Source: Thermohalobaculum sediminis (GTDB taxonomy: Bacteria; Pseudomonadota; Alphaproteobacteria; Rhodobacterales; Rhodobacteraceae). From it: 64,000 nt of DNA. A program made the position numbers and the translations under genes. Of the stretch, positions 1 to 64,000 are shown in pieces. The DNA lies in the NCBI RefSeq assembly GCF_023487995.1, contig NZ_JAMFKN010000006.1, positions 124,001 through 188,000 of the forward strand. The letters are read 5' to 3'. The notes below the pieces were generated by a model that searched no databases, had not been told where the DNA came from, and was given only the letters and a program-made list of their open reading frames with translations. Each line of letters begins with the position of its first letter. The stretch's first letter is position 1.

Positions 1-2645
1 TCGGCCACGGCGCGGTCGGCGCGGGCCATGATCTCGATCGCGCCGCGGCGGGTCTCGATGCGGACCATCTCGCCCGGCTTGACCCCCAGCCTGCGCAGCG
101 TCGCGGGGTGGAGCGAGGCATTGGCCTCGGGTTCGGCCCAGTCGAGCACGGTGGCGCGCCGGGTCATCGAGCCGGTGTGCCAGTGCTCGAGCTGCCGCCC
201 GGTAGTCAGTATCATCGGGAACCGCTCGTCCGGCACCTCGGCGGGCGGGGTGACGCGGGCGGGGGTGAACTTGGCGCGGCCGCCGGGGCGCGGGAAGCCG
301 TCGCCGAACACCACCGCCTGGCCGGGATCCTCGGGGCTGAGCGAGGGGTAGGTGACGGCGCCCTCCTCCTCGAGACGGCCCCACGAGATGTTGCGCAGCG
401 ACTGCATCCCCATCTTCATCTCCTTGAAGACTTCCGAGGGGTGCTTGTAGTCCCACTTGAGCCCCAGGCGCTTGGCGAGCTCGACGACGATCCACCAGTC
501 CTCGCGCGCCTCGCCCGGCGCGTTCAGCGCCTTGCGGCCCATCTGCACCTGCCGGTTGGTGTTGGTCACCGTCCCGGTCTTTTCCGGCCAGGCCGAGGCG
601 GGCAGGACGACATCGGCGAAGTTTGCCGTTTCGGTCAGGAAGATGTCCTGCACCACGAGGTGGTCGAGATGGGCGAGCGCCTTGCGGGCGTGCTCGACAT
701 CGGGGTCGGACATCGCCGGGTTCTCGCCCAGGATGTACATGCCCTTGATCTCGCCGCGATAGATCGCGTCGATGATCTCGACCACGGTCAGGCCGGGCTC
801 GGGGTTCACCTCCATCTGCCAGATCGAGCGGAACAGCTCGCGCGCGCCCTGGTCCTTCACCGGCTGGTAGTCGGGCAGCACCATCGGGATGAGGCCCGCA
901 TCCGACGCGCCCTGCACGTTGTTCTGGCCGCGCAGAGGGTGGAGGCCCGCCCCGGGCCGCCCGACATGGCCGCACAGCAGCGCGAGCGAGATCAGGCAGC
1001 GCGAGTTGTCGGTGCCGTGGATGTGCTGGCTGATGCCCATGCCCCAGAAAATCATCCCCGCCTTGGCCTTGGCGAAGGTGCGGGCGACATCGCGCAGCAT
1101 GTCGGCATCGATGCCGCAGATCGGCGCCATCTTCTCGGGCGCGTAGTCCTTCAGGTGGTCGCGGAGCTGGAAGAACCCTTCGGTGAAGCCCTGCACATAG
1201 TTGCGGTCGTAGAGCTTCTCCTCGACGATCACGTGCATGATGGCGTTCAGCATCGCCACATCGGTGCCGGAGCGGAACTGAAGCATGTGCGTCGCGTGAC
1301 GCTTGAGCGCCTGGGCGCGCGGGTCCATCACGATCAGCTTGCCGCCGCGCTTGGCGAACTGCTTGAAGTAGGTCGCGGCGACGGGGTGGTTCTCGGTCGG
1401 GTTGCAGCCGATCACGATCGCGCAATCGGCGTTCTCGATCTCGTTGAAGGTGGCGGTCACAGCGCCCGAGCCCACGTTCTCCATCAGCGCTGCCACCGAC
1501 GAGGCGTGGCAAAGCCGCGTGCAGTGGTCGACGTTGTTGTGCCCGAAGCCGGTGCGGATCAGCTTCTGGAACAGGTAGGCTTCCTCGTTCGAGCACTTGG
1601 CCGAGCCGAAGCCCGCGACCGACTTGCCGCCGAAGAAGCCGCGCAGCTTGGCAAGCCCCGCCGCGGCGGCGTCGAGCGCCTCGTCCCAGGTCGCCTCGCG
1701 GAAATGCGTCCAGGGGTTGGCGGGATCGACGTTGAGCCCCTTGGCGGGCGCGTCGTGCCGGCGGATCAGGGGCTTGGTCAGCCGGTGGGGGTGGCGCACA
1801 TAGTCGAAGCCGAAGCGGCCCTTGACGCAGAGCCGGTTCTCGTTCGCGGGCCCGTCGATGCCCTCGACCCAGGCGATCTTGTCGCCCTTTATCTTGAAGC
1901 TGAGCTGGCAGCCGACGCCGCAATAGGGGCAGACCGACTGGACCTCGCGGTCATAGTCCTTCGACGAGCCGCGCTGTTCCTCGTCCACCACGGTCGCGGG
2001 CATCAGGGCGCCGGTCGGGCAGGCCTGCACGCATTCGCCGCAGGCGACGCAGGTCGAGGCGCCCATCGGGTCATCGAAGTCGAAGGTGATCTGGGCATCA
2101 TGCCCGCGGCCCGACATGCCGATCACGTCGTTGACCTGCACCTCGCGGCAGGCGCGCACGCACAGATTGCAGTGGATGCAGGCGTCGAGATTGACCTTCA
2201 TCGCCACGTGGCTCGCATCGATCAGCGGCACGCGGTCGGACTCGATCTTCGGGAACCGGCTGGTGGTGACGCCCTGCCGGTCGGCCATGTCCCACAGATG
2301 GCTGTCGCGGTCATGCGCGTTCTCGCGCGCCGGCTGGTCGGCGACCAGAAGCTCCATGACCATCTTGCGGGCCTTGTCGGCGCGCTCGGTGCCGGTGCTG
2401 ACCTTCATGCCGGGGGTCGGCATGCGGACGCAGGAGGCGGCAAGCGTGCGCTCGCCGTCGATCTCGACCATGCAGGCGCGGCAGTTGCCATCCGATCGGT
2501 AGCCCGGCGCGTCCTTGTGGCACAGGTGCGGGATCAGCGTGCCCTCGCGCTTGGCGACCTGCCAGATGCTCTCGCCGGGGGCTGCCTCGACCTCGCGGCC
2601 GTCGAGGGTGAAGGTGATCGTCTCCATCTTTCCACCGTCAGCCAT
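1..2645 (-). CDS. fdsA: NAD-dependent formate dehydrogenase, alpha (Mo) subunit, 3' end off the window
   Basis: Catalytic subunit of the soluble formate dehydrogenase. It oxidises formate to CO2 at a bis-MGD molybdenum centre and passes electrons along Fe-S clusters to the FMN/NAD subunit encoded just upstream. 881 codons are visible; the family is usually about 950-960 residues, so only the C-terminal tail is missing. Visible ligands: N-terminal [2Fe-2S] C42, C55, C58, C72; 4Fe-4S sets C156/C159/C162/C166, C199/C202/C205/C209 and C239/C242/C246/C273. The Mo ligand is C379 in CTRLCHA, followed by H380, so this is the cysteine, not the selenocysteine, form. The start at 2645 has a GGAGGAG ribosome site inside the end of the preceding gene, from which it is separated by one base (TGA-C-ATG), implying translational coupling. 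Family assignment is secure. Confidence 0.97.
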   Translation of the reverse strand, partial: MADGGKMETITFTLDGREVEAAPGESIWQVAKREGTLIPHLCHKDAPGYRSDGNCRACMVEIDGERTLAASCVRMPTPGMKVSTGTERADKARKMVMELLVADQPARENAHDRDSHLWDMADRQGVTTSRFPKIESDRVPLIDASHVAMKVNLDACIHCNLCVRACREVQVNDVIGMSGRGHDAQITFDFDDPMGASTCVACGECVQACPTGALMPATVVDEEQRGSSKDYDREVQSVCPYCGVGCQLSFKIKGDKIAWVEGIDGPANENRLCVKGRFGFDYVRHPHRLTKPLIRRHDAPAKGLNVDPANPWTHFREATWDEALDAAAAGLAKLRGFFGGKSVAGFGSAKCSNEEAYLFQKLIRTGFGHNNVDHCTRLCHASSVAALMENVGSGAVTATFNEIENADCAIVIGCNPTENHPVAATYFKQFAKRGGKLIVMDPRAQALKRHATHMLQFRSGTDVAMLNAIMHVIVEEKLYDRNYVQGFTEGFFQLRDHLKDYAPEKMAPICGIDADMLRDVARTFAKAKAGMIFWGMGISQHIHGTDNSRCLISLALLCGHVGRPGAGLHPLRGQNNVQGASDAGLIPMVLPDYQPVKDQGARELFRSIWQMEVNPEPGLTVVEIIDAIYRGEIKGMYILGENPAMSDPDVEHARKALAHLDHLVVQDIFLTETANFADVVLPASAWPEKTGTVTNTNRQVQMGRKALNAPGEAREDWWIVVELAKRLGLKWDYKHPSEVFKEMKMGMQSLRNISWGRLEEEGAVTYPSLSPEDPGQAVVFGDGFPRPGGRAKFTPARVTPPAEVPDERFPMILTTGRQLEHWHTGSMTRRATVLDWAEPEANASLHPATLRRLGVKPGEMVRIETRRGAIEIMARADRAVA

Positions 2646-2646
2646 G

Positions 2647-4338
2647 TCAGATCTCCTCCGGGAAGTGCTTGATCGTCAGCCGGATCGGGTTCGGCGCCGC
2701 CTGTCCGAGGCCGCAGATCGAGGCGTCGACCATAGCCTGGCTGAGTTCCTCCAGCAGGCCGGTGTCCCACCTGTCGGCTTCCATCAGCCTCACCGCCTTC
2801 TCGCAGCCGACGCGGCAGGGCGTGCACTGGCCGCAGCTCTCGTCCTCGAAGAAGCGCAGCATGTTCAGCGCCGCGTCGCGGGCCGAATCCTTGTCCGACA
2901 ACACCACGACCGCGGCCGATCCGATGAACGAGCCATGCGGTTGCAGCGTGTCGAAGTCGAGCGGCACGTCCGCCATCGAGGCGGGCAGGAGGCCCGAGGA
3001 CGGGCCGCCCGGCTGGTAGGCCTTGAACCGATGGCCGTCGAGCATCCCGCCGGCGGCCTCGATGATGTCGGTGATCGTCGAGCCTGCGGGCAGGAGGTGC
3101 ACGCCCGGGTTCTTGACCCGGCCCGACACCGAGTAGGAGCGCAGACCCTTGCGGCCGTTCTTCTCGACCGAGGAGAGGATCTCGGGCCCCTCGCGGCAGA
3201 TGCGGGCGACCCAATGCAGCGTCTCGACGTTGTGAACCAGCGTCGGGCGGTCGAAGATGCCGACCTGCGCGACATAGGGCGGGCGGTGGCGGGGAAGGCC
3301 GCGCTTGCCCTCGATCGACTCGATCATCGCGGACTCTTCGCCGCAGATATAGGCGCCGGCGCCGCGGCGCAGGTCGATGTAGCCCGGCGCGACCAGCCCC
3401 GCGGCTTCGAGGGCCGCGATCTCGCGGCGCAGGATTTCCAGTACCGCCGGGTATTCGTCGCGCATGTAGATGAAGGCTTTCTCGGCCTCGACCGCCCAGG
3501 CGGCGATCAGCATGCCCTCGAGGAACAGGTGCGGCGTGCGCTCGAGATAATAGCGATCCTTGAAGGTGCCGGGCTCGCCCTCGTCGCCGTTCACGGCGAG
3601 GAAGCGGGGGCCGGGATTGGCGCGCACGAAGGACCACTTGCGGCCCGACGGGAAGCCCGCGCCGCCAAGGCCCCGCAGGCCCGAGGCGAGGACCTTCTCC
3701 TGCACCTGATCCGGCGTGGCCGCGCCCGCACGCAGCGATTTCAGCGTCTCGTAGCCGCCCTTGGCCGCGTAGGTGTCATAGGTCTCGTAGTCCGGCAGAT
3801 GCGCGTGCGTGTCGCCGGCTGCAATCGCCTTCTCGACCTTCTCGACGGTCGCGTGGTCGATGTGGTTGTGGCCTATTTCCAGCACCGGCGCGGTGTCGCA
3901 GCGGCCCATGCAGGGCGCGCGCAGGACGCGGACCTGGGCGGGGTTCATGCCGCCCTCGAGCGCCTTGAGCAACTGCTGCGCGCCCGCAAGCTCGCAGGAA
4001 AGCGAGTCGCAGACCCGGATGGTCAGCGCGGGCGGGGGCGTCTCGCCTTCCTTCACCGGGTCGAAATGGGCGTAGAAGGTCGCGACCTCCCAGACTTCGG
4101 CCTGCGACAGGCGCATCTCCTCGGCCAGCGCGCGCAGATGGGCGGACGACAGATGGCCGTGCTTGTCCTGGATCAGGTGCATGAACTCGATCAGCAGGTC
4201 GCGCCGGCGCGGCCGGTCGCCGATCAGCGCGCGCACCTCCGTGAGTGCGGCGTCGTCATACTGGCGCCCCTTGGGCGTCTTGCGCCCCTTGCCCTTGCCC
4301 GATTTCCAGACCCCGGGCTTGTCGTCCAGCGGTGCCAT
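2647..4338 (-). CDS. fdsB: Formate dehydrogenase fused gamma-beta subunit (FdsG-FdsB, NAD/FMN)
   Basis: Diaphorase part of NAD-dependent formate dehydrogenase: it takes electrons from FdsA and reduces NAD+. Of the 563 residues, 30-165 are a NuoE/FdsG thioredoxin-like domain with [2Fe-2S] ligands C110, C115, C143 and C147. The remainder is a NuoF/FdsB domain with the FMN-binding GLGGAGFPSG stretch near residue 223, GDEGEPGTFKDR, an SLBB region and the ESCGQCTPCRVGC cluster motif near residue 490. In Rhodobacter capsulatus FdsG and FdsB are separate proteins; here they form one continuous frame, an arrangement also known in other alphaproteobacteria. It is the first gene of the operon and is followed directly by fdsA. 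A perfect palindrome lies about 30 bp upstream of its start. Confidence 0.96.
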   Translation of the reverse strand: MAPLDDKPGVWKSGKGKGRKTPKGRQYDDAALTEVRALIGDRPRRRDLLIEFMHLIQDKHGHLSSAHLRALAEEMRLSQAEVWEVATFYAHFDPVKEGETPPPALTIRVCDSLSCELAGAQQLLKALEGGMNPAQVRVLRAPCMGRCDTAPVLEIGHNHIDHATVEKVEKAIAAGDTHAHLPDYETYDTYAAKGGYETLKSLRAGAATPDQVQEKVLASGLRGLGGAGFPSGRKWSFVRANPGPRFLAVNGDEGEPGTFKDRYYLERTPHLFLEGMLIAAWAVEAEKAFIYMRDEYPAVLEILRREIAALEAAGLVAPGYIDLRRGAGAYICGEESAMIESIEGKRGLPRHRPPYVAQVGIFDRPTLVHNVETLHWVARICREGPEILSSVEKNGRKGLRSYSVSGRVKNPGVHLLPAGSTITDIIEAAGGMLDGHRFKAYQPGGPSSGLLPASMADVPLDFDTLQPHGSFIGSAAVVVLSDKDSARDAALNMLRFFEDESCGQCTPCRVGCEKAVRLMEADRWDTGLLEELSQAMVDASICGLGQAAPNPIRLTIKHFPEEI

Positions 4339-4362
4339 CAGCGCCCCCGATGAAGTTTTCCG

Positions 4363-4384
4363 TTTTCGTGGTATACCACAAAAA
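4363..4384. promoter_or_regulatory. Palindromic operator candidate in front of fdsGB
   Basis: GTGGTATACCAC at 4368-4379 is a perfect 12-bp palindrome flanked by TTTT on one side and AAAA on the other. It stands in a 102-bp gap, 29 bp upstream of the fdsGB start. TGGTATACCA-type palindromes are typical targets of FCD-class GntR repressors. LysR boxes are normally looser T-N11-A dyads, so this may belong to a regulator other than the LysR gene next door. The palindrome is seen directly; the binding protein is inferred. Confidence 0.6.
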
Positions 4385-4440
4385 GCCCATCTCTGGGCGG
4401 GCGCGCAAGTGCGAATTCCCGATCGTTTGATAATCTGCGC

Positions 4441-5340
4441 TTATAAAGAGGGCAGCGGTAGCCTGGAAGCGACGCGCAGCATTGCGGTAACGGCAGGGGG
4501 CTCGAATCCGGTCTCGGGCGTGAGCAGCGCGACGGTGCGCCGGATCTCGGGCTCGACCAGCGGAAGGGTCAGGAAGCCGGGGCCGAAGAATCGGGTATCG
4601 GTGGCGTTCGCGGGCGCGATAGTCGCCGAATCACTGTCGGCGATATAGCTGAACAGTGCCGAGAGGTCGTCGGTCTCGAACACCGGGCGGGGCAGGACGC
4701 CGGCCTCGCGGAAGGCTGCGTCGATGATCTGGCGGTTCTTCATGTTCGGCGTGAGCAGGGCCAGCGGGTGGTCCGCCGCCTCGCGCCAGGTGATCGTGCC
4801 GCGCCCGGTGGGACCGAGGGCTGCAGGAAGGACAAGCACATAGGACTCGCGGTAGAGCGGCAGAGCCCTGAAGCGCGAGGTCGCGCGCTCGTCGAGATAC
4901 GAGAGCCCGACATCGAAGTTTCCGGCGCCGAGGCCCGCGTCGATCTCGGCGAACGAGGCCGAGCGGATCTCGGGCACCACGCGCGGATGCTTGCGCTTGA
5001 CGGCCGCCGCGATGCGCGTGGCCTGACCCAGCGCGGTGGGGATCACCCCCATCACCACGCGGCCCGCGACGACGCCGCGGGCGTTCGTCATCTCCTGCAT
5101 CATGGCGTCGTTCTCGGCGAGGATCCGGCGTGCCCATTTCAGCAGGATCTCGCCTTCCTCGGTGAATCCGCCGAAGCGCGAGCCGCGCCGGACGAGCGCC
5201 ATGCCGATCACGTTTTCGAGATTGGCAATGCGCGACGACAGCGCGGGCTGCGAGATGCCGCAGGCCTCGGCCGCGCGGGTGAAGTGGCGGTGCTTGGCCA
5301 GCGCCGCCAGAATTTCCAGATCGCGCAACTCGACTTTCAT
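4441..5340 (-). CDS. LysR-family transcriptional regulator (probable fds regulator)
   Basis: 299 residues, the usual LTTR length. Residues 3-62 form the winged helix-turn-helix, with the recognition stretch FTRAAEACGISQPALSSRI. Residues 90-295 form the periplasmic-binding-like effector domain. It lies immediately upstream of the fds genes on the same strand with a 102-bp gap. LysR genes next to fds operons are common, so control of formate dehydrogenase is likely, with formate or a related metabolite as co-inducer, but no site was identified. The start at 5340 is the only one that begins at the HTH (MKVELRDLEI); longer frames upstream run through the LysE gene region and have no support. Confidence 0.92.
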   Translation of the reverse strand: MKVELRDLEILAALAKHRHFTRAAEACGISQPALSSRIANLENVIGMALVRRGSRFGGFTEEGEILLKWARRILAENDAMMQEMTNARGVVAGRVVMGVIPTALGQATRIAAAVKRKHPRVVPEIRSASFAEIDAGLGAGNFDVGLSYLDERATSRFRALPLYRESYVLVLPAALGPTGRGTITWREAADHPLALLTPNMKNRQIIDAAFREAGVLPRPVFETDDLSALFSYIADSDSATIAPANATDTRFFGPGFLTLPLVEPEIRRTVALLTPETGFEPPAVTAMLRVASRLPLPSL

Positions 5341-5420
5341 CGGGACCTGTCCGCCGGGAGCCTGCCGCCACTTTGCAGCATGGCGGGCGGGTTGCAACCG
5401 GCCTCGCACCCCGTTCGCCG

Positions 5421-6050
5421 TCAGGCCAGGCCCGCCACGCCAGCGAGCAGCCGCAGCCCAAGCGCCGCGAAGAAGATGCCGACGCCCGCGTTGATCCAGC
5501 GCCCGGCGCGGGCATAGGCCTCGGCCGCGCGGCGGGTCGAGAAGGCGAGCGCGTAGCCGAGATGTCCCAGCGCCGCGACGCAGGCCGAGCCCGCCACCAT
5601 GACGGCGACCGCCGCGGGCGTGGCCTGGCCGGCGGGGAAGATCGAGACGAGCACGATCCACGTGGTGAGCGCCTTGGGGTTGGTGGCGAGGATGCCCAGC
5701 GTGATGGCGAAGGCCTGCCGCGCGCTCAGCATCCGCGCCCGTCCGATGCCGGCCGACCAGTGCCAGGCCCGATGCAGGTAGCGCGTGCCGAACCAGACCA
5801 GCAGGCAGCCGCCCGTCGCGGTCAGCGCGGGCTCGAGCCAGGGCAGCCGGGCGAACAGGAAGGCCGCGCCCAGGATCAGCGCGAGCGCCCAGCCCGTCAC
5901 CCCCAGCGCGACCGCGGGCACCACCGCCAGCGCCACCGACCGGCCGGAACCGAGAGCGATGGCGATGGTGTTGAAGACGTTGGGCCCGGGCGAAAGCACG
6001 TTCGCCGCGAACACCGCCCAGGCGGTCAGGATCTCGGTCCAGGGGATCAT
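5421..6050 (-). CDS. LysE/RhtB-family amino-acid exporter
   Basis: 209-residue inner-membrane protein with about six hydrophobic segments. It has the LysE signature near the N-terminus (FAANVLSPGPNVFNTI, residues 14-29) and the conserved NPKALTTW segment around residue 120. The family exports amino acids or similar small metabolites by proton antiport; the substrate cannot be read from sequence. It follows the GST gene by 26 bp on the same strand, so MFS-GST-LysE may be one transcript. The start at 6050 gives the canonical LysE N-terminus. Confidence 0.9.
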   Translation of the reverse strand: MIPWTEILTAWAVFAANVLSPGPNVFNTIAIALGSGRSVALAVVPAVALGVTGWALALILGAAFLFARLPWLEPALTATGGCLLVWFGTRYLHRAWHWSAGIGRARMLSARQAFAITLGILATNPKALTTWIVLVSIFPAGQATPAAVAVMVAGSACVAALGHLGYALAFSTRRAAEAYARAGRWINAGVGIFFAALGLRLLAGVAGLA

Positions 6051-6076
6051 GGCGGCCCGGGCGGGCAGGGGCGGGG

Positions 6077-6682
6077 TTATTCCTTCGGCGCCGTCGCGGC
6101 CATCGCGGGCGTCGCCGCGAAGGTCTCGTACCAGGCGGCGAGCCGCGGCGCACCGGCGCGCCAGCCGAGATCGGCGAACCGGAAGTCGATGTAGCCGAGC
6201 GCGCAGCCGATGGCGACGTGGTCGGCCCTCACCGGACCGGCAAGGGCGTCTGCGTCGGCCTCGAGGGCCGCGATGGCGTGGCGCACCTTGGCGACCTGCC
6301 CGTCGACCCATGCCTGCATGCGGATCGGCTCGGGCCGCAGGCGGCGCTCGTAGACCGCGAGGATACCGGCGTCGAGGATGCCGTCGGCCAGCGACTCGCG
6401 CGTCAGCACCTTCCAGATGCTGTCGTCCGAGGGGTAGAGGCCGGTGCCCGCGACATGGTCGAGATAGCGGCAGATCACCCGGCTGTCGAAGATCGCCTCG
6501 CCCACGTCGGTGACCAGGCAGGGCACCTTGCCCAGCGGGTTCACGGCCAGCGTGCCTTCGTTCGGCGCGAGCGGCGTGCCCGAGCCCGCGATCAGTTCGA
6601 CCCGGTCGGCCAGGCGGCCGAGATGCAGGATCACCATCGCCTTGCGCACATAGGGCGAGGTCGCGGAGTAATAGAGCTTCAT
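6077..6682 (-). CDS. Glutathione S-transferase family protein
   Basis: 201-residue cytosolic GST. The N-terminal thioredoxin fold (1-80) contains SATSPYVRKA in the active-site loop and the NPLGKVPCL cis-Pro region, followed by the glutathione-binding DSRVICRYLD. An all-helical C-terminal domain follows. It resembles the YibF/YfcG-like bacterial GSTs; whether it acts as transferase or disulfide reductase is not clear. Its ATG lies 2 bp after the MFS stop codon, and its ribosome site GGAGG is inside the end of the MFS gene, so the two are translationally coupled. Confidence 0.9.
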   Translation of the reverse strand: MKLYYSATSPYVRKAMVILHLGRLADRVELIAGSGTPLAPNEGTLAVNPLGKVPCLVTDVGEAIFDSRVICRYLDHVAGTGLYPSDDSIWKVLTRESLADGILDAGILAVYERRLRPEPIRMQAWVDGQVAKVRHAIAALEADADALAGPVRADHVAIGCALGYIDFRFADLGWRAGAPRLAAWYETFAATPAMAATAPKE

Positions 6683-6684
6683 GG

Positions 6685-7944
6685 TCAGAGCCTCCTGTCA
6701 GGGCGGTCGGGGATGGGTGCCTCGGGCCGCCGGCGCGGCGCGAACAGGCGCCCCAGGATCATCGAGGTTCGGGGCGTGTAGCTGTAGGCGGTCTGCGGCG
6801 CGGGGGCCCGGCGCCGCGTCATGCGATAGAGCGCAAACAGCACCAGCACAAGATGCGCGCCGGACACGAACAGGAACAGCGCGTCGGGCCCGTGCGTCGA
6901 GATCAGCCAGGCCGAGATCAGCGGGCTGAAGATCGCGCCCACCGAGAAGAAGAACAGCAGTGCGGCGGAAAGTTCGACGATGAAGTCGGGCGGCGCGAAG
7001 TCGTTCGCATAGGCCGCCGCGACCGAGTAGATCGGATAGGCGGTCATGCCGAAGATGGCGGCGCCCAGATAGAGCATGACTGGCTGCCCCGCAGGCATGG
7101 CCAGCGACATCCACAGGCAGCCGAGGATCGACAGGCCCGAGAGCCCCACCAGCACGGCGCGGCGGTCCACCTTGTCGGCGATCCAGCCCACCGGATACTG
7201 CGCCGCGACGCCCCCGAGGATGGCGGCCGACAGGAAGATCGCGATCTCCTCCTGCGCCAGTCCCTTCTCGAAGCCGTAGAGGGGTCCCACCATGCGGAAG
7301 GACGAGCCCGTCATGGCGGCGACGATCACCCCCATCACCGCCGAGGGCGAGAGCCTCAGCGCCGCGAGCGGCCTGAGCCGCGGCGCCGTGGGCGTCGTGG
7401 GCGCGACGCGGCGCGTGAGAGCCAGCGGCAGCAGGCAGATGACGCAGAACACCGCGACGATGTTGTAGGCGACGTAGCTTGCCGGATCGAGCACCGCGAT
7501 CATCGCCTGCGCCGTCACCGCGCCGAGCAGGTCGACGACGCGGAACACGCCGTAGATGCGGCCCCGGTTGGTGTTCTCGACCTTTGCCTGCAGCCATGAT
7601 TCGACCACCGTGTAGGACGCGGCGATGGCGATGCCGGTGAGCACGCGCAGCCCCGCCCACAGCCAGGGCCCCACCAGCACCGGGTGCAGCAGCGCCCCGG
7701 TGGCCCCGATCGCCGCCGCCGCCGCGAAGCAGCGCGAATGTCCCACGGTCCCGATCAGCCGGGGGGTGATGAAGCAGCCGACGAAGAAGCCGAGGAAATG
7801 CGCCGAGCCCAGGAGCCCGATCTGCTCGGTCGTGAAGCCGCGCGACACCCCCGCGAGGGCATCGAGCGGCGCAAGCGATCCCGACCCCATCTGCACGAGG
7901 AAGATCGAGACGAACAGCGAGGTGAACGAGATCAGGGCTGTCAT
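6685..7944 (-). CDS. MFS transporter (YcaD-like)
   Basis: 419-residue major facilitator carrier with about 12 membrane segments. The MFS motif-A position after TM2 reads ITPRLIGTVGHSR and the one after TM8 reads GWIADKVDRR. The N-terminal sequence starting MTALISFTSLFVS fits the YcaD/UPF0226 type of drug or metabolite carriers; the substrate is unknown. The start at 7944 was chosen because it begins just before TM1; longer in-frame extensions read back through the divergent ABC gene. It is divergent from the ABC exporter, with a 303-bp gap that holds an inverted repeat. Confidence 0.9.
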   Translation of the reverse strand: MTALISFTSLFVSIFLVQMGSGSLAPLDALAGVSRGFTTEQIGLLGSAHFLGFFVGCFITPRLIGTVGHSRCFAAAAAIGATGALLHPVLVGPWLWAGLRVLTGIAIAASYTVVESWLQAKVENTNRGRIYGVFRVVDLLGAVTAQAMIAVLDPASYVAYNIVAVFCVICLLPLALTRRVAPTTPTAPRLRPLAALRLSPSAVMGVIVAAMTGSSFRMVGPLYGFEKGLAQEEIAIFLSAAILGGVAAQYPVGWIADKVDRRAVLVGLSGLSILGCLWMSLAMPAGQPVMLYLGAAIFGMTAYPIYSVAAAYANDFAPPDFIVELSAALLFFFSVGAIFSPLISAWLISTHGPDALFLFVSGAHLVLVLFALYRMTRRRAPAPQTAYSYTPRTSMILGRLFAPRRRPEAPIPDRPDRRL

Positions 7945-8080
7945 GCGCGGGCGATGGCGGGCTCTGCTGGGGCCGCGGCGCAACGGGACGGCGTGACCGG
8001 ACCGGGACTGACGGGCCTCGGGGCTCGATGTTCGACTTGTTGTGCCATGAAGCGCCGGGGGCGTCACGGAAGAAGATCTG

Positions 8081-8121
8081 CGCGCCATGCATAGCAGGTC
8101 TGCGCCGCGGCGCATGGCGCG
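8081..8121. promoter_or_regulatory. 10-bp perfect inverted repeat in the divergent MFS/ABC promoter region
   Basis: CGCGCCATGC at 8081-8090 and GCATGGCGCG at 8112-8121 are exact inverted copies separated by 21 bp. TCTGCGC also occurs twice as a direct repeat, at the left arm and in the loop. The surrounding 7945-8247 gap holds no gene and must contain both divergent promoters. It could be a shared operator or an RNA hairpin; no regulator gene is adjacent. Confidence 0.4.
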
Positions 8122-8247
8122 GACGCACGCGCCGGGTCCGCGGCCCGAGGCGCGCGCGCATGGCTCCCCTGCGGCGATGCGCGCGCCTTGCGGTGGGGCG
8201 CCGGCGGTTGGTATCACCGGACGCGGACAGAAATTCGGGAGAGGCGC

Positions 8248-10062
8248 GTGAGGGCGGGGAGACAGGCGAACGGCGCGTCCGGCGACGCGGAGGCGAGGGA
8301 CCGGGCGAAATCGGCCCGGCTGAGCCCGCTGCGGGGCCTGCTGCCCTATCTCGCGCCATACCGGCGGCATATCGCGTTCGTCGTCGTGGCGCTGGTGGCG
8401 GCGGCGGGCTTCACGCTGGCCGTGCCGGTGGCCTTCGGCCGGGTGATCGACGTCATCATGCGCGGCGACAGCGGGCTGATCGACCGCTATTTCCTCGCCC
8501 TGCTGGGGGTGGCCGCCCTGCTCGCGACCGCGACGGCGGCCCGCTTCTACCTGGTCACACGGCTGGGCGAGCGGGTGATCGCCGACCTGCGCAAGGGCGT
8601 CTTCGCCCATGTCGCGGGCATGTCGCCGGCCTTCTACGAGAGGATCATGACCACCGAGGTGCTGAGCCGGCTGACCGCCGACACGGCGATCATCCAGACG
8701 GTGGTGGGCTCGACGGCCTCGATCGCGTTGCGCAACATCCTGCTGCTGTTCGGCGGCATCGGGATGCTGCTGTGGACCTCGCCGAAGCTTACCGGCATGA
8801 CGCTGCTGATCGTGCCGGCGGTGGTGTTTCCGATCCTGATCCTGGGGCGGCGGGTGCGGCGGCTCTCGCGTCTCAGCCAGGACAAGCTGGCCGAGAGCGC
8901 GACCCATGCGGGCGAGATGCTGCAGGCCGCGCAGACCGTGCAGGCGATGAACTACGACGGCGAGGCGCGCCGGGTGTTCTCGGGCAAGGTCGAGGCGGCC
9001 TTCGGCGCGGCGAGGGAGCGGATCGGCGCGCGCTCGCTGCTCACGGTGCTGGTCATCTTCTTCATCTTCGCGGGCATCGTGGGCGTGATCTGGATCGGCG
9101 CGCGCGACGTCATCGCGGGGCGCATGAGCCCCGGCGAGATGACGCAGTTCGTGCTGTTCGCGGTGTTCACCGCGGGCGCCGTGGGCGCGCTGTCCGAGGT
9201 CTGGGGCGAGTTGCAGCGCGCGGCGGGCGCGACCGAGCGGCTGGTCGAGCTGTTGTCGATGCCGAACCCGGTGGCCGAGCCCGCCGATCCCCTGCCGGCG
9301 CCGAACCCGACCGAGGGCCGGATCGAGTTCGAGAACGTGCGCTTCGCCTACCAGACCCGCAGCGCCACGCCGGCGCTGGACGACCTGAGCTTCCACGTCG
9401 AGCCGGGCGAGACGGTGGCCCTGGTCGGCCCCTCGGGCGCGGGCAAGACGACGGTGCTGCAACTGCTGCTGCGCTTCTACGACCCCGACTCCGGCGCCAT
9501 CCGCATCGACGGCGTGCCCATCGATCGCCTGCGGCTGGCCGACCTGCGCCGGCAGATCGCGCTGGTGCCGCAGGAGCCGGTGATCTTCGCCGACACGGTC
9601 GCGGCCAATATCCGCTTCGGCCGGCCCGGGGCGAGCGATGCGGAGGTCGAGGCGGCGGCGGAGGCCGCGGCCGCCCATGACTTCGTGACCCGCCTGCCGC
9701 AGGGCTACGAGACATGGCTGGGCGAGCGGGGCGTGCTGCTGTCGGGCGGCCAGAAGCAGCGCATCGCCATCGCCCGCGCGATCCTGCGCGACGCGCCCAT
9801 CCTGCTGCTGGACGAGGCGACCTCGGCGCTCGATGCCGAGAGCGAGCGGGCGGTGCAGGCGGCGGTCGAGCGTCTCTCGCAGGGGCGCACCACGTTGGTG
9901 ATCGCGCACCGGCTGGCCACGGTGAAGCGGGCCGACCGGATCCTGGTGCTGGAGGAGGGGCGGCTGGTGGCCTCGGGCACGCATGACGAACTGGTGGCGG
10001 CGGGCGGGCTCTATGCCCGGCTCGCGCGACTGCAGTTCACCGAGGGGCTGGCGGCGGAGTGA
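8248..10062 (+). CDS. ABC exporter, fused permease/ATPase (ABCB/MsbA-like)
   Basis: 604-residue half transporter. Residues 25-310 are a six-helix ABC type-1 membrane domain. The nucleotide-binding domain has Walker A GPSGAGKTT at 394-402, the signature LSGGQ at 498-502, Walker B ILLLDEAT at 518-525 and the H-loop histidine in IAHRL. It should act as a homodimer in the inner membrane exporting a lipid-like or hydrophobic substrate; the substrate is not identifiable. The GTG at 8248 was chosen because it has a GGGAGAGG ribosome site a few bases upstream. An in-frame start at 8188 is possible but would add 20 Arg/Gly-rich residues. Confidence 0.93.
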   Translation: MRAGRQANGASGDAEARDRAKSARLSPLRGLLPYLAPYRRHIAFVVVALVAAAGFTLAVPVAFGRVIDVIMRGDSGLIDRYFLALLGVAALLATATAARFYLVTRLGERVIADLRKGVFAHVAGMSPAFYERIMTTEVLSRLTADTAIIQTVVGSTASIALRNILLLFGGIGMLLWTSPKLTGMTLLIVPAVVFPILILGRRVRRLSRLSQDKLAESATHAGEMLQAAQTVQAMNYDGEARRVFSGKVEAAFGAARERIGARSLLTVLVIFFIFAGIVGVIWIGARDVIAGRMSPGEMTQFVLFAVFTAGAVGALSEVWGELQRAAGATERLVELLSMPNPVAEPADPLPAPNPTEGRIEFENVRFAYQTRSATPALDDLSFHVEPGETVALVGPSGAGKTTVLQLLLRFYDPDSGAIRIDGVPIDRLRLADLRRQIALVPQEPVIFADTVAANIRFGRPGASDAEVEAAAEAAAAHDFVTRLPQGYETWLGERGVLLSGGQKQRIAIARAILRDAPILLLDEATSALDAESERAVQAAVERLSQGRTTLVIAHRLATVKRADRILVLEEGRLVASGTHDELVAAGGLYARLARLQFTEGLAAE

Positions 10063-10087
10063 TCCGGCCGCGGGCGCGCACCGCGCC

Positions 10088-10423
10088 TCAATCGAAGATG
10101 TCGAGGATGTCGTCGAGATCGTCGAAGCTGCGCCCGAGCCGGGCGAGGAGACCCGGCCTGTGCCGGCCCTTCTTGCGCCGCACCGGGCGGTCCTTGGGCG
10201 CGTGCGCGCCGGGCGCTTCGGCGGGATGAGGGATGGCCGGGCGCTGGCTGCGTGGGGCCTCGTGCGGGGCAGCGGCGGGAGGCATCGCCTCGATCACGCG
10301 GATCGGCGCGCCGCAGCCGTGGCAGACCAGCCGCTCGCGCCGGGCCGCGGCAGGCAGGATCGAGCGCGAGCCGCAATAGCAGCAGGCCGCGATCCTCTCA
10401 TGCGGATGTCCCCGTCGTCCCAT
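10088..10423 (-). CDS. Small zinc-ribbon protein of unknown function
   Basis: 111 residues. Two CxxC knuckles near the N-terminus (CCYCGS at 14-19 and CHGCGA near residue 34) form a rubredoxin-type zinc ribbon. A Pro/Ala-rich linker, a basic stretch (RPVRRKKGRHRP) and an acidic amphipathic tail ending DDLDDILDIFD follow. The layout of zinc ribbon, basic patch and acidic tail suggests a nucleic-acid or protein adaptor, but no function is known to me. It is convergent with the ABC exporter (25-bp gap). Codon use is normal for the region, which supports a real gene. Confidence 0.75.
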   Translation of the reverse strand: MGRRGHPHERIAACCYCGSRSILPAAARRERLVCHGCGAPIRVIEAMPPAAAPHEAPRSQRPAIPHPAEAPGAHAPKDRPVRRKKGRHRPGLLARLGRSFDDLDDILDIFD

Positions 10424-10590
10424 GCCTCACAGATATGTCAGCGCCCGGGCGATGCCAGAGGGGGTTTCGCCCCCGGGTGACGGCGCGGCAGCGCTTGCCG
10501 GGGCAGGACGGGCGTGTATTCATGACATCAGAACTCGGGACAACGGGGCGGCGGGCGGGGCGCGTGATGACCCTGCGGCGGGGAGGTCAC

Positions 10591-12495
10591 ATGGCGCAGG
10601 AACGCTTTGCCTGGGCGACGCTGGACGACAAGCGACAGATCGAGGCGATCCCGGCCGAGCAGCGCTGGCCCGGCGGCACGGTCTACCAGATGCTGGCCGG
10701 GACGGCCGCCCGCCACCCCTCGCGCCCGGCGGTGAGCTTCCAGCTGAAGGGGGGTCCCGCCGACCCCGCCGAGACGCTCGACTGGACTGCCCTGAAAGCG
10801 CAGGTGACGCAGGCGGCGAACCTCTTTCGCAGCATCGGCGTGGGCGATGGCGATGCGGTCGCTTATGTGCTCCCGAATGCCACCGAGACGGTGCTGGCCC
10901 TTCTCGGCGGCATGACCGCGGGCGTGGTGAGCCCGGTCAACCCCTTGCTCGAGACCGCGCAGATCGCCGCCATCCTTCGCGAAACGGGCGCGAAGGTGGT
11001 GGTGACGCTCGCGCCGTTCCCAAAGACCGACATCGCCCAGAAGGTGCATGCCGCCGTGGCCGAGGCGCCGGGGGTCGAGACGGTGCTCGAGGTCGATCTC
11101 AAGCGCTACTTGCGCCCGCCGCTGTCCTGGCTGGTCCCTCTGCTGCGCCCGAAGGTCGAGCGGCGGCACCGCGCGCGGGTGCTCGATTTCCGGGCCGAGC
11201 TGGCCCGTGCGCGCGCCGACGCCCTCGATTTCGCCGAGGACCGCGACCCCGACCGTATTGCCGCGATGTTCCACACCGGTGGCACGACCGGCCACCCCAA
11301 GATCGCCCGGCACTGCCAGCGCGGGATGGTCTACAACGGCCATGTCGGCGCGCTGTGCCTGATCGGGGCCGAGGACGTGCTGATCTGCCCGCTGCCGCTG
11401 TTCCATGTTCTGGCCGCCTACCCGGTGACGATGACGGCGCTGGCTTCGGGCGCGCATCTGGTGCTGCCCACCCCCGCGGGCTATCGCGGCGAGGGGGTGA
11501 TGGACAATTTCTGGAAGCTGGTCGAGCGCTGGGGCGTCAGCTTCATGGTGATGGTGCCGACCGCGGCCTCGGCGCTGATGCAGCGGCCGGTGAATGCGGA
11601 CGTCTCGAGCCTGAAATACGCCCTCTGCGGCTCGGCGCCGCTGCCGGTCGAACTGTTCCGCCGCTTCGAGGAGGCGACCGGCCTGCGCATCCTCGAGGGC
11701 TACGGCATGACCGAGGCGACCTGCCTCGTCTCGATCAACCCGCCCGATGGCGAGCGCAAGATCGGCTCGGTCGGCCTGCCGATCCCCTACACCGCCGCGA
11801 AGATCCTGCATTGCGCGGCCGACGGCACGGTGCTGCGCGACTGCGCCACCGACGAGGTGGGCGAGATCTGCCTGCGTTCGCCCGGCGTGTTCCCGGGCTA
11901 CAAGGACCCCGCGCGCAATGCCGGGCTGTTCGCGCAGCCCGGCGACTGGCTGCGAACGGGCGACCTAGGCCGGATCGACGCCGACGGCTACATCTGGATC
12001 ACCGGCCGCGCCAAGGACCTGATCATCCGCGGCGGGCACAACATCGACCCCGCGCTGATCGAGGAGGCGCTGGCCGGGCATCCCGCGGTCGCCTTCGTCG
12101 GCGCGATCGGCCAGCCGGACGCGCATTCGGGCGAGGTGCCCTGCGCCTATGTCGAGCTGGCCGCCGGGGCGCAGGTCACCCAGCAGGACCTGCTCGATTT
12201 CGCCGCTGGGCGGATCGCCGAGAAGGCGGCGGTGCCCAAGACCATCGAGATCCTCGACGAGCTGCCCAAGACGGCGGTCGGCAAGATCTTCAAGCCGGAC
12301 CTGCGCAAGCGCGCAACGGCGCGGATCTACACCCGCGCGCTCCTGGACGCGGGCATCCGGGCCGACGTGACCGTGGTCGAGGACCCGAAGCTGGGCCTGA
12401 CCGCCGAAATCGCCGTCGAGGGGCCGGAGGCCGACGAGCACGCGATCGAGGCGGTGCTGGGCGTCTTCGCGCGGCCTTGGCGGCTGCGCCGCTGA
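10591..12495 (+). CDS. AMP-forming acyl-CoA synthetase
   Basis: 634-residue ANL-superfamily ligase that activates a carboxylic acid as acyl-AMP and transfers it to CoA. The phosphate loop TGGTTGHPK lies at about 229-237, the A5 motif GYGMTE at about 371-376 and the adenylate-binding WLRTGDLGRID near residue 450. The C-terminal lysine motif LPKTAVGKIFKPDLR is intact. The chain length or aromatic nature of the substrate cannot be read. The ATG at 10591 is preceded by GGGAGG 4 bp upstream; longer frames extend into non-coding DNA. Confidence 0.93.
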   Translation: MAQERFAWATLDDKRQIEAIPAEQRWPGGTVYQMLAGTAARHPSRPAVSFQLKGGPADPAETLDWTALKAQVTQAANLFRSIGVGDGDAVAYVLPNATETVLALLGGMTAGVVSPVNPLLETAQIAAILRETGAKVVVTLAPFPKTDIAQKVHAAVAEAPGVETVLEVDLKRYLRPPLSWLVPLLRPKVERRHRARVLDFRAELARARADALDFAEDRDPDRIAAMFHTGGTTGHPKIARHCQRGMVYNGHVGALCLIGAEDVLICPLPLFHVLAAYPVTMTALASGAHLVLPTPAGYRGEGVMDNFWKLVERWGVSFMVMVPTAASALMQRPVNADVSSLKYALCGSAPLPVELFRRFEEATGLRILEGYGMTEATCLVSINPPDGERKIGSVGLPIPYTAAKILHCAADGTVLRDCATDEVGEICLRSPGVFPGYKDPARNAGLFAQPGDWLRTGDLGRIDADGYIWITGRAKDLIIRGGHNIDPALIEEALAGHPAVAFVGAIGQPDAHSGEVPCAYVELAAGAQVTQQDLLDFAAGRIAEKAAVPKTIEILDELPKTAVGKIFKPDLRKRATARIYTRALLDAGIRADVTVVEDPKLGLTAEIAVEGPEADEHAIEAVLGVFARPWRLRR

Positions 12496-12508
12496 ACCGC
12501 GTCCCATG

Positions 12509-12536
12509 TTGACAGCCGCCCGCCTGCGGGTATAGA
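12509..12536 (+). promoter_or_regulatory. Sigma-70-type promoter of rpsD
   Basis: TTGACA at 12509-12514, a 16-bp spacer and TATAGA at 12531-12536. This is the clearest vegetative promoter in the window. A start near 12543 would give a leader of about 130 nt before rpsD. Confidence 0.75.
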
Positions 12537-12545
12537 CGGCGCCAT

Positions 12546-12603
12546 CGCCGCCGCCCGTTGGGGCGGTGGTGCCGTTTTGGCGTCCGCGGCCCGCGCAAGC
12601 GGG
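12546..12603 (+). promoter_or_regulatory. Structured 5' leader of rpsD (two hairpins)
   Basis: Hairpin 1 pairs 12546-12556 with 12561-12571 (11 base pairs including two G-U pairs, GUUG loop). Hairpin 2 is CCCGC-GCAA-GCGGG at 12590-12603, with a GNRA tetraloop. Ribosomal protein S4 represses its own mRNA by binding structured leaders in Escherichia coli and Bacillus. This leader could be an alphaproteobacterial equivalent, but that is inference. Confidence 0.5.
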
Positions 12604-12671
12604 ATCCTGTCGCTTCGGGAATGAGCCCGGGGAGAGGAGGCCGCCTTGAATATTGACCGAAGGAGTAGGCC

Positions 12672-13292
12672 GTGACCAAGCGCACGTCCGCCAAATACAA
12701 GATCGACCGTCGTCTGGGCGAGAACATCTGGGGCCGCCCCAAGTCGCCGGTGAACCGCCGCGAGTACGGCCCCGGCCAGCATGGCCAGCGCCGCAAGGGC
12801 AAGATGAGCGACTTCGGCACGCAGCTGCGCGCCAAGCAGAAGCTCAAGGGCTATTACGGCGACCTGACCGAGAAGCAGTTCCGCAAGATCTATGGCGAGG
12901 CTGAGCGGCAGCGCGGCGACACCGGCGACATCCTGATCGGCCTGCTCGAGCGGCGCCTCGACGCGGTCGTCTACCGCGCCAAGTTCGTGCCCACCATGTT
13001 CGCCGCGCGCCAGTTCGTGAACCACGGCCATGTCAAGGTGAACGGCAAGCGCTGCAACATCGCCTCGGCCCGCGTCAAGGAAGGCGACATCGTCACCATC
13101 TCGGACAAGGCGCGCAACATGGCGCTGGTCATCGAGGCTGCGCAGTCGGCCGAGCGCGACGTGCCCGACTACCTCGAGGTCGATGCCTCGAAGGGCAGCG
13201 CGACCTTCCTGCGCGTGCCCGGGCTGACGGACGTGCCCTACCCGGTGCAGATGGAGCCGAACCTGGTGGTCGAGTTCTACGCCAAGAACTGA
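12672..13292 (+). CDS. rpsD: 30S ribosomal protein S4
   Basis: 206 residues, the standard S4 length. The N-terminal rRNA-binding region ([20 protein letters not shown]) is followed by the S4 RNA-binding fold around residues 95-160 ([33 protein letters not shown] region). S4 is a primary binder of 16S rRNA that nucleates assembly of the 30S body and helps decoding accuracy. The GTG at 12672 is preceded by AGGAG. The gene stands alone between its own promoter and a strong terminator, so it is a single-gene transcript here rather than part of an alpha operon. Confidence 0.98.
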
Positions 13293-13319
13293 TCCGTCCC
13301 CGGCGGGACGACATCTTCG

Positions 13320-13356
13320 CGGGCCGGTGCCGAAAGGCGCCGGCCCGTTCTCGTTT
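13320..13356 (+). terminator. Rho-independent terminator of rpsD
   Basis: An 11-bp stem, 13321-13331 pairing with 13336-13346 (one G-U pair), with a GAAA loop, followed by a T-rich tail GTTCTCGTTT. Confidence 0.8.
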
Positions 13357-13465
13357 CGGGCGGGGGCCGTCCGTTCCCACGGTTTTGTCACCCGTATGTC
13401 GTGCGCCGCGGCTAGGCTCGGGCGCAGCTGCGCGATTCCCCGCGCGACCGATGACGGAGCCTGCG

Positions 13466-15478
13466 ATGACCCGCGACGACGAGTTCTGCAACAAGGCGCA
13501 AGCCTTCGAGGCGGCGGACGACATTCCGACCCACGCCCATCTCGGCAACACCATCGGCGACGTGATCAACCGCCGCTTCGGCCGGCGCGACCTGCTGCGC
13601 GGCGCGCTGGGGGTGGGGGCGGCCACGGCGCTTTTCGGCTCGACTGCAATCCTGTCCGCAAGCGAGGCGCGGGCGGGCGGGCAGGGCGCTGCGCGCTTCC
13701 GCTTCGACGAGATCGCTTCGGGCAATGACGAGACGCACCACATTGCGCCCGGGTATCGTGCGCAGATCCTGCTGCGCTGGGGCGATCCGATCACCGCCGG
13801 CGCGCCCGAGTTCGACCCGTTGAACCAGAGCGTCGAGGCCCAGAAGAAGCAGTTCGGTTACAACAACGACTATGTGGGCTTCGTGCCGCTCGACGCCGAG
13901 GGCACGCGCGGCGTGCTGTGCGTCAACCACGAATACACCAACGAGGAGGTGATGTTCCCCGGCCTCGGCCGGCAGGACAAGGTGGCGTTCGCCGGCATGA
14001 CGCGCGAGCTGGCCGAGATCGAGATGGCAGCCCATGGCGGCACCGTGGTCGAGATAGCGCGCGGCGCCGACGGGCAGTGGTCGGTGGTGCTCGACAGCCC
14101 GCTGAACCGGCGGATCACCGCGCTCGACACGCTGATGGCGATCGACGGGCCGGCGGCGGGGCATCCGCGGATGCAGACGACGGCCGACCCCTCGGGCACG
14201 CGGGTGATCGGCACGCTCAACAACTGCGCGGGCGGGATCACCCCCTGGGGCACCTACCTGATGGCCGAGGAGAATTTCCACGGCTATTTCTGGACATCGA
14301 AGCTCGACTTCGAGGGCAAGCCGGACCTGGGCGGCAACCCCGCCGCGGCCTCGCTGAAGCGCTATGGCGCGCCGGGGATGTGGTACAACTGGGGCCAGCA
14401 TCACCCGCGCTTCGACATCGACCGCGAGCCGAACGAGGTCAACCGCTTCGGTTGGATCGTCGAGGTCGACCCGATGGACCCCGCGGCGCTGCCGGTGAAG
14501 CACACCGCGCTGGGCCGCTTCCGCCACGAGGGGGCCGAGTCGATCGTGAACGGCGACGGTCGGGTCGTGGTCTATTCGGGCGACGACGCGCGCTTCGATT
14601 ATCTCTACCGCTTCGTCTCGGCCGGGAAGGTGACCGGCGACAAGGCGGCCGACATGCGGCTCTTGTCCGAGGGCGAGTTGTCGGTCGCGCGCTTCAACGA
14701 CGACGGCACGCTCGACTGGATGCCACTGGTCCACGGGCAGGGGCCCCTGACCGCCGCGAACGGCTTCGACGGTCAGGCCGACGTGCTGATCGACGCGCGG
14801 CTCGCCGCCGACCTGCTGGGCGCCACGCCGATGGACCGGCCCGAGGACGTGCAGCCGGCGGGCGACCGCGTCTATGTCATGCTGACCAACAACACCCGGC
14901 GCAAGCCCGACCAGGTGAACGCGGCCAACCCGCGACCCGAGAACACCTTCGGCCATATCGTCGAACTGACGGTGCCCGGCGGCGACCACGCAGCGGCGCA
15001 CGCGCGCTGGGACATCCTGGTGAAATGCGGCGACCCGGCGGTGGCCGAGGTCGGTGCCCTGTGGAACCCTGCCACCACCGGGCATGGCTGGTTCGCCTCG
15101 CCCGACAACTGCGCGGTGGACGCGGATGGGCGGCTGTGGATCTCGACCGACCAGGGCTCGGGCTGGGGCAAGACCGGCAAGTCGGACGGGCTTTACGCGC
15201 TCGAGACCGAAGGCGAAGGCCGCGGCACCTCGAAGCTGTTCTTCCGCTGCCCGGTGGGAGCCGAGCTGTGCGGCCCCTATTTCACCGCCGACCAGCGGAC
15301 GCTGTTCCTCGCGGTGCAGCACCCGGGCACGGACGGGACGAAGGACTATGCGCCGTTCGGGCGCGAGTCGACCTTCGAGGACCCGGCGACGCGCTGGCCC
15401 GACTTCAGGGACGGGATGCCGCCGCGCCCCTCGGTGGTGGTCGTGACACGCGAGGACGGCGGGCGGATCGCATCCTGA
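13466..15478 (+). CDS. PhoX-family (DUF839) alkaline phosphatase-like protein, Tat-exported
   Basis: 670 residues. A twin-arginine signal (GRRDLLRGALGV, R40-R41) is followed by a hydrophobic stretch and an Ala-rich cleavage region near residue 70, so it is exported folded to the periplasm. The rest is the PhoX beta-propeller family, with characteristic stretches such as CVNHEYTNEE, NNCAGGITPWGTYLMAEENF and GWFASPDNCAVD. PhoX enzymes are Ca/Fe-dependent phosphomonoesterases used to obtain phosphate, although not every DUF839 protein has been assayed. The ATG at 13466 has GGAG 7 bp upstream; the in-frame ATG at 13451 is an alternative. No Pho box was recognised. Confidence 0.88.
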   Translation: MTRDDEFCNKAQAFEAADDIPTHAHLGNTIGDVINRRFGRRDLLRGALGVGAATALFGSTAILSASEARAGGQGAARFRFDEIASGNDETHHIAPGYRAQILLRWGDPITAGAPEFDPLNQSVEAQKKQFGYNNDYVGFVPLDAEGTRGVLCVNHEYTNEEVMFPGLGRQDKVAFAGMTRELAEIEMAAHGGTVVEIARGADGQWSVVLDSPLNRRITALDTLMAIDGPAAGHPRMQTTADPSGTRVIGTLNNCAGGITPWGTYLMAEENFHGYFWTSKLDFEGKPDLGGNPAAASLKRYGAPGMWYNWGQHHPRFDIDREPNEVNRFGWIVEVDPMDPAALPVKHTALGRFRHEGAESIVNGDGRVVVYSGDDARFDYLYRFVSAGKVTGDKAADMRLLSEGELSVARFNDDGTLDWMPLVHGQGPLTAANGFDGQADVLIDARLAADLLGATPMDRPEDVQPAGDRVYVMLTNNTRRKPDQVNAANPRPENTFGHIVELTVPGGDHAAAHARWDILVKCGDPAVAEVGALWNPATTGHGWFASPDNCAVDADGRLWISTDQGSGWGKTGKSDGLYALETEGEGRGTSKLFFRCPVGAELCGPYFTADQRTLFLAVQHPGTDGTKDYAPFGRESTFEDPATRWPDFRDGMPPRPSVVVVTREDGGRIAS

Positions 15479-15501
15479 CACGCGCCCGGGCGGGGTATTG
15501 C

Positions 15502-15523
15502 GGCCGGGGCGTGCGCCCCGGCC
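15502..15523. terminator. GC-rich hairpin between convergent genes
   Basis: GGCCGGGGC at 15502-15510 pairs exactly with 15515-15523 around a GTGC loop. It sits between the convergent PhoX and SulP genes and may terminate both transcripts. There is no T-run, so it is called with moderate confidence. Confidence 0.5.
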
Positions 15524-15557
15524 TTCGCCGCGGCGTGTCCACGATGGGCGGGGGCCG

Positions 15558-17195
15558 TCAGGCGGCCTCCGCCTTGCCGCCGATCTCGGCCAAGGCGGCC
15601 GCGACCGCCGCCTCGCGGTCGGGGTGGACGCGCCCGTGGCCGACGAGGTCGAGCACCCCGAGCCCCGCCAGCGTCTTGCGCGCGACGCCCGAGAGCGCCG
15701 CGACATGGCACACCGCCCCGGCATCCTGGGCGCTGCGCACCAGTTCCTCGAGCGCCATGGCGGCCGAGGTATCGATATGCGCGGCCTCGGTGAAATCGAA
15801 CACCACCGCGCGCGTCTCGGTGACCGTGCGGCCGAGCGCGCGCGTGAGCTGCCGGGCCGAGGCGTAGGAGAAGCGTCCCCGCATCCGGATGAGCTGGATC
15901 CGTCCCGCGCTGTCCGCAAGCGCGCTGGCGGTTTCGGGGTGGAGGGGACCGGTTCCGGGCGCGGGCAGGGCGATGGCCTCGACACCCTTCATCTCCTCGA
16001 CCTCCATCCAGCGGGCGGTGGCGAAGCCCGCGACGATCAGGCCGACGGCCACCGCCGTGATCAGGTCGACCGCAACCGTCAGCCCCATGGTGATCAGCAT
16101 GACCGAGACCTTGTCGCGTGGCGCATGGCGCAGGCGCCTCAGATACCCCCAGTCGATGATATCCCAGCCGACCTTGAGCAGGATGCCCGCGAGCGCGGCA
16201 TGGGGCACGCGCTCGGCCAGCGGTCCGAGGCCGAGGGCGAAGCCGAGCAGCACCACGGCATGGAGCGCGCCCGAAAGCGGCGTGGTGCCGCCCGCGCGGA
16301 CATTGACGACCGTGCGCATGGTCGCCCCCGCGCCCGGCAGCCCGCCGACCAGCCCGGCCGCGAGGTTGCCGATGCCCTGGCCGATCAGCTCGCGGTCGCT
16401 GTCGTGCCGGGTGCGGGTGATCGAGTCGGCGACGAGCGAGGTGAGCAGGCTGTCGATCGAGCCCAGCAGGGCAAGCACGAGCGCCGCCTGCAGGATCTGC
16501 GGCAACTCATCGAGCACGAGGGTCGGCACCACCAGTTCGGGCAGCCCGCCGGGCACCTCGCCGATCACCGGGGCGCCGCCAAGCGCCACGATCCCCATCA
16601 GCGTCCCGACGACCAGCGCGGCGAGCGGCGCCGGCAGGATGTGGGCCGCGCGCCGCGGCCAGGCGATCATGATGAACAGGCAGGCGATGCCGATCGCCAG
16701 CGCTTCGGCATTCACCGCGTCGGGGATCGCGGGCCAGGCCAGGACGGCGCCGATCGGCCCGCCCTCGGCGGCCGGCAGCCCGAAGAAGGGCAGCGCCTGG
16801 ATCAGGATGATGATCACGCCGATCCCGGACATGAAGCCCGAGACGACCGAGTAGGGCGTGTAGGACACGAACCGCCCAAGCCGCGCCAGCCCGAAGGCGA
16901 TCTGGAACAGCCCGCCCAGCATGACGATGGTGAAGGCCTCGGCGAGGTTCTGCGCATACTGGGCGACCACCGCCCCCATCACCACCGTCATCGGTCCGGT
17001 CGGGCCCGACACCTGCGCGCGCGTGCCGCCGAGCACGGCCGCGAAGAAGCCCGAGGCGATGGCGCCCCACAGGCCCGCGATGGCCCCGGCGCCCGAGGCG
17101 ACGCCGAAGGCGAGCGCGAGCGGCAGCGCCACCACGGCCGCCGTGAGTCCGCCGAAGATGTCTCCGCGCAGTGTTCTGGCCGAGGCAGGGCTCAC
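15558..17195 (-). CDS. SulP-family anion transporter with C-terminal STAS domain
   Basis: 545 residues. The SulP membrane domain (about residues 8-400, 10-14 helices) begins LRGDIFGGLTAAVVALPLALAFG and contains the conserved GPTGPMTVVMGA region. A STAS domain follows (about 430-530, with VVFDFTEAAHIDTSAAMALEEL, where the Asp-Thr-Ser matches the anti-sigma-antagonist phosphorylation site region). The family carries sulfate, bicarbonate or other anions. The GTG at 17195 has GGAGG 8 bp upstream; longer frames would add a low-complexity Arg/Ser tail. Confidence 0.92.
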   Translation of the reverse strand: MSPASARTLRGDIFGGLTAAVVALPLALAFGVASGAGAIAGLWGAIASGFFAAVLGGTRAQVSGPTGPMTVVMGAVVAQYAQNLAEAFTIVMLGGLFQIAFGLARLGRFVSYTPYSVVSGFMSGIGVIIILIQALPFFGLPAAEGGPIGAVLAWPAIPDAVNAEALAIGIACLFIMIAWPRRAAHILPAPLAALVVGTLMGIVALGGAPVIGEVPGGLPELVVPTLVLDELPQILQAALVLALLGSIDSLLTSLVADSITRTRHDSDRELIGQGIGNLAAGLVGGLPGAGATMRTVVNVRAGGTTPLSGALHAVVLLGFALGLGPLAERVPHAALAGILLKVGWDIIDWGYLRRLRHAPRDKVSVMLITMGLTVAVDLITAVAVGLIVAGFATARWMEVEEMKGVEAIALPAPGTGPLHPETASALADSAGRIQLIRMRGRFSYASARQLTRALGRTVTETRAVVFDFTEAAHIDTSAAMALEELVRSAQDAGAVCHVAALSGVARKTLAGLGVLDLVGHGRVHPDREAAVAAALAEIGGKAEAA

Positions 17196-17392
17196 GGGAC
17201 GCACCCTCCGCGCGGGAGACGACACAGATGTGGAGAGGCTAAGTCGAAGGGCAGGTCCGCTGCAAGGCCGCCGCGGAGGCCCATCGGTTCGGCTCACGCC
17301 GTTGCGCGGACGGCAAGACTGCCTTCCCCGCAGGGCACTGGCATGTGCCTCGCGGAAAGAGTAGGGCTTGAGCGTCCGAGGAGCCTCCGCCC

Positions 17393-18637
17393 ATGCCAGC
17401 ACTGCCCGTTCCCGTCGGTGCCGTCGATCACCTGCCGCGCTGGCGGCGGCCCGAGACGCTATTGATGCTGATGGCGATCGCCTCGCCGCTGGCCTTTGCG
17501 ACATGGATGGCGCTGCTCAACAACTTCGTGGTCGAGGTCGCGCAGTTCGACGGCTTCGACATCGGCGTGCTGCATGTGGCGCGCGAGATCCCGGGCTTTC
17601 TCGCCTTCCTCGTGGTCTGGATCCTGCTGATCCTGCGCGAGCAGGTGCTGGCCTATTGCTCGCTGATCCTGCTGGGGCTGGGCACGGCGATCACCGGCGA
17701 GTTTCCCAGCTTCTGGGGCCTGATGATCACCACCACGCTGTCGTCGGTGGGCTTCCACTACTTCGAGACGATCAACCAGTCGCTGCAACTGCAGTGGATC
17801 CCGAAGGATCGCGCGCCGCGGGTGATCGGGCGGATCGTCTCGGCCGGCTCGTTCGGCTCGCTGGTGGTGTTCGGGCTGATCATCGTCGCGTGGCGCGAGT
17901 TCGACCTGGCTTACTCCACCGTTTACTGGAGCGCAGGGCTGGCCTGCGCCGCGATCGCCGTGTTCTGCTGGATCGCCTATCCGCGTTTCGAGGCGCCGGT
18001 GGCGCAGAACAAGCAGATGGTGCTGCGGCGGCGCTACTGGCTCTATTACGCGCTGATCCTGATCGGCGGCGCGCGGCGGCAGATCTTCGTGGTGTTCGCG
18101 CCCTTCATGATGGTCGAGCGCTTCGGCCTGAAGGTGCACGAGGTCACCGGGCTGATGCTGGCGAACTACATCGCCGTGATGCTGTTCGCCCCCTATGCCG
18201 GGCGGCTGATCCAGCGGCTGGGCGAGTCGACCGCACTGAAGATCGAGTATGTGGGGCTGCTGACGGTCTTCTCGCTCTATGCGGGGATCTATTTCTTCGA
18301 GTGGGGCCTGTGGCTCGCGATGGCGCTCTATGTGGCCGATCACATGCTGTTCTCGCTGGCCATCGCGCACAAGACCTACTTCCAGAAGATCGCCGATCCC
18401 GCCGATCAGGCGCCGACGGCGGCCGTGGCCTTCACCATCAACCACATCGCGGCCGTCACGCTGCCGGCGCCGCTGGGCCTCCTGTGGCTGGCGCAGCCGG
18501 GCGCGGTCTATGCGCTGGCGGCGGCGCTCGCGGTGGTGTCCCTTGGGCTCGCCTTCCTCGTGCCGCGCCATCCCGAGCCGGGCGGCGAGACGCTGTGGCC
18601 CGCGCGCCCCGTGCCGGCCGTCCAGCCCGGCGAGTAG
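17393..18637 (+). CDS. MFS transporter
   Basis: 414 residues with about 12 membrane helices. The N-terminal half reads LLNNFVVEVAQFDGFDIGVLHVAREIPGFLAFLVVW, with no long soluble domain. The substrate is unknown. A GAGG ribosome site precedes the ATG. The MATE gene starts 5 bp after its stop codon, and the two carriers probably form one transcript. It is divergent from the SulP gene; the 197-bp gap shows no clear promoter motif. Confidence 0.88.
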   Translation: MPALPVPVGAVDHLPRWRRPETLLMLMAIASPLAFATWMALLNNFVVEVAQFDGFDIGVLHVAREIPGFLAFLVVWILLILREQVLAYCSLILLGLGTAITGEFPSFWGLMITTTLSSVGFHYFETINQSLQLQWIPKDRAPRVIGRIVSAGSFGSLVVFGLIIVAWREFDLAYSTVYWSAGLACAAIAVFCWIAYPRFEAPVAQNKQMVLRRRYWLYYALILIGGARRQIFVVFAPFMMVERFGLKVHEVTGLMLANYIAVMLFAPYAGRLIQRLGESTALKIEYVGLLTVFSLYAGIYFFEWGLWLAMALYVADHMLFSLAIAHKTYFQKIADPADQAPTAAVAFTINHIAAVTLPAPLGLLWLAQPGAVYALAAALAVVSLGLAFLVPRHPEPGGETLWPARPVPAVQPGE

Positions 18638-18641
18638 ACGC

Positions 18642-20066
18642 GTGACGCGCGAGGCGAGGTTCGTCACCGGCCCGACGATGCGCCATGTCTCGGTGATGAC
18701 GGCGACCGGGGCGGTGGGGCTGACGGCGCTGTTCCTGGTCGACGCGGCCAACCTTTTCTACATCTCGCTCATCGGGCGGGCCGAGCTCACGGCGGCGCTG
18801 GGCTATGCCGCGACGCTGCAGTTCTTTCTCGTGTCGGTCTCGATCGGGCTGTCGATCGCGGCGACGGCGGTGGTCAGCCGGGCCGTCGGCGCGGGGGACT
18901 GGGAGGGCGCGCGGCAGCTTGCGGCATCGTCGATGGCGACGCTGGTCGCGGTGCTCGCGCTGGTCGCGGCCGGCGTCTGGATCTGGCGCGACGCCGCGCT
19001 GGGCCTTCTGGGCGCGAGCGGCGAGGCCCGGGCGGTGGCGGGTGATTTCCTAGCCATCGTGCTGCCGTCGCTGCCGCTTCTTGGCATCGGCATGGTGTCG
19101 GGCGGCCTCCTGCGCGCCGTGGCTGATGCGCGCCGGGCCATGTGGGTGACGCTGGGCGGCGGGCTGATCGGCGCGGTGCTCGACCCGATCTTCATCTTCG
19201 GGCTGGGGCTCGAGGTCACAGGCGCGGCGATCGTCTCGGTCATCGCGCGGGTTGCGATCGCGGCGATCGCGCTGCGGGCGGTGCTGGGCGTCCACGACAT
19301 GGTCGGGCGGATCGGGCTGGCGGGCGCGGCGCGCGACGCGCGGCAGATCCTCGCGATTGCCCTGCCGGCCGTGGCGACGCAGGTCTCGACCCCTTTCGGG
19401 AATGCCTGGATCATGCGGCTCGTCTCGGAGTTCGGGGACGAGGCGGCGGCGGGCTGGGCGGTGTTGTGGCGGGTCATCAGCCTCGTGTTCGGGGGTATCT
19501 TCGCGCTCTCGGGCGCGGTCGGGCCGATCCTGGGGCAGAACTGGGGCGCCGGGCGGCTCGACCGAGTCGGGCAGGCGTTCCGCGATGCGATCCTGTTCGC
19601 CGCGCTCTACGTGGCGGTCGCGTGGTTCCTGATGTGGCACGGCGCCGGCGCGATTGTCGCGGTCTTCGGGCTGACCGGCGCGGGGGCCGAAATCGTGCGG
19701 GCCTTCGGCGCCTATGGCGCGGGGCTCTTTGCCTTCACCGCGGCGCTGTTCGTGTCGAACGCGGCCTTCAACACGCTGGGGCGCCCGCTGGCCTCGACCG
19801 CGTTCAACTGGGCGCGCGATGCCGCGGTGATCCCGATCCTGGTCGCGCTGGTGGGCGTCTCGCTTGGCGCCGAGGGGGCCGTGGTCGTTCAGGGCGCGGC
19901 CGGGATGCTGGTGGGCAGCCTCGCGCTCGCGGCGGCGCTGCGCCATGTCGCGCGGCTCGGCCCCGCGCCGATCGCGGCACGCGCGGTGCCCGCTCCCGTC
20001 GCCGATCCGCTGCCCGAGACGGCCTCCGAGGGGGCGGGACTTCCGATCCGGCCCGCGAGCGGCTAA
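18642..20066 (+). CDS. MATE-family multidrug/sodium antiporter
   Basis: 474 residues with twelve hydrophobic segments in two six-helix halves, typical of NorM/DinF-type MATE proteins. These couple Na+ or H+ entry to export of cationic drugs or metabolites. The GTG at 18642 gives the N-terminus VTREARFVTGPTMRHVSVMT. The later ATG at 18678 is possible but would trim the segment before TM1. The C-terminal 30 residues are Pro/Ala-rich. It follows the MFS gene after 4 bp. Confidence 0.88.
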   Translation: MTREARFVTGPTMRHVSVMTATGAVGLTALFLVDAANLFYISLIGRAELTAALGYAATLQFFLVSVSIGLSIAATAVVSRAVGAGDWEGARQLAASSMATLVAVLALVAAGVWIWRDAALGLLGASGEARAVAGDFLAIVLPSLPLLGIGMVSGGLLRAVADARRAMWVTLGGGLIGAVLDPIFIFGLGLEVTGAAIVSVIARVAIAAIALRAVLGVHDMVGRIGLAGAARDARQILAIALPAVATQVSTPFGNAWIMRLVSEFGDEAAAGWAVLWRVISLVFGGIFALSGAVGPILGQNWGAGRLDRVGQAFRDAILFAALYVAVAWFLMWHGAGAIVAVFGLTGAGAEIVRAFGAYGAGLFAFTAALFVSNAAFNTLGRPLASTAFNWARDAAVIPILVALVGVSLGAEGAVVVQGAAGMLVGSLALAAALRHVARLGPAPIAARAVPAPVADPLPETASEGAGLPIRPASG

Positions 20067-21192
<1,126 letters not shown>

Positions 21193-21196
<4 letters not shown>

Positions 21197-21969
21197 ACCG
21201 CCCGGTGGTCGGCGTCAGCGCGAACGCGCATCTGATCGAGGAAAGCTACCGCGTGCAGGGCTCGGGCGAGCGCACGATCGAGGCGGTGGCGGCGGTGGCC
21301 GATGCGGTGCCGATGATCCTGCCCGGCCTGCCGGGCATGGCCTCGACGGGCGAGTTGGTCGACCTGCTCGACGGGCTGGTGCTGACCGGCGCGCGTCCCA
21401 ACGTGCATCCCGAGTTCTACGGCGAAGCCGAGACCGAGGCGCACGGCCCCTTCGACCGCGGGCGCGATGGCGTGACCCTGCCGCTGCTCCGCGCGATGAT
21501 CGAGGCGGGAAAGCCGGTCTTCGGCATCTGCCGCGGCATCCAGGAGATGAACGTGGCCTTCGGCGGCACCCTGCACCCGGAAATCCGCGACCTGCCGGGG
21601 CGGATGAATCACCGGATGCCGAAGGGCGAGAAGGATCATGGCGTGATCTTCGCCAAGCGCCACCTTGTCCGTTTCCGCGAGGGCGGGGCCTTCCACCGCC
21701 TGCTGGGCGCGACCGAGACGGTGACGAACTCGCTGCATGGGCAGGCGGTCTGGACGGCGGGGCGGCGCGTGCTGGTCGAGGGGCACGCCGAGGACGGCAC
21801 CGTCGAGGCGATCGCCATCGAGGGGGCGCAGGCCTTCGCGCTGGGGGTGCAGTGGCATGCCGAGTACGACGCGGCCGCCGATCCGGTGAGCCGGGTGCTG
21901 TTCGAGGCCTTTGGCGCCGATGCGCGCAAGGCGCGCGCGGCGCGACGCGGTCGGCGCGGGGCGGCCTGA
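21193..21969 (+). CDS. Gamma-glutamyl-gamma-aminobutyrate hydrolase-like (peptidase C26)
   Basis: 258 residues, class-I glutamine-amidotransferase fold. The nucleophile is C113 in GICRGIQE, with the partner pair H222 and E224 in WHAEYD. It resembles PuuD, which releases GABA from gamma-glutamyl-GABA in putrescine degradation, but no puu genes are nearby, so the substrate is unproven. ATGA overlaps the preceding stop, so it is translated with the FG-GAP gene. Confidence 0.87.
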
Positions 21970-21997
21970 GGCGGGTGCCGGCACGCGGGGCGCGCGG

Positions 21998-23272
21998 TCA
22001 GCGGGCTTCGGCTTCCAGCGCCTCGGTAAGCACCGCGTAGAGGTCGTCGACCCGGATCGGCTTGGCAAGATAGCCGTCGAGCCCCGATGAGAGATAATGC
22101 GCGCGGTCGGCCTCGCGGGCATGGGCGGTCAGCGCGATGATGCGCGCGGGATGGCCCATCGCGCGGATCTGGCGCGTCGCCTCGAGCCCGTCCATCACCG
22201 GCATCTGGATGTCCATCAGCACGAGATCGGCCGGCATGGCCTGCATGGCCTCGACCGCCTGCGCGCCGTCCGAGGCGACCGCGACCGAGGCGCCGGTGGG
22301 GGCGAGCATCGCGCGCAGGAGCGCCTGGTTGGTGCGCACATCCTCGGCGATCAGGATCCGGCGGCCGGCGAAGGCGGGAATTGCGTGCGCGCGCTCCGCC
22401 GGACCGTCGCCAGTGGTGCGGGCGACATCGACCAGCGCATCGATGACCCGGCGCCAGTTGCGGCGCTGGGGCACGAAGCGGTCGACGCGCGGGAACTCCG
22501 ACGGATCGAGGCCCTCGGGCCCGACCATGACGATCCGCGGCGGCCCGCCCGGTAGCGTCCCGAGGCGCTCGAGCGTCGCCGAGGGATCGGCGCCGAGGCC
22601 GAGCGGGCAAATCAGCGCGAGATCGAAGGCCTCTCCCGCCCGGGCCGCTGCATGGGCGGCGCCGAGCGCGGCATCCGCCATCGTCTCGACCCGGGTGGCG
22701 ATGCCGAGCGCGGCGAAGGATCGCTCGAGCCGCCTTGGGTCAAGCGCCGCGCGCCGCAGGATAAGAAGGCGCCGACCCCGCAGGGCCCCACCCCAGTGGC
22801 TGCCGAGCGGGGCCGATGAGGGCGTTGCGCGGCTGACGAAGCGGAGGGCGAGGCGCGCGACCCCGTCGGCGGAGGCGGGGCGCTCCTCGATCGTGGCGCC
22901 GAGCGCATCGGCCGCCTCGGCAAGCTCCGGTGTCATCGCCGCGCAGCCGGATGCGGTGGGGCCGAGATGGGTGGCCTCGATCAGAAGAGGGAGGCGGCCC
23001 TCGGCGGTCTCCGGCACGCGCGCGCCCAAGGGGCCGCTCACGGCGCAATCGTCGTCGGCCCAGACCGCGATCGCCCGCTCGCCGGCCGGGCCGGCGGCGG
23101 CGAGCCATGCGGCGAGCGCGCGAAAGGCGGCCCCGAGCGGCGCGGCGCCGGTGATGATGCGGTCGGGCAGCCGCAGATCGACATGCACGTCGGTCAGCCT
23201 GAGCGCCGCCGGGTCGAGGCTGGCCTTCAGGCTGTCGCGAAGGACCGCGTCGGGGGTGCTTCCTTGGGCCAT
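21998..23272 (-). CDS. Receiver-domain protein with decayed kinase-like and receiver-like N-terminal regions
   Basis: 424 residues. Residues 304-424 are an intact receiver domain: acidic pair E310/D311, phospho-acceptor D354 in LMDIQMPVMDG, T382 and K404. Residues 168-285 read like a second receiver fold that has lost the acidic pair, the aspartate and the lysine. Residues 15-155 have the pattern of a histidine-kinase HATPase region without N, G1 or G2 box residues (compare ELAEAADALGATIEERPASA with the end of kinase ATPase domains). There is no H-box, DNA-binding or output domain. The most likely origin is a hybrid sensor kinase that kept only its terminal receiver. It may act as a phosphate sink or a protein-interaction regulator. 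Confidence 0.8.
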   Translation of the reverse strand: MAQGSTPDAVLRDSLKASLDPAALRLTDVHVDLRLPDRIITGAAPLGAAFRALAAWLAAAGPAGERAIAVWADDDCAVSGPLGARVPETAEGRLPLLIEATHLGPTASGCAAMTPELAEAADALGATIEERPASADGVARLALRFVSRATPSSAPLGSHWGGALRGRRLLILRRAALDPRRLERSFAALGIATRVETMADAALGAAHAAARAGEAFDLALICPLGLGADPSATLERLGTLPGGPPRIVMVGPEGLDPSEFPRVDRFVPQRRNWRRVIDALVDVARTTGDGPAERAHAIPAFAGRRILIAEDVRTNQALLRAMLAPTGASVAVASDGAQAVEAMQAMPADLVLMDIQMPVMDGLEATRQIRAMGHPARIIALTAHAREADRAHYLSSGLDGYLAKPIRVDDLYAVLTEALEAEAR

Positions 23273-23319
23273 GGGACCGTGTGCATCGCTTGGGTTCGAT
23301 CCGACACTATTCAGTGAAG

Positions 23320-23327
23320 ATGGTTAA
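23320..23327 (-). promoter_or_regulatory. CtrA half-site-like motif upstream of the receiver gene
   Basis: TTAACCAT on the minus strand, 47 bp upstream of the receiver-protein start, in the only AT-rich stretch of that gap. A second TTAAC lies about 15 bp further upstream. TTAACCAT is a described CtrA 8-mer in alphaproteobacteria. The occurrence is seen; binding is inferred. Confidence 0.35.
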
Positions 23328-23369
23328 AGAATGGTTTCAAGTTAAGCTGGCACAGGCGGCGTGGCCGCG

Positions 23370-23798
23370 TCAGAGCCAGTCCTGCAGGATTGGCACCAGC
23401 GGCACGTCGGCTGGGGGCATCGGGAAGCCCCGGAGTTCCCCCTTGCGCGCCCAGGCGAGGCGCTGGCCCTCGCGCGGCGTGACCGTGCCCTGCCACTTGC
23501 GGCAGGCATAGAGGGGCATCAGCAGATGGAAGCTATCATAGGCATGGCTGGCGAAGGTCAGCGGCGCGAGGCAGCTTGCCCAGGTGTCGATGCCCAGTTC
23601 CTCGTGCAGCTCGCGGATCAGGCAGGCTTCGGGGGTTTCGCCCGGCTCGACCTTGCCACCGGGAAATTCCCACAGTCCCGCCATGGACTTGCCGGCGGGG
23701 CGCTGGGCCAGCAGGACGCGCCCGTCGGCGTCGATCAGCGCGACCGCGGCGACGAGGACGACGGGCCGCGCTGCGGCGTCACGAGCGGTAGTCGGCAT
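23370..23798 (-). CDS. mutT: MutT-type Nudix hydrolase (8-oxo-dGTP diphosphatase)
   Basis: 142 residues. The complete Nudix box runs from G48 to I70, with E54, R62, E63, E66 and E67 in the G-x5-E-x7-REU-x-EE-x-GU order. It is preceded by the MutT-specific WEFPGGK. It removes oxidised dGTP from the nucleotide pool. The start at 23798 lies inside the last codons of argJ (20-bp overlap), so the two are translated together. A longer in-frame start is unlikely because it would deepen the overlap. Confidence 0.92.
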
Positions 23799-25134
23799 TG
23801 ATCTCGATGTAGCGCTTGGTGAGATCGCAGGTCCAGACGGTGGCCTCGGCCTCGCCCACGCCCACATCGACATGGATGTCGATCTCCTGCCGCTTCATGT
23901 AGGCAGCCCCGTCCGCCTCGCGGTAGCCGGGCGAGACCCAGCCCTGCTCGGCCACCACGATGTCGCCGAAGCGGATCGAGAGACGGTCGCGGTCGGCCGC
24001 CTCGCCGGCCTTGCCAACGGCCATGACGATGCGGCCCCAGTTGGGATCCTCGCCCGCCACCGCGGTCTTGACGAGGGGCGAGTTCGCCACTGAAAGCCCG
24101 ATCCGGCGCGCCGCCGCAGGCGAGGCGGCGCCGGAGATGGTGATGCGCACGAGCTTGGTCGCCCCTTCGCCGTCCTTGACGACCTGGATCGCGAGATCGC
24201 GCATGACGCCCTCGAGCGCCGCGATGAAGGCAGGCAGGCGCCGGTCGGCGGCATCACGGATCGGCGCCATGCCGGCCCGGCCGGTCGCGCCCACGAGCAG
24301 CGTGTCCGAGGTCGAGGTGTCGCTGTCCACCGTGATCGCGTTGAAGGTGCGGTCGGTCAGCGCTCGCACGGCCTCTTGCAGCACCGGCTGGGCGATGGCG
24401 CAGTCGGTGAAGATGAACACCAGCATCGTGCCCATGTCCGGCGCGATCATGCCCGAGCCCTTGGCGAAGCCCGCGATCGTGACCTGCGCGCCGTCGAGGT
24501 CGACACGCGCGGTCGCGCCCTTGGGGAAGGTGTCGGTCGTCATGATGGCGCGCGCCGCCGGCTCCATCGCGTCAGAGGCCAGCGCCGCCGCCATCTCGGC
24601 GAGCTTGGCGGTGATGCGCTCGTGCGGCAGCGGCTCGCCGATCACGCCGGTCGACGCCATGAAGCAGTTGCCCGCCGCGGTGCCCAGCGCCGCGCCCGCG
24701 GCCTGCATCACGCGCTCGACCGCCTCGCGGCCGTTGCGCCCCGTGAAGGCGTTCGAGTTTCCCGAGTTCACGACGATGCCGAGCGGACCCTCGGCCCCGC
24801 CCGCGAGCGCGGCGATGCGCTCCTCGCACCACAGGACCGGAGCCGAGCGGGTCGCCGAGCGCGTGAAGGTGCCCGCCATGACCGACCCCGGCGCAAGCTC
24901 GGCCAGCATCACGTCGAGCCGGCCCTTGTAGCGCACGCCCGCCGCGCCGGCCGCGAGCCTGACGCCCGCGATGGCCGGCAGGTCGGGGAAGCCCGCCGGC
25001 GCGAGCGGCGAGACGGGGGGGGGCTTCTTCCGGCCGCCGGCGGCCGCCTCGAGCGCCGCGATCTCGGCCGTCAGGGCCTCGAGCTCGCGGCGGCGGGCCT
25101 CGAGCTTCGCGGTTGCGTCATCCCCGGTCGTCAT
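23779..25134 (-). CDS. argJ: Bifunctional ornithine acetyltransferase / N-acetylglutamate synthase
   Basis: 451 residues. ArgJ recycles the acetyl group from N-acetylornithine to glutamate in arginine synthesis and is made as a precursor that self-cleaves. The cleavage-site nucleophile is T236 in APDMGTML, preceded by KGSGMI; NPNWG-like [14 protein letters not shown] is present near residue 370. The conserved domain begins only at [10 protein letters not shown] (residue 41). Residues 1-40 are an extra charged, probably helical segment ([20 protein letters not shown]) ending at RKKPPP. A run of nine C (25015-25023 as G on the plus strand) encodes this proline run. The start at 25134 has a GGGGAGAG ribosome site, and there is no alternative start before the conserved domain. 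Confidence 0.95.
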
Positions 25135-25183
25135 CCCCGTCTCTCCCCTCTCTGCCCGGCCACTCTCTGCCCGTATCGGACGC

Positions 25184-26128
25184 TCAGTTGCCGCTGCCCT
25201 CGCCCTGCGGCGCGATCAGGTCGTCGGCCCGGATCGCAGCCGCGGGCACGGGCGGCTCGGTCACGGTGACGGGGGTCGCGGCGCGCAGCTCCTCCATGAT
25301 CTCGGTCTGGATCGACTGCGTGGCCTCGGCCACAAGCTGGTCGCGAACCTCGTCGAAGCCGGGCACGGGCTTCTGGCGCCGCTCCGACACCTTGATCAGG
25401 TGCCAGCCGAAGGGCGTCTCCACGGGGCCGCCGATCGCGCCGGCCTCGATCGCGAAGGCGGCCTCTGCGAACTGCGGGACCATGTCGGCCTTGACGAACC
25501 AGCCGAGATCGCCACCCCGGCTGGCGGTGCCGTCGGTGCCGTGCTCGGCGGCGAGCGCCGCGAAGTCGGCGCCGGCATCGAGCTGGGCGCGAAGCTCCTG
25601 CGCCTTCTCCTCGGTCTCGACCAGGATGTGGGCCGCGCGGATCTCCTCCTCGGGCGTCGCGGTGGCGAACTGCTGGTCGTAGGCGGCGCGTAGGCGCTCG
25701 TCCGTCAGGCGGGCGGCGACCTCGCTCCGCAGCCACGCGTCTGCCAGCACCGCGCGGATCTGGTTGCGGATCGAGAGGGCGACGTCGAGCCGGTCGTCTA
25801 CGCCCGCGGCGCGCGCGGCCTCCTCCATCAGCGTCTGGTCGATAAGCTGGTCGAGCAGGCCCTGGCTCAGGATCTCGTCGGGCAGATACTGGTACTGCTC
25901 GGGCAGGTCGCGCCTGAGCGAGATGATCTCGCCCAGCGTGATCTCGCGCGCGCCCACGGTCGCGAGCACGCTCGCCGCGCTGATATCGCCATCGATGCCC
26001 GCCTCGGGCACAGCGGCATCGGCAGCGGGCGCGGCGGGGCCTGCGGTCTGTGCCATGGCGGGCGCGGCGAGCATGAAGGCCGCGAACGTTCCCGCGGTCA
26101 GGATGCGGGCGGTTTCGGCGGATCGCAT
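25184..26128 (-). CDS. Periplasmic parvulin-type peptidyl-prolyl isomerase
   Basis: 314 residues with a Sec signal peptide ending AAPAMA-QT near residue 26. A SurA-like helical N-terminal region follows, then a parvulin (PpiC) domain at about 165-255 with [29 protein letters not shown] and [10 protein letters not shown]. It assists folding of exported proteins. The gene lies between argJ (49-bp gap) and the divergent secA; the link to SecA-dependent export is contextual. The start at 26128 gives a standard signal peptide. Confidence 0.93.
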
Positions 26129-26165
26129 GGTGGCTTGCCTCCTCTGGCGCCGGGGGCCGGGGGCG

Positions 26166-26258
26166 TTGACACCGCCCTGCCACCCCAATACATCACGGGC
26201 GGGCTTGCCGCACGGCTCGGCTGGCACAGTTACGGCGCGGGGCGCGGCCCGGCAAGCC
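26166..26258 (+). promoter_or_regulatory. Possible secA promoter and inverted repeat in its leader
   Basis: TTGACA at 26166-26171 with a poor -10 (TACATC) 17 bp on. Downstream, GGCTTGCCG at 26202-26210 and its exact inverse CGGCAAGCC at 26250-26258 could pair around a 39-nt loop. The 225-bp gap between the parvulin and secA genes holds nothing else recognisable except an AT-rich AAATATTTTT near 26267. Confidence 0.35.
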
Positions 26259-26353
26259 ACGGCACGAAATATTTTTCGCGACGCTCCCACGGCTTCGCGG
26301 GCGTGCCTGCGAAACGGGCGGCCCCCGGACGGCCGCAGGGGAGGCGGGTATCC

Positions 26354-29131
<2,778 letters not shown>

Positions 29132-29197
29132 TCCTGTTCGGCAGGCCGCGCTGCACGGTGTATCCGTGCGCGCCGACTCGCGTCACGATGGTATCCT

Positions 29198-29216
29198 GCC
29201 CCTCGCTGCGAGGGGC
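29198..29216. terminator. Hairpin downstream of secA
   Basis: GCCCCTCG and CGAGGGGC pair exactly around CTG, between the secA stop and the GYD gene start. There is no T-tract. It could end secA transcripts or act in the 5' leader of the following gene, whose GGAGG site follows immediately. Confidence 0.4.
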
Positions 29217-29231
29217 ATGGAGGCAGCCGCG

Positions 29232-29399
29232 ATGGCCACATTCATCGTTCAGGGACGGTATTCCGAAGCCGCGATCAGGGGGTTCGTCAGCAAGCCGGAG
29301 GACCGCGAGAAAGCCGTGTCGAAGCTGATCGAGGCAGCGGGCGGTAAGCTCAAGGCCTTCTACGTCACCAGTGGCGAGAACGATGGTTGCTCAGTGTGA
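29232..29399 (+). pseudogene. GYD-domain protein, N-terminal half (interrupted)
   Basis: The start ATG has GGAGG upstream. The frame reads MATFIVQGRYSEAAIRGF..., a typical GYD-domain N-terminus, up to AFYVTSGEND at 29384. GYD proteins are roughly 95-110 residue alpha+beta (dimeric ferredoxin-like) cytosolic proteins of unknown function. After GEND the frame continues only four foreign residues (GCSV) to a stop. The matching second half (FLVIADAEDGDAV...) resumes at 29959 downstream of a 574-bp segment. The truncated 55-residue product would lack the second half of the fold. Confidence 0.8.
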
Positions 29400-29958
29400 G
29401 GTGGTCCCCGCGTCCTGCGTTACACGCAGTGAGTGTGAGGTTTGTCACAGCTAGGATCGCTGCATTCCGTTGACCCTGTGAGGATTGGGGGCGATGCTCT
29501 TTTTCTTCATCGGTCTGAGATCCCTCTGCGATCTCCCAGGGTTAGTCGCTCCCGCAGTCCGCTTTCGTATGGAGGGGACTATGGAAGCGATTAAGATCTT
29601 CTTGGTTGTCATGTCATGTTCGCCCGACGGTCTTTTCTGTCGCGACCTGTCGGATAATACGGCGTTCAATAGTCTGGATGCCTGCCACGCCGAGCGAGCA
29701 GAAACCTTGCGCGAGATGATGCAGACACACAGAGGCCGACTGGCTCTGGCGCGGTGTCAGTACGTTCTGGTCGAGCGGTACCAAGATGTGTCGAGGGCGA
29801 CAGGCGGCTGTTGCTGAGACTGCTATGTCGTGCCGGTTCGGTATGGCGCAGGCGCAATCGTCGAGGCCGTCACCGCTCTGGATCAAGGATTAAGCTCTTC
29901 TCTTCCGGTGATTGGCACGGCTCCCGCGTGGGTCAGTCTTTCACGGGAGCCGATCCGG
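29385..29958. mobile_element. Low-GC insert splitting the GYD gene; unclassified, no transposase
   Basis: About 574 bp lying exactly between the two halves of the GYD coding sequence (GAT at 29382-29384, TTC at 29959-29961). GC falls to about 45-62 % per 60-bp line against about 70 % outside. Contents: three direct TGTGAGG repeats at 29395, 29434 and 29477; a hairpin CTGCGT-TAC-ACGCAG at 29415-29429; a hairpin GAGATC...GATCTC at 29517-29535; a 78-residue reading frame at 29581-29817; and a 9-bp stem CGGCTCCCG/CGGGAGCCG at 29918-29952 near the right end. The ends share a weak inverted similarity (29389-29412 with 29925-29950, GCTC..GTGA..CGCG). No convincing target duplication was found; CGAT..GGTT appears at both borders. 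It is most like a non-autonomous element with subterminal hairpins. Confidence 0.6.
29581..29817 (+). CDS. Small Cys-rich hypothetical protein inside the insert
   Basis: 78 residues. The ATG is preceded by GGAGGGG at a good distance. The short hydrophobic N-terminus MEAIKIFLVVMSC is followed by six cysteines in all (13, 20, 35, 59, 77, 78), with a helical Arg/Glu-rich middle (CHAERAETLREMMQTHRGRL). The C-terminus is GGCC. It could be a short exported or membrane-associated disulfide protein. I do not recognise a family. Codon use is less GC-biased than in neighbouring genes, in keeping with transfer. The ribosome site supports translation; function is unknown. Confidence 0.5.
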   Translation: MEAIKIFLVVMSCSPDGLFCRDLSDNTAFNSLDACHAERAETLREMMQTHRGRLALARCQYVLVERYQDVSRATGGCC

Positions 29959-30138
29959 TTCCTGGTGATCGCCGACGCCGAGGACGGCGACGCGGTGACG
30001 GCCGCGATGCTCGCCGCCTCGGCGGGCGGCGCCATCGCCCACGGCGCTACGCAGCGGGCCTGGACCGGCAAGGACTTCAAAAAGATCTGCGAGAAGGCGG
30101 CGAGCATCGCTGGCGCCTACCGGGCTCCCGGCAAGTAG
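29959..30138 (+). pseudogene. GYD-domain protein, C-terminal half (interrupted)
   Basis: Continues the GYD fold from FLVIADAEDGDAVTAAML to the stop after YRAPGK, with host-like high GC and codon use. It is open to a GTG at 29830 inside the insert, which would give a 102-residue hybrid protein whose first 42 residues are insert-encoded. No ribosome site supports that start. Together with 29232-29384 it rebuilds an ordinary GYD protein of about 110 residues, which is why both parts are called one broken gene. Confidence 0.75.
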
Positions 30139-30207
30139 GCGGACGCCGTTCCGCGCAAAGCACGGACGCGCGCCGGCCGGCAGCGCGGCGCGCCTATGCG
30201 CGCGCCG

Positions 30208-32508
30208 CTACGCGGCGGTCCGGCGTGCCGCCGTCTGCAATGCCTGCCACAGCTTCAGCGGGGTGTAGGGCGTCTCCAGCGGCTCTCGGTATCCCGCCCG
30301 CCACAGCGCGTCGAGCACGGCGAGCGCGGAGGCCGGGATGCCGCCGACCGAGCCGGACTCGCCGCAGCCCTTGACGCCCAGCGGGTTCGTCCTCGCCGGC
30401 ACCTCCTCGAAGGCGAGGTCGAACATCGGCACGTCGGCGGCGCGCGGCAGGCAATAGTCCATGAAGCTGCCGTTGAGCGGCTGCCCGGTCTCGGGGTCCC
30501 AGCGGGCCTCCTCGCCGATCACCTGGCCGATGCCCTGCACGATCCCGCCGTGCACCTGCCCGGCGACGAGGGCGGGGTTCACCAGCCGCCCGAAGTCGTC
30601 GACGATGGTGTAGCGCAGGATCTCGAGCGCGCCGGTCTCGGTGTCGATCTCGACCTCGCAGACATGCGCGCCGTTCGGGAAGGTCGAGCTCGACTCGACC
30701 TTGACCTGCCCCGCCGCGGCAATGCCGTCCGAGCCAGCCGCAAGCTCGGCGAGCGACACGGACAGGTCGGTGCCCGCGACGCGGAAGACGCCGCCCTCGC
30801 CCGGCAGGAACTCGAGATCGGCCGCGGACGCCTCGAGCCGGTCGGCCGCCATCTCCCGCGCCTTGTCCACCAGATCGTCCGAACCGGCGATCAGCGCCTG
30901 GCTCGCCATGATGAGCGAGCGCGAGCCCCCCGTGCCGCCGCCCGAGGGCAGGGCATCCGAGTCGCCCGGCATGACCCGGATCGCGTCGAGCGGCAGCCCG
31001 AGCCGCTCATGCGCGATCTGTGCCCATGACGTCTCGTGGCCCTGGCCCGATGACTGGGTGCCGACCCAGATGCGCAGGACGCCCGACGCATCGAGCTCCA
31101 TGCGCGCGTTCTCGCTGGGCTGGCCGCCGGTGCGCTCGAAGTAGTAGGCGACGCCGATGCCGCGGCACCGGCCGCGCATGCGCGCCTCGGCCGCGCGGGC
31201 TTCGAAGGTGTCGTAATCGGCGGCTTCGGTGGCGCGGGAAAGCACGGTATGGGTGTCCAGGCTGTCGAACACGAAGCCGCCCGCAGAGCGGTGCGGCACG
31301 CGGTCGGGCGTGAGCAGGTTGCGCCGGCGCAGCTCGACCCGGTCGATGCCGAGCTGGCGGGCCGCGGCCTCCATCAGCCGCTCGGTCGCGTAGATCGTCT
31401 CGGGCCGCCCCGCGCCACGGTAGGCGTCGGTCGGCGGGGTGTTGAGGAAGGCGCCGCGGACCTCGGCGTGGATTGCGCCGACGTCGTACATGCCGCCCAG
31501 CAGCGCCGCGGAAAAGGCCGTATGCACCCCCGCGCCATAGCTCGAATAATAGGCGCCGAGCCCCGAGACGGTGCGCATGCGCATGGCGAGACAGCGGCCG
31601 TCGGCGTCGAACGCGCCTTCGACGGTGCCGCGCATGTCGCGCCCCTGTGCGTCGGACAGGAAGCTCTCGGACCGCGAGCCGATCCACTTGACGGGCCGGC
31701 CCAGGTCGGCCGCGGCCAGCGCGCAGAGGCCGTATTCGGGGTGATCCATAAGCTTCATGCCGAAGGCGCCGCCGACATCGCCGACATGGACGCGCACCCG
31801 GTCGGCCGCCACGCCCAGAGCCCTCGCGACCTTCGCCCGCATGCCGTGAGCGCCCTGGCTGCCCAGCCAGGCCTCCCACCGGCCGGTTTCGGCGTCGTGG
31901 CGGACATTGATCGCGCGCGGCTCGAGCGAGTTGACGACGATGCGCTGGTTCAGCACCGGGGTCGAGACGATGTGCCGGGCGCGCGCGAAGGCCTCCGCTG
32001 TCGCCTCGGCGTCGCCGCAGGACCAGGTGTAGGCCAGGTTCCCGGGCGCCTCTGCATGGAGCTGCGGGGCGCCGGGCGCGAGTGCCTCATCGGGATCGAC
32101 CACCACGGGAAGCTCGTCGAGCTCGATTTCTGCAAGCTCGGCGGCGTCCTCGGCGGCGGCGCGGCTCTCGGCGACGACGAAGGCGATCGGCTGACCGACG
32201 AAGCGCACCATGCCCTCGGCCAGATGCGGCAGGACCACTGGCGCGGGGGTGGGGGAGAGGGGAAACTCGTTCGCCAGAGGCGCCAGCCGTCCCGCGATCT
32301 CGGCATGCGTCCAGGCAAGCATCACGCCCGGTGCCTCGCGTACGGAGGAGATGTCGATTCTCGTTATTCTTCCGTACGCTACCTGACTTCTCAGAACGAA
32401 GGCGTGAAGCTGGCTGGGAAGGTTGAGATCGTCCACATAGGACCCTTTTCCGGTCAACAGCCGGGTGTCCTCGAGCCGCCTCACCGGCTGGCCGATGCCG
32501 AATTTCAT
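30208..32508 (-). CDS. Xanthine dehydrogenase/aldehyde oxidase-family Mo-binding large subunit (orphan, form II type)
   Basis: 766 residues. Large subunit of the molybdenum hydroxylase family (CoxL/XdhB-like). The active-site loop reads AYRGAGRPE, the form II signature, not the AYxCSFR of true CO dehydrogenase. The molybdopterin-cytosine-dinucleotide-binding GQGHETSWAQ and the catalytic Glu in KGCGESGSVGG are present. Form II enzymes oxidise aldehydes or N-heterocycles; the substrate is unknown. No FAD or [2Fe-2S] subunit is adjacent, so partner subunits must come from elsewhere, possibly the cox operon at 54-58 kb. Start 32508 was chosen for its GAGGA ribosome site; ATG 32520 has none. Codons near 32345-32390 are unusually AT-rich (AGA, ATA, GTA, AGT). 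Confidence 0.93.
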   Translation of the reverse strand: MKFGIGQPVRRLEDTRLLTGKGSYVDDLNLPSQLHAFVLRSQVAYGRITRIDISSVREAPGVMLAWTHAEIAGRLAPLANEFPLSPTPAPVVLPHLAEGMVRFVGQPIAFVVAESRAAAEDAAELAEIELDELPVVVDPDEALAPGAPQLHAEAPGNLAYTWSCGDAEATAEAFARARHIVSTPVLNQRIVVNSLEPRAINVRHDAETGRWEAWLGSQGAHGMRAKVARALGVAADRVRVHVGDVGGAFGMKLMDHPEYGLCALAAADLGRPVKWIGSRSESFLSDAQGRDMRGTVEGAFDADGRCLAMRMRTVSGLGAYYSSYGAGVHTAFSAALLGGMYDVGAIHAEVRGAFLNTPPTDAYRGAGRPETIYATERLMEAAARQLGIDRVELRRRNLLTPDRVPHRSAGGFVFDSLDTHTVLSRATEAADYDTFEARAAEARMRGRCRGIGVAYYFERTGGQPSENARMELDASGVLRIWVGTQSSGQGHETSWAQIAHERLGLPLDAIRVMPGDSDALPSGGGTGGSRSLIMASQALIAGSDDLVDKAREMAADRLEASAADLEFLPGEGGVFRVAGTDLSVSLAELAAGSDGIAAAGQVKVESSSTFPNGAHVCEVEIDTETGALEILRYTIVDDFGRLVNPALVAGQVHGGIVQGIGQVIGEEARWDPETGQPLNGSFMDYCLPRAADVPMFDLAFEEVPARTNPLGVKGCGESGSVGGIPASALAVLDALWRAGYREPLETPYTPLKLWQALQTAARRTAA

Positions 32509-32685
32509 GACTGTCCTCATGTAAAGTTTTATGGCACAGTAACCGCGGGGACGAGTGCGTCAAGCCACGTGGTTGTGGCATTTTCGCAGCTGAGATGCGA
32601 GGTTCAGTTAGAGTTTCAACTGCGTGTTTTCGCTCGCAAATCCGGTTTGGTAGAGTGAGCGGAGCGAATCAGGGGTGGTTACGCA

Positions 32686-34983
32686 GTGTTTAAAGACGAC
32701 AGGATGATCTCGGTCCTGAGCGGGATCGTGCTGATGCTCGCCATCGGCACGCTCGTCCAGCGCGGCGATGTGGTCGCCGAGTTCTTCGCGGGCGAGCCCG
32801 AGCCGACCGTGCTGGTCAAGGATGTCGTCACCGTCGATGCCGACACCCTGACGCGCATCGATGTCCTCGCCAACGATACCGGCCTTAAGGACCGCGTCGG
32901 CCAGAAGCTGGTGGTTCTGGCCCAGCCCGAATGCGGCCGCGTCTTCGTGCAGGAGGGCGCGCTGCAATATCTGGGCGAGCGGCGCTGCCTCGCGACGCAG
33001 CGTGTGCTCTATGGCCTCGCGGGCGTCGACATCAAGGAGTCGGGCGAGGTCGCCATCACCGTTCGGGGCACGACGCCCCAGCCCGAAGCCGGGGACAAGG
33101 TCGCGGCACTGCGCGACGCCCCGACGCCCACGCCCGCAATCCCCACGCCCGCAACCCCCACGCCCGCAACCCCCACGCCCGCAACCCCCACGCCCGCAAC
33201 CCCCACGCCCGCGACTCCGGCGCCCTCTGTCTCGCGCGACCCGGCGCCCGCGACCTCGGCCCCGGCCGGGCTGGCGCGCGAACCCGCGCCGACCCGTCCC
33301 AGCCTGGGCTCGCAGGGGCTGGGGCGCGCATCGGGCGGGGCCGGTGCCGGCGATGCGCCGGCCGTTCCGGGCGTTGCCGGTGCTGGGACACCGGCGCCGG
33401 CTCCCGCGCCCGGCGTGCGCGCGCCATCGGCTCCCGACCTTGCGGCCGCACCTGCATCGCCGACCCTGCCGCGCGATGCGTTGCCCTCGGTGGCCGTCGA
33501 GAGCGGCTTGCCCGCGGCGGTGCCGTCCACGGCGCAGCCACAACTTGCCCTGCGCGCGCCGGCGAACCCCCTGCCGCCCGTCGCGGCGCCGACCACCAGA
33601 ACCGGCAATGCCACGAGTTCCGCCGTACCGGCGGCTCCGTCCGCCCCGACCGGAGCGGGCGTGGCCGCACCGGCTTCACCCGCGGCCCCGGCGCTCGCCG
33701 CGCTGTCCGAGCCGTCGGTTCCCGACATGCCCGGCACCCTCGGCGCGGGTCTCGAATCGCCCCTGATCGTGGCGGGGTCATCGCTCGCGGGCATCGGCGG
33801 GGCTTCGAGCGCTGAAGCGCCCGGGCGTCAGGCTCCCGGCGGCTTGGGCGAGGGTGTCGCGACCATCGCGCTCGCTCGCGTCGAGGTTCCCGATGCCGTG
33901 GCGGCCCCGGCCGCCGCCGAGGCGCGGGATCTCGCGGTGGATCAGGCGACGCGCGACAGCACGCTGAGCGCGCCGCGCCTCGCGCCGGAGATCGATGCGA
34001 CCGACGGGCAGCAGATCACCATGTTGGAGCCCTCGACGGGCCTCGGCGAGATCCTCACCTTCGGCGATCCGCTCACGCTCAGGCCGATCGACACGTCCCT
34101 GCCGACGCTTGCGACGCCGACCGAGACGGCGGGGTCCTCGACCCCCGACCTGCGCAACGCGGCGGTCGAGCCGTCCGGCGCGAACCTGCCTGCCGCCGCG
34201 CCGACCGCCCAACCCGGCGCGCTGCCGGAGCCGGAGCGCGTGGCGGCGCTGCCGCGCGTCGACCAGACCTGCGCGGTGCCGCCGTCGATTACGCTCGACA
34301 TCCGCCCCGCGGGCGAGACCGAACTGGTGATCACCTCGCCCTGCCATGCCGATTCGATCGCGCAGCTCTCGTACGAGGGAATCGATCTTGGCATCCGCAT
34401 CGATCGCGGCGGCCAGGGGGCGATCTCGGTGCTCGGCTTCCGCAGCTCGGCCGACGCGGTGCTGGCCTTCGCTGATGGAGAGACGCTCGAGTTCAGCCTG
34501 CCCTTCACTGGCACCGACCGGATCGAGCGCGTGGCGCTGACCTGGGACGCGCCGGTGCTGCTCGAGCTGCACGCGATGGAATTCGGCGCATCGCCGGGTG
34601 CCGCGGGGCACATCAACCCCGCCAATCCGGGCGATTTCCGCGAGGTTCGCCGTCGCGGTGGCGGATATCTGGCCAGCTATGCACCGGTCGAGGGCGTCGG
34701 GCAGAGCGTTCAGATCTATTCTCACTGGCTGCGTCGGGGTGGCGCGGCCGGAGTGGTGAAACTGTATATCGACTTCGCGAGCCGGCATCGCGAGCATCAG
34801 GAAGGAACGTGCGGCAATGGCCCGCTCTCGCGGCCCGCCTTCACGATCATCCGCTCGTCGCGCGGCCGGATCGAGATGCCGGTCAGCCGGCGGCTTGCCT
34901 CGATCGAGTGCGAGACCGTCGACGCCATGCAGAATCACCTGATCGAAGCAGCCGTGCGCGACATCATCATCTCGCAGCGCTGA
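32686..34983 (+). CDS. Membrane-anchored Ig-like, Pro/Ala-rich envelope protein
   Basis: 765 residues from GTG 32686 (ATG 32704 is possible). Domains in order: one N-terminal membrane segment (SVLSGIVLMLAIGTLV, about 9-24); a bacterial Ig-like domain with the VDADTLTRIDVLANDTG pattern (about 48-130); a 300-residue Pro/Ala/Thr linker beginning with six PTPAT-type repeats; and a C-terminal globular beta-rich domain (about 525-765) with paired cysteines (C527, C546 and two more near the end). The topology suggests an inner-membrane anchor with a long periplasm-spanning arm. The next gene, a PstS-like/OmpA fusion that should grip peptidoglycan, follows 53 bp later on the same strand, so the two probably work together. 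Function is unknown. Confidence 0.82.
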   Translation: MFKDDRMISVLSGIVLMLAIGTLVQRGDVVAEFFAGEPEPTVLVKDVVTVDADTLTRIDVLANDTGLKDRVGQKLVVLAQPECGRVFVQEGALQYLGERRCLATQRVLYGLAGVDIKESGEVAITVRGTTPQPEAGDKVAALRDAPTPTPAIPTPATPTPATPTPATPTPATPTPATPAPSVSRDPAPATSAPAGLAREPAPTRPSLGSQGLGRASGGAGAGDAPAVPGVAGAGTPAPAPAPGVRAPSAPDLAAAPASPTLPRDALPSVAVESGLPAAVPSTAQPQLALRAPANPLPPVAAPTTRTGNATSSAVPAAPSAPTGAGVAAPASPAAPALAALSEPSVPDMPGTLGAGLESPLIVAGSSLAGIGGASSAEAPGRQAPGGLGEGVATIALARVEVPDAVAAPAAAEARDLAVDQATRDSTLSAPRLAPEIDATDGQQITMLEPSTGLGEILTFGDPLTLRPIDTSLPTLATPTETAGSSTPDLRNAAVEPSGANLPAAAPTAQPGALPEPERVAALPRVDQTCAVPPSITLDIRPAGETELVITSPCHADSIAQLSYEGIDLGIRIDRGGQGAISVLGFRSSADAVLAFADGETLEFSLPFTGTDRIERVALTWDAPVLLELHAMEFGASPGAAGHINPANPGDFREVRRRGGGYLASYAPVEGVGQSVQIYSHWLRRGGAAGVVKLYIDFASRHREHQEGTCGNGPLSRPAFTIIRSSRGRIEMPVSRRLASIECETVDAMQNHLIEAAVRDIIISQR
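33127..33216 (+). repeat. 15-bp tandem repeat x 6 encoding PTPAT units
   Basis: Six head-to-tail copies of CCCACGCCCGCAACC, nearly identical at the DNA level, inside the Pro-rich linker. Near-perfect DNA identity points to recent slippage, so the linker length is likely to vary between strains. Confidence 0.9.
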
Positions 34984-35036
34984 GGCGCGGCGGACGAAGG
35001 GGCGTGCGGCCAAGGGAGCCGAGGACGGGGGAACCG

Positions 35037-36629
35037 ATGAAGAAGACGATGATGAGGCTTGCCGCGACCGTTGCGGCGCTCGGCTGCCTTGCGGCGGGCG
35101 TGCCCGACGGGGCCCTGGCGCAGCAACGCCCGGTGGTGACGCTGAAGTCGCTCGACGGCTTCACGCAGCTGCGCGGCGAGCTGGTCGATTTCGACGGCTC
35201 CACCTACACGATCTCGACGCCGCTCGGTACCCTGCAGGTCGACGCGCTGCAGGTCCGCTGCGAGGGCGATCAGTGCCCCAAGGACGAGATGTTCGGCGCG
35301 GCATTCGCCATCGCCGGCTCGCGCACGATGGGTGACACACTGATGCCGGCGCTGATCGAGGGGTATGCCTTCTCGCTGGACGCCGACATGGAGAACGAGC
35401 TCGGCGGCGTCGAGAACGAGAGCGTCCTTCGCATCAAGGCGGCCGACGGGCGCGAGATGGCGGCGATCGACCTGAGGTCCCATGGCTCGAACGAGGCGTT
35501 CCAGTCGATCGCGACCAATGCGGCCTCGATCGCGATGTCGTCGCGTGTGGCGCGCGACGCCGAGGTGGCGTCCCTCGCCGCCGCGGGGATTGCGGACCCC
35601 CGCGACGGGGCGGGCGAGCATATCGTCGCGCTCGATGCGCTTACGATCCTCGTCCATCCCGACAACCCGATGCAGTCGCTGAGCACGGCCGACATTGCGG
35701 CGATCTTCGGCGGCGATGTCACCAACTGGTCCGAGGTGGGCGGCCCCGACCTGCCGATCACGGTGAATGCGCCGGCCGACAGCAGCGGGACGCTCGACAC
35801 CTTCAACCTGCTGGTTCTCCGGCCCGAAGGCTACGCCGTCGGCGCCGCGGCGCGCCGCTTCGACGACGACGCGGCACTCTCGGATGCCGTGTCGGCGGAC
35901 CCGGGCGGCATCGGCATCAGCAGCCTCGCGTTCAGCCGGGCGGCACGGGTGCTCGCGGTCCGTCAGGAATGCGGCATCATCTCGACCCCCGACAGCTTCT
36001 CGATCAAGACCGAGGAATATCCGCTGGTCCGGCGTCTCTACCTCTACGAGAACCCGCAGAACCTTCCCGCGCATGCGCGTAACCTGATCCGCTTCGCCAA
36101 GTCGGACGATGCGCAGGCGATCATCGAGGATGCGGGCTTCGTGAGCCTCGCGACCGAGCGGCGCAAGCTCGCCGACGAGGGGGAGCGCATCCTGCACTCG
36201 ATCGCCTCGGACGAGGAGTTCTCGCTGCCCCTCATGCGCGAGATGATCGCCCAGTTGCGCGACGCGCAGCGCCTGAGCTTCGCCTTCCGCTTCACGCCGG
36301 GCTCCAGCCGGCTCGACGCGAAGTCGCTGGCGGACGTCAAGCGGCTCGCGGACATGATCGCTCGCGGCGAGTTCGCCGGGCGCGAGGTGCTGCTGGTGGG
36401 CTTCACCGACGCGATCGGGCAGTTCGACCTGAACCGCGGCCTCGCCGAGCGGCGCGCGCAGGGGGTGCTCGAGGAAATCGCGCTCGCGGCGGGGCCGGCG
36501 GCGCTTGCGACCACGCGCGTCACGGTCCAGGGCTATGGCGAGCTCACGCCCGTCGGCTGCAACGAGACCTTCCAGGGCCGCTTCGCCAACCGCCGCGTCG
36601 AGGTCTGGGTCCGCGACCAGCGCGGCTGA
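35037..36629 (+). CDS. PstS-like substrate-binding domain fused to OmpA peptidoglycan-binding domain
   Basis: 530 residues. A Sec signal peptide (MKKTMMRLAATVAALGCLAAGVPDGALA-QQ, cleavage about residue 28) comes first. The region at about 85-370 resembles phosphate-type periplasmic binding proteins: GSRTMGDTLMPALIEGY near the start, LTILVHPDNPMQSLSTADIAAIFGGDVTNWSEVGG in the middle. A C-terminal OmpA-like domain (about 415-528) has FTPGSSRLDAKSLADVKRLA, NRGLAERRAQGV and NRRVEVWVRD. It should sit in the periplasm, bound to peptidoglycan. No ABC permease or ATPase is nearby, so it is more likely a sensor, scavenger or structural protein than an uptake component. A strong terminator follows, so it is the last gene of a two-gene unit. 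Confidence 0.88.
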   Translation: MKKTMMRLAATVAALGCLAAGVPDGALAQQRPVVTLKSLDGFTQLRGELVDFDGSTYTISTPLGTLQVDALQVRCEGDQCPKDEMFGAAFAIAGSRTMGDTLMPALIEGYAFSLDADMENELGGVENESVLRIKAADGREMAAIDLRSHGSNEAFQSIATNAASIAMSSRVARDAEVASLAAAGIADPRDGAGEHIVALDALTILVHPDNPMQSLSTADIAAIFGGDVTNWSEVGGPDLPITVNAPADSSGTLDTFNLLVLRPEGYAVGAAARRFDDDAALSDAVSADPGGIGISSLAFSRAARVLAVRQECGIISTPDSFSIKTEEYPLVRRLYLYENPQNLPAHARNLIRFAKSDDAQAIIEDAGFVSLATERRKLADEGERILHSIASDEEFSLPLMREMIAQLRDAQRLSFAFRFTPGSSRLDAKSLADVKRLADMIARGEFAGREVLLVGFTDAIGQFDLNRGLAERRAQGVLEEIALAAGPAALATTRVTVQGYGELTPVGCNETFQGRFANRRVEVWVRDQRG

Positions 36630-36652
36630 CCGCACGCGACTGCGTCATCATG

Positions 36653-36685
36653 CGGCCCCGCGCAGCCTTGCGCGGGGCCGTTTTC
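36653..36685 (+). terminator. Rho-independent terminator after the OmpA fusion gene
   Basis: A perfect 12-bp stem (36653-36664 with 36669-36680) around GCCT, followed by TTTTCC. It separates the envelope module from the thiolase gene. Confidence 0.88.
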
Positions 36686-36729
36686 CGTTGATGATGGCGC
36701 GAAGCAAGCAACAACTGGGAGATGCCGCC

Positions 36730-37914
36730 ATGCCTCGTGACGTCGTGATCCTCGACGGCGCCCGCACTGCGATCGGAACCTTTGGCGGAGCGCTCGCCGG
36801 AATTGCGCCGACCGAAACCGCAAGGATCGCCGCGTCCGCCGCGCTCGAGCGCGCGGGCGTCGAGGGGGGCGAGATCGGCCATGTGGTCTTCGGCCACGTC
36901 ATCAATACCGAGCCGCGCGACATGTATCTGAGCCGCGTCGCCGCCATCGGCGCGGGCATTCCCGACACCACGCCGGCGATGAACGTGAACCGGCTCTGCG
37001 GCTCGGGTGCGCAGGCGATTGTCTCGGCGGCGCAGGCGATCCAGTTGGGCGATGCCGATTTCGCGCTGGCGGGCGGGGCGGAAGCGATGTCGCGCAGCCC
37101 GCACGCGATGCAGGTCGCGCGCACCGGCCAGAAGATGGGCGACGCCACCATGGTCGACATGATGATCGGCGCGCTCAACTGCCCCTTCGGCACCGGTCAC
37201 ATGGGCGTCACCGCGGAGAATGTCGCCGCCGAGCACCAGATCAGCCGCGCCGAGCAGGACGCCTTCGCGCTCGAGAGCCAGCGTCGCGCCGGCGTCGCGA
37301 TCGGGGAGGGGCGCTTCAAGGGCCAGATCGTCCCCGTCACCGTCAGGACCCGCAAGGGCGAGGTCGTGTTCGACACCGACGAGCACCCCAAGCCCGCCAC
37401 GACGGCCGAGGATCTCGCCAAGCTGCGCGCGGCCTTCCGGAAGGACGGAACCGTCACCGCTGGCAATGCCTCGGGCATCAATGACGGCGCGGCCGCGGTC
37501 GTGCTGGCCGACGCCGAGACGGCGGCGCAGCGCGGCCTCAAGCCCCGGGCGCGGCTGCTGGGCTACGCCCATGCCGGCGTGCGGCCCGAGGTGATGGGGC
37601 TGGGCCCGATCCCTGCGGTGTCGAAGCTTCTGGAAAAGCTGGGGCTCTCGGCCGGCGACTTCGACGTGATCGAGAGCAATGAGGCCTTCGCGGCCCAGGC
37701 CTGCGCGGTCAACAAGGGTCTGGGCCTCGACACGGCCCGGGTCAACCCGAACGGCGGCGCCATCGCGCTTGGCCATCCCATCGGGGCGACAGGGGCGATC
37801 ATCACGCTCAAGTGCCTGGCCGAACTCGAGCGCATCGGAGGCCGCCGCGGGCTCGTGACCATGTGCATTGGCGGCGGGCAGGGCATCGCCCTCGCCGTCG
37901 AGCGGATCGGCTGA
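36730..37914 (+). CDS. bktB: Beta-ketothiolase (acetyl-CoA C-acyltransferase, BktB-like)
   Basis: 394 residues. The thiolase catalytic triad is present: C90 in NRLCGSGAQA, H349 in GHPIGATGA and C379 in CIGGGQG. Stretches FGHVINTEPRDMYLSRV and HMGVTAENVA match the BktB type of Cupriavidus better than PhaA, suggesting broad chain-length use, such as condensing acetyl-CoA with propionyl-CoA or cleaving medium 3-ketoacyl-CoAs. It is a single gene between terminators. GGGAG precedes the ATG. No phaB or phaC is adjacent. Confidence 0.92.
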   Translation: MPRDVVILDGARTAIGTFGGALAGIAPTETARIAASAALERAGVEGGEIGHVVFGHVINTEPRDMYLSRVAAIGAGIPDTTPAMNVNRLCGSGAQAIVSAAQAIQLGDADFALAGGAEAMSRSPHAMQVARTGQKMGDATMVDMMIGALNCPFGTGHMGVTAENVAAEHQISRAEQDAFALESQRRAGVAIGEGRFKGQIVPVTVRTRKGEVVFDTDEHPKPATTAEDLAKLRAAFRKDGTVTAGNASGINDGAAAVVLADAETAAQRGLKPRARLLGYAHAGVRPEVMGLGPIPAVSKLLEKLGLSAGDFDVIESNEAFAAQACAVNKGLGLDTARVNPNGGAIALGHPIGATGAIITLKCLAELERIGGRRGLVTMCIGGGQGIALAVERIG

Positions 37915-37922
37915 GGCGGGGC

Positions 37923-37993
37923 CCGTCAGGTCCCGCGAGGGGCCTGACGGCGCGCCGGATGGCGGCGGGCTTGTCCCGCCCCTCCGGCGCGCC
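37923..37993. terminator. Two hairpins between convergent bktB and metG
   Basis: Hairpin 1 is CCGTCAGG at 37923-37930 with CCTGACGG at 37943-37950. Hairpin 2 is GGCGCGCCGGA at 37949-37959 with its exact inverse at 37983-37993, plus an inner GGCGGG/CCCGCC stem. The two overlap by 2 bp, so one may form at a time. They probably act as a bidirectional terminator without a T-run. Confidence 0.6.
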
Positions 37994-38000
37994 CTCTGGA

Positions 38001-39731
38001 TCAGGTTCCGGCGAAGCGCGCGGCCATCTCGGCGCGGGCGTCCTCCGTGATCTTCGAGAACAGGTTCTCGGGCACGGTGAAGGCGTGCCCCGCAGGCAGC
38101 GCGCGCAGCGCCTCGGCGATGTCGCCCGGCCAGGCCTCGGCATCGGCTTCGGCGCCCAGGGCGCGCAGCATCGTGTCGGATGCATCCGGAATGAAGGGCC
38201 GCGACAGGATCGCGTAGAGCCGCACGAGGTTCAGCGCCACCCGGATGATGGCACCCGCCCGCGCTGCGTCCTCCTTGATCACCGACCAGGGGGCCGCGGT
38301 CTGGAGATACTCGTTGCCGGCCACCCAGATCGCGCGCAGCTCGGCCGCCGCCTTTCGGATCTCCATTGCCTCCCAGTGGGCCTCGTAGCTGCGCAGGCGG
38401 CGCGTGAGTTCGGCCGTCAGCGCGGCCTCGGCCTCGCCGGGCGCGCCGCCTTCGGGCACGGCATCGCCGAATTTCGAGCGGCAGAACTTGGTGACGCGGC
38501 TGACGAAGTTGCCCAGCACGTCGGCAAGGTCCTTGTTCACGCCGGCCTGGAAACTCTCCCAGGTGAAATCGGCGTCCGACCCCTCCGGCGCGTTCGCGAG
38601 CAGCCACCAGCGCCAGTAGTCCGAGGGCAGGATCTCGAGCGCCTGGTCCATGAAGACGCCCCGCCCCTGGCTGGTCGAGAACTTGCCGCCGTCATAGGTC
38701 AGCCAGTTGAAGCCCTTGACGTAGTCCACCAGCTTCCACGGCTCGGTCCCGTCGAAGTTCGCACCCATCAGCGTCGCTGGAAAGCTGAGCGTGTGGAAGG
38801 GGATGTTGTCCTTCGCCATGAACTCGACATAGCGCACGTCCCCCGCGCCCTTGTCCTCGCGCCACCAGCGTTCCCAAGCAGCGTCCGGCTGGCCGGTCGC
38901 GTCGGCCCACTCGGCGGTGGCCGAGATGTACTCGATGGGCGCGTCGAACCAGACGTAGAAGACCTTGCCCTCCATGCCCGGCCATTCCGCGTCGCCGCGC
39001 CGGACGGGGATGCCCCAGTCGAGATCGCGCGTGATCGAGCGGTCCTGCAACCCCTCGCCGTCGTTGAGCCATTTCTTCGCGATCGAGGTGGTCAGGATCG
39101 GCCAGTCGGTCTTCGCATCGATCCAGGCCGCGAGCTTCTCGCGCACCAGCGACTGGCGCAGGTAGAGGTGCTTGGTCTCGCGCACCTCGAGTTCGGTCGA
39201 CCCAGAGATGGCCGAGCGCGGGTTGATCAGGTCGGTGGGGTCGAGCTGCTTTGTGCAGTTCTCGCACTGGTCGCCGCGGGCGCGGTCATAGCCGCAGTTG
39301 GGGCATGTGCCCTCGACATAGCGGTCGGGCAGGAAGCGGCCGTCTGCGGGCGAGTAGACCTGGCGCTCCATTACCTCCTCGATCAGCCCGGCATCGGCGA
39401 GCCGCCCTGCCATGTGCTGCGTGAGGCGGTGATTGCGGACGGACGACGAGCGGCCGAAGAAGTCGAAGCTGAGTCGGAAGCCCTCGCCCAGCCGCTTCTG
39501 CACCTCGTGCATCTCGGCGCAATACTCGGCGACCGATTGTCCCGCCTTGGCGGCGGCAAGCTCGGCCGGCGTGCCGTGCTCGTCGGTCGCGCAGATGTAG
39601 AGGACCTCGTGCCCGCGTGCCCGCATGTAGCGGGCATAGGCGCAGGCCGGCAGCATCGAGCCGACGAGATTGCCCAGGTGCTTCACGCCGTTGATGTAGG
39701 GCAGCGCCGAGGTGACGAGGATGCGGGCCAT
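38001..39731 (-). CDS. metG: Methionyl-tRNA synthetase
   Basis: 576 residues. Class I synthetase: the HIGH-equivalent is HLGN at 18-21, the KMSKS-equivalent is KFSTS (in KFSTSQGRG, around residue 345), and the zinc-knuckle pairs are CPNC and CENC (about 143-160). An anticodon-binding alpha-helical domain follows. The C-terminal EMAP/Trbp111 tRNA-binding extension seen in E. coli is absent, giving the short form common in alphaproteobacteria. Its 5' flank is unusual: a six-copy 26-bp repeat begins 38 bp upstream of the start codon. Confidence 0.97.
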
Positions 39732-39768
39732 GCGGGTCTCCGGTCTGATGCGCGCCTTCTATAGCCCC

Positions 39769-39924
39769 CGCCGCGGCCGCGGCAAAGCCCTCCCCGCCGC
39801 GGCCGCGGCAAAGCCCTCCCCGCCGCGGCCGCGGCAAAGCCCAACCCGCCGCGGCCGCGGCAAAGCCCAACCCGCCGCGGCTGCGGCAAAGCCCAACCCG
39901 CCGCGGCTGCGGCAAGGCCAGTCC
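39769..39924. repeat. 26-bp tandem repeat x 6 upstream of metG
   Basis: Six contiguous 26-bp units (39769, 39795, 39821, 39847, 39873, 39899). Each contains CCGCGG-C/T-CGCGG-like palindromic core and CAAAGCCC. Units 1-2 end CCTCCC, units 3-5 end CCAACC, and units 5-6 carry CTGCGG in place of CCGCGG, so variants are clustered as expected for stepwise duplication. It occupies half of the 318-bp gap between metG and the next gene, where the metG promoter or leader should lie. There are no spacers between units. Confidence 0.93.
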
Positions 39925-39959
39925 CGCATTGGGGCGGACCAATGGGCGGCGCAGGCGGT

Positions 39960-40011
39960 GGCCGCGACGAAATGGAGCGGGCGCAACGCGGGGCCGCGAC
40001 GAAATGGAGCG
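39960..40011. repeat. 20-bp direct repeat pair
   Basis: GGCCGCGACGAAATGGAGCG occurs exactly at 39960-39979 and 39992-40011, in the remainder of the metG upstream gap and just before the next gene (start 40050). It may be another slippage product or a pair of binding sites. Confidence 0.8.
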
Positions 40012-40049
40012 CCGGACGCGGCGCCCGGCTTTGCTAGCCTGCTGGAGCC

Positions 40050-40523
40050 ATGCAGCGCTTGGAGACGCAGCCCCAGATGTCCCGCATTCCGCGACGCCCG
40101 GCCAGCCTTCCGATCCGTCTCGCCGTCGCCACCATGGCGGGGCTGCTGCTCGGGATTCTCGGGCTGGCGTTGCTGCCGCTGTTCATGCCCGGTCTCGACC
40201 CTATGGTGCGCTGGGGCTTCTTCCTGTGGTATCCGACCGTCGGCGCGGTCATCGCCTTTGCCGGGGCGGCCAACGCGCGCGAAGGCGGGTCGCGCGCCCT
40301 GCCGTGGTGGCTGAGGGGCGGCGCGATCGGCGGGTGGATGAACTTCGTCGCGACCCTGCTGTCGCCCGGCGTGATGCGCGACTTCATGATCGCAGCTTTC
40401 GGTGCCGACGGCCTGCTCGCCTCGCCCTTCTGGTTCGTGGCCGAGGGGGCTGTCGCGGGCCTGGTGATCGGGTATCTCGTGATGCGCTTCGGCGGCGAGG
40501 GCCGCGAGCCGGCCGACGATTGA
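40050..40523 (+). CDS. Small inner-membrane protein of unknown function
   Basis: 157 residues with about four hydrophobic segments (LAVATMAGLLLGILGLALLP, FFLWYPTVGAVIAFAGA, WLRGGAIGGWMNFVATLL, WFVAEGAVAGLVIGYLVMRF) and a basic N-terminus. The second half has a layout resembling DUF-type membrane proteins of Rhodobacterales, but I do not recognise a family. The ATG has GGAG a few bases upstream; 40077 is a possible later start. It is followed after 70 bp by the Kef-type antiporter on the same strand. Confidence 0.7.
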   Translation: MQRLETQPQMSRIPRRPASLPIRLAVATMAGLLLGILGLALLPLFMPGLDPMVRWGFFLWYPTVGAVIAFAGAANAREGGSRALPWWLRGGAIGGWMNFVATLLSPGVMRDFMIAAFGADGLLASPFWFVAEGAVAGLVIGYLVMRFGGEGREPADD

Positions 40524-40593
40524 CCCGAGGCCCGCGAGCGGCAAGGATCCATCCCCGGCATGCGGCCGGGCGGCGGGCGGGAGAACTGGCAGC

Positions 40594-42351
40594 ATGGCTT
40601 CACCAGCGGCGATCGACCCCTTGCTGATCGACGCGGCCGTGTTCCTCGGCGCATCGGTCGTATCGGTCACGCTTTTCCGCCGGCTCGGGCTCGGGGCAAT
40701 CCTCGGCTATCTCTGCGCCGGCGCGATCGTCGGCCCGCATGTGCTCGCCCTGATCGACGGCGCCGAGAGGGTGCTCCATTTCGCCGAGTTCGGCGTCGTG
40801 CTGCTGCTGTTCGTGATAGGGCTCGAGTTGCGACCGGCGCGCCTGTGGCGAATGCGGGCCGAGATCTTCGGGCTAGGGCTCGCGCAGGTGCTGCTGACCG
40901 GGACGGTCATCGCCGGCGGGCTGATCTGGGTCGGCGTGCTGGCCTGGCCAGGGGCGGTCGCGCTCGGTTCGGCGCTGGCGCTCTCCTCGACTGCCTTCGG
41001 CGTCCAGATCCTGCGCGATCGCGGCGAGTTCACGCGGCCCCATGGCGACCGGGCCTTTGCCATCCTGCTGTTCCAGGACCTTGCGATCGTGCCGATTCTG
41101 GGGCTCGTGGCCTTCCTCGCGCCCGGCGGCGGCGTGGCCGAGGACGGCTGGACGCAGCTTGCAAAGGCCGTGGCCGCCGTGCTCGCGGTCGTGCTGGCGG
41201 GGCGCTACGGCCTGAGGCCGCTGTTCGCGCTGATCGCGCGCGTACGGGCCGAGGAGATCTTCACCGCCGCCGCGCTCATGATCGTGCTGGGCGCCGCACT
41301 TATTATGCAGATGGCGGGCTTGTCGATGGCCATGGGTGCGTTCATTGCCGGTGTGCTGCTGGCCGAGAGCGAGTTTCGCCACCAGCTCGAGACCGACATC
41401 GAGCCGTTTCGCGGTCTGCTGCTCGGGCTCTTCTTCATGGGCGTGGGCATGAGCGTGGACTGGCCGCTCGTCGTCGCGAACTGGTGGATCGCTCTGGCGG
41501 GGGCATTCGGGCTCTATCTGCTGAAGGCGGCGATCCTGCTGGGGCTCACGCGGATCACCGGCTCGTCGCCCGCCGACGCGCTGCGGATTTCGGCGCTGCT
41601 GGGGCAGGGCGGCGAGTTTGGCTTCGTCGTGCTGGGCGTCGGGGCCGTGGCGGCGCTGTGGCCCTCGGGGATGGGGACGCTGGTGGCGGCGATCATCACG
41701 CTGAGCATGGCGCTGACGCCGCTCGCGGTGCTGGTGGCGGACCGGCTGCTCCGTCGCCGCGGCGGGCAGGACCTGAGCGGGATCGAGCGCATGGACGAGG
41801 CGGCGGCGGCGCCCGTGATCGTCGCGGGCTTCGGGCGCTTCGGGCAGGTGGTCGCCCGCGTGCTGAAGCAGCGCGGCTATGACGTGACGCTGATCGACAA
41901 CGACCCCGACCGCATCCGCATCGCGCGGACCTTCGGCAACAAGGTGTTCTTCGGCGACCTGCGCCGCGCCGACCTGCTGCGCGCCGTGCGGGCGGGCGAG
42001 GCGCGGGCGATCTTCGTCTGCGGCGACGACCGCGAGGCCAACGCGATCGCGCTGCGCAAGCTGCGCGCGCGGATGCCGAACCTGCCGATCTTCTGCCGCG
42101 CCGCCGACCGCTTCGAGGAACTGCGCCTCGCCAAGCTGGGCGCGACGGGCGTGGTGCGCGAGAATTTCGAGTCGGCCGTCGCGCTCGCGCGCACCGCGCT
42201 GGGCGTCCTCGGCGACGGCGCGATGGCCGACGAGGTGATCGAGGAGTTCCGCCGCCGCGACGCGGAACTGCTGCGCCTGCAGGGCGAGTTCGGGGCCGAG
42301 GCGGGCTATGCCCGGATGCGCGAGAGCTACAGTCTCGACGACAAGCGCTAG
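40594..42351 (+). CDS. Kef-type K+/H+ antiporter (CPA2) with TrkA-N domain
   Basis: 585 residues. A CPA2 sodium/proton exchanger-type membrane domain (about 10-390, 12-13 helices) carries RRLGLGAILGYLCAGAIVGP, LLFVIGLELRP and ALSSTAFGVQIL. A Rossmann TrkA-N regulatory domain follows (about 405-520, GFGRFGQVVARVL nucleotide-binding loop). KefB/KefC export potassium when electrophiles form glutathione adducts; a glutathione-dependent role is possible but not shown. No KefF/KefG ancillary gene is adjacent. It ends 4 bp inside the convergent GNAT gene. Confidence 0.93.
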   Translation: MASPAAIDPLLIDAAVFLGASVVSVTLFRRLGLGAILGYLCAGAIVGPHVLALIDGAERVLHFAEFGVVLLLFVIGLELRPARLWRMRAEIFGLGLAQVLLTGTVIAGGLIWVGVLAWPGAVALGSALALSSTAFGVQILRDRGEFTRPHGDRAFAILLFQDLAIVPILGLVAFLAPGGGVAEDGWTQLAKAVAAVLAVVLAGRYGLRPLFALIARVRAEEIFTAAALMIVLGAALIMQMAGLSMAMGAFIAGVLLAESEFRHQLETDIEPFRGLLLGLFFMGVGMSVDWPLVVANWWIALAGAFGLYLLKAAILLGLTRITGSSPADALRISALLGQGGEFGFVVLGVGAVAALWPSGMGTLVAAIITLSMALTPLAVLVADRLLRRRGGQDLSGIERMDEAAAAPVIVAGFGRFGQVVARVLKQRGYDVTLIDNDPDRIRIARTFGNKVFFGDLRRADLLRAVRAGEARAIFVCGDDREANAIALRKLRARMPNLPIFCRAADRFEELRLAKLGATGVVRENFESAVALARTALGVLGDGAMADEVIEEFRRRDAELLRLQGEFGAEAGYARMRESYSLDDKR

Positions 42352-42851
42352 GTACCGTGCCGGAGGTCGCGCTCCAGGGTCACAAGGCAGTCGGCATATC
42401 CGAGGCGCCGGTAGAGCGCGAGGGCGTCGGCGTTGGTCGGCAGGGCGCTGACCTCGACCCGCGCGATGCCGGTGGCGCGCAGGCGCGCTTCGGCCTCGGC
42501 GACGAGGGCGCGGGCGACGCCGCGGCCGCGGAATTCCGGCTCGACCCAAAGGTCGCTGAGATCGCCTACCAGCCGCGCGGGCTCCGGTACATAGGTGCCA
42601 AGCTCCTCCTTCACGCCGGTGATGAGGAAGCCCGCCACCCGGCTCCCCATCTCGGCCACGAGGACCGAGCCGCCGGGATGCTCGCCTGCCCAGCCGATCA
42701 GCGCGTCGATGTGGCTCTCCGCCATCTCGGGGCCGGGTGTGCGGTTGGGTTCTGTCGTGCGCTCGAACTCCTGCAGGGCCGCCATGAAGGCGACGAGGCG
42801 CGGGCGGTCCGCGTCGCGGGCGTCGCGGATCAGGACCCGCTCAGTGGTCAT
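42348..42851 (-). CDS. GNAT-family N-acetyltransferase
   Basis: 167 residues, single GNAT fold. The acetyl-CoA pyrophosphate loop is VEPEFRGRGVARAL (about 101-114), preceded by DLSDLW and followed by the NADALALYRRLGY motif. The substrate is unknown. It is convergent with the Kef gene (4-bp overlap) and is the last gene of a minus-strand set with the PaiB-like and methyltransferase genes; its start overlaps the end of the PaiB-like gene by 11 bp. Confidence 0.9.
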   Translation of the reverse strand: MTTERVLIRDARDADRPRLVAFMAALQEFERTTEPNRTPGPEMAESHIDALIGWAGEHPGGSVLVAEMGSRVAGFLITGVKEELGTYVPEPARLVGDLSDLWVEPEFRGRGVARALVAEAEARLRATGIARVEVSALPTNADALALYRRLGYADCLVTLERDLRHGT

Positions 42852-43467
42852 CGCGCGCGGCGCGCATCAGCGCGGCAAGCGCCGCGGTCTCGGCCCCCGG
42901 CGTGCCACCCGCCGCGAGCGCGTCTGCCGCGCGGTTGCGCGCCGCCGCGCCGCGGTTCTGGTTGAGCTTGAAGGTGCTCTCGACGCCGGTCACCGACAGC
43001 TCCCACGGCACGATGGTGCGCATCATGCGACCCATCAGTTCCTGGTCCATCTTGTCCGAGGTCCAGGGCTTCTTCGGCACGAGCGTGGCCTCGAACCGGG
43101 CCGAGAGGCGGTCGACATGGCCGCGCATGTCGGTCTCGGGCGACAGGCGCAGCCGGCCGCGCAGGTGCACCGCGACATAGTTCCAGGTCGGCACCTTGTC
43201 GTCCTCGCCATACCAGTCGGGCGAGATGTAGCCATCCGGCCCCGACACGATCAGGAGCGCGTCGAGCGGCCCCTTGGCCAGCGCGCGGGCAAGCGCCGTC
43301 GAGCGCACGAAATGCCCCTCGGCCCGGGCCCCGTCCAGCAGGAAGGGCACATGGCTCGCCAGCGGCCCGTCCGGCCCCTGCGCCGTGACGATGCCGAAGC
43401 CGCGCGCCGCGGCGAAGTCCAGCGCCTCGGCGTCGGCGCGGTGGCGGAAGGCGGAATTGGGGTGCAT
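42841..43467 (-). CDS. PaiB-like FMN-binding split-barrel protein
   Basis: 208 residues. It matches the FMN-binding negative regulator family: N-terminal MHPNSAFRH, then GFGIVTAQGPDGPLASHVPFLLD, HFVRSTALARAL, and C-terminal GVESTFKLNQNR. Bacillus PaiB acts with the acetyltransferase PaiA in polyamine and sporulation control. Here a GNAT gene also lies directly downstream with an 11-bp overlap, a similar pairing. Whether it regulates transcription in this organism is unknown. The ATG at 43467 is 4 bp after the methyltransferase stop. Confidence 0.88.
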   Translation of the reverse strand: MHPNSAFRHRADAEALDFAAARGFGIVTAQGPDGPLASHVPFLLDGARAEGHFVRSTALARALAKGPLDALLIVSGPDGYISPDWYGEDDKVPTWNYVAVHLRGRLRLSPETDMRGHVDRLSARFEATLVPKKPWTSDKMDQELMGRMMRTIVPWELSVTGVESTFKLNQNRGAAARNRAADALAAGGTPGAETAALAALMRAARDDH

Positions 43468-43471
43468 GGGT

Positions 43472-44239
43472 TCAGACCGCGACGGCTGTGGTGAGAATGG
43501 GGACCGAAGAATAGAAGAACTCGCCGGCTGCGTCCGCCCGGTCGAGCGCGGCGAGCCAGGATGCGGGGCGGGCCTCGGCGCCGCTCTCCTCGGCCACGAC
43601 GGCCAGCAGGCGCGACATCCACAGCGCGAGCGTGTCCTCGCCCAGCCCCGGATTGACCACCGGCACCGGCACCTGCCGGGTTGCCGAGAAGCCCGCGGCG
43701 GCGAGCATCGGCCCAAGCTGGGCGGGAAGGTTCGGCCAGGGCACCTCGGCGCGCCAGGCGGCGACGACGGGGCCGGTCAGCTCTGGCTCGGGGCCGTGCC
43801 AGAAATCGGCGTCCCAGTTGGTCGCGAGCACGACGAGGCGCGCGCCGCGCTTCATCACCCGGCGAAGCTCGGACAGCGCGGCGCGGGGATCGTCGAGATA
43901 TTCCAGCACATGGGCGGCGACCGCCGCGTCGAACACGGCGCCGGGCCAGTCGAGCGCGGCGACGCTGCCCACCTCGGCGCGCACGCCGGGGACGCCGTCG
44001 CATTCGCGCGTGGCGGCCGCGATCTGGTCGGGCGAGATGTCGATGCCCGCCGCGAGGCCATGGGCGCCGACCGCGAGGCCGATCTCGCGCAGCAGCAGCC
44101 CCGCGCCGCAGCCGATCTCGAGGATCCGCTCGCCCCGGCGCGGCGCCAGCTCGTGCAGCACGGCCATGCGCCGCGCGGCAAGGTCGCGGGTGGCGGCCAT
44201 GCGCTGCTGGATCTCGGCACGGGTTCCGGTGAAGTCCAT
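43472..44239 (-). CDS. SAM-dependent methyltransferase (class I)
   Basis: 255 residues. Motif I is ILEIGCGAGLLLREI (about 39-53), followed by GIDISPDQI (motif II) and VLEYLDDPRAALSELRRVMKRGARLVV (motif IV-V area). The UbiE/COQ5-like Rossmann fold is clear, the substrate is not. It is the first gene of a compact minus-strand unit with the PaiB-like and GNAT genes (gaps of 4 and -11 bp). The start at 44239 has no alternative that keeps motif I in place. Confidence 0.88.
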   Translation of the reverse strand: MDFTGTRAEIQQRMAATRDLAARRMAVLHELAPRRGERILEIGCGAGLLLREIGLAVGAHGLAAGIDISPDQIAAATRECDGVPGVRAEVGSVAALDWPGAVFDAAVAAHVLEYLDDPRAALSELRRVMKRGARLVVLATNWDADFWHGPEPELTGPVVAAWRAEVPWPNLPAQLGPMLAAAGFSATRQVPVPVVNPGLGEDTLALWMSRLLAVVAEESGAEARPASWLAALDRADAAGEFFYSSVPILTTAVAV

Positions 44240-44298
44240 GAGGGCGGGGTTTAGTCGCGGGCGCGGGGACTGTCCAGCGAGCCGTGCCGCCCGCCCGC

Positions 44299-44901
44299 TC
44301 AGCGTGGCGGCGCCTCGCCGTCGGGCGGCGCGGATGGCGGCAGGCCCGCGGCACGCACCACGCGGGTGGTCGCGTCGATCCTCAGCACCTCGCGGCGCAG
44401 GCGGACCCAGACCTCGCCGGGCGGCGGCTCGGGCAGCGCGTGCGTGCGCCAGTCGAGGATCACCAGCGGCACGTCGGGGTTGATGGCGGCGCCGACCGCG
44501 GGCGTGGCGGCGGCGTCCTCGCGCCCGCGCGCCGGAAGGCGGCGGACCGGCCCCTGCGGGTCGGGCGGCGGGGGAGGTGCGGCCTCCGGCTCCGGCGCGG
44601 GCCCGGGCAGGGGCACCGGCACGATGATCGTCTCGGGGTCGCGTCGGTCGTCGCCGTAGAAGAAGAACGGCACGAACGGGATCGGCCGGGGATGGCCCGG
44701 ATGCGGCCTCGGCGGCCGTGGGCGCGGGGGGCGCGGCCGTTCGGGCCGGCCCCGGTCGCGATCTGGCGCGAGACTGTGCGGCGCGCTGGGCCCCAGCCCG
44801 CCGACGCCGCCGGGCCTCAGCCCGATGATCCCGGCCTGCGCCCCAGCCGCGATCAGCAGGGCCGCGGCACCCGCTGCCAGGCGGGGGATGACATGTCCCA
44901 T
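44299..44901 (-). CDS. Secreted Pro-rich protein, RcnB-like C-terminus
   Basis: 200 residues. Signal peptide MGHVIPRLAAGAAALLIAAGAQA-GI; then Pro/Arg/His-rich segments (RPPRPRPPRPHPGHPRP) and a second proline-rich tract; and a C-terminal region GEVWVRLRREVLRIDATTRVVRA that resembles the end of RcnB-type periplasmic proteins. The metal-related role of RcnB should not be assumed. GGAGG precedes the ATG at 44901. It is divergent from the small secreted protein gene at 45039. Confidence 0.72.
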   Translation of the reverse strand: MGHVIPRLAAGAAALLIAAGAQAGIIGLRPGGVGGLGPSAPHSLAPDRDRGRPERPRPPRPRPPRPHPGHPRPIPFVPFFFYGDDRRDPETIIVPVPLPGPAPEPEAAPPPPPDPQGPVRRLPARGREDAAATPAVGAAINPDVPLVILDWRTHALPEPPPGEVWVRLRREVLRIDATTRVVRAAGLPPSAPPDGEAPPR

Positions 44902-45038
44902 CGCGGCCTCCGTCGATGACAGTGTCTGAATATAGGGGTCCGGGCGGCGCGCCGGAACCACCCGTCGCAGGGCCGGAACGTCGGCGGCGGCAGTTCGTTC
45001 CGCTTGCGCTGGGGGCGCCGACGATCAATTCTGCGATC

Positions 45039-45461
45039 ATGATCCATCATGCCCTCCGCGCCGTTGCGTTGGCGCTGCTTGCCCTCTCCGCGGCCGCCGC
45101 GCAGGCCGATGACCGCGTGAGCCCGCAGGAGTTCTCGGACTTCGCGCTGGGCTGGACCCTCTATTACGAGGAGGACGGCGAGCCCGCGGGCGCCGAGCAT
45201 TTCCGCCCCGACGGCCGGGTGCGCTGGCGTGACGGCGAGGGCGCCTGCGTCGATGGCGTCTGGCGCGCCTACCAGGACCAGGTCTGCTTCTACTATGGCC
45301 CGGGCACCGACGTGCTGTGCTGGTCGCTGCACCGGCTGCACCCCGGCGGCAACATCCTCGTCCGCCTCTTGGGCGACGGCGAGGACGCGGGGCTCGAGCT
45401 CGAGATCGTCGACCGCGATCGCAAGCCGCTGATCTGCAAGGGCGAGGGCGCGGCGAGCTGA
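45039..45461 (+). CDS. Small secreted protein of unknown function
   Basis: 140 residues. A signal peptide (MIHHALRAVALALLALSAAAAQA-DD) precedes a compact beta-rich domain with three or four cysteines (ACVDGVW, QVCFYYG, VLCWSL, LICKG) that could form disulfides. No clear ribosome site was seen at 45039, so the start is inferred from the signal peptide. Similar short exported proteins occur in Rhodobacterales, but no function is known to me. It is convergent with the L,D-transpeptidase gene (9-bp gap). Confidence 0.7.
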   Translation: MIHHALRAVALALLALSAAAAQADDRVSPQEFSDFALGWTLYYEEDGEPAGAEHFRPDGRVRWRDGEGACVDGVWRAYQDQVCFYYGPGTDVLCWSLHRLHPGGNILVRLLGDGEDAGLELEIVDRDRKPLICKGEGAAS

Positions 45462-45470
45462 CCTGCTGCC

Positions 45471-46337
45471 TCAGCCGCCGGCGCAGACCGCCTCGGGAAC
45501 CCGCTCGCCGCGCATGCCCTGCGGGCCGGCGGAACGGCCAAGCGCGTAGATGTCGGCGTGGCGGCGTGGCGCGCCGTCCTGCTGCGGAAAATCGAGGAAG
45601 TAGCCGAGGAAGACGGGGATGGGGTCCGCCTCCATGTCGAAGGTGCGGCGGCCTTCGGCGTGGCGGTGTACCTCGTCAAGGCCGATATCGAGCACCCAGG
45701 CAGCCAGTTCGTCCCAGCGCTGCACCCGGATGCAGCCATGCGAGAGGGCGCGGGCGTCGCGCTCGAACAGGCTCCGGCGGTTGGTGTCGTGGAGGTAGAC
45801 CAGAAGCCCCTCGCCGAGCCGAATCGCGGCGAGACCGAGTGGGTTCCTGCGGCCCGGCGGCCAGACGCGGTCCTCGTACTCGCCGCTGGCCACCATCTCG
45901 GGCGTCGGGCGCCAGCGCGGGCGGAAGCGGACGGCGGTGACATGCGTCTCGAGCACCGGCGTCGGATTTCGCGGGCTTCCCACGATCACGCGGCTGCGGA
46001 ACTCGGGCATCGCGTCGCGAAAGGCGATGAGCTCGAAGGCGGGGATGTTGACGACGATCGCCTTGCCCCTCGCCGGCAGCCGCAGCGGCACGCCGAGGCG
46101 ATCGAGCTCCTGCTGGAAGGGGCTCGCGGCCGGCGCCGCTGCGATGTCGCCCGCCGCGGGGACGCCGGCACCCCCGCCCGTCGTCGAGCAGGCGGGGCCG
46201 AGCAGCGCGAGCGCGCAGAGGGGCGCCGCGAGCGCGAGCAAAATACGGTGCAGGGCGGCGCGCGGCCGGGTGCGGCCAACATGCCGCGATCCGACCCGTC
46301 CCAGCGGGCTGTGCGCGCCTCCCATGTCTTGCGCCAT
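45471..46337 (-). CDS. L,D-transpeptidase (YkuD domain), envelope-anchored
   Basis: 288 residues. The N-terminal basic region and hydrophobic segment (ILLALAAPLCALALLGPAC, 32-50) could be an anchor or a weak lipobox ending at C50. The YkuD catalytic motif SHGCIRV has H200 and the nucleophile C202. Such enzymes make 3-3 peptidoglycan crosslinks or tether proteins to the wall. A later start inside the long basic N-terminus is possible. It is followed, on the same strand, by no close gene; arsC lies upstream with a 12-bp gap and may be co-transcribed. Confidence 0.88.
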   Translation of the reverse strand: MAQDMGGAHSPLGRVGSRHVGRTRPRAALHRILLALAAPLCALALLGPACSTTGGGAGVPAAGDIAAAPAASPFQQELDRLGVPLRLPARGKAIVVNIPAFELIAFRDAMPEFRSRVIVGSPRNPTPVLETHVTAVRFRPRWRPTPEMVASGEYEDRVWPPGRRNPLGLAAIRLGEGLLVYLHDTNRRSLFERDARALSHGCIRVQRWDELAAWVLDIGLDEVHRHAEGRRTFDMEADPIPVFLGYFLDFPQQDGAPRRHADIYALGRSAGPQGMRGERVPEAVCAGG

Positions 46338-46349
46338 CCGCCAGCTCCC

Positions 46350-46694
46350 TCACAGAATTTCGGCCACGGCCTCGGGCGGGCGACCGATGCGGGCGCCCTT
46401 CGGACCGATTACCACGGGCCTCTCGATCAGCACGGGATCGGCGGCCATCGCGCCGATCAGCGCGGCCTCGCCGGTCGCGGCGGAGAGGCCCCTCTCGCGG
46501 CAGGCCGGCTCGCAGGTTCGCAGCAGGGCGTGGGCGGGCAGGCCGAGGCGGGCCAGAACGTCGCGGATCTCGGCCTCGCCGGGCGGGGTCTTGAGATACT
46601 CGACGATGCGCGGCTCGATCCCCCGCTCGCGGATCAGCGCCAGCGCCGCCCGCGATTTCGAGCAGCGCGGGTTGTGCCAGATGGTGACGCTCAT
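46350..46694 (-). CDS. arsC: Arsenate reductase, ArsC/Spx family
   Basis: 114 residues. The catalytic cysteine is C11 in HNPRCSKSR, and all three arginines that line the arsenate site in E. coli ArsC have counterparts (LLRTCEP, ERPVVI, IGRP). It uses glutaredoxin/GSH to reduce arsenate to arsenite. No arsB or arsR is nearby, so it may serve as a general reductase. Its start overlaps the end of the DUF1330 gene by 4 bp. Confidence 0.9.
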   Translation of the reverse strand: MSVTIWHNPRCSKSRAALALIRERGIEPRIVEYLKTPPGEAEIRDVLARLGLPAHALLRTCEPACRERGLSAATGEAALIGAMAADPVLIERPVVIGPKGARIGRPPEAVAEIL

Positions 46695-46984
46695 TCCGCG
46701 CCTTCGACCAGCGTGATGGTGGCGACGCCCGCGCCTTCGCGCAGCTTCCGCGCGGCCTGATAGACGGGCGAGTGATAGCAGGCCTGCGCGGCGGCGAGGC
46801 TGGGGAACTCGCAGATCACGTGGCGCGAGCGGCCGAGGCCCGACTCGGCCTCCTCATGCGCGCCGCCGCGCGCGAGAAAGCGGCCGCCATGCTCCTCGAA
46901 GGCGGGCCGCGCCGCGGCGACGTATTGCTGCCACTTGTCCATGTCGTCGACCCGGACGCTCGCGATCCAGTATCCCTTCGGCAT
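46691..46984 (-). CDS. DUF1330-family protein (dimeric alpha-beta barrel)
   Basis: 97 residues, full family length. It begins KGYWIASVRVDDMDKWQQY and contains the characteristic GGRFLARGG and VICEFPSLAAAQACYHSPVYQAAR stretches. It is cytosolic and of unknown function. Translationally linked to arsC; 26 bp downstream of the xseA stop codon, so an xseA-DUF1330-arsC-LDT transcript is plausible. Confidence 0.9.
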   Translation of the reverse strand: MPKGYWIASVRVDDMDKWQQYVAAARPAFEEHGGRFLARGGAHEEAESGLGRSRHVICEFPSLAAAQACYHSPVYQAARKLREGAGVATITLVEGAE

Positions 46985-47010
46985 CTGGTTCCTTCCTTCG
47001 TTGGTGAACC

Positions 47011-48510
47011 TCAGAACAGCGATCCCTGGCGGCCGGCGCCTGCGGGGCGGGGCTCGGCCTTGCGCCCGGCCTTGGGCGGCGTGCCCGCGCCGTCGACCAC
47101 GGCGCCTGCGTGGCCGTCGCGGAACTCGATGTCGATCGGCTGCCCGGCGCTCAGCGCGGCGGCATCGGTGACCACTTGCCCCGCGCCGTTGCGCACCACC
47201 GCGAAGCCGCGCTCGAGCGTCTGGCGATACCCCAGCGAGCCGAGCAGGCGCGCCTGGGCCGACAGCCGCTCGGCCGCCCGCTCGAGCCCGCGTGTCGCCG
47301 CCGGAGGCAGGCGCATGGCCCAGCCGTCGAGCCGCTCGCGCCCGCGCTCGACACGGCCGACCAGCAGCGGCGCCCCGAGCCGCCCGCTGCGCCGCATGAG
47401 ATCGAGCCGCGCCGCCGAAACCGCGCGGCCCAGCGCGCCGGGCAGGCGCGAGCCCGCGAGCGCAACGCTCTGGCGCCGAAGTTCGATCAGGTCGGCCGGG
47501 CGCGGCAGCCGCGCGGCGGCGAGGTCAAGCCGCTGGCGGCGCGACTCGATGATCTCGGCCGGGCGGGGCAGGGCGCGCGCGATGTCGCGCAGGCGCTGGC
47601 CGCGCTGGCGCAGCATCTGCGCCACCGCCGCCTTGCGCCGGGCATCGAGGCCGGCGACGGCGGCGACCAGCTCGGTCCGTACCGGCACCGCGATCTCGGC
47701 GGCGGCTGAGGGCGTGGGCGCCCGGCGATCTGCGGCGAAATCGATCAGCGTGGTGTCGGTCTCGTGCCCGACGGCCGAGATCACCGGGATCCGGCAGGCA
47801 TGGACCGCGCGCACCACGGCCTCGTCGTTGAAGCCCCACAGGTCCTCGACCGAGCCGCCGCCGCGCGCCACGATCAGCACGTCGGGCCGCGGCACCGCCC
47901 CACCGGGCGCCAGCGCATCGAACCCCCGGATCGCGGCGGCCACCTGCGGCGCCGACTGCGGCCCCTGCACCGCGACGGGCCAGACCAGAACCTGGACCGG
48001 GAAGCGGTCGGCCAGCCGGTGCAGGATGTCGCGGATCACCGCGCCGGTCGGCGAGGTCACGACGCCGATCACCCGTGGCAGGTAGGGCAGGGGCCGCTTT
48101 GCCGCCGCGTCGAACAGACCCTCGGCCGCGAGCTGCTTTCGAAGGCGCTCGAGCCGGGCGAGCAGGGCACCCTCGCCGGCATAGGCGAGGCTCTCGATCA
48201 CCAGCTGATATTTCGACTGGCCCGCGAAGGTGGTGATCCGCCCCGTCGCGATCACCTCGTCGCCTTCCTGCGGGCGGATCTCGAGGCTTCCGATCGCCGA
48301 TTTCCAGATCACGCCCGACAGCACCGCGCCCTCGTCCTTGAGGTCGAGATAGCAGTGCCCGTTGCGGTGGAAGGTGACGCGGCCAAGCTCGCCGCGGACG
48401 CGGACATGGCCGTAGGTGCCCTCGAGCGTGCGCTTGATGCCGCGCGACAGCTCCGAAACCGTGAACTCCGGCGCGTTGCTGCCCTCGGGGGCGTCGTCGA
48501 TCAGGCTCAT
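47011..48510 (-). CDS. xseA: Exodeoxyribonuclease VII large subunit
   Basis: 499 residues. The N-terminal OB-fold (about 16-110, VRGELGRVTFHRNGHCYLDLKD) is followed by the catalytic Exonuc_VII_L domain with VIGVVTSPTGAVIRD, VLIVARGGGSVEDLW and PVISAVGHETDTTLIDF. A long helical C-terminal region then runs to the end. It degrades single-stranded DNA together with XseB, whose small gene is not in the window. Divergent from purD across a 145-bp gap. Confidence 0.96.
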   Translation of the reverse strand: MSLIDDAPEGSNAPEFTVSELSRGIKRTLEGTYGHVRVRGELGRVTFHRNGHCYLDLKDEGAVLSGVIWKSAIGSLEIRPQEGDEVIATGRITTFAGQSKYQLVIESLAYAGEGALLARLERLRKQLAAEGLFDAAAKRPLPYLPRVIGVVTSPTGAVIRDILHRLADRFPVQVLVWPVAVQGPQSAPQVAAAIRGFDALAPGGAVPRPDVLIVARGGGSVEDLWGFNDEAVVRAVHACRIPVISAVGHETDTTLIDFAADRRAPTPSAAAEIAVPVRTELVAAVAGLDARRKAAVAQMLRQRGQRLRDIARALPRPAEIIESRRQRLDLAAARLPRPADLIELRRQSVALAGSRLPGALGRAVSAARLDLMRRSGRLGAPLLVGRVERGRERLDGWAMRLPPAATRGLERAAERLSAQARLLGSLGYRQTLERGFAVVRNGAGQVVTDAAALSAGQPIDIEFRDGHAGAVVDGAGTPPKAGRKAEPRPAGAGRQGSLF

Positions 48511-48655
48511 CGGCGGTCATACCGGTCGGCTGCGGCTGGGGCCAAGGTGGCCCCGGCCGGGCGCCGGGCGCAAGAGGGAAAGGGCGATCGCGCGCTTTGC
48601 CCGGGCGTACCCGCATGCTAGGGGAGCCGCGGGACGGGCAGGCGGGAGCGGCGAG

Positions 48656-49933
48656 ATGAAGGTTCTGGTCCTCGGCGGCGGCGGGCGCGAGCACGCGCTG
48701 GTCTGGAAGGTGGCGCAGAGCCCGCTGGTCGAGGCGGTGGTCGCGGCGCCCGGGAATGCCGGGATCGCGGCGCTCGCGACCTGCGTGCCGCTCGATCCCG
48801 AGGACGGCGCGGCGGTGGCAGCCTTCTGCCGCGAGCAGGGGATCGGCCTCGTCGTCGTGGGGCCCGAGGCGCCGCTCGCCGCCGGGGTCGCCGACGCGCT
48901 GGCAGCGTCGGGCGTGCCGGTGTTCGGCCCATCGGCGGCCGCTGCGCGGCTCGAGGCGTCGAAGTCTTTCACCAAGGAGGTCTGCGACGCCTGCGGCGCG
49001 CCCACCGCCGCCTGGGCGCGGTTCACCGAGGCCGCGGCGGCGAAGGCGCATCTTGCGCGCACCGGGGCGCCGGTGGTGGTCAAGGCCGATGGCCTCGCCG
49101 CAGGCAAGGGCGTCGTGGTCGCGATGACGCTGGCCGAGGCCGAGGCGGCGGTCGACGACATGCTGGGCGGCGCCCTTGGCGCGGCCGGCGCCGAGGTCGT
49201 GATCGAGGAGTTCATGACCGGCGAGGAGGCCTCGCTGTTCGTACTCTCGGACGGCGAGACGGTGCTGCCCCTCGCGGGCGCTCAGGACCACAAACGGGCC
49301 TTCGACGGCGACGAGGGCCCGAACACCGGCGGCATGGGCGCCTATTCGCCCGCCCCGGTGCTGACGCCCGAGGTCGAGGAGAAGGCGCTCGCCCGCATCG
49401 TCCGTCCGGTGATCGCCGAGATGGCGCGGCGCGGCACGCCCTATCGCGGCGTCCTCTATGCCGGGCTGATGATCGAGGCGGGCGAGCCGCGGCTCGTGGA
49501 GTTCAACGTCCGCTTCGGCGACCCCGAGGCGCAGGTGCTGATGCTGCGGCTCGCCTCGGACTTCGTGCCCGCGCTGATGGCCTGCGCGACCGGCGGGCTT
49601 GCCGATGTGACGCTGGATTGGCGCGCCGAGCCGGCACTGACCGTGGTGATGGCGGCGAAGGGCTATCCCGGCAGCTATGCCAGGGGGTCCGAGATCCGGG
49701 GGCTCGAGGCGGCGGCGGCGGTCGAGGGCGTCACGGTCTTTCACGCCGGCACCCGCGCCGATGGCGGTCGGGTGCTGGCCAATGGCGGGCGGGTGCTGAA
49801 CGTCTCGGCCACCGGCGCCACGGTCGCCGAGGCCCGCGCGCGCGCCTATCGCGCGGTCGACCTGATCGACTGGCCGGACGGGTTCTGCCGCCGCGACATT
49901 GCGTGGCGGGCGCTGGCGCGCGACGGGGCGTGA
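48656..49933 (+). CDS. purD: Phosphoribosylamine-glycine ligase (GAR synthetase)
   Basis: 425 residues, full length. The N-terminal GGGGREHALVWK motif, the ATP-grasp core with VVKADGLAAGKGVVVA and VIEEFMTGEEASLF, the substrate-binding GPNTGGMGAYSPAP and the metal-binding LVEFNVRFGDPE are all intact. It makes GAR in the second step of purine synthesis. The ATG at 48656 gives the canonical MKVLVLGGGG. Its stop codon overlaps the next start (TGATG). Confidence 0.97.
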   Translation: MKVLVLGGGGREHALVWKVAQSPLVEAVVAAPGNAGIAALATCVPLDPEDGAAVAAFCREQGIGLVVVGPEAPLAAGVADALAASGVPVFGPSAAAARLEASKSFTKEVCDACGAPTAAWARFTEAAAAKAHLARTGAPVVVKADGLAAGKGVVVAMTLAEAEAAVDDMLGGALGAAGAEVVIEEFMTGEEASLFVLSDGETVLPLAGAQDHKRAFDGDEGPNTGGMGAYSPAPVLTPEVEEKALARIVRPVIAEMARRGTPYRGVLYAGLMIEAGEPRLVEFNVRFGDPEAQVLMLRLASDFVPALMACATGGLADVTLDWRAEPALTVVMAAKGYPGSYARGSEIRGLEAAAAVEGVTVFHAGTRADGGRVLANGGRVLNVSATGATVAEARARAYRAVDLIDWPDGFCRRDIAWRALARDGA

Positions 49934-50511
49934 TGCTGACACCGACCGGTCTTTACGCCACCGTCGCGTTCCTTGGCGTCGTGCGGGACAGGGCGGTCAC
50001 GCTCTGCTCCGAGCCGATGGCCGAGGCCGAGGCGAGCTGGGAGGGCTTCGCCGGCGAATGCCATGGCGGCCTCACCCGCCCGTCCTGCTCGCGGGTGCTG
50101 CGGCAATACCCGGTGCGCGGCACCGAGATCCGCAACACCCGGCAGGTCTCGATCCTTTCCGAGGAGGAGCTTGCGGGCGTGGCGGCCGACCTTGGCATCC
50201 CGCGGCTGATGCCGGAATGGCTGGGGGCGAACATGGTGATCCGGGGCATTCCCGACTTCACCACCGTGCCGCCCGCCTCGCGCCTCGTCTTCGAGGGGGG
50301 TGCGACGATCGCGATCGACATCGAGAGCGGCCCCTGCCGCTTTCCCGCCGAGGTCATCGAGCAGCACCATCCCGGACATGGTATGGCCTTCGCAAGGGTC
50401 GCGCGCGGGCGCCGGGGGGTGACCGGCTTGATCGAGCGCCCCGGCACGATCCGGGCCGGGGAACGGGCCAGGCTGCACGTGCCGCCCCAGCGGCTTTACG
50501 CGCATCTCTGA
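49933..50511 (+). CDS. MOSC-domain protein (molybdenum cofactor sulfurase-like)
   Basis: 192 residues. MOSC fold with NTRQVSILSEEELAGVAADLG, LGANMVIRGIPDF and the conserved cysteine of the family in IESGPCRFP (C near residue 139). MOSC proteins handle sulfur on Moco or related carriers. Form II molybdenum hydroxylases, two of which are encoded in this window, need a sulfurated cofactor, so a maturation role is plausible but unproven. Overlaps the purD stop codon by one base. Confidence 0.88.
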   Translation: MLTPTGLYATVAFLGVVRDRAVTLCSEPMAEAEASWEGFAGECHGGLTRPSCSRVLRQYPVRGTEIRNTRQVSILSEEELAGVAADLGIPRLMPEWLGANMVIRGIPDFTTVPPASRLVFEGGATIAIDIESGPCRFPAEVIEQHHPGHGMAFARVARGRRGVTGLIERPGTIRAGERARLHVPPQRLYAHL

Positions 50512-50643
50512 GCGTCGTGGCACAGACCGCGAGCGGGGGGCGGGCAAACGCGATCGTGACCGCCCCTGGGCGCGTGGCCGCGCTTGTCGAGCCGCTGCGC
50601 GCGCGCCATGCTTCTTGCGGACCTCCCGGATGGAGACACATGG

Positions 50644-51117
50644 ATGAACCGCGCCGCTTCCCGCCTTGTCCTCGCCGTTCTGATCGGGCTCGGCCCGCTG
50701 ACGGCCCCTGCACAGCCGGACGATTATTACTACCCTCCCATCGGCTCGGAGGAGGTGTTCGATCGCGATCTCACCGGCGCCCCGGCGGCCGAGCGGGCGG
50801 TAAGGGTCAACTTCATCACGCAGATCACCAAGGCCCAGCTCGAAGCCCCGGAGAACCCGCGCTTCTCGATCTTCGCCAAGGGCGCCGATGCCGACCACAT
50901 GATCATCGTGGCGCTGGATGACGAGGTGTTCGCGACGCTGTACAGGGCGCGCGCGGTGATGGCCCAACTGACCTCGAATGCCCGCTCGACCGACTTCTTC
51001 CAGCGCGCGAATCTGGCGACCACCGCGACGTGGTTCGACCTTGCCAAGCTCCTGGGCTTTCGGGACATCGTGATCTCGGACGGCAGGGCTTGGTCTCACC
51101 GGATCGTGCTCGAGTAG
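50644..51117 (+). CDS. Conserved secreted protein of unknown function
   Basis: 157 residues with a signal peptide ([26 protein letters not shown], cleavage near 23). The mature part reads [63 protein letters not shown]. It looks like a compact periplasmic domain found as a single gene in many Rhodobacterales. I know of no tested function; some database labels for similar proteins appear to be transferred wrongly, so none is used. GGAG lies 9-10 bp before the ATG at 50644. Confidence 0.75.
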
Positions 51118-51176
51118 ACGACCTTTTCCGCAGAGCGAGATTGCCTGCCGCCCGGCGGCGGGCTATCTGGGCCGCC

Positions 51177-51638
51177 ATGACGGATCATGACCTCTCGCAC
51201 ACCACGCTTGGCAAGGCCGCGTCGATTCCCGCGAGCCCGGACGAGGCGCGCCTCGACCCCGTGCCGAACCCGCATCCCGACACGAACTATGTCGCGCGCT
51301 TCACGGCGCCCGAGTTCACCTCGCTCTGCCCGGTCACCGGGCAGCCCGACTTCGCCCACCTGGTGATCGACTACGTGCCCGACCAGTGGCTGGTCGAATC
51401 GAAGTCGCTCAAGCTGTTCCTGTTCAGCTTCCGCAACCATGGCGCCTTCCACGAGGGCTGCACCGTCGAAATCGGCCGACGGATCGTCGCCGCGGTGGCG
51501 CCGCGCTATCTCCGAATCGCGGGATACTGGTACCCGCGCGGGGGGATCCCGATCGACGTGTTCTGGCAGACGGGGACGCCGCCTGAGGGTCTCTGGCTGC
51601 CCGATCCGGGCGTCGCGCCCTACCGCGGACGTGGCTGA
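51177..51638 (+). CDS. queF: NADPH-dependent 7-cyano-7-deazaguanine reductase
   Basis: 153 residues, the short (YkvM) type. Catalytic C51 in [14 protein letters not shown]58, and the substrate-binding [21 protein letters not shown] with E93. It reduces preQ0 to preQ1 for queuosine synthesis. The other queuosine genes are not nearby. No preQ1 riboswitch fits the 59-bp upstream gap. The ATG at 51177 begins [12 protein letters not shown]. Confidence 0.95.
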
Positions 51639-51683
51639 AGCGCCCGCCGGCCAGCGCGGGGGACAATGGATGAGAGGTGAGGA

Positions 51684-52586
51684 ATGACGGCGAAGCTGAT
51701 CGACGGCAAGGCCTTCGCGGCCACTGTGCGCGGCCAGGTGGCGCAGCATGTGGCGCGGCTCAAGGCCCAGCACGGGCTGACCCCCGGCCTTGCGGTCGTG
51801 CTGGTGGGCGAAGACCCCGCCAGCCAGGTCTATGTCCGCAACAAGGGCAAGCAGACCGTCGAGGTCGGCATGAACTCGGTCGAGCACCGGCTCGACGCCT
51901 CGACCTCCGAGGCCGAGTTGCTGGCGCTGATCGAGCGGCTGAACGCGGACCCCGCGATCAACGGCATCCTGGTGCAGCTCCCGCTGCCGGGGCACCTGAA
52001 CAGCGACCTCGTCATCAACTCGATCGACCCGGCAAAGGACGTGGACGGCTTCCACATCTCGAATGTGGGCCTGCTGGGCACTGGTCAGAAATCCATGGTT
52101 CCCTGCACGCCGCTGGGTTGCCTGATGCTGCTGCGCGACCATTTCGGCAGCCTTGCGGGGCAAACGGCCGTGGTGCTGGGACGCTCGAACATCGTCGGCA
52201 AGCCGATGTTCAACCTGCTGTTGCGCGACAGCTGCACGGTCACGGTCGCGCACAGCCGCACCAAGGACATCGAGGCCGTGTGCCGCCAGGCCGATATCGT
52301 CGTCGCAGCTGTGGGGCGGCCCGAGATGGTCACCGGCGACTGGCTGAAGCCCGGCGCCGTGGTGATCGACGTTGGCATCAACCGCGTGCCGGCGCCGGAA
52401 CTGGGCGAGGGGCGGCACAAGATCGTCGGCGATTGCGCGTTCGACAGCTGCGCGGCGGTGGCGGGTGCCATCACCCCGGTGCCGGGCGGGGTGGGGCCGA
52501 TGACCATCGCCTGCCTGCTCGCCAACACGCTCACCGCCTGCTGCCGCGCGAACGGGTTGCCCGAGCCCGAGGGGCTGACCGCCTGA
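51684..52586 (+). CDS. folD: Methylenetetrahydrofolate dehydrogenase / methenyl-THF cyclohydrolase
   Basis: 300 residues. Substrate-site [14 protein letters not shown] (catalytic Lys in the first K-pair), [11 protein letters not shown], the PCTPLGC stretch, NADP-binding [13 protein letters not shown] and the C-terminal [19 protein letters not shown] signature are all present. It interconverts C1-THF forms. With formate dehydrogenase present in the same window, C1 metabolism is well represented, although the genes are far apart. A 217-bp gap with two palindromes follows. Confidence 0.97.
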
Positions 52587-52615
52587 TCGCGCCTTGCGCG
52601 TCGAACGCCCGCGCT

Positions 52616-52636
52616 GCCCCGGGCTTGACCCGGGGC
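52616..52636. repeat. REP-like palindrome, copy 1
   Basis: GCCCCGGG-CTTGA-CCCGGGGC: an exact 8-bp stem with a 5-nt loop, in the folD/GFA convergent gap. The sequence type is a widespread dispersed palindrome in alphaproteobacterial intergenic DNA. Confidence 0.7.
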
Positions 52637-52750
52637 CTAGACCGGCCCCGCGCGGCGGGCGCATCGGGCCAGTCATACGGTGGGGCGGGACGCTGGCCGC
52701 GGCGCCTGGCGCTTCAGGGTCGCGCCGCTTTGGCGGGTGAGGCCGGGAAG

Positions 52751-52771
52751 GCCCCGGCTCAAGGTCGGGGC
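52751..52771. repeat. REP-like palindrome, copy 2 (inverted)
   Basis: GCCCCGGCTCAAGGTCGGGGC is the reverse-complement-like relative of the copy at 52616 (loop TCAAG, slightly diverged stem). Two inverted copies 114 bp apart in one gap are arranged like a BIME. Confidence 0.6.
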
Positions 52772-52803
52772 AGCGTCGCGCGGTTAGGCATGTGCCACGC
52801 CCC

Positions 52804-53208
52804 TCAGTCGATCCCCTTGCGGCCATGCGGAAAGCGGGGGGCGCCATCCTCGGGAAGGGGCAGGCGCGCCTCGGCGGTGAAGATATGGGCCTCGATCTTC
52901 ATGCCGTCGATGCCGTCGATGGCGCCCGCCGCGATGTCGAGCGTGTCGCCCTGCACCGGCTGCCAGAACAGGTAGCCGCCGCAGTCGCGGCAGAAGCCGC
53001 GCCAGGCGTTCTGCGTCAGCCGCACCCAGCCCAACCGCTCGCCCGCGATGCGCACGGCCTCGCGCGCCGCCGTAACGGCGGTCCAGAAGGCGCTACCGCT
53101 CTGGCGCTGGCATTCGCGGCAGTGGCAGGCGACGGGGCCCTCGCTGAGGCGGTCGATCTCGAAGGTCACGGCGCCGCAAAGGCAGCGGCCGGTCAGGGGT
53201 TCAGGCAT
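52804..53208 (-). CDS. GFA/CENP-V-type zinc-binding protein
   Basis: 134 residues. Zinc ligands typical of the GFA family: CLCGAVTF (C9, C11), CHCRECQRQSG (about C29-C34) and CRDCGGYLFW (about C86-C89). Family members include S-(hydroxymethyl)glutathione synthase-like proteins, but the activity is uncertain for most. It is the last gene of a three-gene unit; its start overlaps the upstream GNAT gene by 8 bp. Confidence 0.88.
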   Translation of the reverse strand: MPEPLTGRCLCGAVTFEIDRLSEGPVACHCRECQRQSGSAFWTAVTAAREAVRIAGERLGWVRLTQNAWRGFCRDCGGYLFWQPVQGDTLDIAAGAIDGIDGMKIEAHIFTAEARLPLPEDGAPRFPHGRKGID

Positions 53209-53782
53209 CGTCGTCCTCGTCGAGGGCGCGCCGCATGATCGGGCGCTTGTCGGATCGCCGCGCGACCTCGTGGAAGCCGGCGGCGACAAATGCGGGCGCA
53301 AGCCCGGTCCAGGCGAAGGTCGCGGGGTAGCGCCCGTCGCCCGGATCGACCGGATAGCCCTCGAGGGCCGTTGCGCCATGTGCCCGTGCGAAGCGCGCGG
53401 CGGCGTCGAGGAGCGCGACCGTGAGGCCCCTGCGGCGCGCCTCGCGGGCGATGAAGAAGCAGGTCACCGACCAGACCGGCTGGGCATCGACGGGCGCGAG
53501 GATGCGCGAGCCCCGAAGCCGCGGGAACTCGTCGCGCGGCGCGACCGAGATCCAGCCCGAGGGCCGCCCCTCGACATAACCGAGCAGGCCGGGCGGGCGA
53601 CCCGACGCGATCCGCGCGCGCATGGCGTCGCGGTTGGCCTCGCCCTTGCCCGCCTTGAACGCGGCGGCGGGAAGGCGCCACAGCATGCACCAGCAGCCCT
53701 CGGCCCCGCCGCGCGGGCCCATCAGGGCCTCGAAATCCGCCTTTCGGTCGGGGGTGAGGGGATGGATCTCGGGCGCGCTCAC
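53201..53782 (-). CDS. GNAT-family N-acetyltransferase
   Basis: 193 residues. The acetyl-CoA-binding loop AREARRRGLTVALLDAA is about 112-128, preceded by VWSVTCFFI. The N-terminal part EGCWCMLWRLP with clustered cysteines and tryptophans is typical of a subgroup of bacterial GNATs without known substrate. The C-terminus is strongly acidic (ALDEDDDA). It overlaps the thioesterase gene by 4 bp and the GFA gene by 8 bp, so all three are probably one operon. Confidence 0.87.
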   Translation of the reverse strand: MSAPEIHPLTPDRKADFEALMGPRGGAEGCWCMLWRLPAAAFKAGKGEANRDAMRARIASGRPPGLLGYVEGRPSGWISVAPRDEFPRLRGSRILAPVDAQPVWSVTCFFIAREARRRGLTVALLDAAARFARAHGATALEGYPVDPGDGRYPATFAWTGLAPAFVAAGFHEVARRSDKRPIMRRALDEDDDA

Positions 53783-54237
53783 GGCTGGTCCCTCAGCCCC
53801 GGCATGACCATGAAGGTGCCAAGGGCGGTTGCGACATGCTTCTCGACCCCGTCCCGGATGGCATAGACGTCCGAGCGGCCGACCATGAGCTGGCGCCCCG
53901 CGCGCTCGACCCGGCCATGTGCGCGCACGAGATCCCCGGCGGCGGGGGCGAGCAGGTTGATCTTGAGCTCGACCGTCAGCACGCCGTCCTCGGCCGCCAT
54001 CAGGGTCTGGCTGGCATAGCCCGCAGCCGAATCGGCGATCGACCAGCAGGCGCCGGCATGGACATAGCCGTGCTGCTGTTCCAGATCGGCGCGCACCGGC
54101 AGCTCGATCACCACATCGCCCGGCGCCACGCTGGCAAGCCGGGCGCCGAGCAGGGTCATGAAGTGCTGGCGCGCGAAGGAGGCGTGCACCCGCCGCGCGT
54201 AATCCGCGTCACGGATCTGCCATCGCGTCTCGCTCAT
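53779..54237 (-). CDS. PaaI-type hotdog-fold thioesterase
   Basis: 152 residues. Single hotdog domain with QQHGYVHAGACWSIADSAAGYAS (substrate loop with the conserved His-Ala-Gly) and LTVELKINLLAPAAGDLVRAHGRV. The family hydrolyses acyl-CoA thioesters, often of aromatic or short acids. It is the first gene of the three-gene unit, with a good promoter 83 bp upstream. Confidence 0.9.
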   Translation of the reverse strand: MSETRWQIRDADYARRVHASFARQHFMTLLGARLASVAPGDVVIELPVRADLEQQHGYVHAGACWSIADSAAGYASQTLMAAEDGVLTVELKINLLAPAAGDLVRAHGRVERAGRQLMVGRSDVYAIRDGVEKHVATALGTFMVMPGLRDQP

Positions 54238-54319
54238 CTGGTTTCCCCCGGCAGCCCGCCCCTCGGCGGGCGCGCCCGCGTCAGCCCGTCAAGGGACCGC
54301 GTTGCGGGCTGTCCGGAAA

Positions 54320-54348
54320 TGTCTAGAGCCCCGCGCGCGGCCTGCCAA
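54320..54348 (-). promoter_or_regulatory. Sigma-70-type promoter of the thioesterase unit
   Basis: On the minus strand, TTGGCA (54348-54343), a 17-bp spacer and TAGACA (54325-54320). The remaining part of the 54238-54452 gap shows only a GC-rich CCCGCCC/GGGCGGG-like hairpin near 54260. Confidence 0.55.
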
Positions 54349-54452
54349 GATTGCAGATCGAAACTGTCGGGGCGCATGTGGGCGCTCTGCGACGCGGAAC
54401 GGCGGCACAGGGTTGCGCCGCCGTCCCCAGGTATCCCGTCAGGCGCCGGTGC

Positions 54453-55250
54453 TCAGGCCGCGGCCTCGACCGCGCGGCGGGTCATCACGCCCACCAGATG
54501 CGCGCGGTATTCGGGCGTCCCGTGCAGGTCGCCGATCATCCCGTCGGGCGATGCCTCGACGCCGTCGAGCGCGCCGACCGCGAAGCTCCTGCCCAGCGCC
54601 GCCTCGGCCTCGGCCCAGCGGAAGACCCCGCCCTCGGACGCGCCGGTCACCGCCACGCGCACGCCGCCCGCGAACTTCGCCACGAACACGCCCGTCAGCG
54701 CAAAGCGCGAGGCGGGCTGGACGAACTTCATGTAGGCGGCCTTTTCGGGCACCGGGAAATCGACCGAGGTTATGAGCTCACCCTCGTCCAGGGCGGTCGT
54801 GAACATGCCCTGGAAATAGTCGTCCGCGGCGATCGCCCGTCCGGCCGAGGTGTGGACGGTGGCGCCAAGGCCCAGCACGGCCGCGGGGTAGCAGGCCGAG
54901 GGATCGTTGTTCGCGAGGCTGCCGCCCAACGTGCCACGGTTCCTGACCTGCGGATCGCCGATATGGCCCGCCAGATGCGAAAGCGCCGGGATCAGCCGCC
55001 GCACGTCCGCCGAGGCCGCTACCTCGGCATGGCGGGTTCCCGCGCCGACCGAGACGGCGCCGTCCTTGAGGCAGATGCCCCGGATCTCGGTGATGCCGGT
55101 CAGGTCCACCAGCGTCGCCGGGCTCGCGAGCCGCTGCTTGAGCGTCGGGATCAGCGTCTGGCCGCCGGCGAGCGCCTTGGCCTCGTCGCCCCTCATCGCC
55201 TCGATGGCTTCTGCGAGGCTGGCGGGGCGGGTGTAGTCGAATGCATACAT
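54453..55250 (-). CDS. coxM: Molybdenum hydroxylase FAD-binding medium subunit (CoxM-like)
   Basis: 265 residues. FAD-binding PCMH-type fold: AGGQTLIPTLKQRLASP (near 28-44) and the pyrophosphate-binding GDPQVRNRGTLGGSLANNDPSACYP (about 98-122), then the CODH_C domain. It passes electrons from the Fe-S subunit to its acceptor. It is the last gene of the coxG-coxS-coxL-coxM unit, 60 bp downstream of coxL. Confidence 0.94.
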   Translation of the reverse strand: MYAFDYTRPASLAEAIEAMRGDEAKALAGGQTLIPTLKQRLASPATLVDLTGITEIRGICLKDGAVSVGAGTRHAEVAASADVRRLIPALSHLAGHIGDPQVRNRGTLGGSLANNDPSACYPAAVLGLGATVHTSAGRAIAADDYFQGMFTTALDEGELITSVDFPVPEKAAYMKFVQPASRFALTGVFVAKFAGGVRVAVTGASEGGVFRWAEAEAALGRSFAVGALDGVEASPDGMIGDLHGTPEYRAHLVGVMTRRAVEAAA

Positions 55251-55310
55251 GTCCGTTCTTCCCTGTTCTGTCGGGCGCCTGGCCCGCCCCCGGGGGCGGG
55301 CCGTGCCACC

Positions 55311-57680
55311 TCAGTGCCGCGCCGCGCGGATCGCTTCCCAGACCCGCCCCGGGCTGAGCGGCATGTCGATATGCGTGACGCCATGGCCGGCGAGCGCGTC
55401 CACCACCGCGTTGACCAGCGCCGGCGGCGAGCCGATGGCCCCGGCCTCGCCGCAGCCCTTCACGCCCAGCGGGTTGTGCGTGCAGGGTGTGGCGCAGGAG
55501 TGGTCCACCACGAAGTTCGGCAGGTCCGCCGCGCGCGGCATGGCGTAGTCCATGTAGCTGGCCGAGAGAAGCTGGCCGCTCTCGTCATAGGTGCAGCCTT
55601 CCAGCATCGCCTGCCCGATGCCCTGGGCGAGGCCGCCATGGACCTGTCCCTCGACGATCATGGGGTTGACGACATTGCCGAAGTCGTCGGCGGCGACGAA
55701 GCTCTGGATCTCGACCACGCCGGTGTCGGGGTCGACCTCGACCTCGCAGACGTAAGTCCCCGCGGGGTAGGTGAAGTTCGCGGGGTCGTAGAACGAGGTC
55801 TCCTCGAGTCCCGGCTCGATCTCCGAGATCGGGTACTTGTGCGGGACGTAGGCCGTCAGCGCCACCGTGCCCCAGTCGATCGACCGGTCGGTGCCGCTCA
55901 CCGTGAACTGGCCGTTCGCGAAGGTGATGTCGGACTCGGACGCCTCCAGCAGATGCGCCGCGATCTTCTTGGCCTTGGTGATGATCTTCTCGACCGACTT
56001 CACGATGGCCGATCCGCCCACCGCCAGCGAGCGCGAGCCGTAGGTGCCCATACCGAAGGGAATGCGCGAGGTGTCGCCATGCACGATGTCGACCTGGGAC
56101 TCCGAACAGCCCAGCATTTCGGCCACCACCTGGGCGAAGGTCGTCTCGTGCCCCTGTCCGTGGCTGTGCGAGCCGGTGAAGACCGAGATGTTGCCGGTGG
56201 GGTTTACCCGAACGGTCGCGGCCTCGTAGAGCCCGGCGCGCGCGCCCAGCGCGCCGACGAGGCTCGACGGCGCGATGCCGCAGGCCTCGATGTAGTTGGC
56301 GATACCGAGGCCGCGCAGCTTGCCCTTGGCCTTGCTCGCCGCCTTGCGCGCGGCAAAGCCCTTCACGTCGGCAAGTTCCAGCGCCTTGTCGAGCGTGGCA
56401 CCGTAGTTGCCGGTGTCATAGACCACCGCGACGGGGGTCTGGTACGGGAACTGGTCGGGCTGGATGAAGTTGCGGCGGCGCAGTTCCGCCGGGTCGATCC
56501 CCATCTCGCGCGCCGCCTTGTCGATGGTGCGCTCGAGCTGGAAGGTCGCCTCCGGCCGGCCCGCGCCGCGGTAGGCATCGACCGGCACGGTGTTGGTGAA
56601 CACCGCCTTGACGTTGGTGAACACCAGCGGCGTGCGGTAGTTGCCCGCGAGCAGAGTGCCGTGCAGCCAGGTCGGGATGCAGGGCGCGAAGGTTGACAGA
56701 TACGCCCCCATGTTCGCGAGCGTCGAGCAGCGCAGGGCGAGGAAATGCCCGTCCTTGTCCATCGCAAGCTCGACCTTCGTCACATGGTCGCGGCCCTGCG
56801 CGTCCGACAGGAACGCCTCGGACCGGTCCGCCGTCCACTTGATCGGGCGGCCGACCTTCTTCGCCGCCCAGGTGACGAAGGCTTCCTCGGCATAGTGGTA
56901 GATCTTCGAGCCGAAGCCGCCGCCCACGTCGGGCGCGACCACCCGCAGCTTGTGCTCGGGGATCGACAGCACGAAGGCGCCCATCAGCAGGCGGATGACA
57001 TGCGGGTTCTGCGAGGTGGTCCAGAGCGTGTGCTCGTCGCGCCCGGCGTCATACTCGCCGATGGCGCAGCGCGGCTCCATCGGGTTGGCCACGAGGCGCT
57101 GGTTGACCAGTTCCAGCGTGGTGACGTGGTGGGCGCCGCGGATCGCCTCGTCCACCGCGGCCTTGTTCTCGGCCACGAATTCCCAGTCGTAGCAGATGTT
57201 GTCGGGCGCCTCGGAGTGCACCGCCGTGCCGCCCTTGACGGCCGCACGCATGTCGATGACGGCGGGCAGCTCCTCGATGTCGAGCTCGATCTGCTCGGCC
57301 GCGTCGCGCGCGGCGGCGAGGCTGTCAGCCACCACCGCGGCGATGGGGTCGCCGACATGGCGCACCTTGCCCTCGGCGAGGATCGGGTGCTTGGGCTCCT
57401 TCATCGGGTTGCCGTCCTTGTCGGTCACCTGCCAGCCGCAGGGCACGCCGCCCACGCCTTCGAGGTCCTTGGCGGTGAAGACGGCCACCACCCCCGGCGC
57501 TGCAGCCGCGGCCGAGGTGTCGATGCCGTTGATCTTCCCATGCGCGACGGAGGAGCGGAGGAAATAGCAATAGGTCTGGCCGGGCCGGTTGATGTCGTCG
57601 GTGTACTGACCCTTGCCGGTCAGGAACCGCACGTCCTCGCGCCGTTTCGAACTGGCGCCGATGCCGTGATCCTTGGGCAT
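55311..57680 (-). CDS. coxL: Molybdenum hydroxylase large subunit, CODH form II type (CoxL-like)
   Basis: 789 residues. The active-site loop is [16 protein letters not shown], the form II type, without the Cys-containing AYxCSFR loop that carries the Cu-Mo centre in form [11 protein letters not shown] and the catalytic Glu in [10 protein letters not shown] are present. Genes of this type are commonly labelled carbon-monoxide dehydrogenase, but form II proteins have not been shown to give efficient CO oxidation, and aldehyde or purine-type oxidation is equally possible. It lies between coxS (37-bp gap) and coxM. Confidence 0.95.
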
Positions 57681-57717
57681 GTCGTCTCTCCCTGGTCTGT
57701 CCGTGGCTGGCGCCCGG

Positions 57718-58206
<489 letters not shown>

Positions 58207-58282
58207 CTTGGAATGTCCTCCCCTGATGGTCCCTGTATGCCCGGCGGCGCGTTCCGCGCCCGGGCCGAATGTGTCGTGCCGC

Positions 58283-58831
58283 TCAGCCGACCAGCCGCTT
58301 GAGCCAGCTCTTCTTCTTCTCGGCGGCGGGGGCGTCTGCCGAGGCCTCGCCAGCCTCCTCCGGCTCGGCCGGGCCCTCGATCGCGGTCTGGAAGCGGTTG
58401 AAGAAGTCGTCCGCCATCTTCTTGGCGAAGCCGTCGATCAGGCGCGAGCCAAGCTGCGCGAGCTTGCCGCCGACCTTGGCCTCGGCCTCGTAGCTGAGCA
58501 GCGTCGCGGGGCCGGCCTTGCCCTCCGGCGGCTCGGCATCGCTGAGTCGCACCTTGGCGCCGCCCTTGGCGAAGCCCGCGGCACCGCCCTTGCCCTCGCC
58601 GGTGATGGTGTAGCCCTCGCCCTCGGCGATGTCCGAGAGGTTGACCTCGCCCTTGAAGGTGGCCTTGACGGGGCCGACCTTCTGCGTCGCGACCGCCGAG
58701 AACGAGGTGTCCGAGGTCTTCTCGAGGCTGTCGCAGCCGGGAATGCAGGCCTTCAGCACCTCGGGGTCGTTCAGCGCGGCCCAGACATCGGCGCGCGGGG
58801 CGGCGATGAGCCGCTCACCCGACATGTTCAT
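58283..58831 (-). CDS. coxG: CoxG-like SRPBCC protein (carbon monoxide dehydrogenase subunit G)
   Basis: 182 residues. START/SRPBCC fold with the CoxG pattern: [27 protein letters not shown] near the start, [16 protein letters not shown] in the middle, [20 protein letters not shown]. It ends with a charged, lysine-rich tail [11 protein letters not shown], probably a membrane-binding tail; CoxG is reported to recruit the enzyme to the membrane. It is the first gene of the unit, divergent from betI. The start at 58831 gives MNMSGERLI. Confidence 0.9.
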
Positions 58832-58972
58832 ATCGTGTCGTCCTCTCCCTTGTCCGGCCCGTCCGGGCCGTCGGTTCGTTGCGGGGGATCGTGCGGCAGG
58901 ATTTCGCGCGTGTCCACCGTCTCGACGGGCCGGGAAAGGCTTGTCGCGCAATGGTGAGCCCTCCAGTTTTTC

Positions 58973-58992
58973 TTGATTGACGAGTCAATCAA
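58973..58992. promoter_or_regulatory. BetI-type operator
   Basis: TTGATTGAC and GTCAATCAA are exact inverted half-sites separated by GA. They lie 43 bp upstream of the betI GTG, in an AT-rich stretch of a 204-bp divergent gap. BetI operators in other bacteria contain related TTGATTG dyads. Autoregulation of betICA is likely; an effect on the divergent cox unit is possible. Confidence 0.75.
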
Positions 58993-59035
58993 AGAAGGCG
59001 CAGAACGGGCGCGAACTGACCGAGGAGAGAGCGCC

Positions 59036-59632
59036 GTGCCAAGGCTGGGAATGGAGCCGATCCGCCGCCGGGCGCTGATCGAGGCCGCTGTCGAGGCGAT
59101 CGGAGACCGCGGCGGGCTGGATGTGACGATGAGCCAGATCGCGCGGCGCGCCGGCGTCTCGCCCGCGCTCGCGCATCATTACTTCGGTGCCAAGGAGCAG
59201 CTTTTTGTCGCCACCATGCGTCACCTGCTGGGGCAGTTCGGGCGCTCGGTCGCCGCGGCCTTGCGGGGCGAGCGGGACCCCCGCCGGCGCCTGTCGCTGA
59301 TCGTGGCGGAGAGCTTCGCCCCCGCGCAATTCGCGCCGGGGACCGTCTCGGCCTGGCTCGCCTTCTATGTCCATGCCCAGAACGAGGCCGGGGCGCGGCG
59401 GCTGCTCGGCGTCTATGCGCGCAGGCTGCACGCGAATCTCATCTATGATCTGCGCCCGCTTGCCGGGGCCGATGCGCCCCGCATCGCCGAGGGCGTGGCC
59501 GCGCTGATCGATGGCCTCTACATCCGCCGCGCGCTGGCCGTGGACCCGCGCCCGCCCGCCGACGCCCCCGAAACCGCCATCGCTCTGGTCGAGGACTACC
59601 TCGACAGCCAGCTTGCCCGGAGCCGCGCATGA
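59036..59632 (+). CDS. betI: TetR-family repressor of choline metabolism
   Basis: 198 residues. The N-terminus VPRLGMEPIRRRALIEAAVEAIG and the HTH SQIARRAGVSPALAHHYFGAKEQLF are typical of BetI. It is expected to repress the bet genes until choline is present. The GTG at 59036 has GAGGAGA 5-8 bp upstream and places the start after the operator; longer frames would read through the operator. The stop overlaps betC by 4 bp (ATGA). Confidence 0.92.
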   Translation: MPRLGMEPIRRRALIEAAVEAIGDRGGLDVTMSQIARRAGVSPALAHHYFGAKEQLFVATMRHLLGQFGRSVAAALRGERDPRRRLSLIVAESFAPAQFAPGTVSAWLAFYVHAQNEAGARRLLGVYARRLHANLIYDLRPLAGADAPRIAEGVAALIDGLYIRRALAVDPRPPADAPETAIALVEDYLDSQLARSRA

Positions 59633-61143
59633 CCCGCCCGAACATCCTGATCCTGATGGTCGACCAGCTCAACGGGACCCTGTTCCCTGACGGCCCGGCC
59701 GACTGGCTGCATGCGCCGCACCTGAAGGCCCTTGCCGCGCGCTCGGCGCGGTTCGCCAACACCTACACAGCCTCGCCGCTCTGCGCGCCGGGGCGGGCGA
59801 GCTTCATGTCGGGGCAGTTGCCGCGCCGGACCGGGGTCTATGATAACGCCGCCGAGTTCGCCTCGGCGATCCCGACCTACGCGCACCACCTGCGCCGGGC
59901 GGGCTATGCCACCTGCCTTTCCGGCAAGATGCATTTCGTCGGGCCCGACCAGCTCCACGGCTTCGAGGAGCGGCTGACCACCGACATCTACCCCGCCGAT
60001 TTCGGCTGGACGCCCGACTACCGCAAGCCGGGGGAGCGGATCGAGTGGTGGTATCACAACCTCGGCTCGGTCCCCGCCGCGGGCGTGGCCGAGATCACCA
60101 ACCAGATGGATTACGACGACGAGGTGGCCTTCAACGCCGAGCGCAAGCTGTGGGACTACGCCCGCGCCGAGGATGGGCGGCCGTGGTGCCTAACGGTCAG
60201 CTTCACGCACCCGCACGACCCCTATGTCGCGCGGCGCCGGTTCTGGGACCTCTACGAGGATTGCGCCCATCTCGACCCCGAGGTGCCGGCGATGCCCTAT
60301 GACAGCCACGACGCGCATTCGAAGCGCATATTCGACGCGAACGACTGGCGCAGCTACGATATCACGGCCGATGACATCCGCCGCGCAAGGCGGGCCTATT
60401 TCGCCAATATCAGCTATCTCGACGACAAGATCGGCTCGATCCTCGACGTGCTCGCGCGCTCCCGGATGGCCGACAACACGCTGGTGCTGTTCGTGTCCGA
60501 CCACGGCGACATGATCGGCGAGCGGGGCTTGTGGTTCAAGATGAGCTTCTTCGACGGCTCGTCGCGCGTGCCGCTGATGATCGCGGGGCCGGGGGTCACG
60601 CCCGGCCGGATCGCGGCGCCGGTCTCGACCGTCGATGTCTGCCCGACGCTGGCCGACCTCGCCGGCGTTGCGATGGACGAGATCGCGCCCTGGACCGATG
60701 GCGAGAGCCTGGTGCCGCTGATCGGGAGCGCCGAGCGCACCGCGCCCGTGGCGATCGAGTATGCCGCCGAGGCGTCCTATGCCCCCATGGTCTCGCTGCG
60801 CTACGGGCGGTGGAAATACAACCGCTGCGCGCTCGACCCCGACCAGTTGTTCGACCTCGAGGCCGATCCGCACGAACTCATCAATCTTGCCGCCGACCCC
60901 GCCCATGCCGGCACGCTGGCCATGCTGCGGGCGAAGTCCGAGGCGCGCTGGGACCTCGCGGCCTATGACGCCGAGGTGCGCGAGAGCCAGGCGCGGCGCT
61001 GGGTGGTCTACGAGGCGCTGCGCAAGGGCGCCTATTATCCCTGGGACTTCCAGCCGCTGCGCGCGGCCTCCGAGCAATACATGCGCAACCACATGGACCT
61101 GAACGTGCTGGACGCGGGCAAGCGCTTCCCGCGGGGCGAGTAA
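59629..61143 (+). CDS. betC: Choline-sulfatase
   Basis: 504 residues. Sulfatase family with the CxPxR formylglycine motif [10 protein letters not shown] (C52), metal ligands D12 and Q13 in MVDQLNG, and [20 protein letters not shown] choline-sulfatase C-terminal region ([18 protein letters not shown]) follows. It converts choline-O-sulfate to choline and sulfate. A SulP carrier and the choline dehydrogenase next door fit this job, but a choline sulfate transporter is not seen. It overlaps betI by 4 bp and is followed by betA after 1 bp. Confidence 0.95.
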
Positions 61144-61144
61144 G

Positions 61145-62806
61145 ATGGAAGCCGATTTCGTTATCGTTGGATCGGGGTCGGCCGGCTCGGCGCTGGCCGC
61201 GCGGCTGTCCGAGGACGGGCGCCACTCGGTGCTGGTGCTGGAGTATGGCGGCACCGACTGGGGGCCGCTGATCCGGATGCCGGGGGCGCTCAGCTACCCG
61301 ATGAACATGTCGCTCTACGACTGGGGTTTCATGACCGAGCCCGAGCCGCATCTGGGCGGGCGGCGCCTTGCCTGCCCGCGAGGCAAGGTGGTCGGGGGGT
61401 CGTCCTCGATCAACGGCATGGTCTATGTCCGCGGTCATCCGCGCGACTTCGACCACTGGGCCGATCAGGGCGCCGATGGCTGGGCGTGGCCAGACGTCGC
61501 CCCCTATTTCCGGCGGATGGAGGACTGGCACGACGGCGGCCATGGCGGCAACGGCGACTGGCGCGGCCGCGGCGGGCCGCTGCATGTGACGCGCGGCGGG
61601 CGGGACAACCCGCTGGTGCATGCCTTCGAGGAAGCCGGCGCCTCGCTCGGCTTCGGTTGGACCGAGGACTACAACGGCGAGCGGCAGGAGGGCTTCGGCC
61701 CGATGGACCGCACCATCTGGCAGGGCGAGCGCTGGTCGGCTGCGGATGCGTATCTCAAGCCCGCGCTCAGGCGTCCGAACTGTGCGCTCCACCGCTGCCT
61801 CGCCCGCCGCGTGGTGATCGAGGACGGGCGCGCAACCGGCGTCGAGATCGAGCGCGGCGGGCGGGTCGAGGTCGTCCGTGCCCGGCGCGAGGTGATCCTC
61901 GCGGCCTCGGCCATCAACTCGCCCAAGCTGCTGATGCTGTCGGGCATCGGGCCGGGGGCGGAGCTGGCGGCGCAGGGCATCGGCGTGGTGGCCGACCGCC
62001 CCGGCGTCGGGCGCAACCTGCAGGACCACCTCGAACTCTACATCCAGCAGGCCGCAAGCTTGCCGATCACGCTCTACCGCTACTGGAACCTGATCGGCAA
62101 AGCCTATGTGGGCGCGCGCTGGCTGTTCACCCGGACGGGGCCGGGAGCGTCCAACCAGTTCGAGGCGGCGGGTTTCGTGCGCTCGCGCGCCGGCGTCGAT
62201 TACCCCGACATCCAGTTCCATTTCCTGCCGATCGCGGTGCGCTACGACGGCAAGGCGGCGTCCGAGGGGCACGGCTTCCAGGCGCATGTGGGGCCGATGC
62301 GCTCGGCCTCGCGCGGCGCCGTGACGCTGCGCTCGGCCGACCCGCGCGAGGCGCCGCGGATCTTCTTCAACTACATGTCCGATCCGCAGGACTGGGCCGA
62401 CTTCCGGCACTGCATCCGGCTCACGCGCGAGATCTTCGCCGCCCCCGCCTTCGACGGCTTCCGCGGGCACGAGATCCAGCCGGGCGCGGAGGTGCGGACC
62501 GACGACGACCTCGACGCATTCATCCGCGCCCATGTCGAGAGCGCCTATCACCCATGCGGCACCTGCCGCATCGGGCGGGCCGACGACACGATGGCGGTGG
62601 TGGACCCTCAGGCGCGCGTGATAGGGGTCGAGCGGCTGCGCGTCGCCGACAGCTCGATCTTTCCCCGGATCACCAATGGAAACCTCAATGCCCCTTCGAT
62701 CATGGTGGGCGAGAAGGTGGCGGACATGGTTCTGGACAAGCCGCCGCTGCCGCGGGACAACCGGGCGCCGTGGATCAATCCGCGATGGGAGGTCTCGGAC
62801 CGCTGA
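61145..62806 (+). CDS. betA: Choline dehydrogenase (GMC flavoprotein)
   Basis: 553 residues. GMC oxidoreductase fold: FAD-binding [13 protein letters not shown] (9-21), [43 protein letters not shown] and a C-terminal active-site HPCGTCRIG. It oxidises choline to betaine aldehyde, probably at the inner membrane. The betB partner for the second step is not downstream; the next gene is convergent, 3 bp away. Confidence 0.95.
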
Positions 62807-62809
62807 GCC

Positions 62810-63247
62810 TCAGACACCGCCCGCCGCCATCAGGCGCACGTCATGGCGCCCGAGGCTGAGATCGTTCAGGAACCGCACCAGCGCGGGGGCGTCCCTGCTT
62901 CCAGCGCTGCGCGCGATATTGGCGCGGACCACGCGGGGCAGCAGACCGCCGCCCTCGCTGCCGTCGTGCAGCCCCATGGCCCAGCCGCCGAACATCCGTT
63001 TCTCGGCCGGGGCCTCGTCCAGCATGCGCACGTTCTCGTGCCGCCCGTCGCGACGAATTCCGGCATAGATCTCGTCCACGTCCTCGGGCATGCCCTCGAG
63101 CACTTGCAGGAAGGTGTCGTCGTCGTAATAGAGGAACCCCGTCACCCCGCACTGCGAATTTCGCTCGAGCGCGGTGCGCGCGATGGCGTTCATTTCCGGG
63201 TGATCGGCCGAGATCAGACTTCGGCTGATGTAGAGCAAACGTTTCAG
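62810..63247 (-). CDS. BLUF-domain blue-light photoreceptor
   Basis: 145 residues counted from a CTG at 63247. The BLUF residues are all present in AppA-equivalent spacing (offset 15): Y6, N30, Q48, W89 and M91 correspond to Y21, N45, Q63, W104 and M106. It should bind FAD and signal by hydrogen-bond switching, although the C-terminal 50 residues are too short for an enzymatic output. The start is uncertain: no ATG/GTG is in frame before the domain. TTG at 63373 and TTG at 63241 are alternatives, and one fewer G in the GGGGGG run (63252-63257) would put an ATG 23 codons upstream in frame. Convergent with betA. Confidence 0.85.
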   Translation of the reverse strand: MKRLLYISRSLISADHPEMNAIARTALERNSQCGVTGFLYYDDDTFLQVLEGMPEDVDEIYAGIRRDGRHENVRMLDEAPAEKRMFGGWAMGLHDGSEGGGLLPRVVRANIARSAGSRDAPALVRFLNDLSLGRHDVRLMAAGGV

Positions 63248-63382
63248 CGTGGCCCCCCGCTGCTGGAATTCCGGTCTCGCGCCGCATCGCGGACCGGCGC
63301 GCCCAGCAACTAACTTGCAGGTGCGCGAGGTTTCCGAAAGGGACTTTTCCGGCCAGCGGGACGGAATTATCAACCGGCGCGC

Positions 63383-64000
63383 TCAGCGGCGGATCGCGTA
63401 GGGCAGCACGTCGCGGGCGTTGCGGTCGATCAGCAGGCGCTTCTCGACGGGTGGCACGGACCGCTGGTGGCAGGCGCGCCGCTCGCAGATGCGGCAGCTG
63501 ATGCCGATCGGCTCGTAGGCGGCGGCGTTCGCGGTGTCGAGGTCGTCGGCATAGACAAGCTGGTCCGCATATTTCACCTCGCAGCCCAGCCCGATCGCAT
63601 AGCGCCGCGTGGGCGCGCGGTAATGCCCGCCCGGCTTGATGACATCCGTGGCGAGGCACAGGTAGCGCACGCCGTCCGGCGTCTCGGCCAGCTGGCGCAG
63701 GATGCGGCCCGGCGTCTCGAAGGCGCGATGCACGTTCCAGAGCGGGCAGGCGCCGCCGAAACGGGCGAATTGCAAGGGCGTCGAGGAGTGGCGCTTGGTG
63801 ATCGTGCCCGCCTGGTCGACGCGCACGAAGAAGAACGGGACCCCTCGCGCGCCTGGGCGCTGCAGGGTCGAGAGCCGGTGTCCCACCTGTTCCAGCGAGC
63901 AGCCGAAGCGCCCGGCCAGCGCCTCGAGATCGTGGCGCAGGGCGCGCGCGGCCTCGAGGAAGGCTCCATAGGGCAGGATGGCTGCGCCCGCGAAGTAGTT
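63383..64000 (-). CDS. ScfR/RamB-type short-chain acyl-CoA regulator, C-terminal part (5' end off the window)
   Basis: 206 codons are visible to the edge; the gene starts beyond it. The visible part covers the end of the ImmA/IrrE-like domain (NYFAGAAILPYGAFLEAARAL, CSLEQVGHRLSTLQRPGARGVPFFFVRVD) and the DUF2083-type C-terminal domain (CPLWNVHRAF, AIGLGCEV, and the Cys cluster GISCRICERRACHQR). The family couples an XRE-type HTH to short-chain acyl-CoA sensing and controls glyoxylate/propionyl-CoA genes (RamB, PccR). The HTH lies outside the window. Confidence 0.9.
   Translation of the reverse strand, partial: NYFAGAAILPYGAFLEAARALRHDLEALAGRFGCSLEQVGHRLSTLQRPGARGVPFFFVRVDQAGTITKRHSSTPLQFARFGGACPLWNVHRAFETPGRILRQLAETPDGVRYLCLATDVIKPGGHYRAPTRRYAIGLGCEVKYADQLVYADDLDTANAAAYEPIGISCRICERRACHQRSVPPVEKRLLIDRNARDVLPYAIRR

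Follow-up and report, generated by a model that had tools for sequence, protein, structure and literature searches.

Insertion sequences and MITEs are short DNAs that split a gene at a single site. Elements of the IS200/IS605 type, like the non-autonomous forms derived from them, make no target duplication and have an inverted repeat close to their right end, integron gene cassettes consist of one small open reading frame (ORF) followed by an inverted repeat, and introns of groups I and II break a gene at one position with no loss of coding sequence. Insertion of unidentified DNA into accessory genes is also a known kind of event. We describe here a 574-bp insert that resembles these elements in the respects just named, and that interrupts a gene of the GYD family (PF08734), for which a search of the literature with the term 'GYD domain' returned a single passing mention. 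In our reading, a dispensable GYD gene was probably inactivated by the insertion of a single short piece of foreign DNA of lower GC content.

The GYD gene lies in two parts on the plus strand of the window (the whole 64-kb stretch of DNA that was analyzed). The 5' part, at positions 29232–29384, encodes residues 1–51 and was recognized from the sequence, the ORF list and a Pfam match; the 3' part, at positions 29959–30138, encodes residues 52–110 and was recognized from the ORF list, a Pfam match and alignment. When searched separately against PF08734, for which the gathering cut-off is 31.4 bits, the N-terminal half scored 39.4 bits over model positions 1–49 and the C-terminal ORF scored 18.9 bits over positions 49–90. 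The joined halves scored 71.4 bits over positions 1–90 of the 91 in the model, and thus make up a complete member of the family. In an alignment of the joined protein with more than 30 unbroken relatives, no gap opens at the break, and in the relatives the next domain residue follows directly after Asp51. This alignment places the break precisely at the boundary of the Asp51 and Phe52 codons, with 574 bp gained and 0 target bases lost; the ends of the insert are uncertain by about 1 base, since either side may have supplied the last base of the Asp codon.

A match to the joined GYD protein was found in 63 of 391 genomes of the order, the source genome included, at a threshold of E 1e-5. The split is confined to the source genome: in the other 62, every match listed runs without interruption, and the best matches span residues 1–109 or 2–110 of the joined protein. 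The source gene is therefore interrupted after residue 51, whereas the examined relatives are continuous. The first-pass annotation had described one GYD protein in two halves, broken by a discrete insertion inside a conserved fold, and had named relatives with the same split as the finding that would speak against this; we looked for such relatives and found none, and its account of the break, of the halves and of where they lie is confirmed. With an unsplit gene in every relative examined and a join that is codon-exact, sequence comparison gives good support for a break that is derived and that arose in a discrete insertion event.

We considered whether the split gene might still function, either through intron-like removal of the insert from the RNA or through separate translation of two halves that then assemble. 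Such a reading would fit the break between codons and the absence of stops and frameshifts from both halves in the ORF list, but no relative shares the split and the local signals argue against it. The frame of the N-terminal half enters the insert for four codons and reaches a stop at 29399. The frame of the C-terminal half is open upstream as far as a GTG at 29830, and inspection of the sequence found no evident ribosome-binding site for it. The insert also differs from group I and group II introns, in that no Rfam family reached its gathering score anywhere in the window, none of relevance appeared at E values up to 5, and no reverse transcriptase or endonuclease fragment was found when six-frame translations of the insert were searched against Pfam, which returned no family. 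The whole insert folds just slightly better than shuffled sequences (z −1.25). We therefore regard continued function of the split gene as very improbable. Under the preferred reading of an inactivated gene, the two halves would now constitute a pseudogene. Since the N-terminal half stops after four codons of insert sequence and the C-terminal half has no start signal of its own, no GYD protein should be made, and the freedom of both halves from stops and frameshifts suggests that decay either has not begun or is recent.

The genomic setting bears on whether loss of the gene could be tolerated. The gene order in the window is secA (26336–29131, plus strand), the GYD gene in its two pieces, and then a molybdopterin aldehyde oxidase/xanthine dehydrogenase gene (30208–32520) on the strand opposite to secA and GYD. 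The spacer between secA and the oxidase gene is 1076 bases in the source genome. The genus is sampled by five genomes, the source genome among them, and a comparison of the locus downstream of secA in congeners, as the first-pass annotation had suggested, found that in the closest one (SecA 89% identical) the corresponding gap is about 80 bases and holds no GYD gene. In the other congeners the oxidase gene was not seen adjoining secA in the stretches compared, one of which stops at a contig end. The SecA C-terminal motif was absent within about 1.5 kb of every GYD relative checked. Because the closest congener lacks GYD at this locus and the GYD genes of the relatives checked do not lie near secA, GYD is accessory at this site; and since, in addition, a match is lacking from most of the order's genomes, its loss is likely to be tolerable. 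The closest congener has a GYD paralog elsewhere in its genome (L022, G149:C12:6778-7101) with 32% identity. No second GYD match was found in the source genome at E 1e-5.

The insert, which has no assigned strand, occupies positions 29385–29958; it is delimited by the gapless alignment and set apart by its GC content and its lack of matches. Its GC content of 58.2% falls at the 2.6th percentile of host windows of 574 bp, which average 69.8% (sd 4.4%) over the 464 kb sampled. The dinucleotide profile is ordinary, 23% of the host windows deviating at least as much. The insert had been described as AT-richer than its flanks and clearly different in codon use; the first part of that description stands, and the second is not established, as codon use would have to be measured in a reading frame and none is proven for the insert. 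The only other stretch of the window with a GC content as low (58–59%) is at 32201–32925, and takes in the beginnings of the oxidase gene and of the gene that follows, with the spacer between them. An ORF of 765 amino acids at 32686–34983 contains a tandem PTPATPTPAT repeat, belongs to no Pfam family, and has a counterpart of 71% identity in the closest congener.

Searches for relatives of the insert were negative throughout. A second copy was not found in its own genome, where only short chance matches occurred. The nucleotide search in relatives that the first-pass annotation had proposed yielded only short chance fragments among 149 genomes of the family, and searches of 337 genomes of the class, phages, plasmids and E. 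coli genomes gave no match. A 17-base pattern from the right end of the insert matched three viral contigs with no similarity past 17–18 bases; these contigs were rejected as relatives, the matches being attributed to chance in a very large collection in the absence of extended similarity. Because the collections sample close relatives thinly, the failure to find matches speaks only weakly for novelty, and absence of matches alone does not make the insert an element.

The absence of the insert from every close relative would also be expected if foreign sequence had been joined into the contig by assembly error and the real genome lacked it. We consider this explanation improbable. The insert sits some 153 kb into a contig of 282 kb, it is unique sequence rather than a repeat of the kind that misleads assemblers, and the GYD gene resumes at the exact codon across both junctions; the quality ratings of the genome are 100% for completeness and 0.04% for contamination.

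The one positive feature of the insert is absent from the first-pass annotation. This is a candidate gene of 78 amino acids on the plus strand (29581–29817), recognized from the sequence, with a good ribosome-binding site, GGAGGGGACT, ahead of its ATG. It shares a frame with the C-terminal half of GYD, a single TGA lying between them, and the predicted protein has cysteines at residues 13, 20, 36, 62, 77 and 78. GC content by codon position is 0.58/0.46/0.67, which looks like that of coding DNA. The ORF is the longest in the insert, and its length was equalled in 21% of shuffled sequences. No family at a meaningful E-value was found in Pfam, PHROGs, NCBIfam or PADLOC, and there was no match in a protein search of 296 genomes of the family or in a tblastn search of plasmids and phages. 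Matches in the 391 genomes of the order (E 0.003–0.05) proved to be short, scattered or broken by stop codons and were set aside as unconvincing. Scans of genomes and viral contigs gave no confirmed match, a 19-base pattern around the start codon occurred in no viral contig, and a search by cysteine spacing over 0.78 Mb of DNA found no convincing relative. A structure modeled from the single sequence had a mean pLDDT of 51, too weak for a fold search. The ORF may be a real small gene.

We next consider whether the insert moved as an element. It could be a whole or remnant non-autonomous mobile element, with a small gene as its passenger; such an element would make no target duplication and would be served by enzymes acting in trans. 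The compact size, the exact insertion with no loss of target bases, the one ORF with its ribosome-binding site and an inverted repeat close to the right junction are all consistent with such an origin. This repeat, GGCTCCCG...CGGGAGCC (29919–29951, plus strand, from the sequence), stops 7 bases short of the right junction; it may form a terminator stem that lacks a T tract, and was not among the results of the terminator scan. Inverted repeats are present near both ends of the insert, but both end regions, including that around 29919–29951, fold no better than shuffled sequences. The best end-to-end match as a terminal inverted repeat is 5 bases, attained by 91% of shuffles, and as a target-site duplication the junctions share just an imperfect CGAT/GGTT stretch, attained by 36–75% of shuffles. 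The insert thus differs from classical insertion sequences and MITEs: beyond the level of chance it shows neither terminal inverted repeats nor a target duplication, and it has no second copy. It differs from IS200/IS605-type elements in its single copy, perhaps in its ends, which do not fold beyond shuffles, and in a genome without a Y1 transposase (PF01797), the search for which matched the positive controls in five genomes; the Y2 transposase (PF04986) had no match in the source genome and none in the control genomes either. As for integron cassettes, excision at the G|TT present at both junctions would remove 572 bp and shift the GYD frame, whereas an in-frame join needs removal of 574. 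With no second genomic copy and no relatives, a mobile element or its remnant is an unlikely though serious alternative. Far less likely still is its more specific form, a compact mobile cassette of undescribed type with one cysteine-containing small gene, exact insertion without target duplication, and machinery in trans. The suggestion of the first-pass annotation that the insert is an undescribed element accordingly found no support: it is a single copy with end repeats at chance level, no kin were found, and there is no sign of movement.

The preferred explanation, inactivation of a dispensable GYD gene by a foreign fragment, would have the fragment enter by illegitimate joining and not by the action of a transposase, with the 78-amino-acid ORF as at most a passenger gene. 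We prefer capture since the insert has neither a second copy nor ends like those of an element. Exact insertion without target loss would also be expected of a transposase or recombinase, and this counts against capture. The source genome lacks the Ku protein, making Ku-dependent end joining an unlikely route, so that capture would need another.

The split points to a GYD gene that this bacterium can do without. The orphan ORF remains for later searches, and the insert would gain importance only with a second copy that has the same ends.
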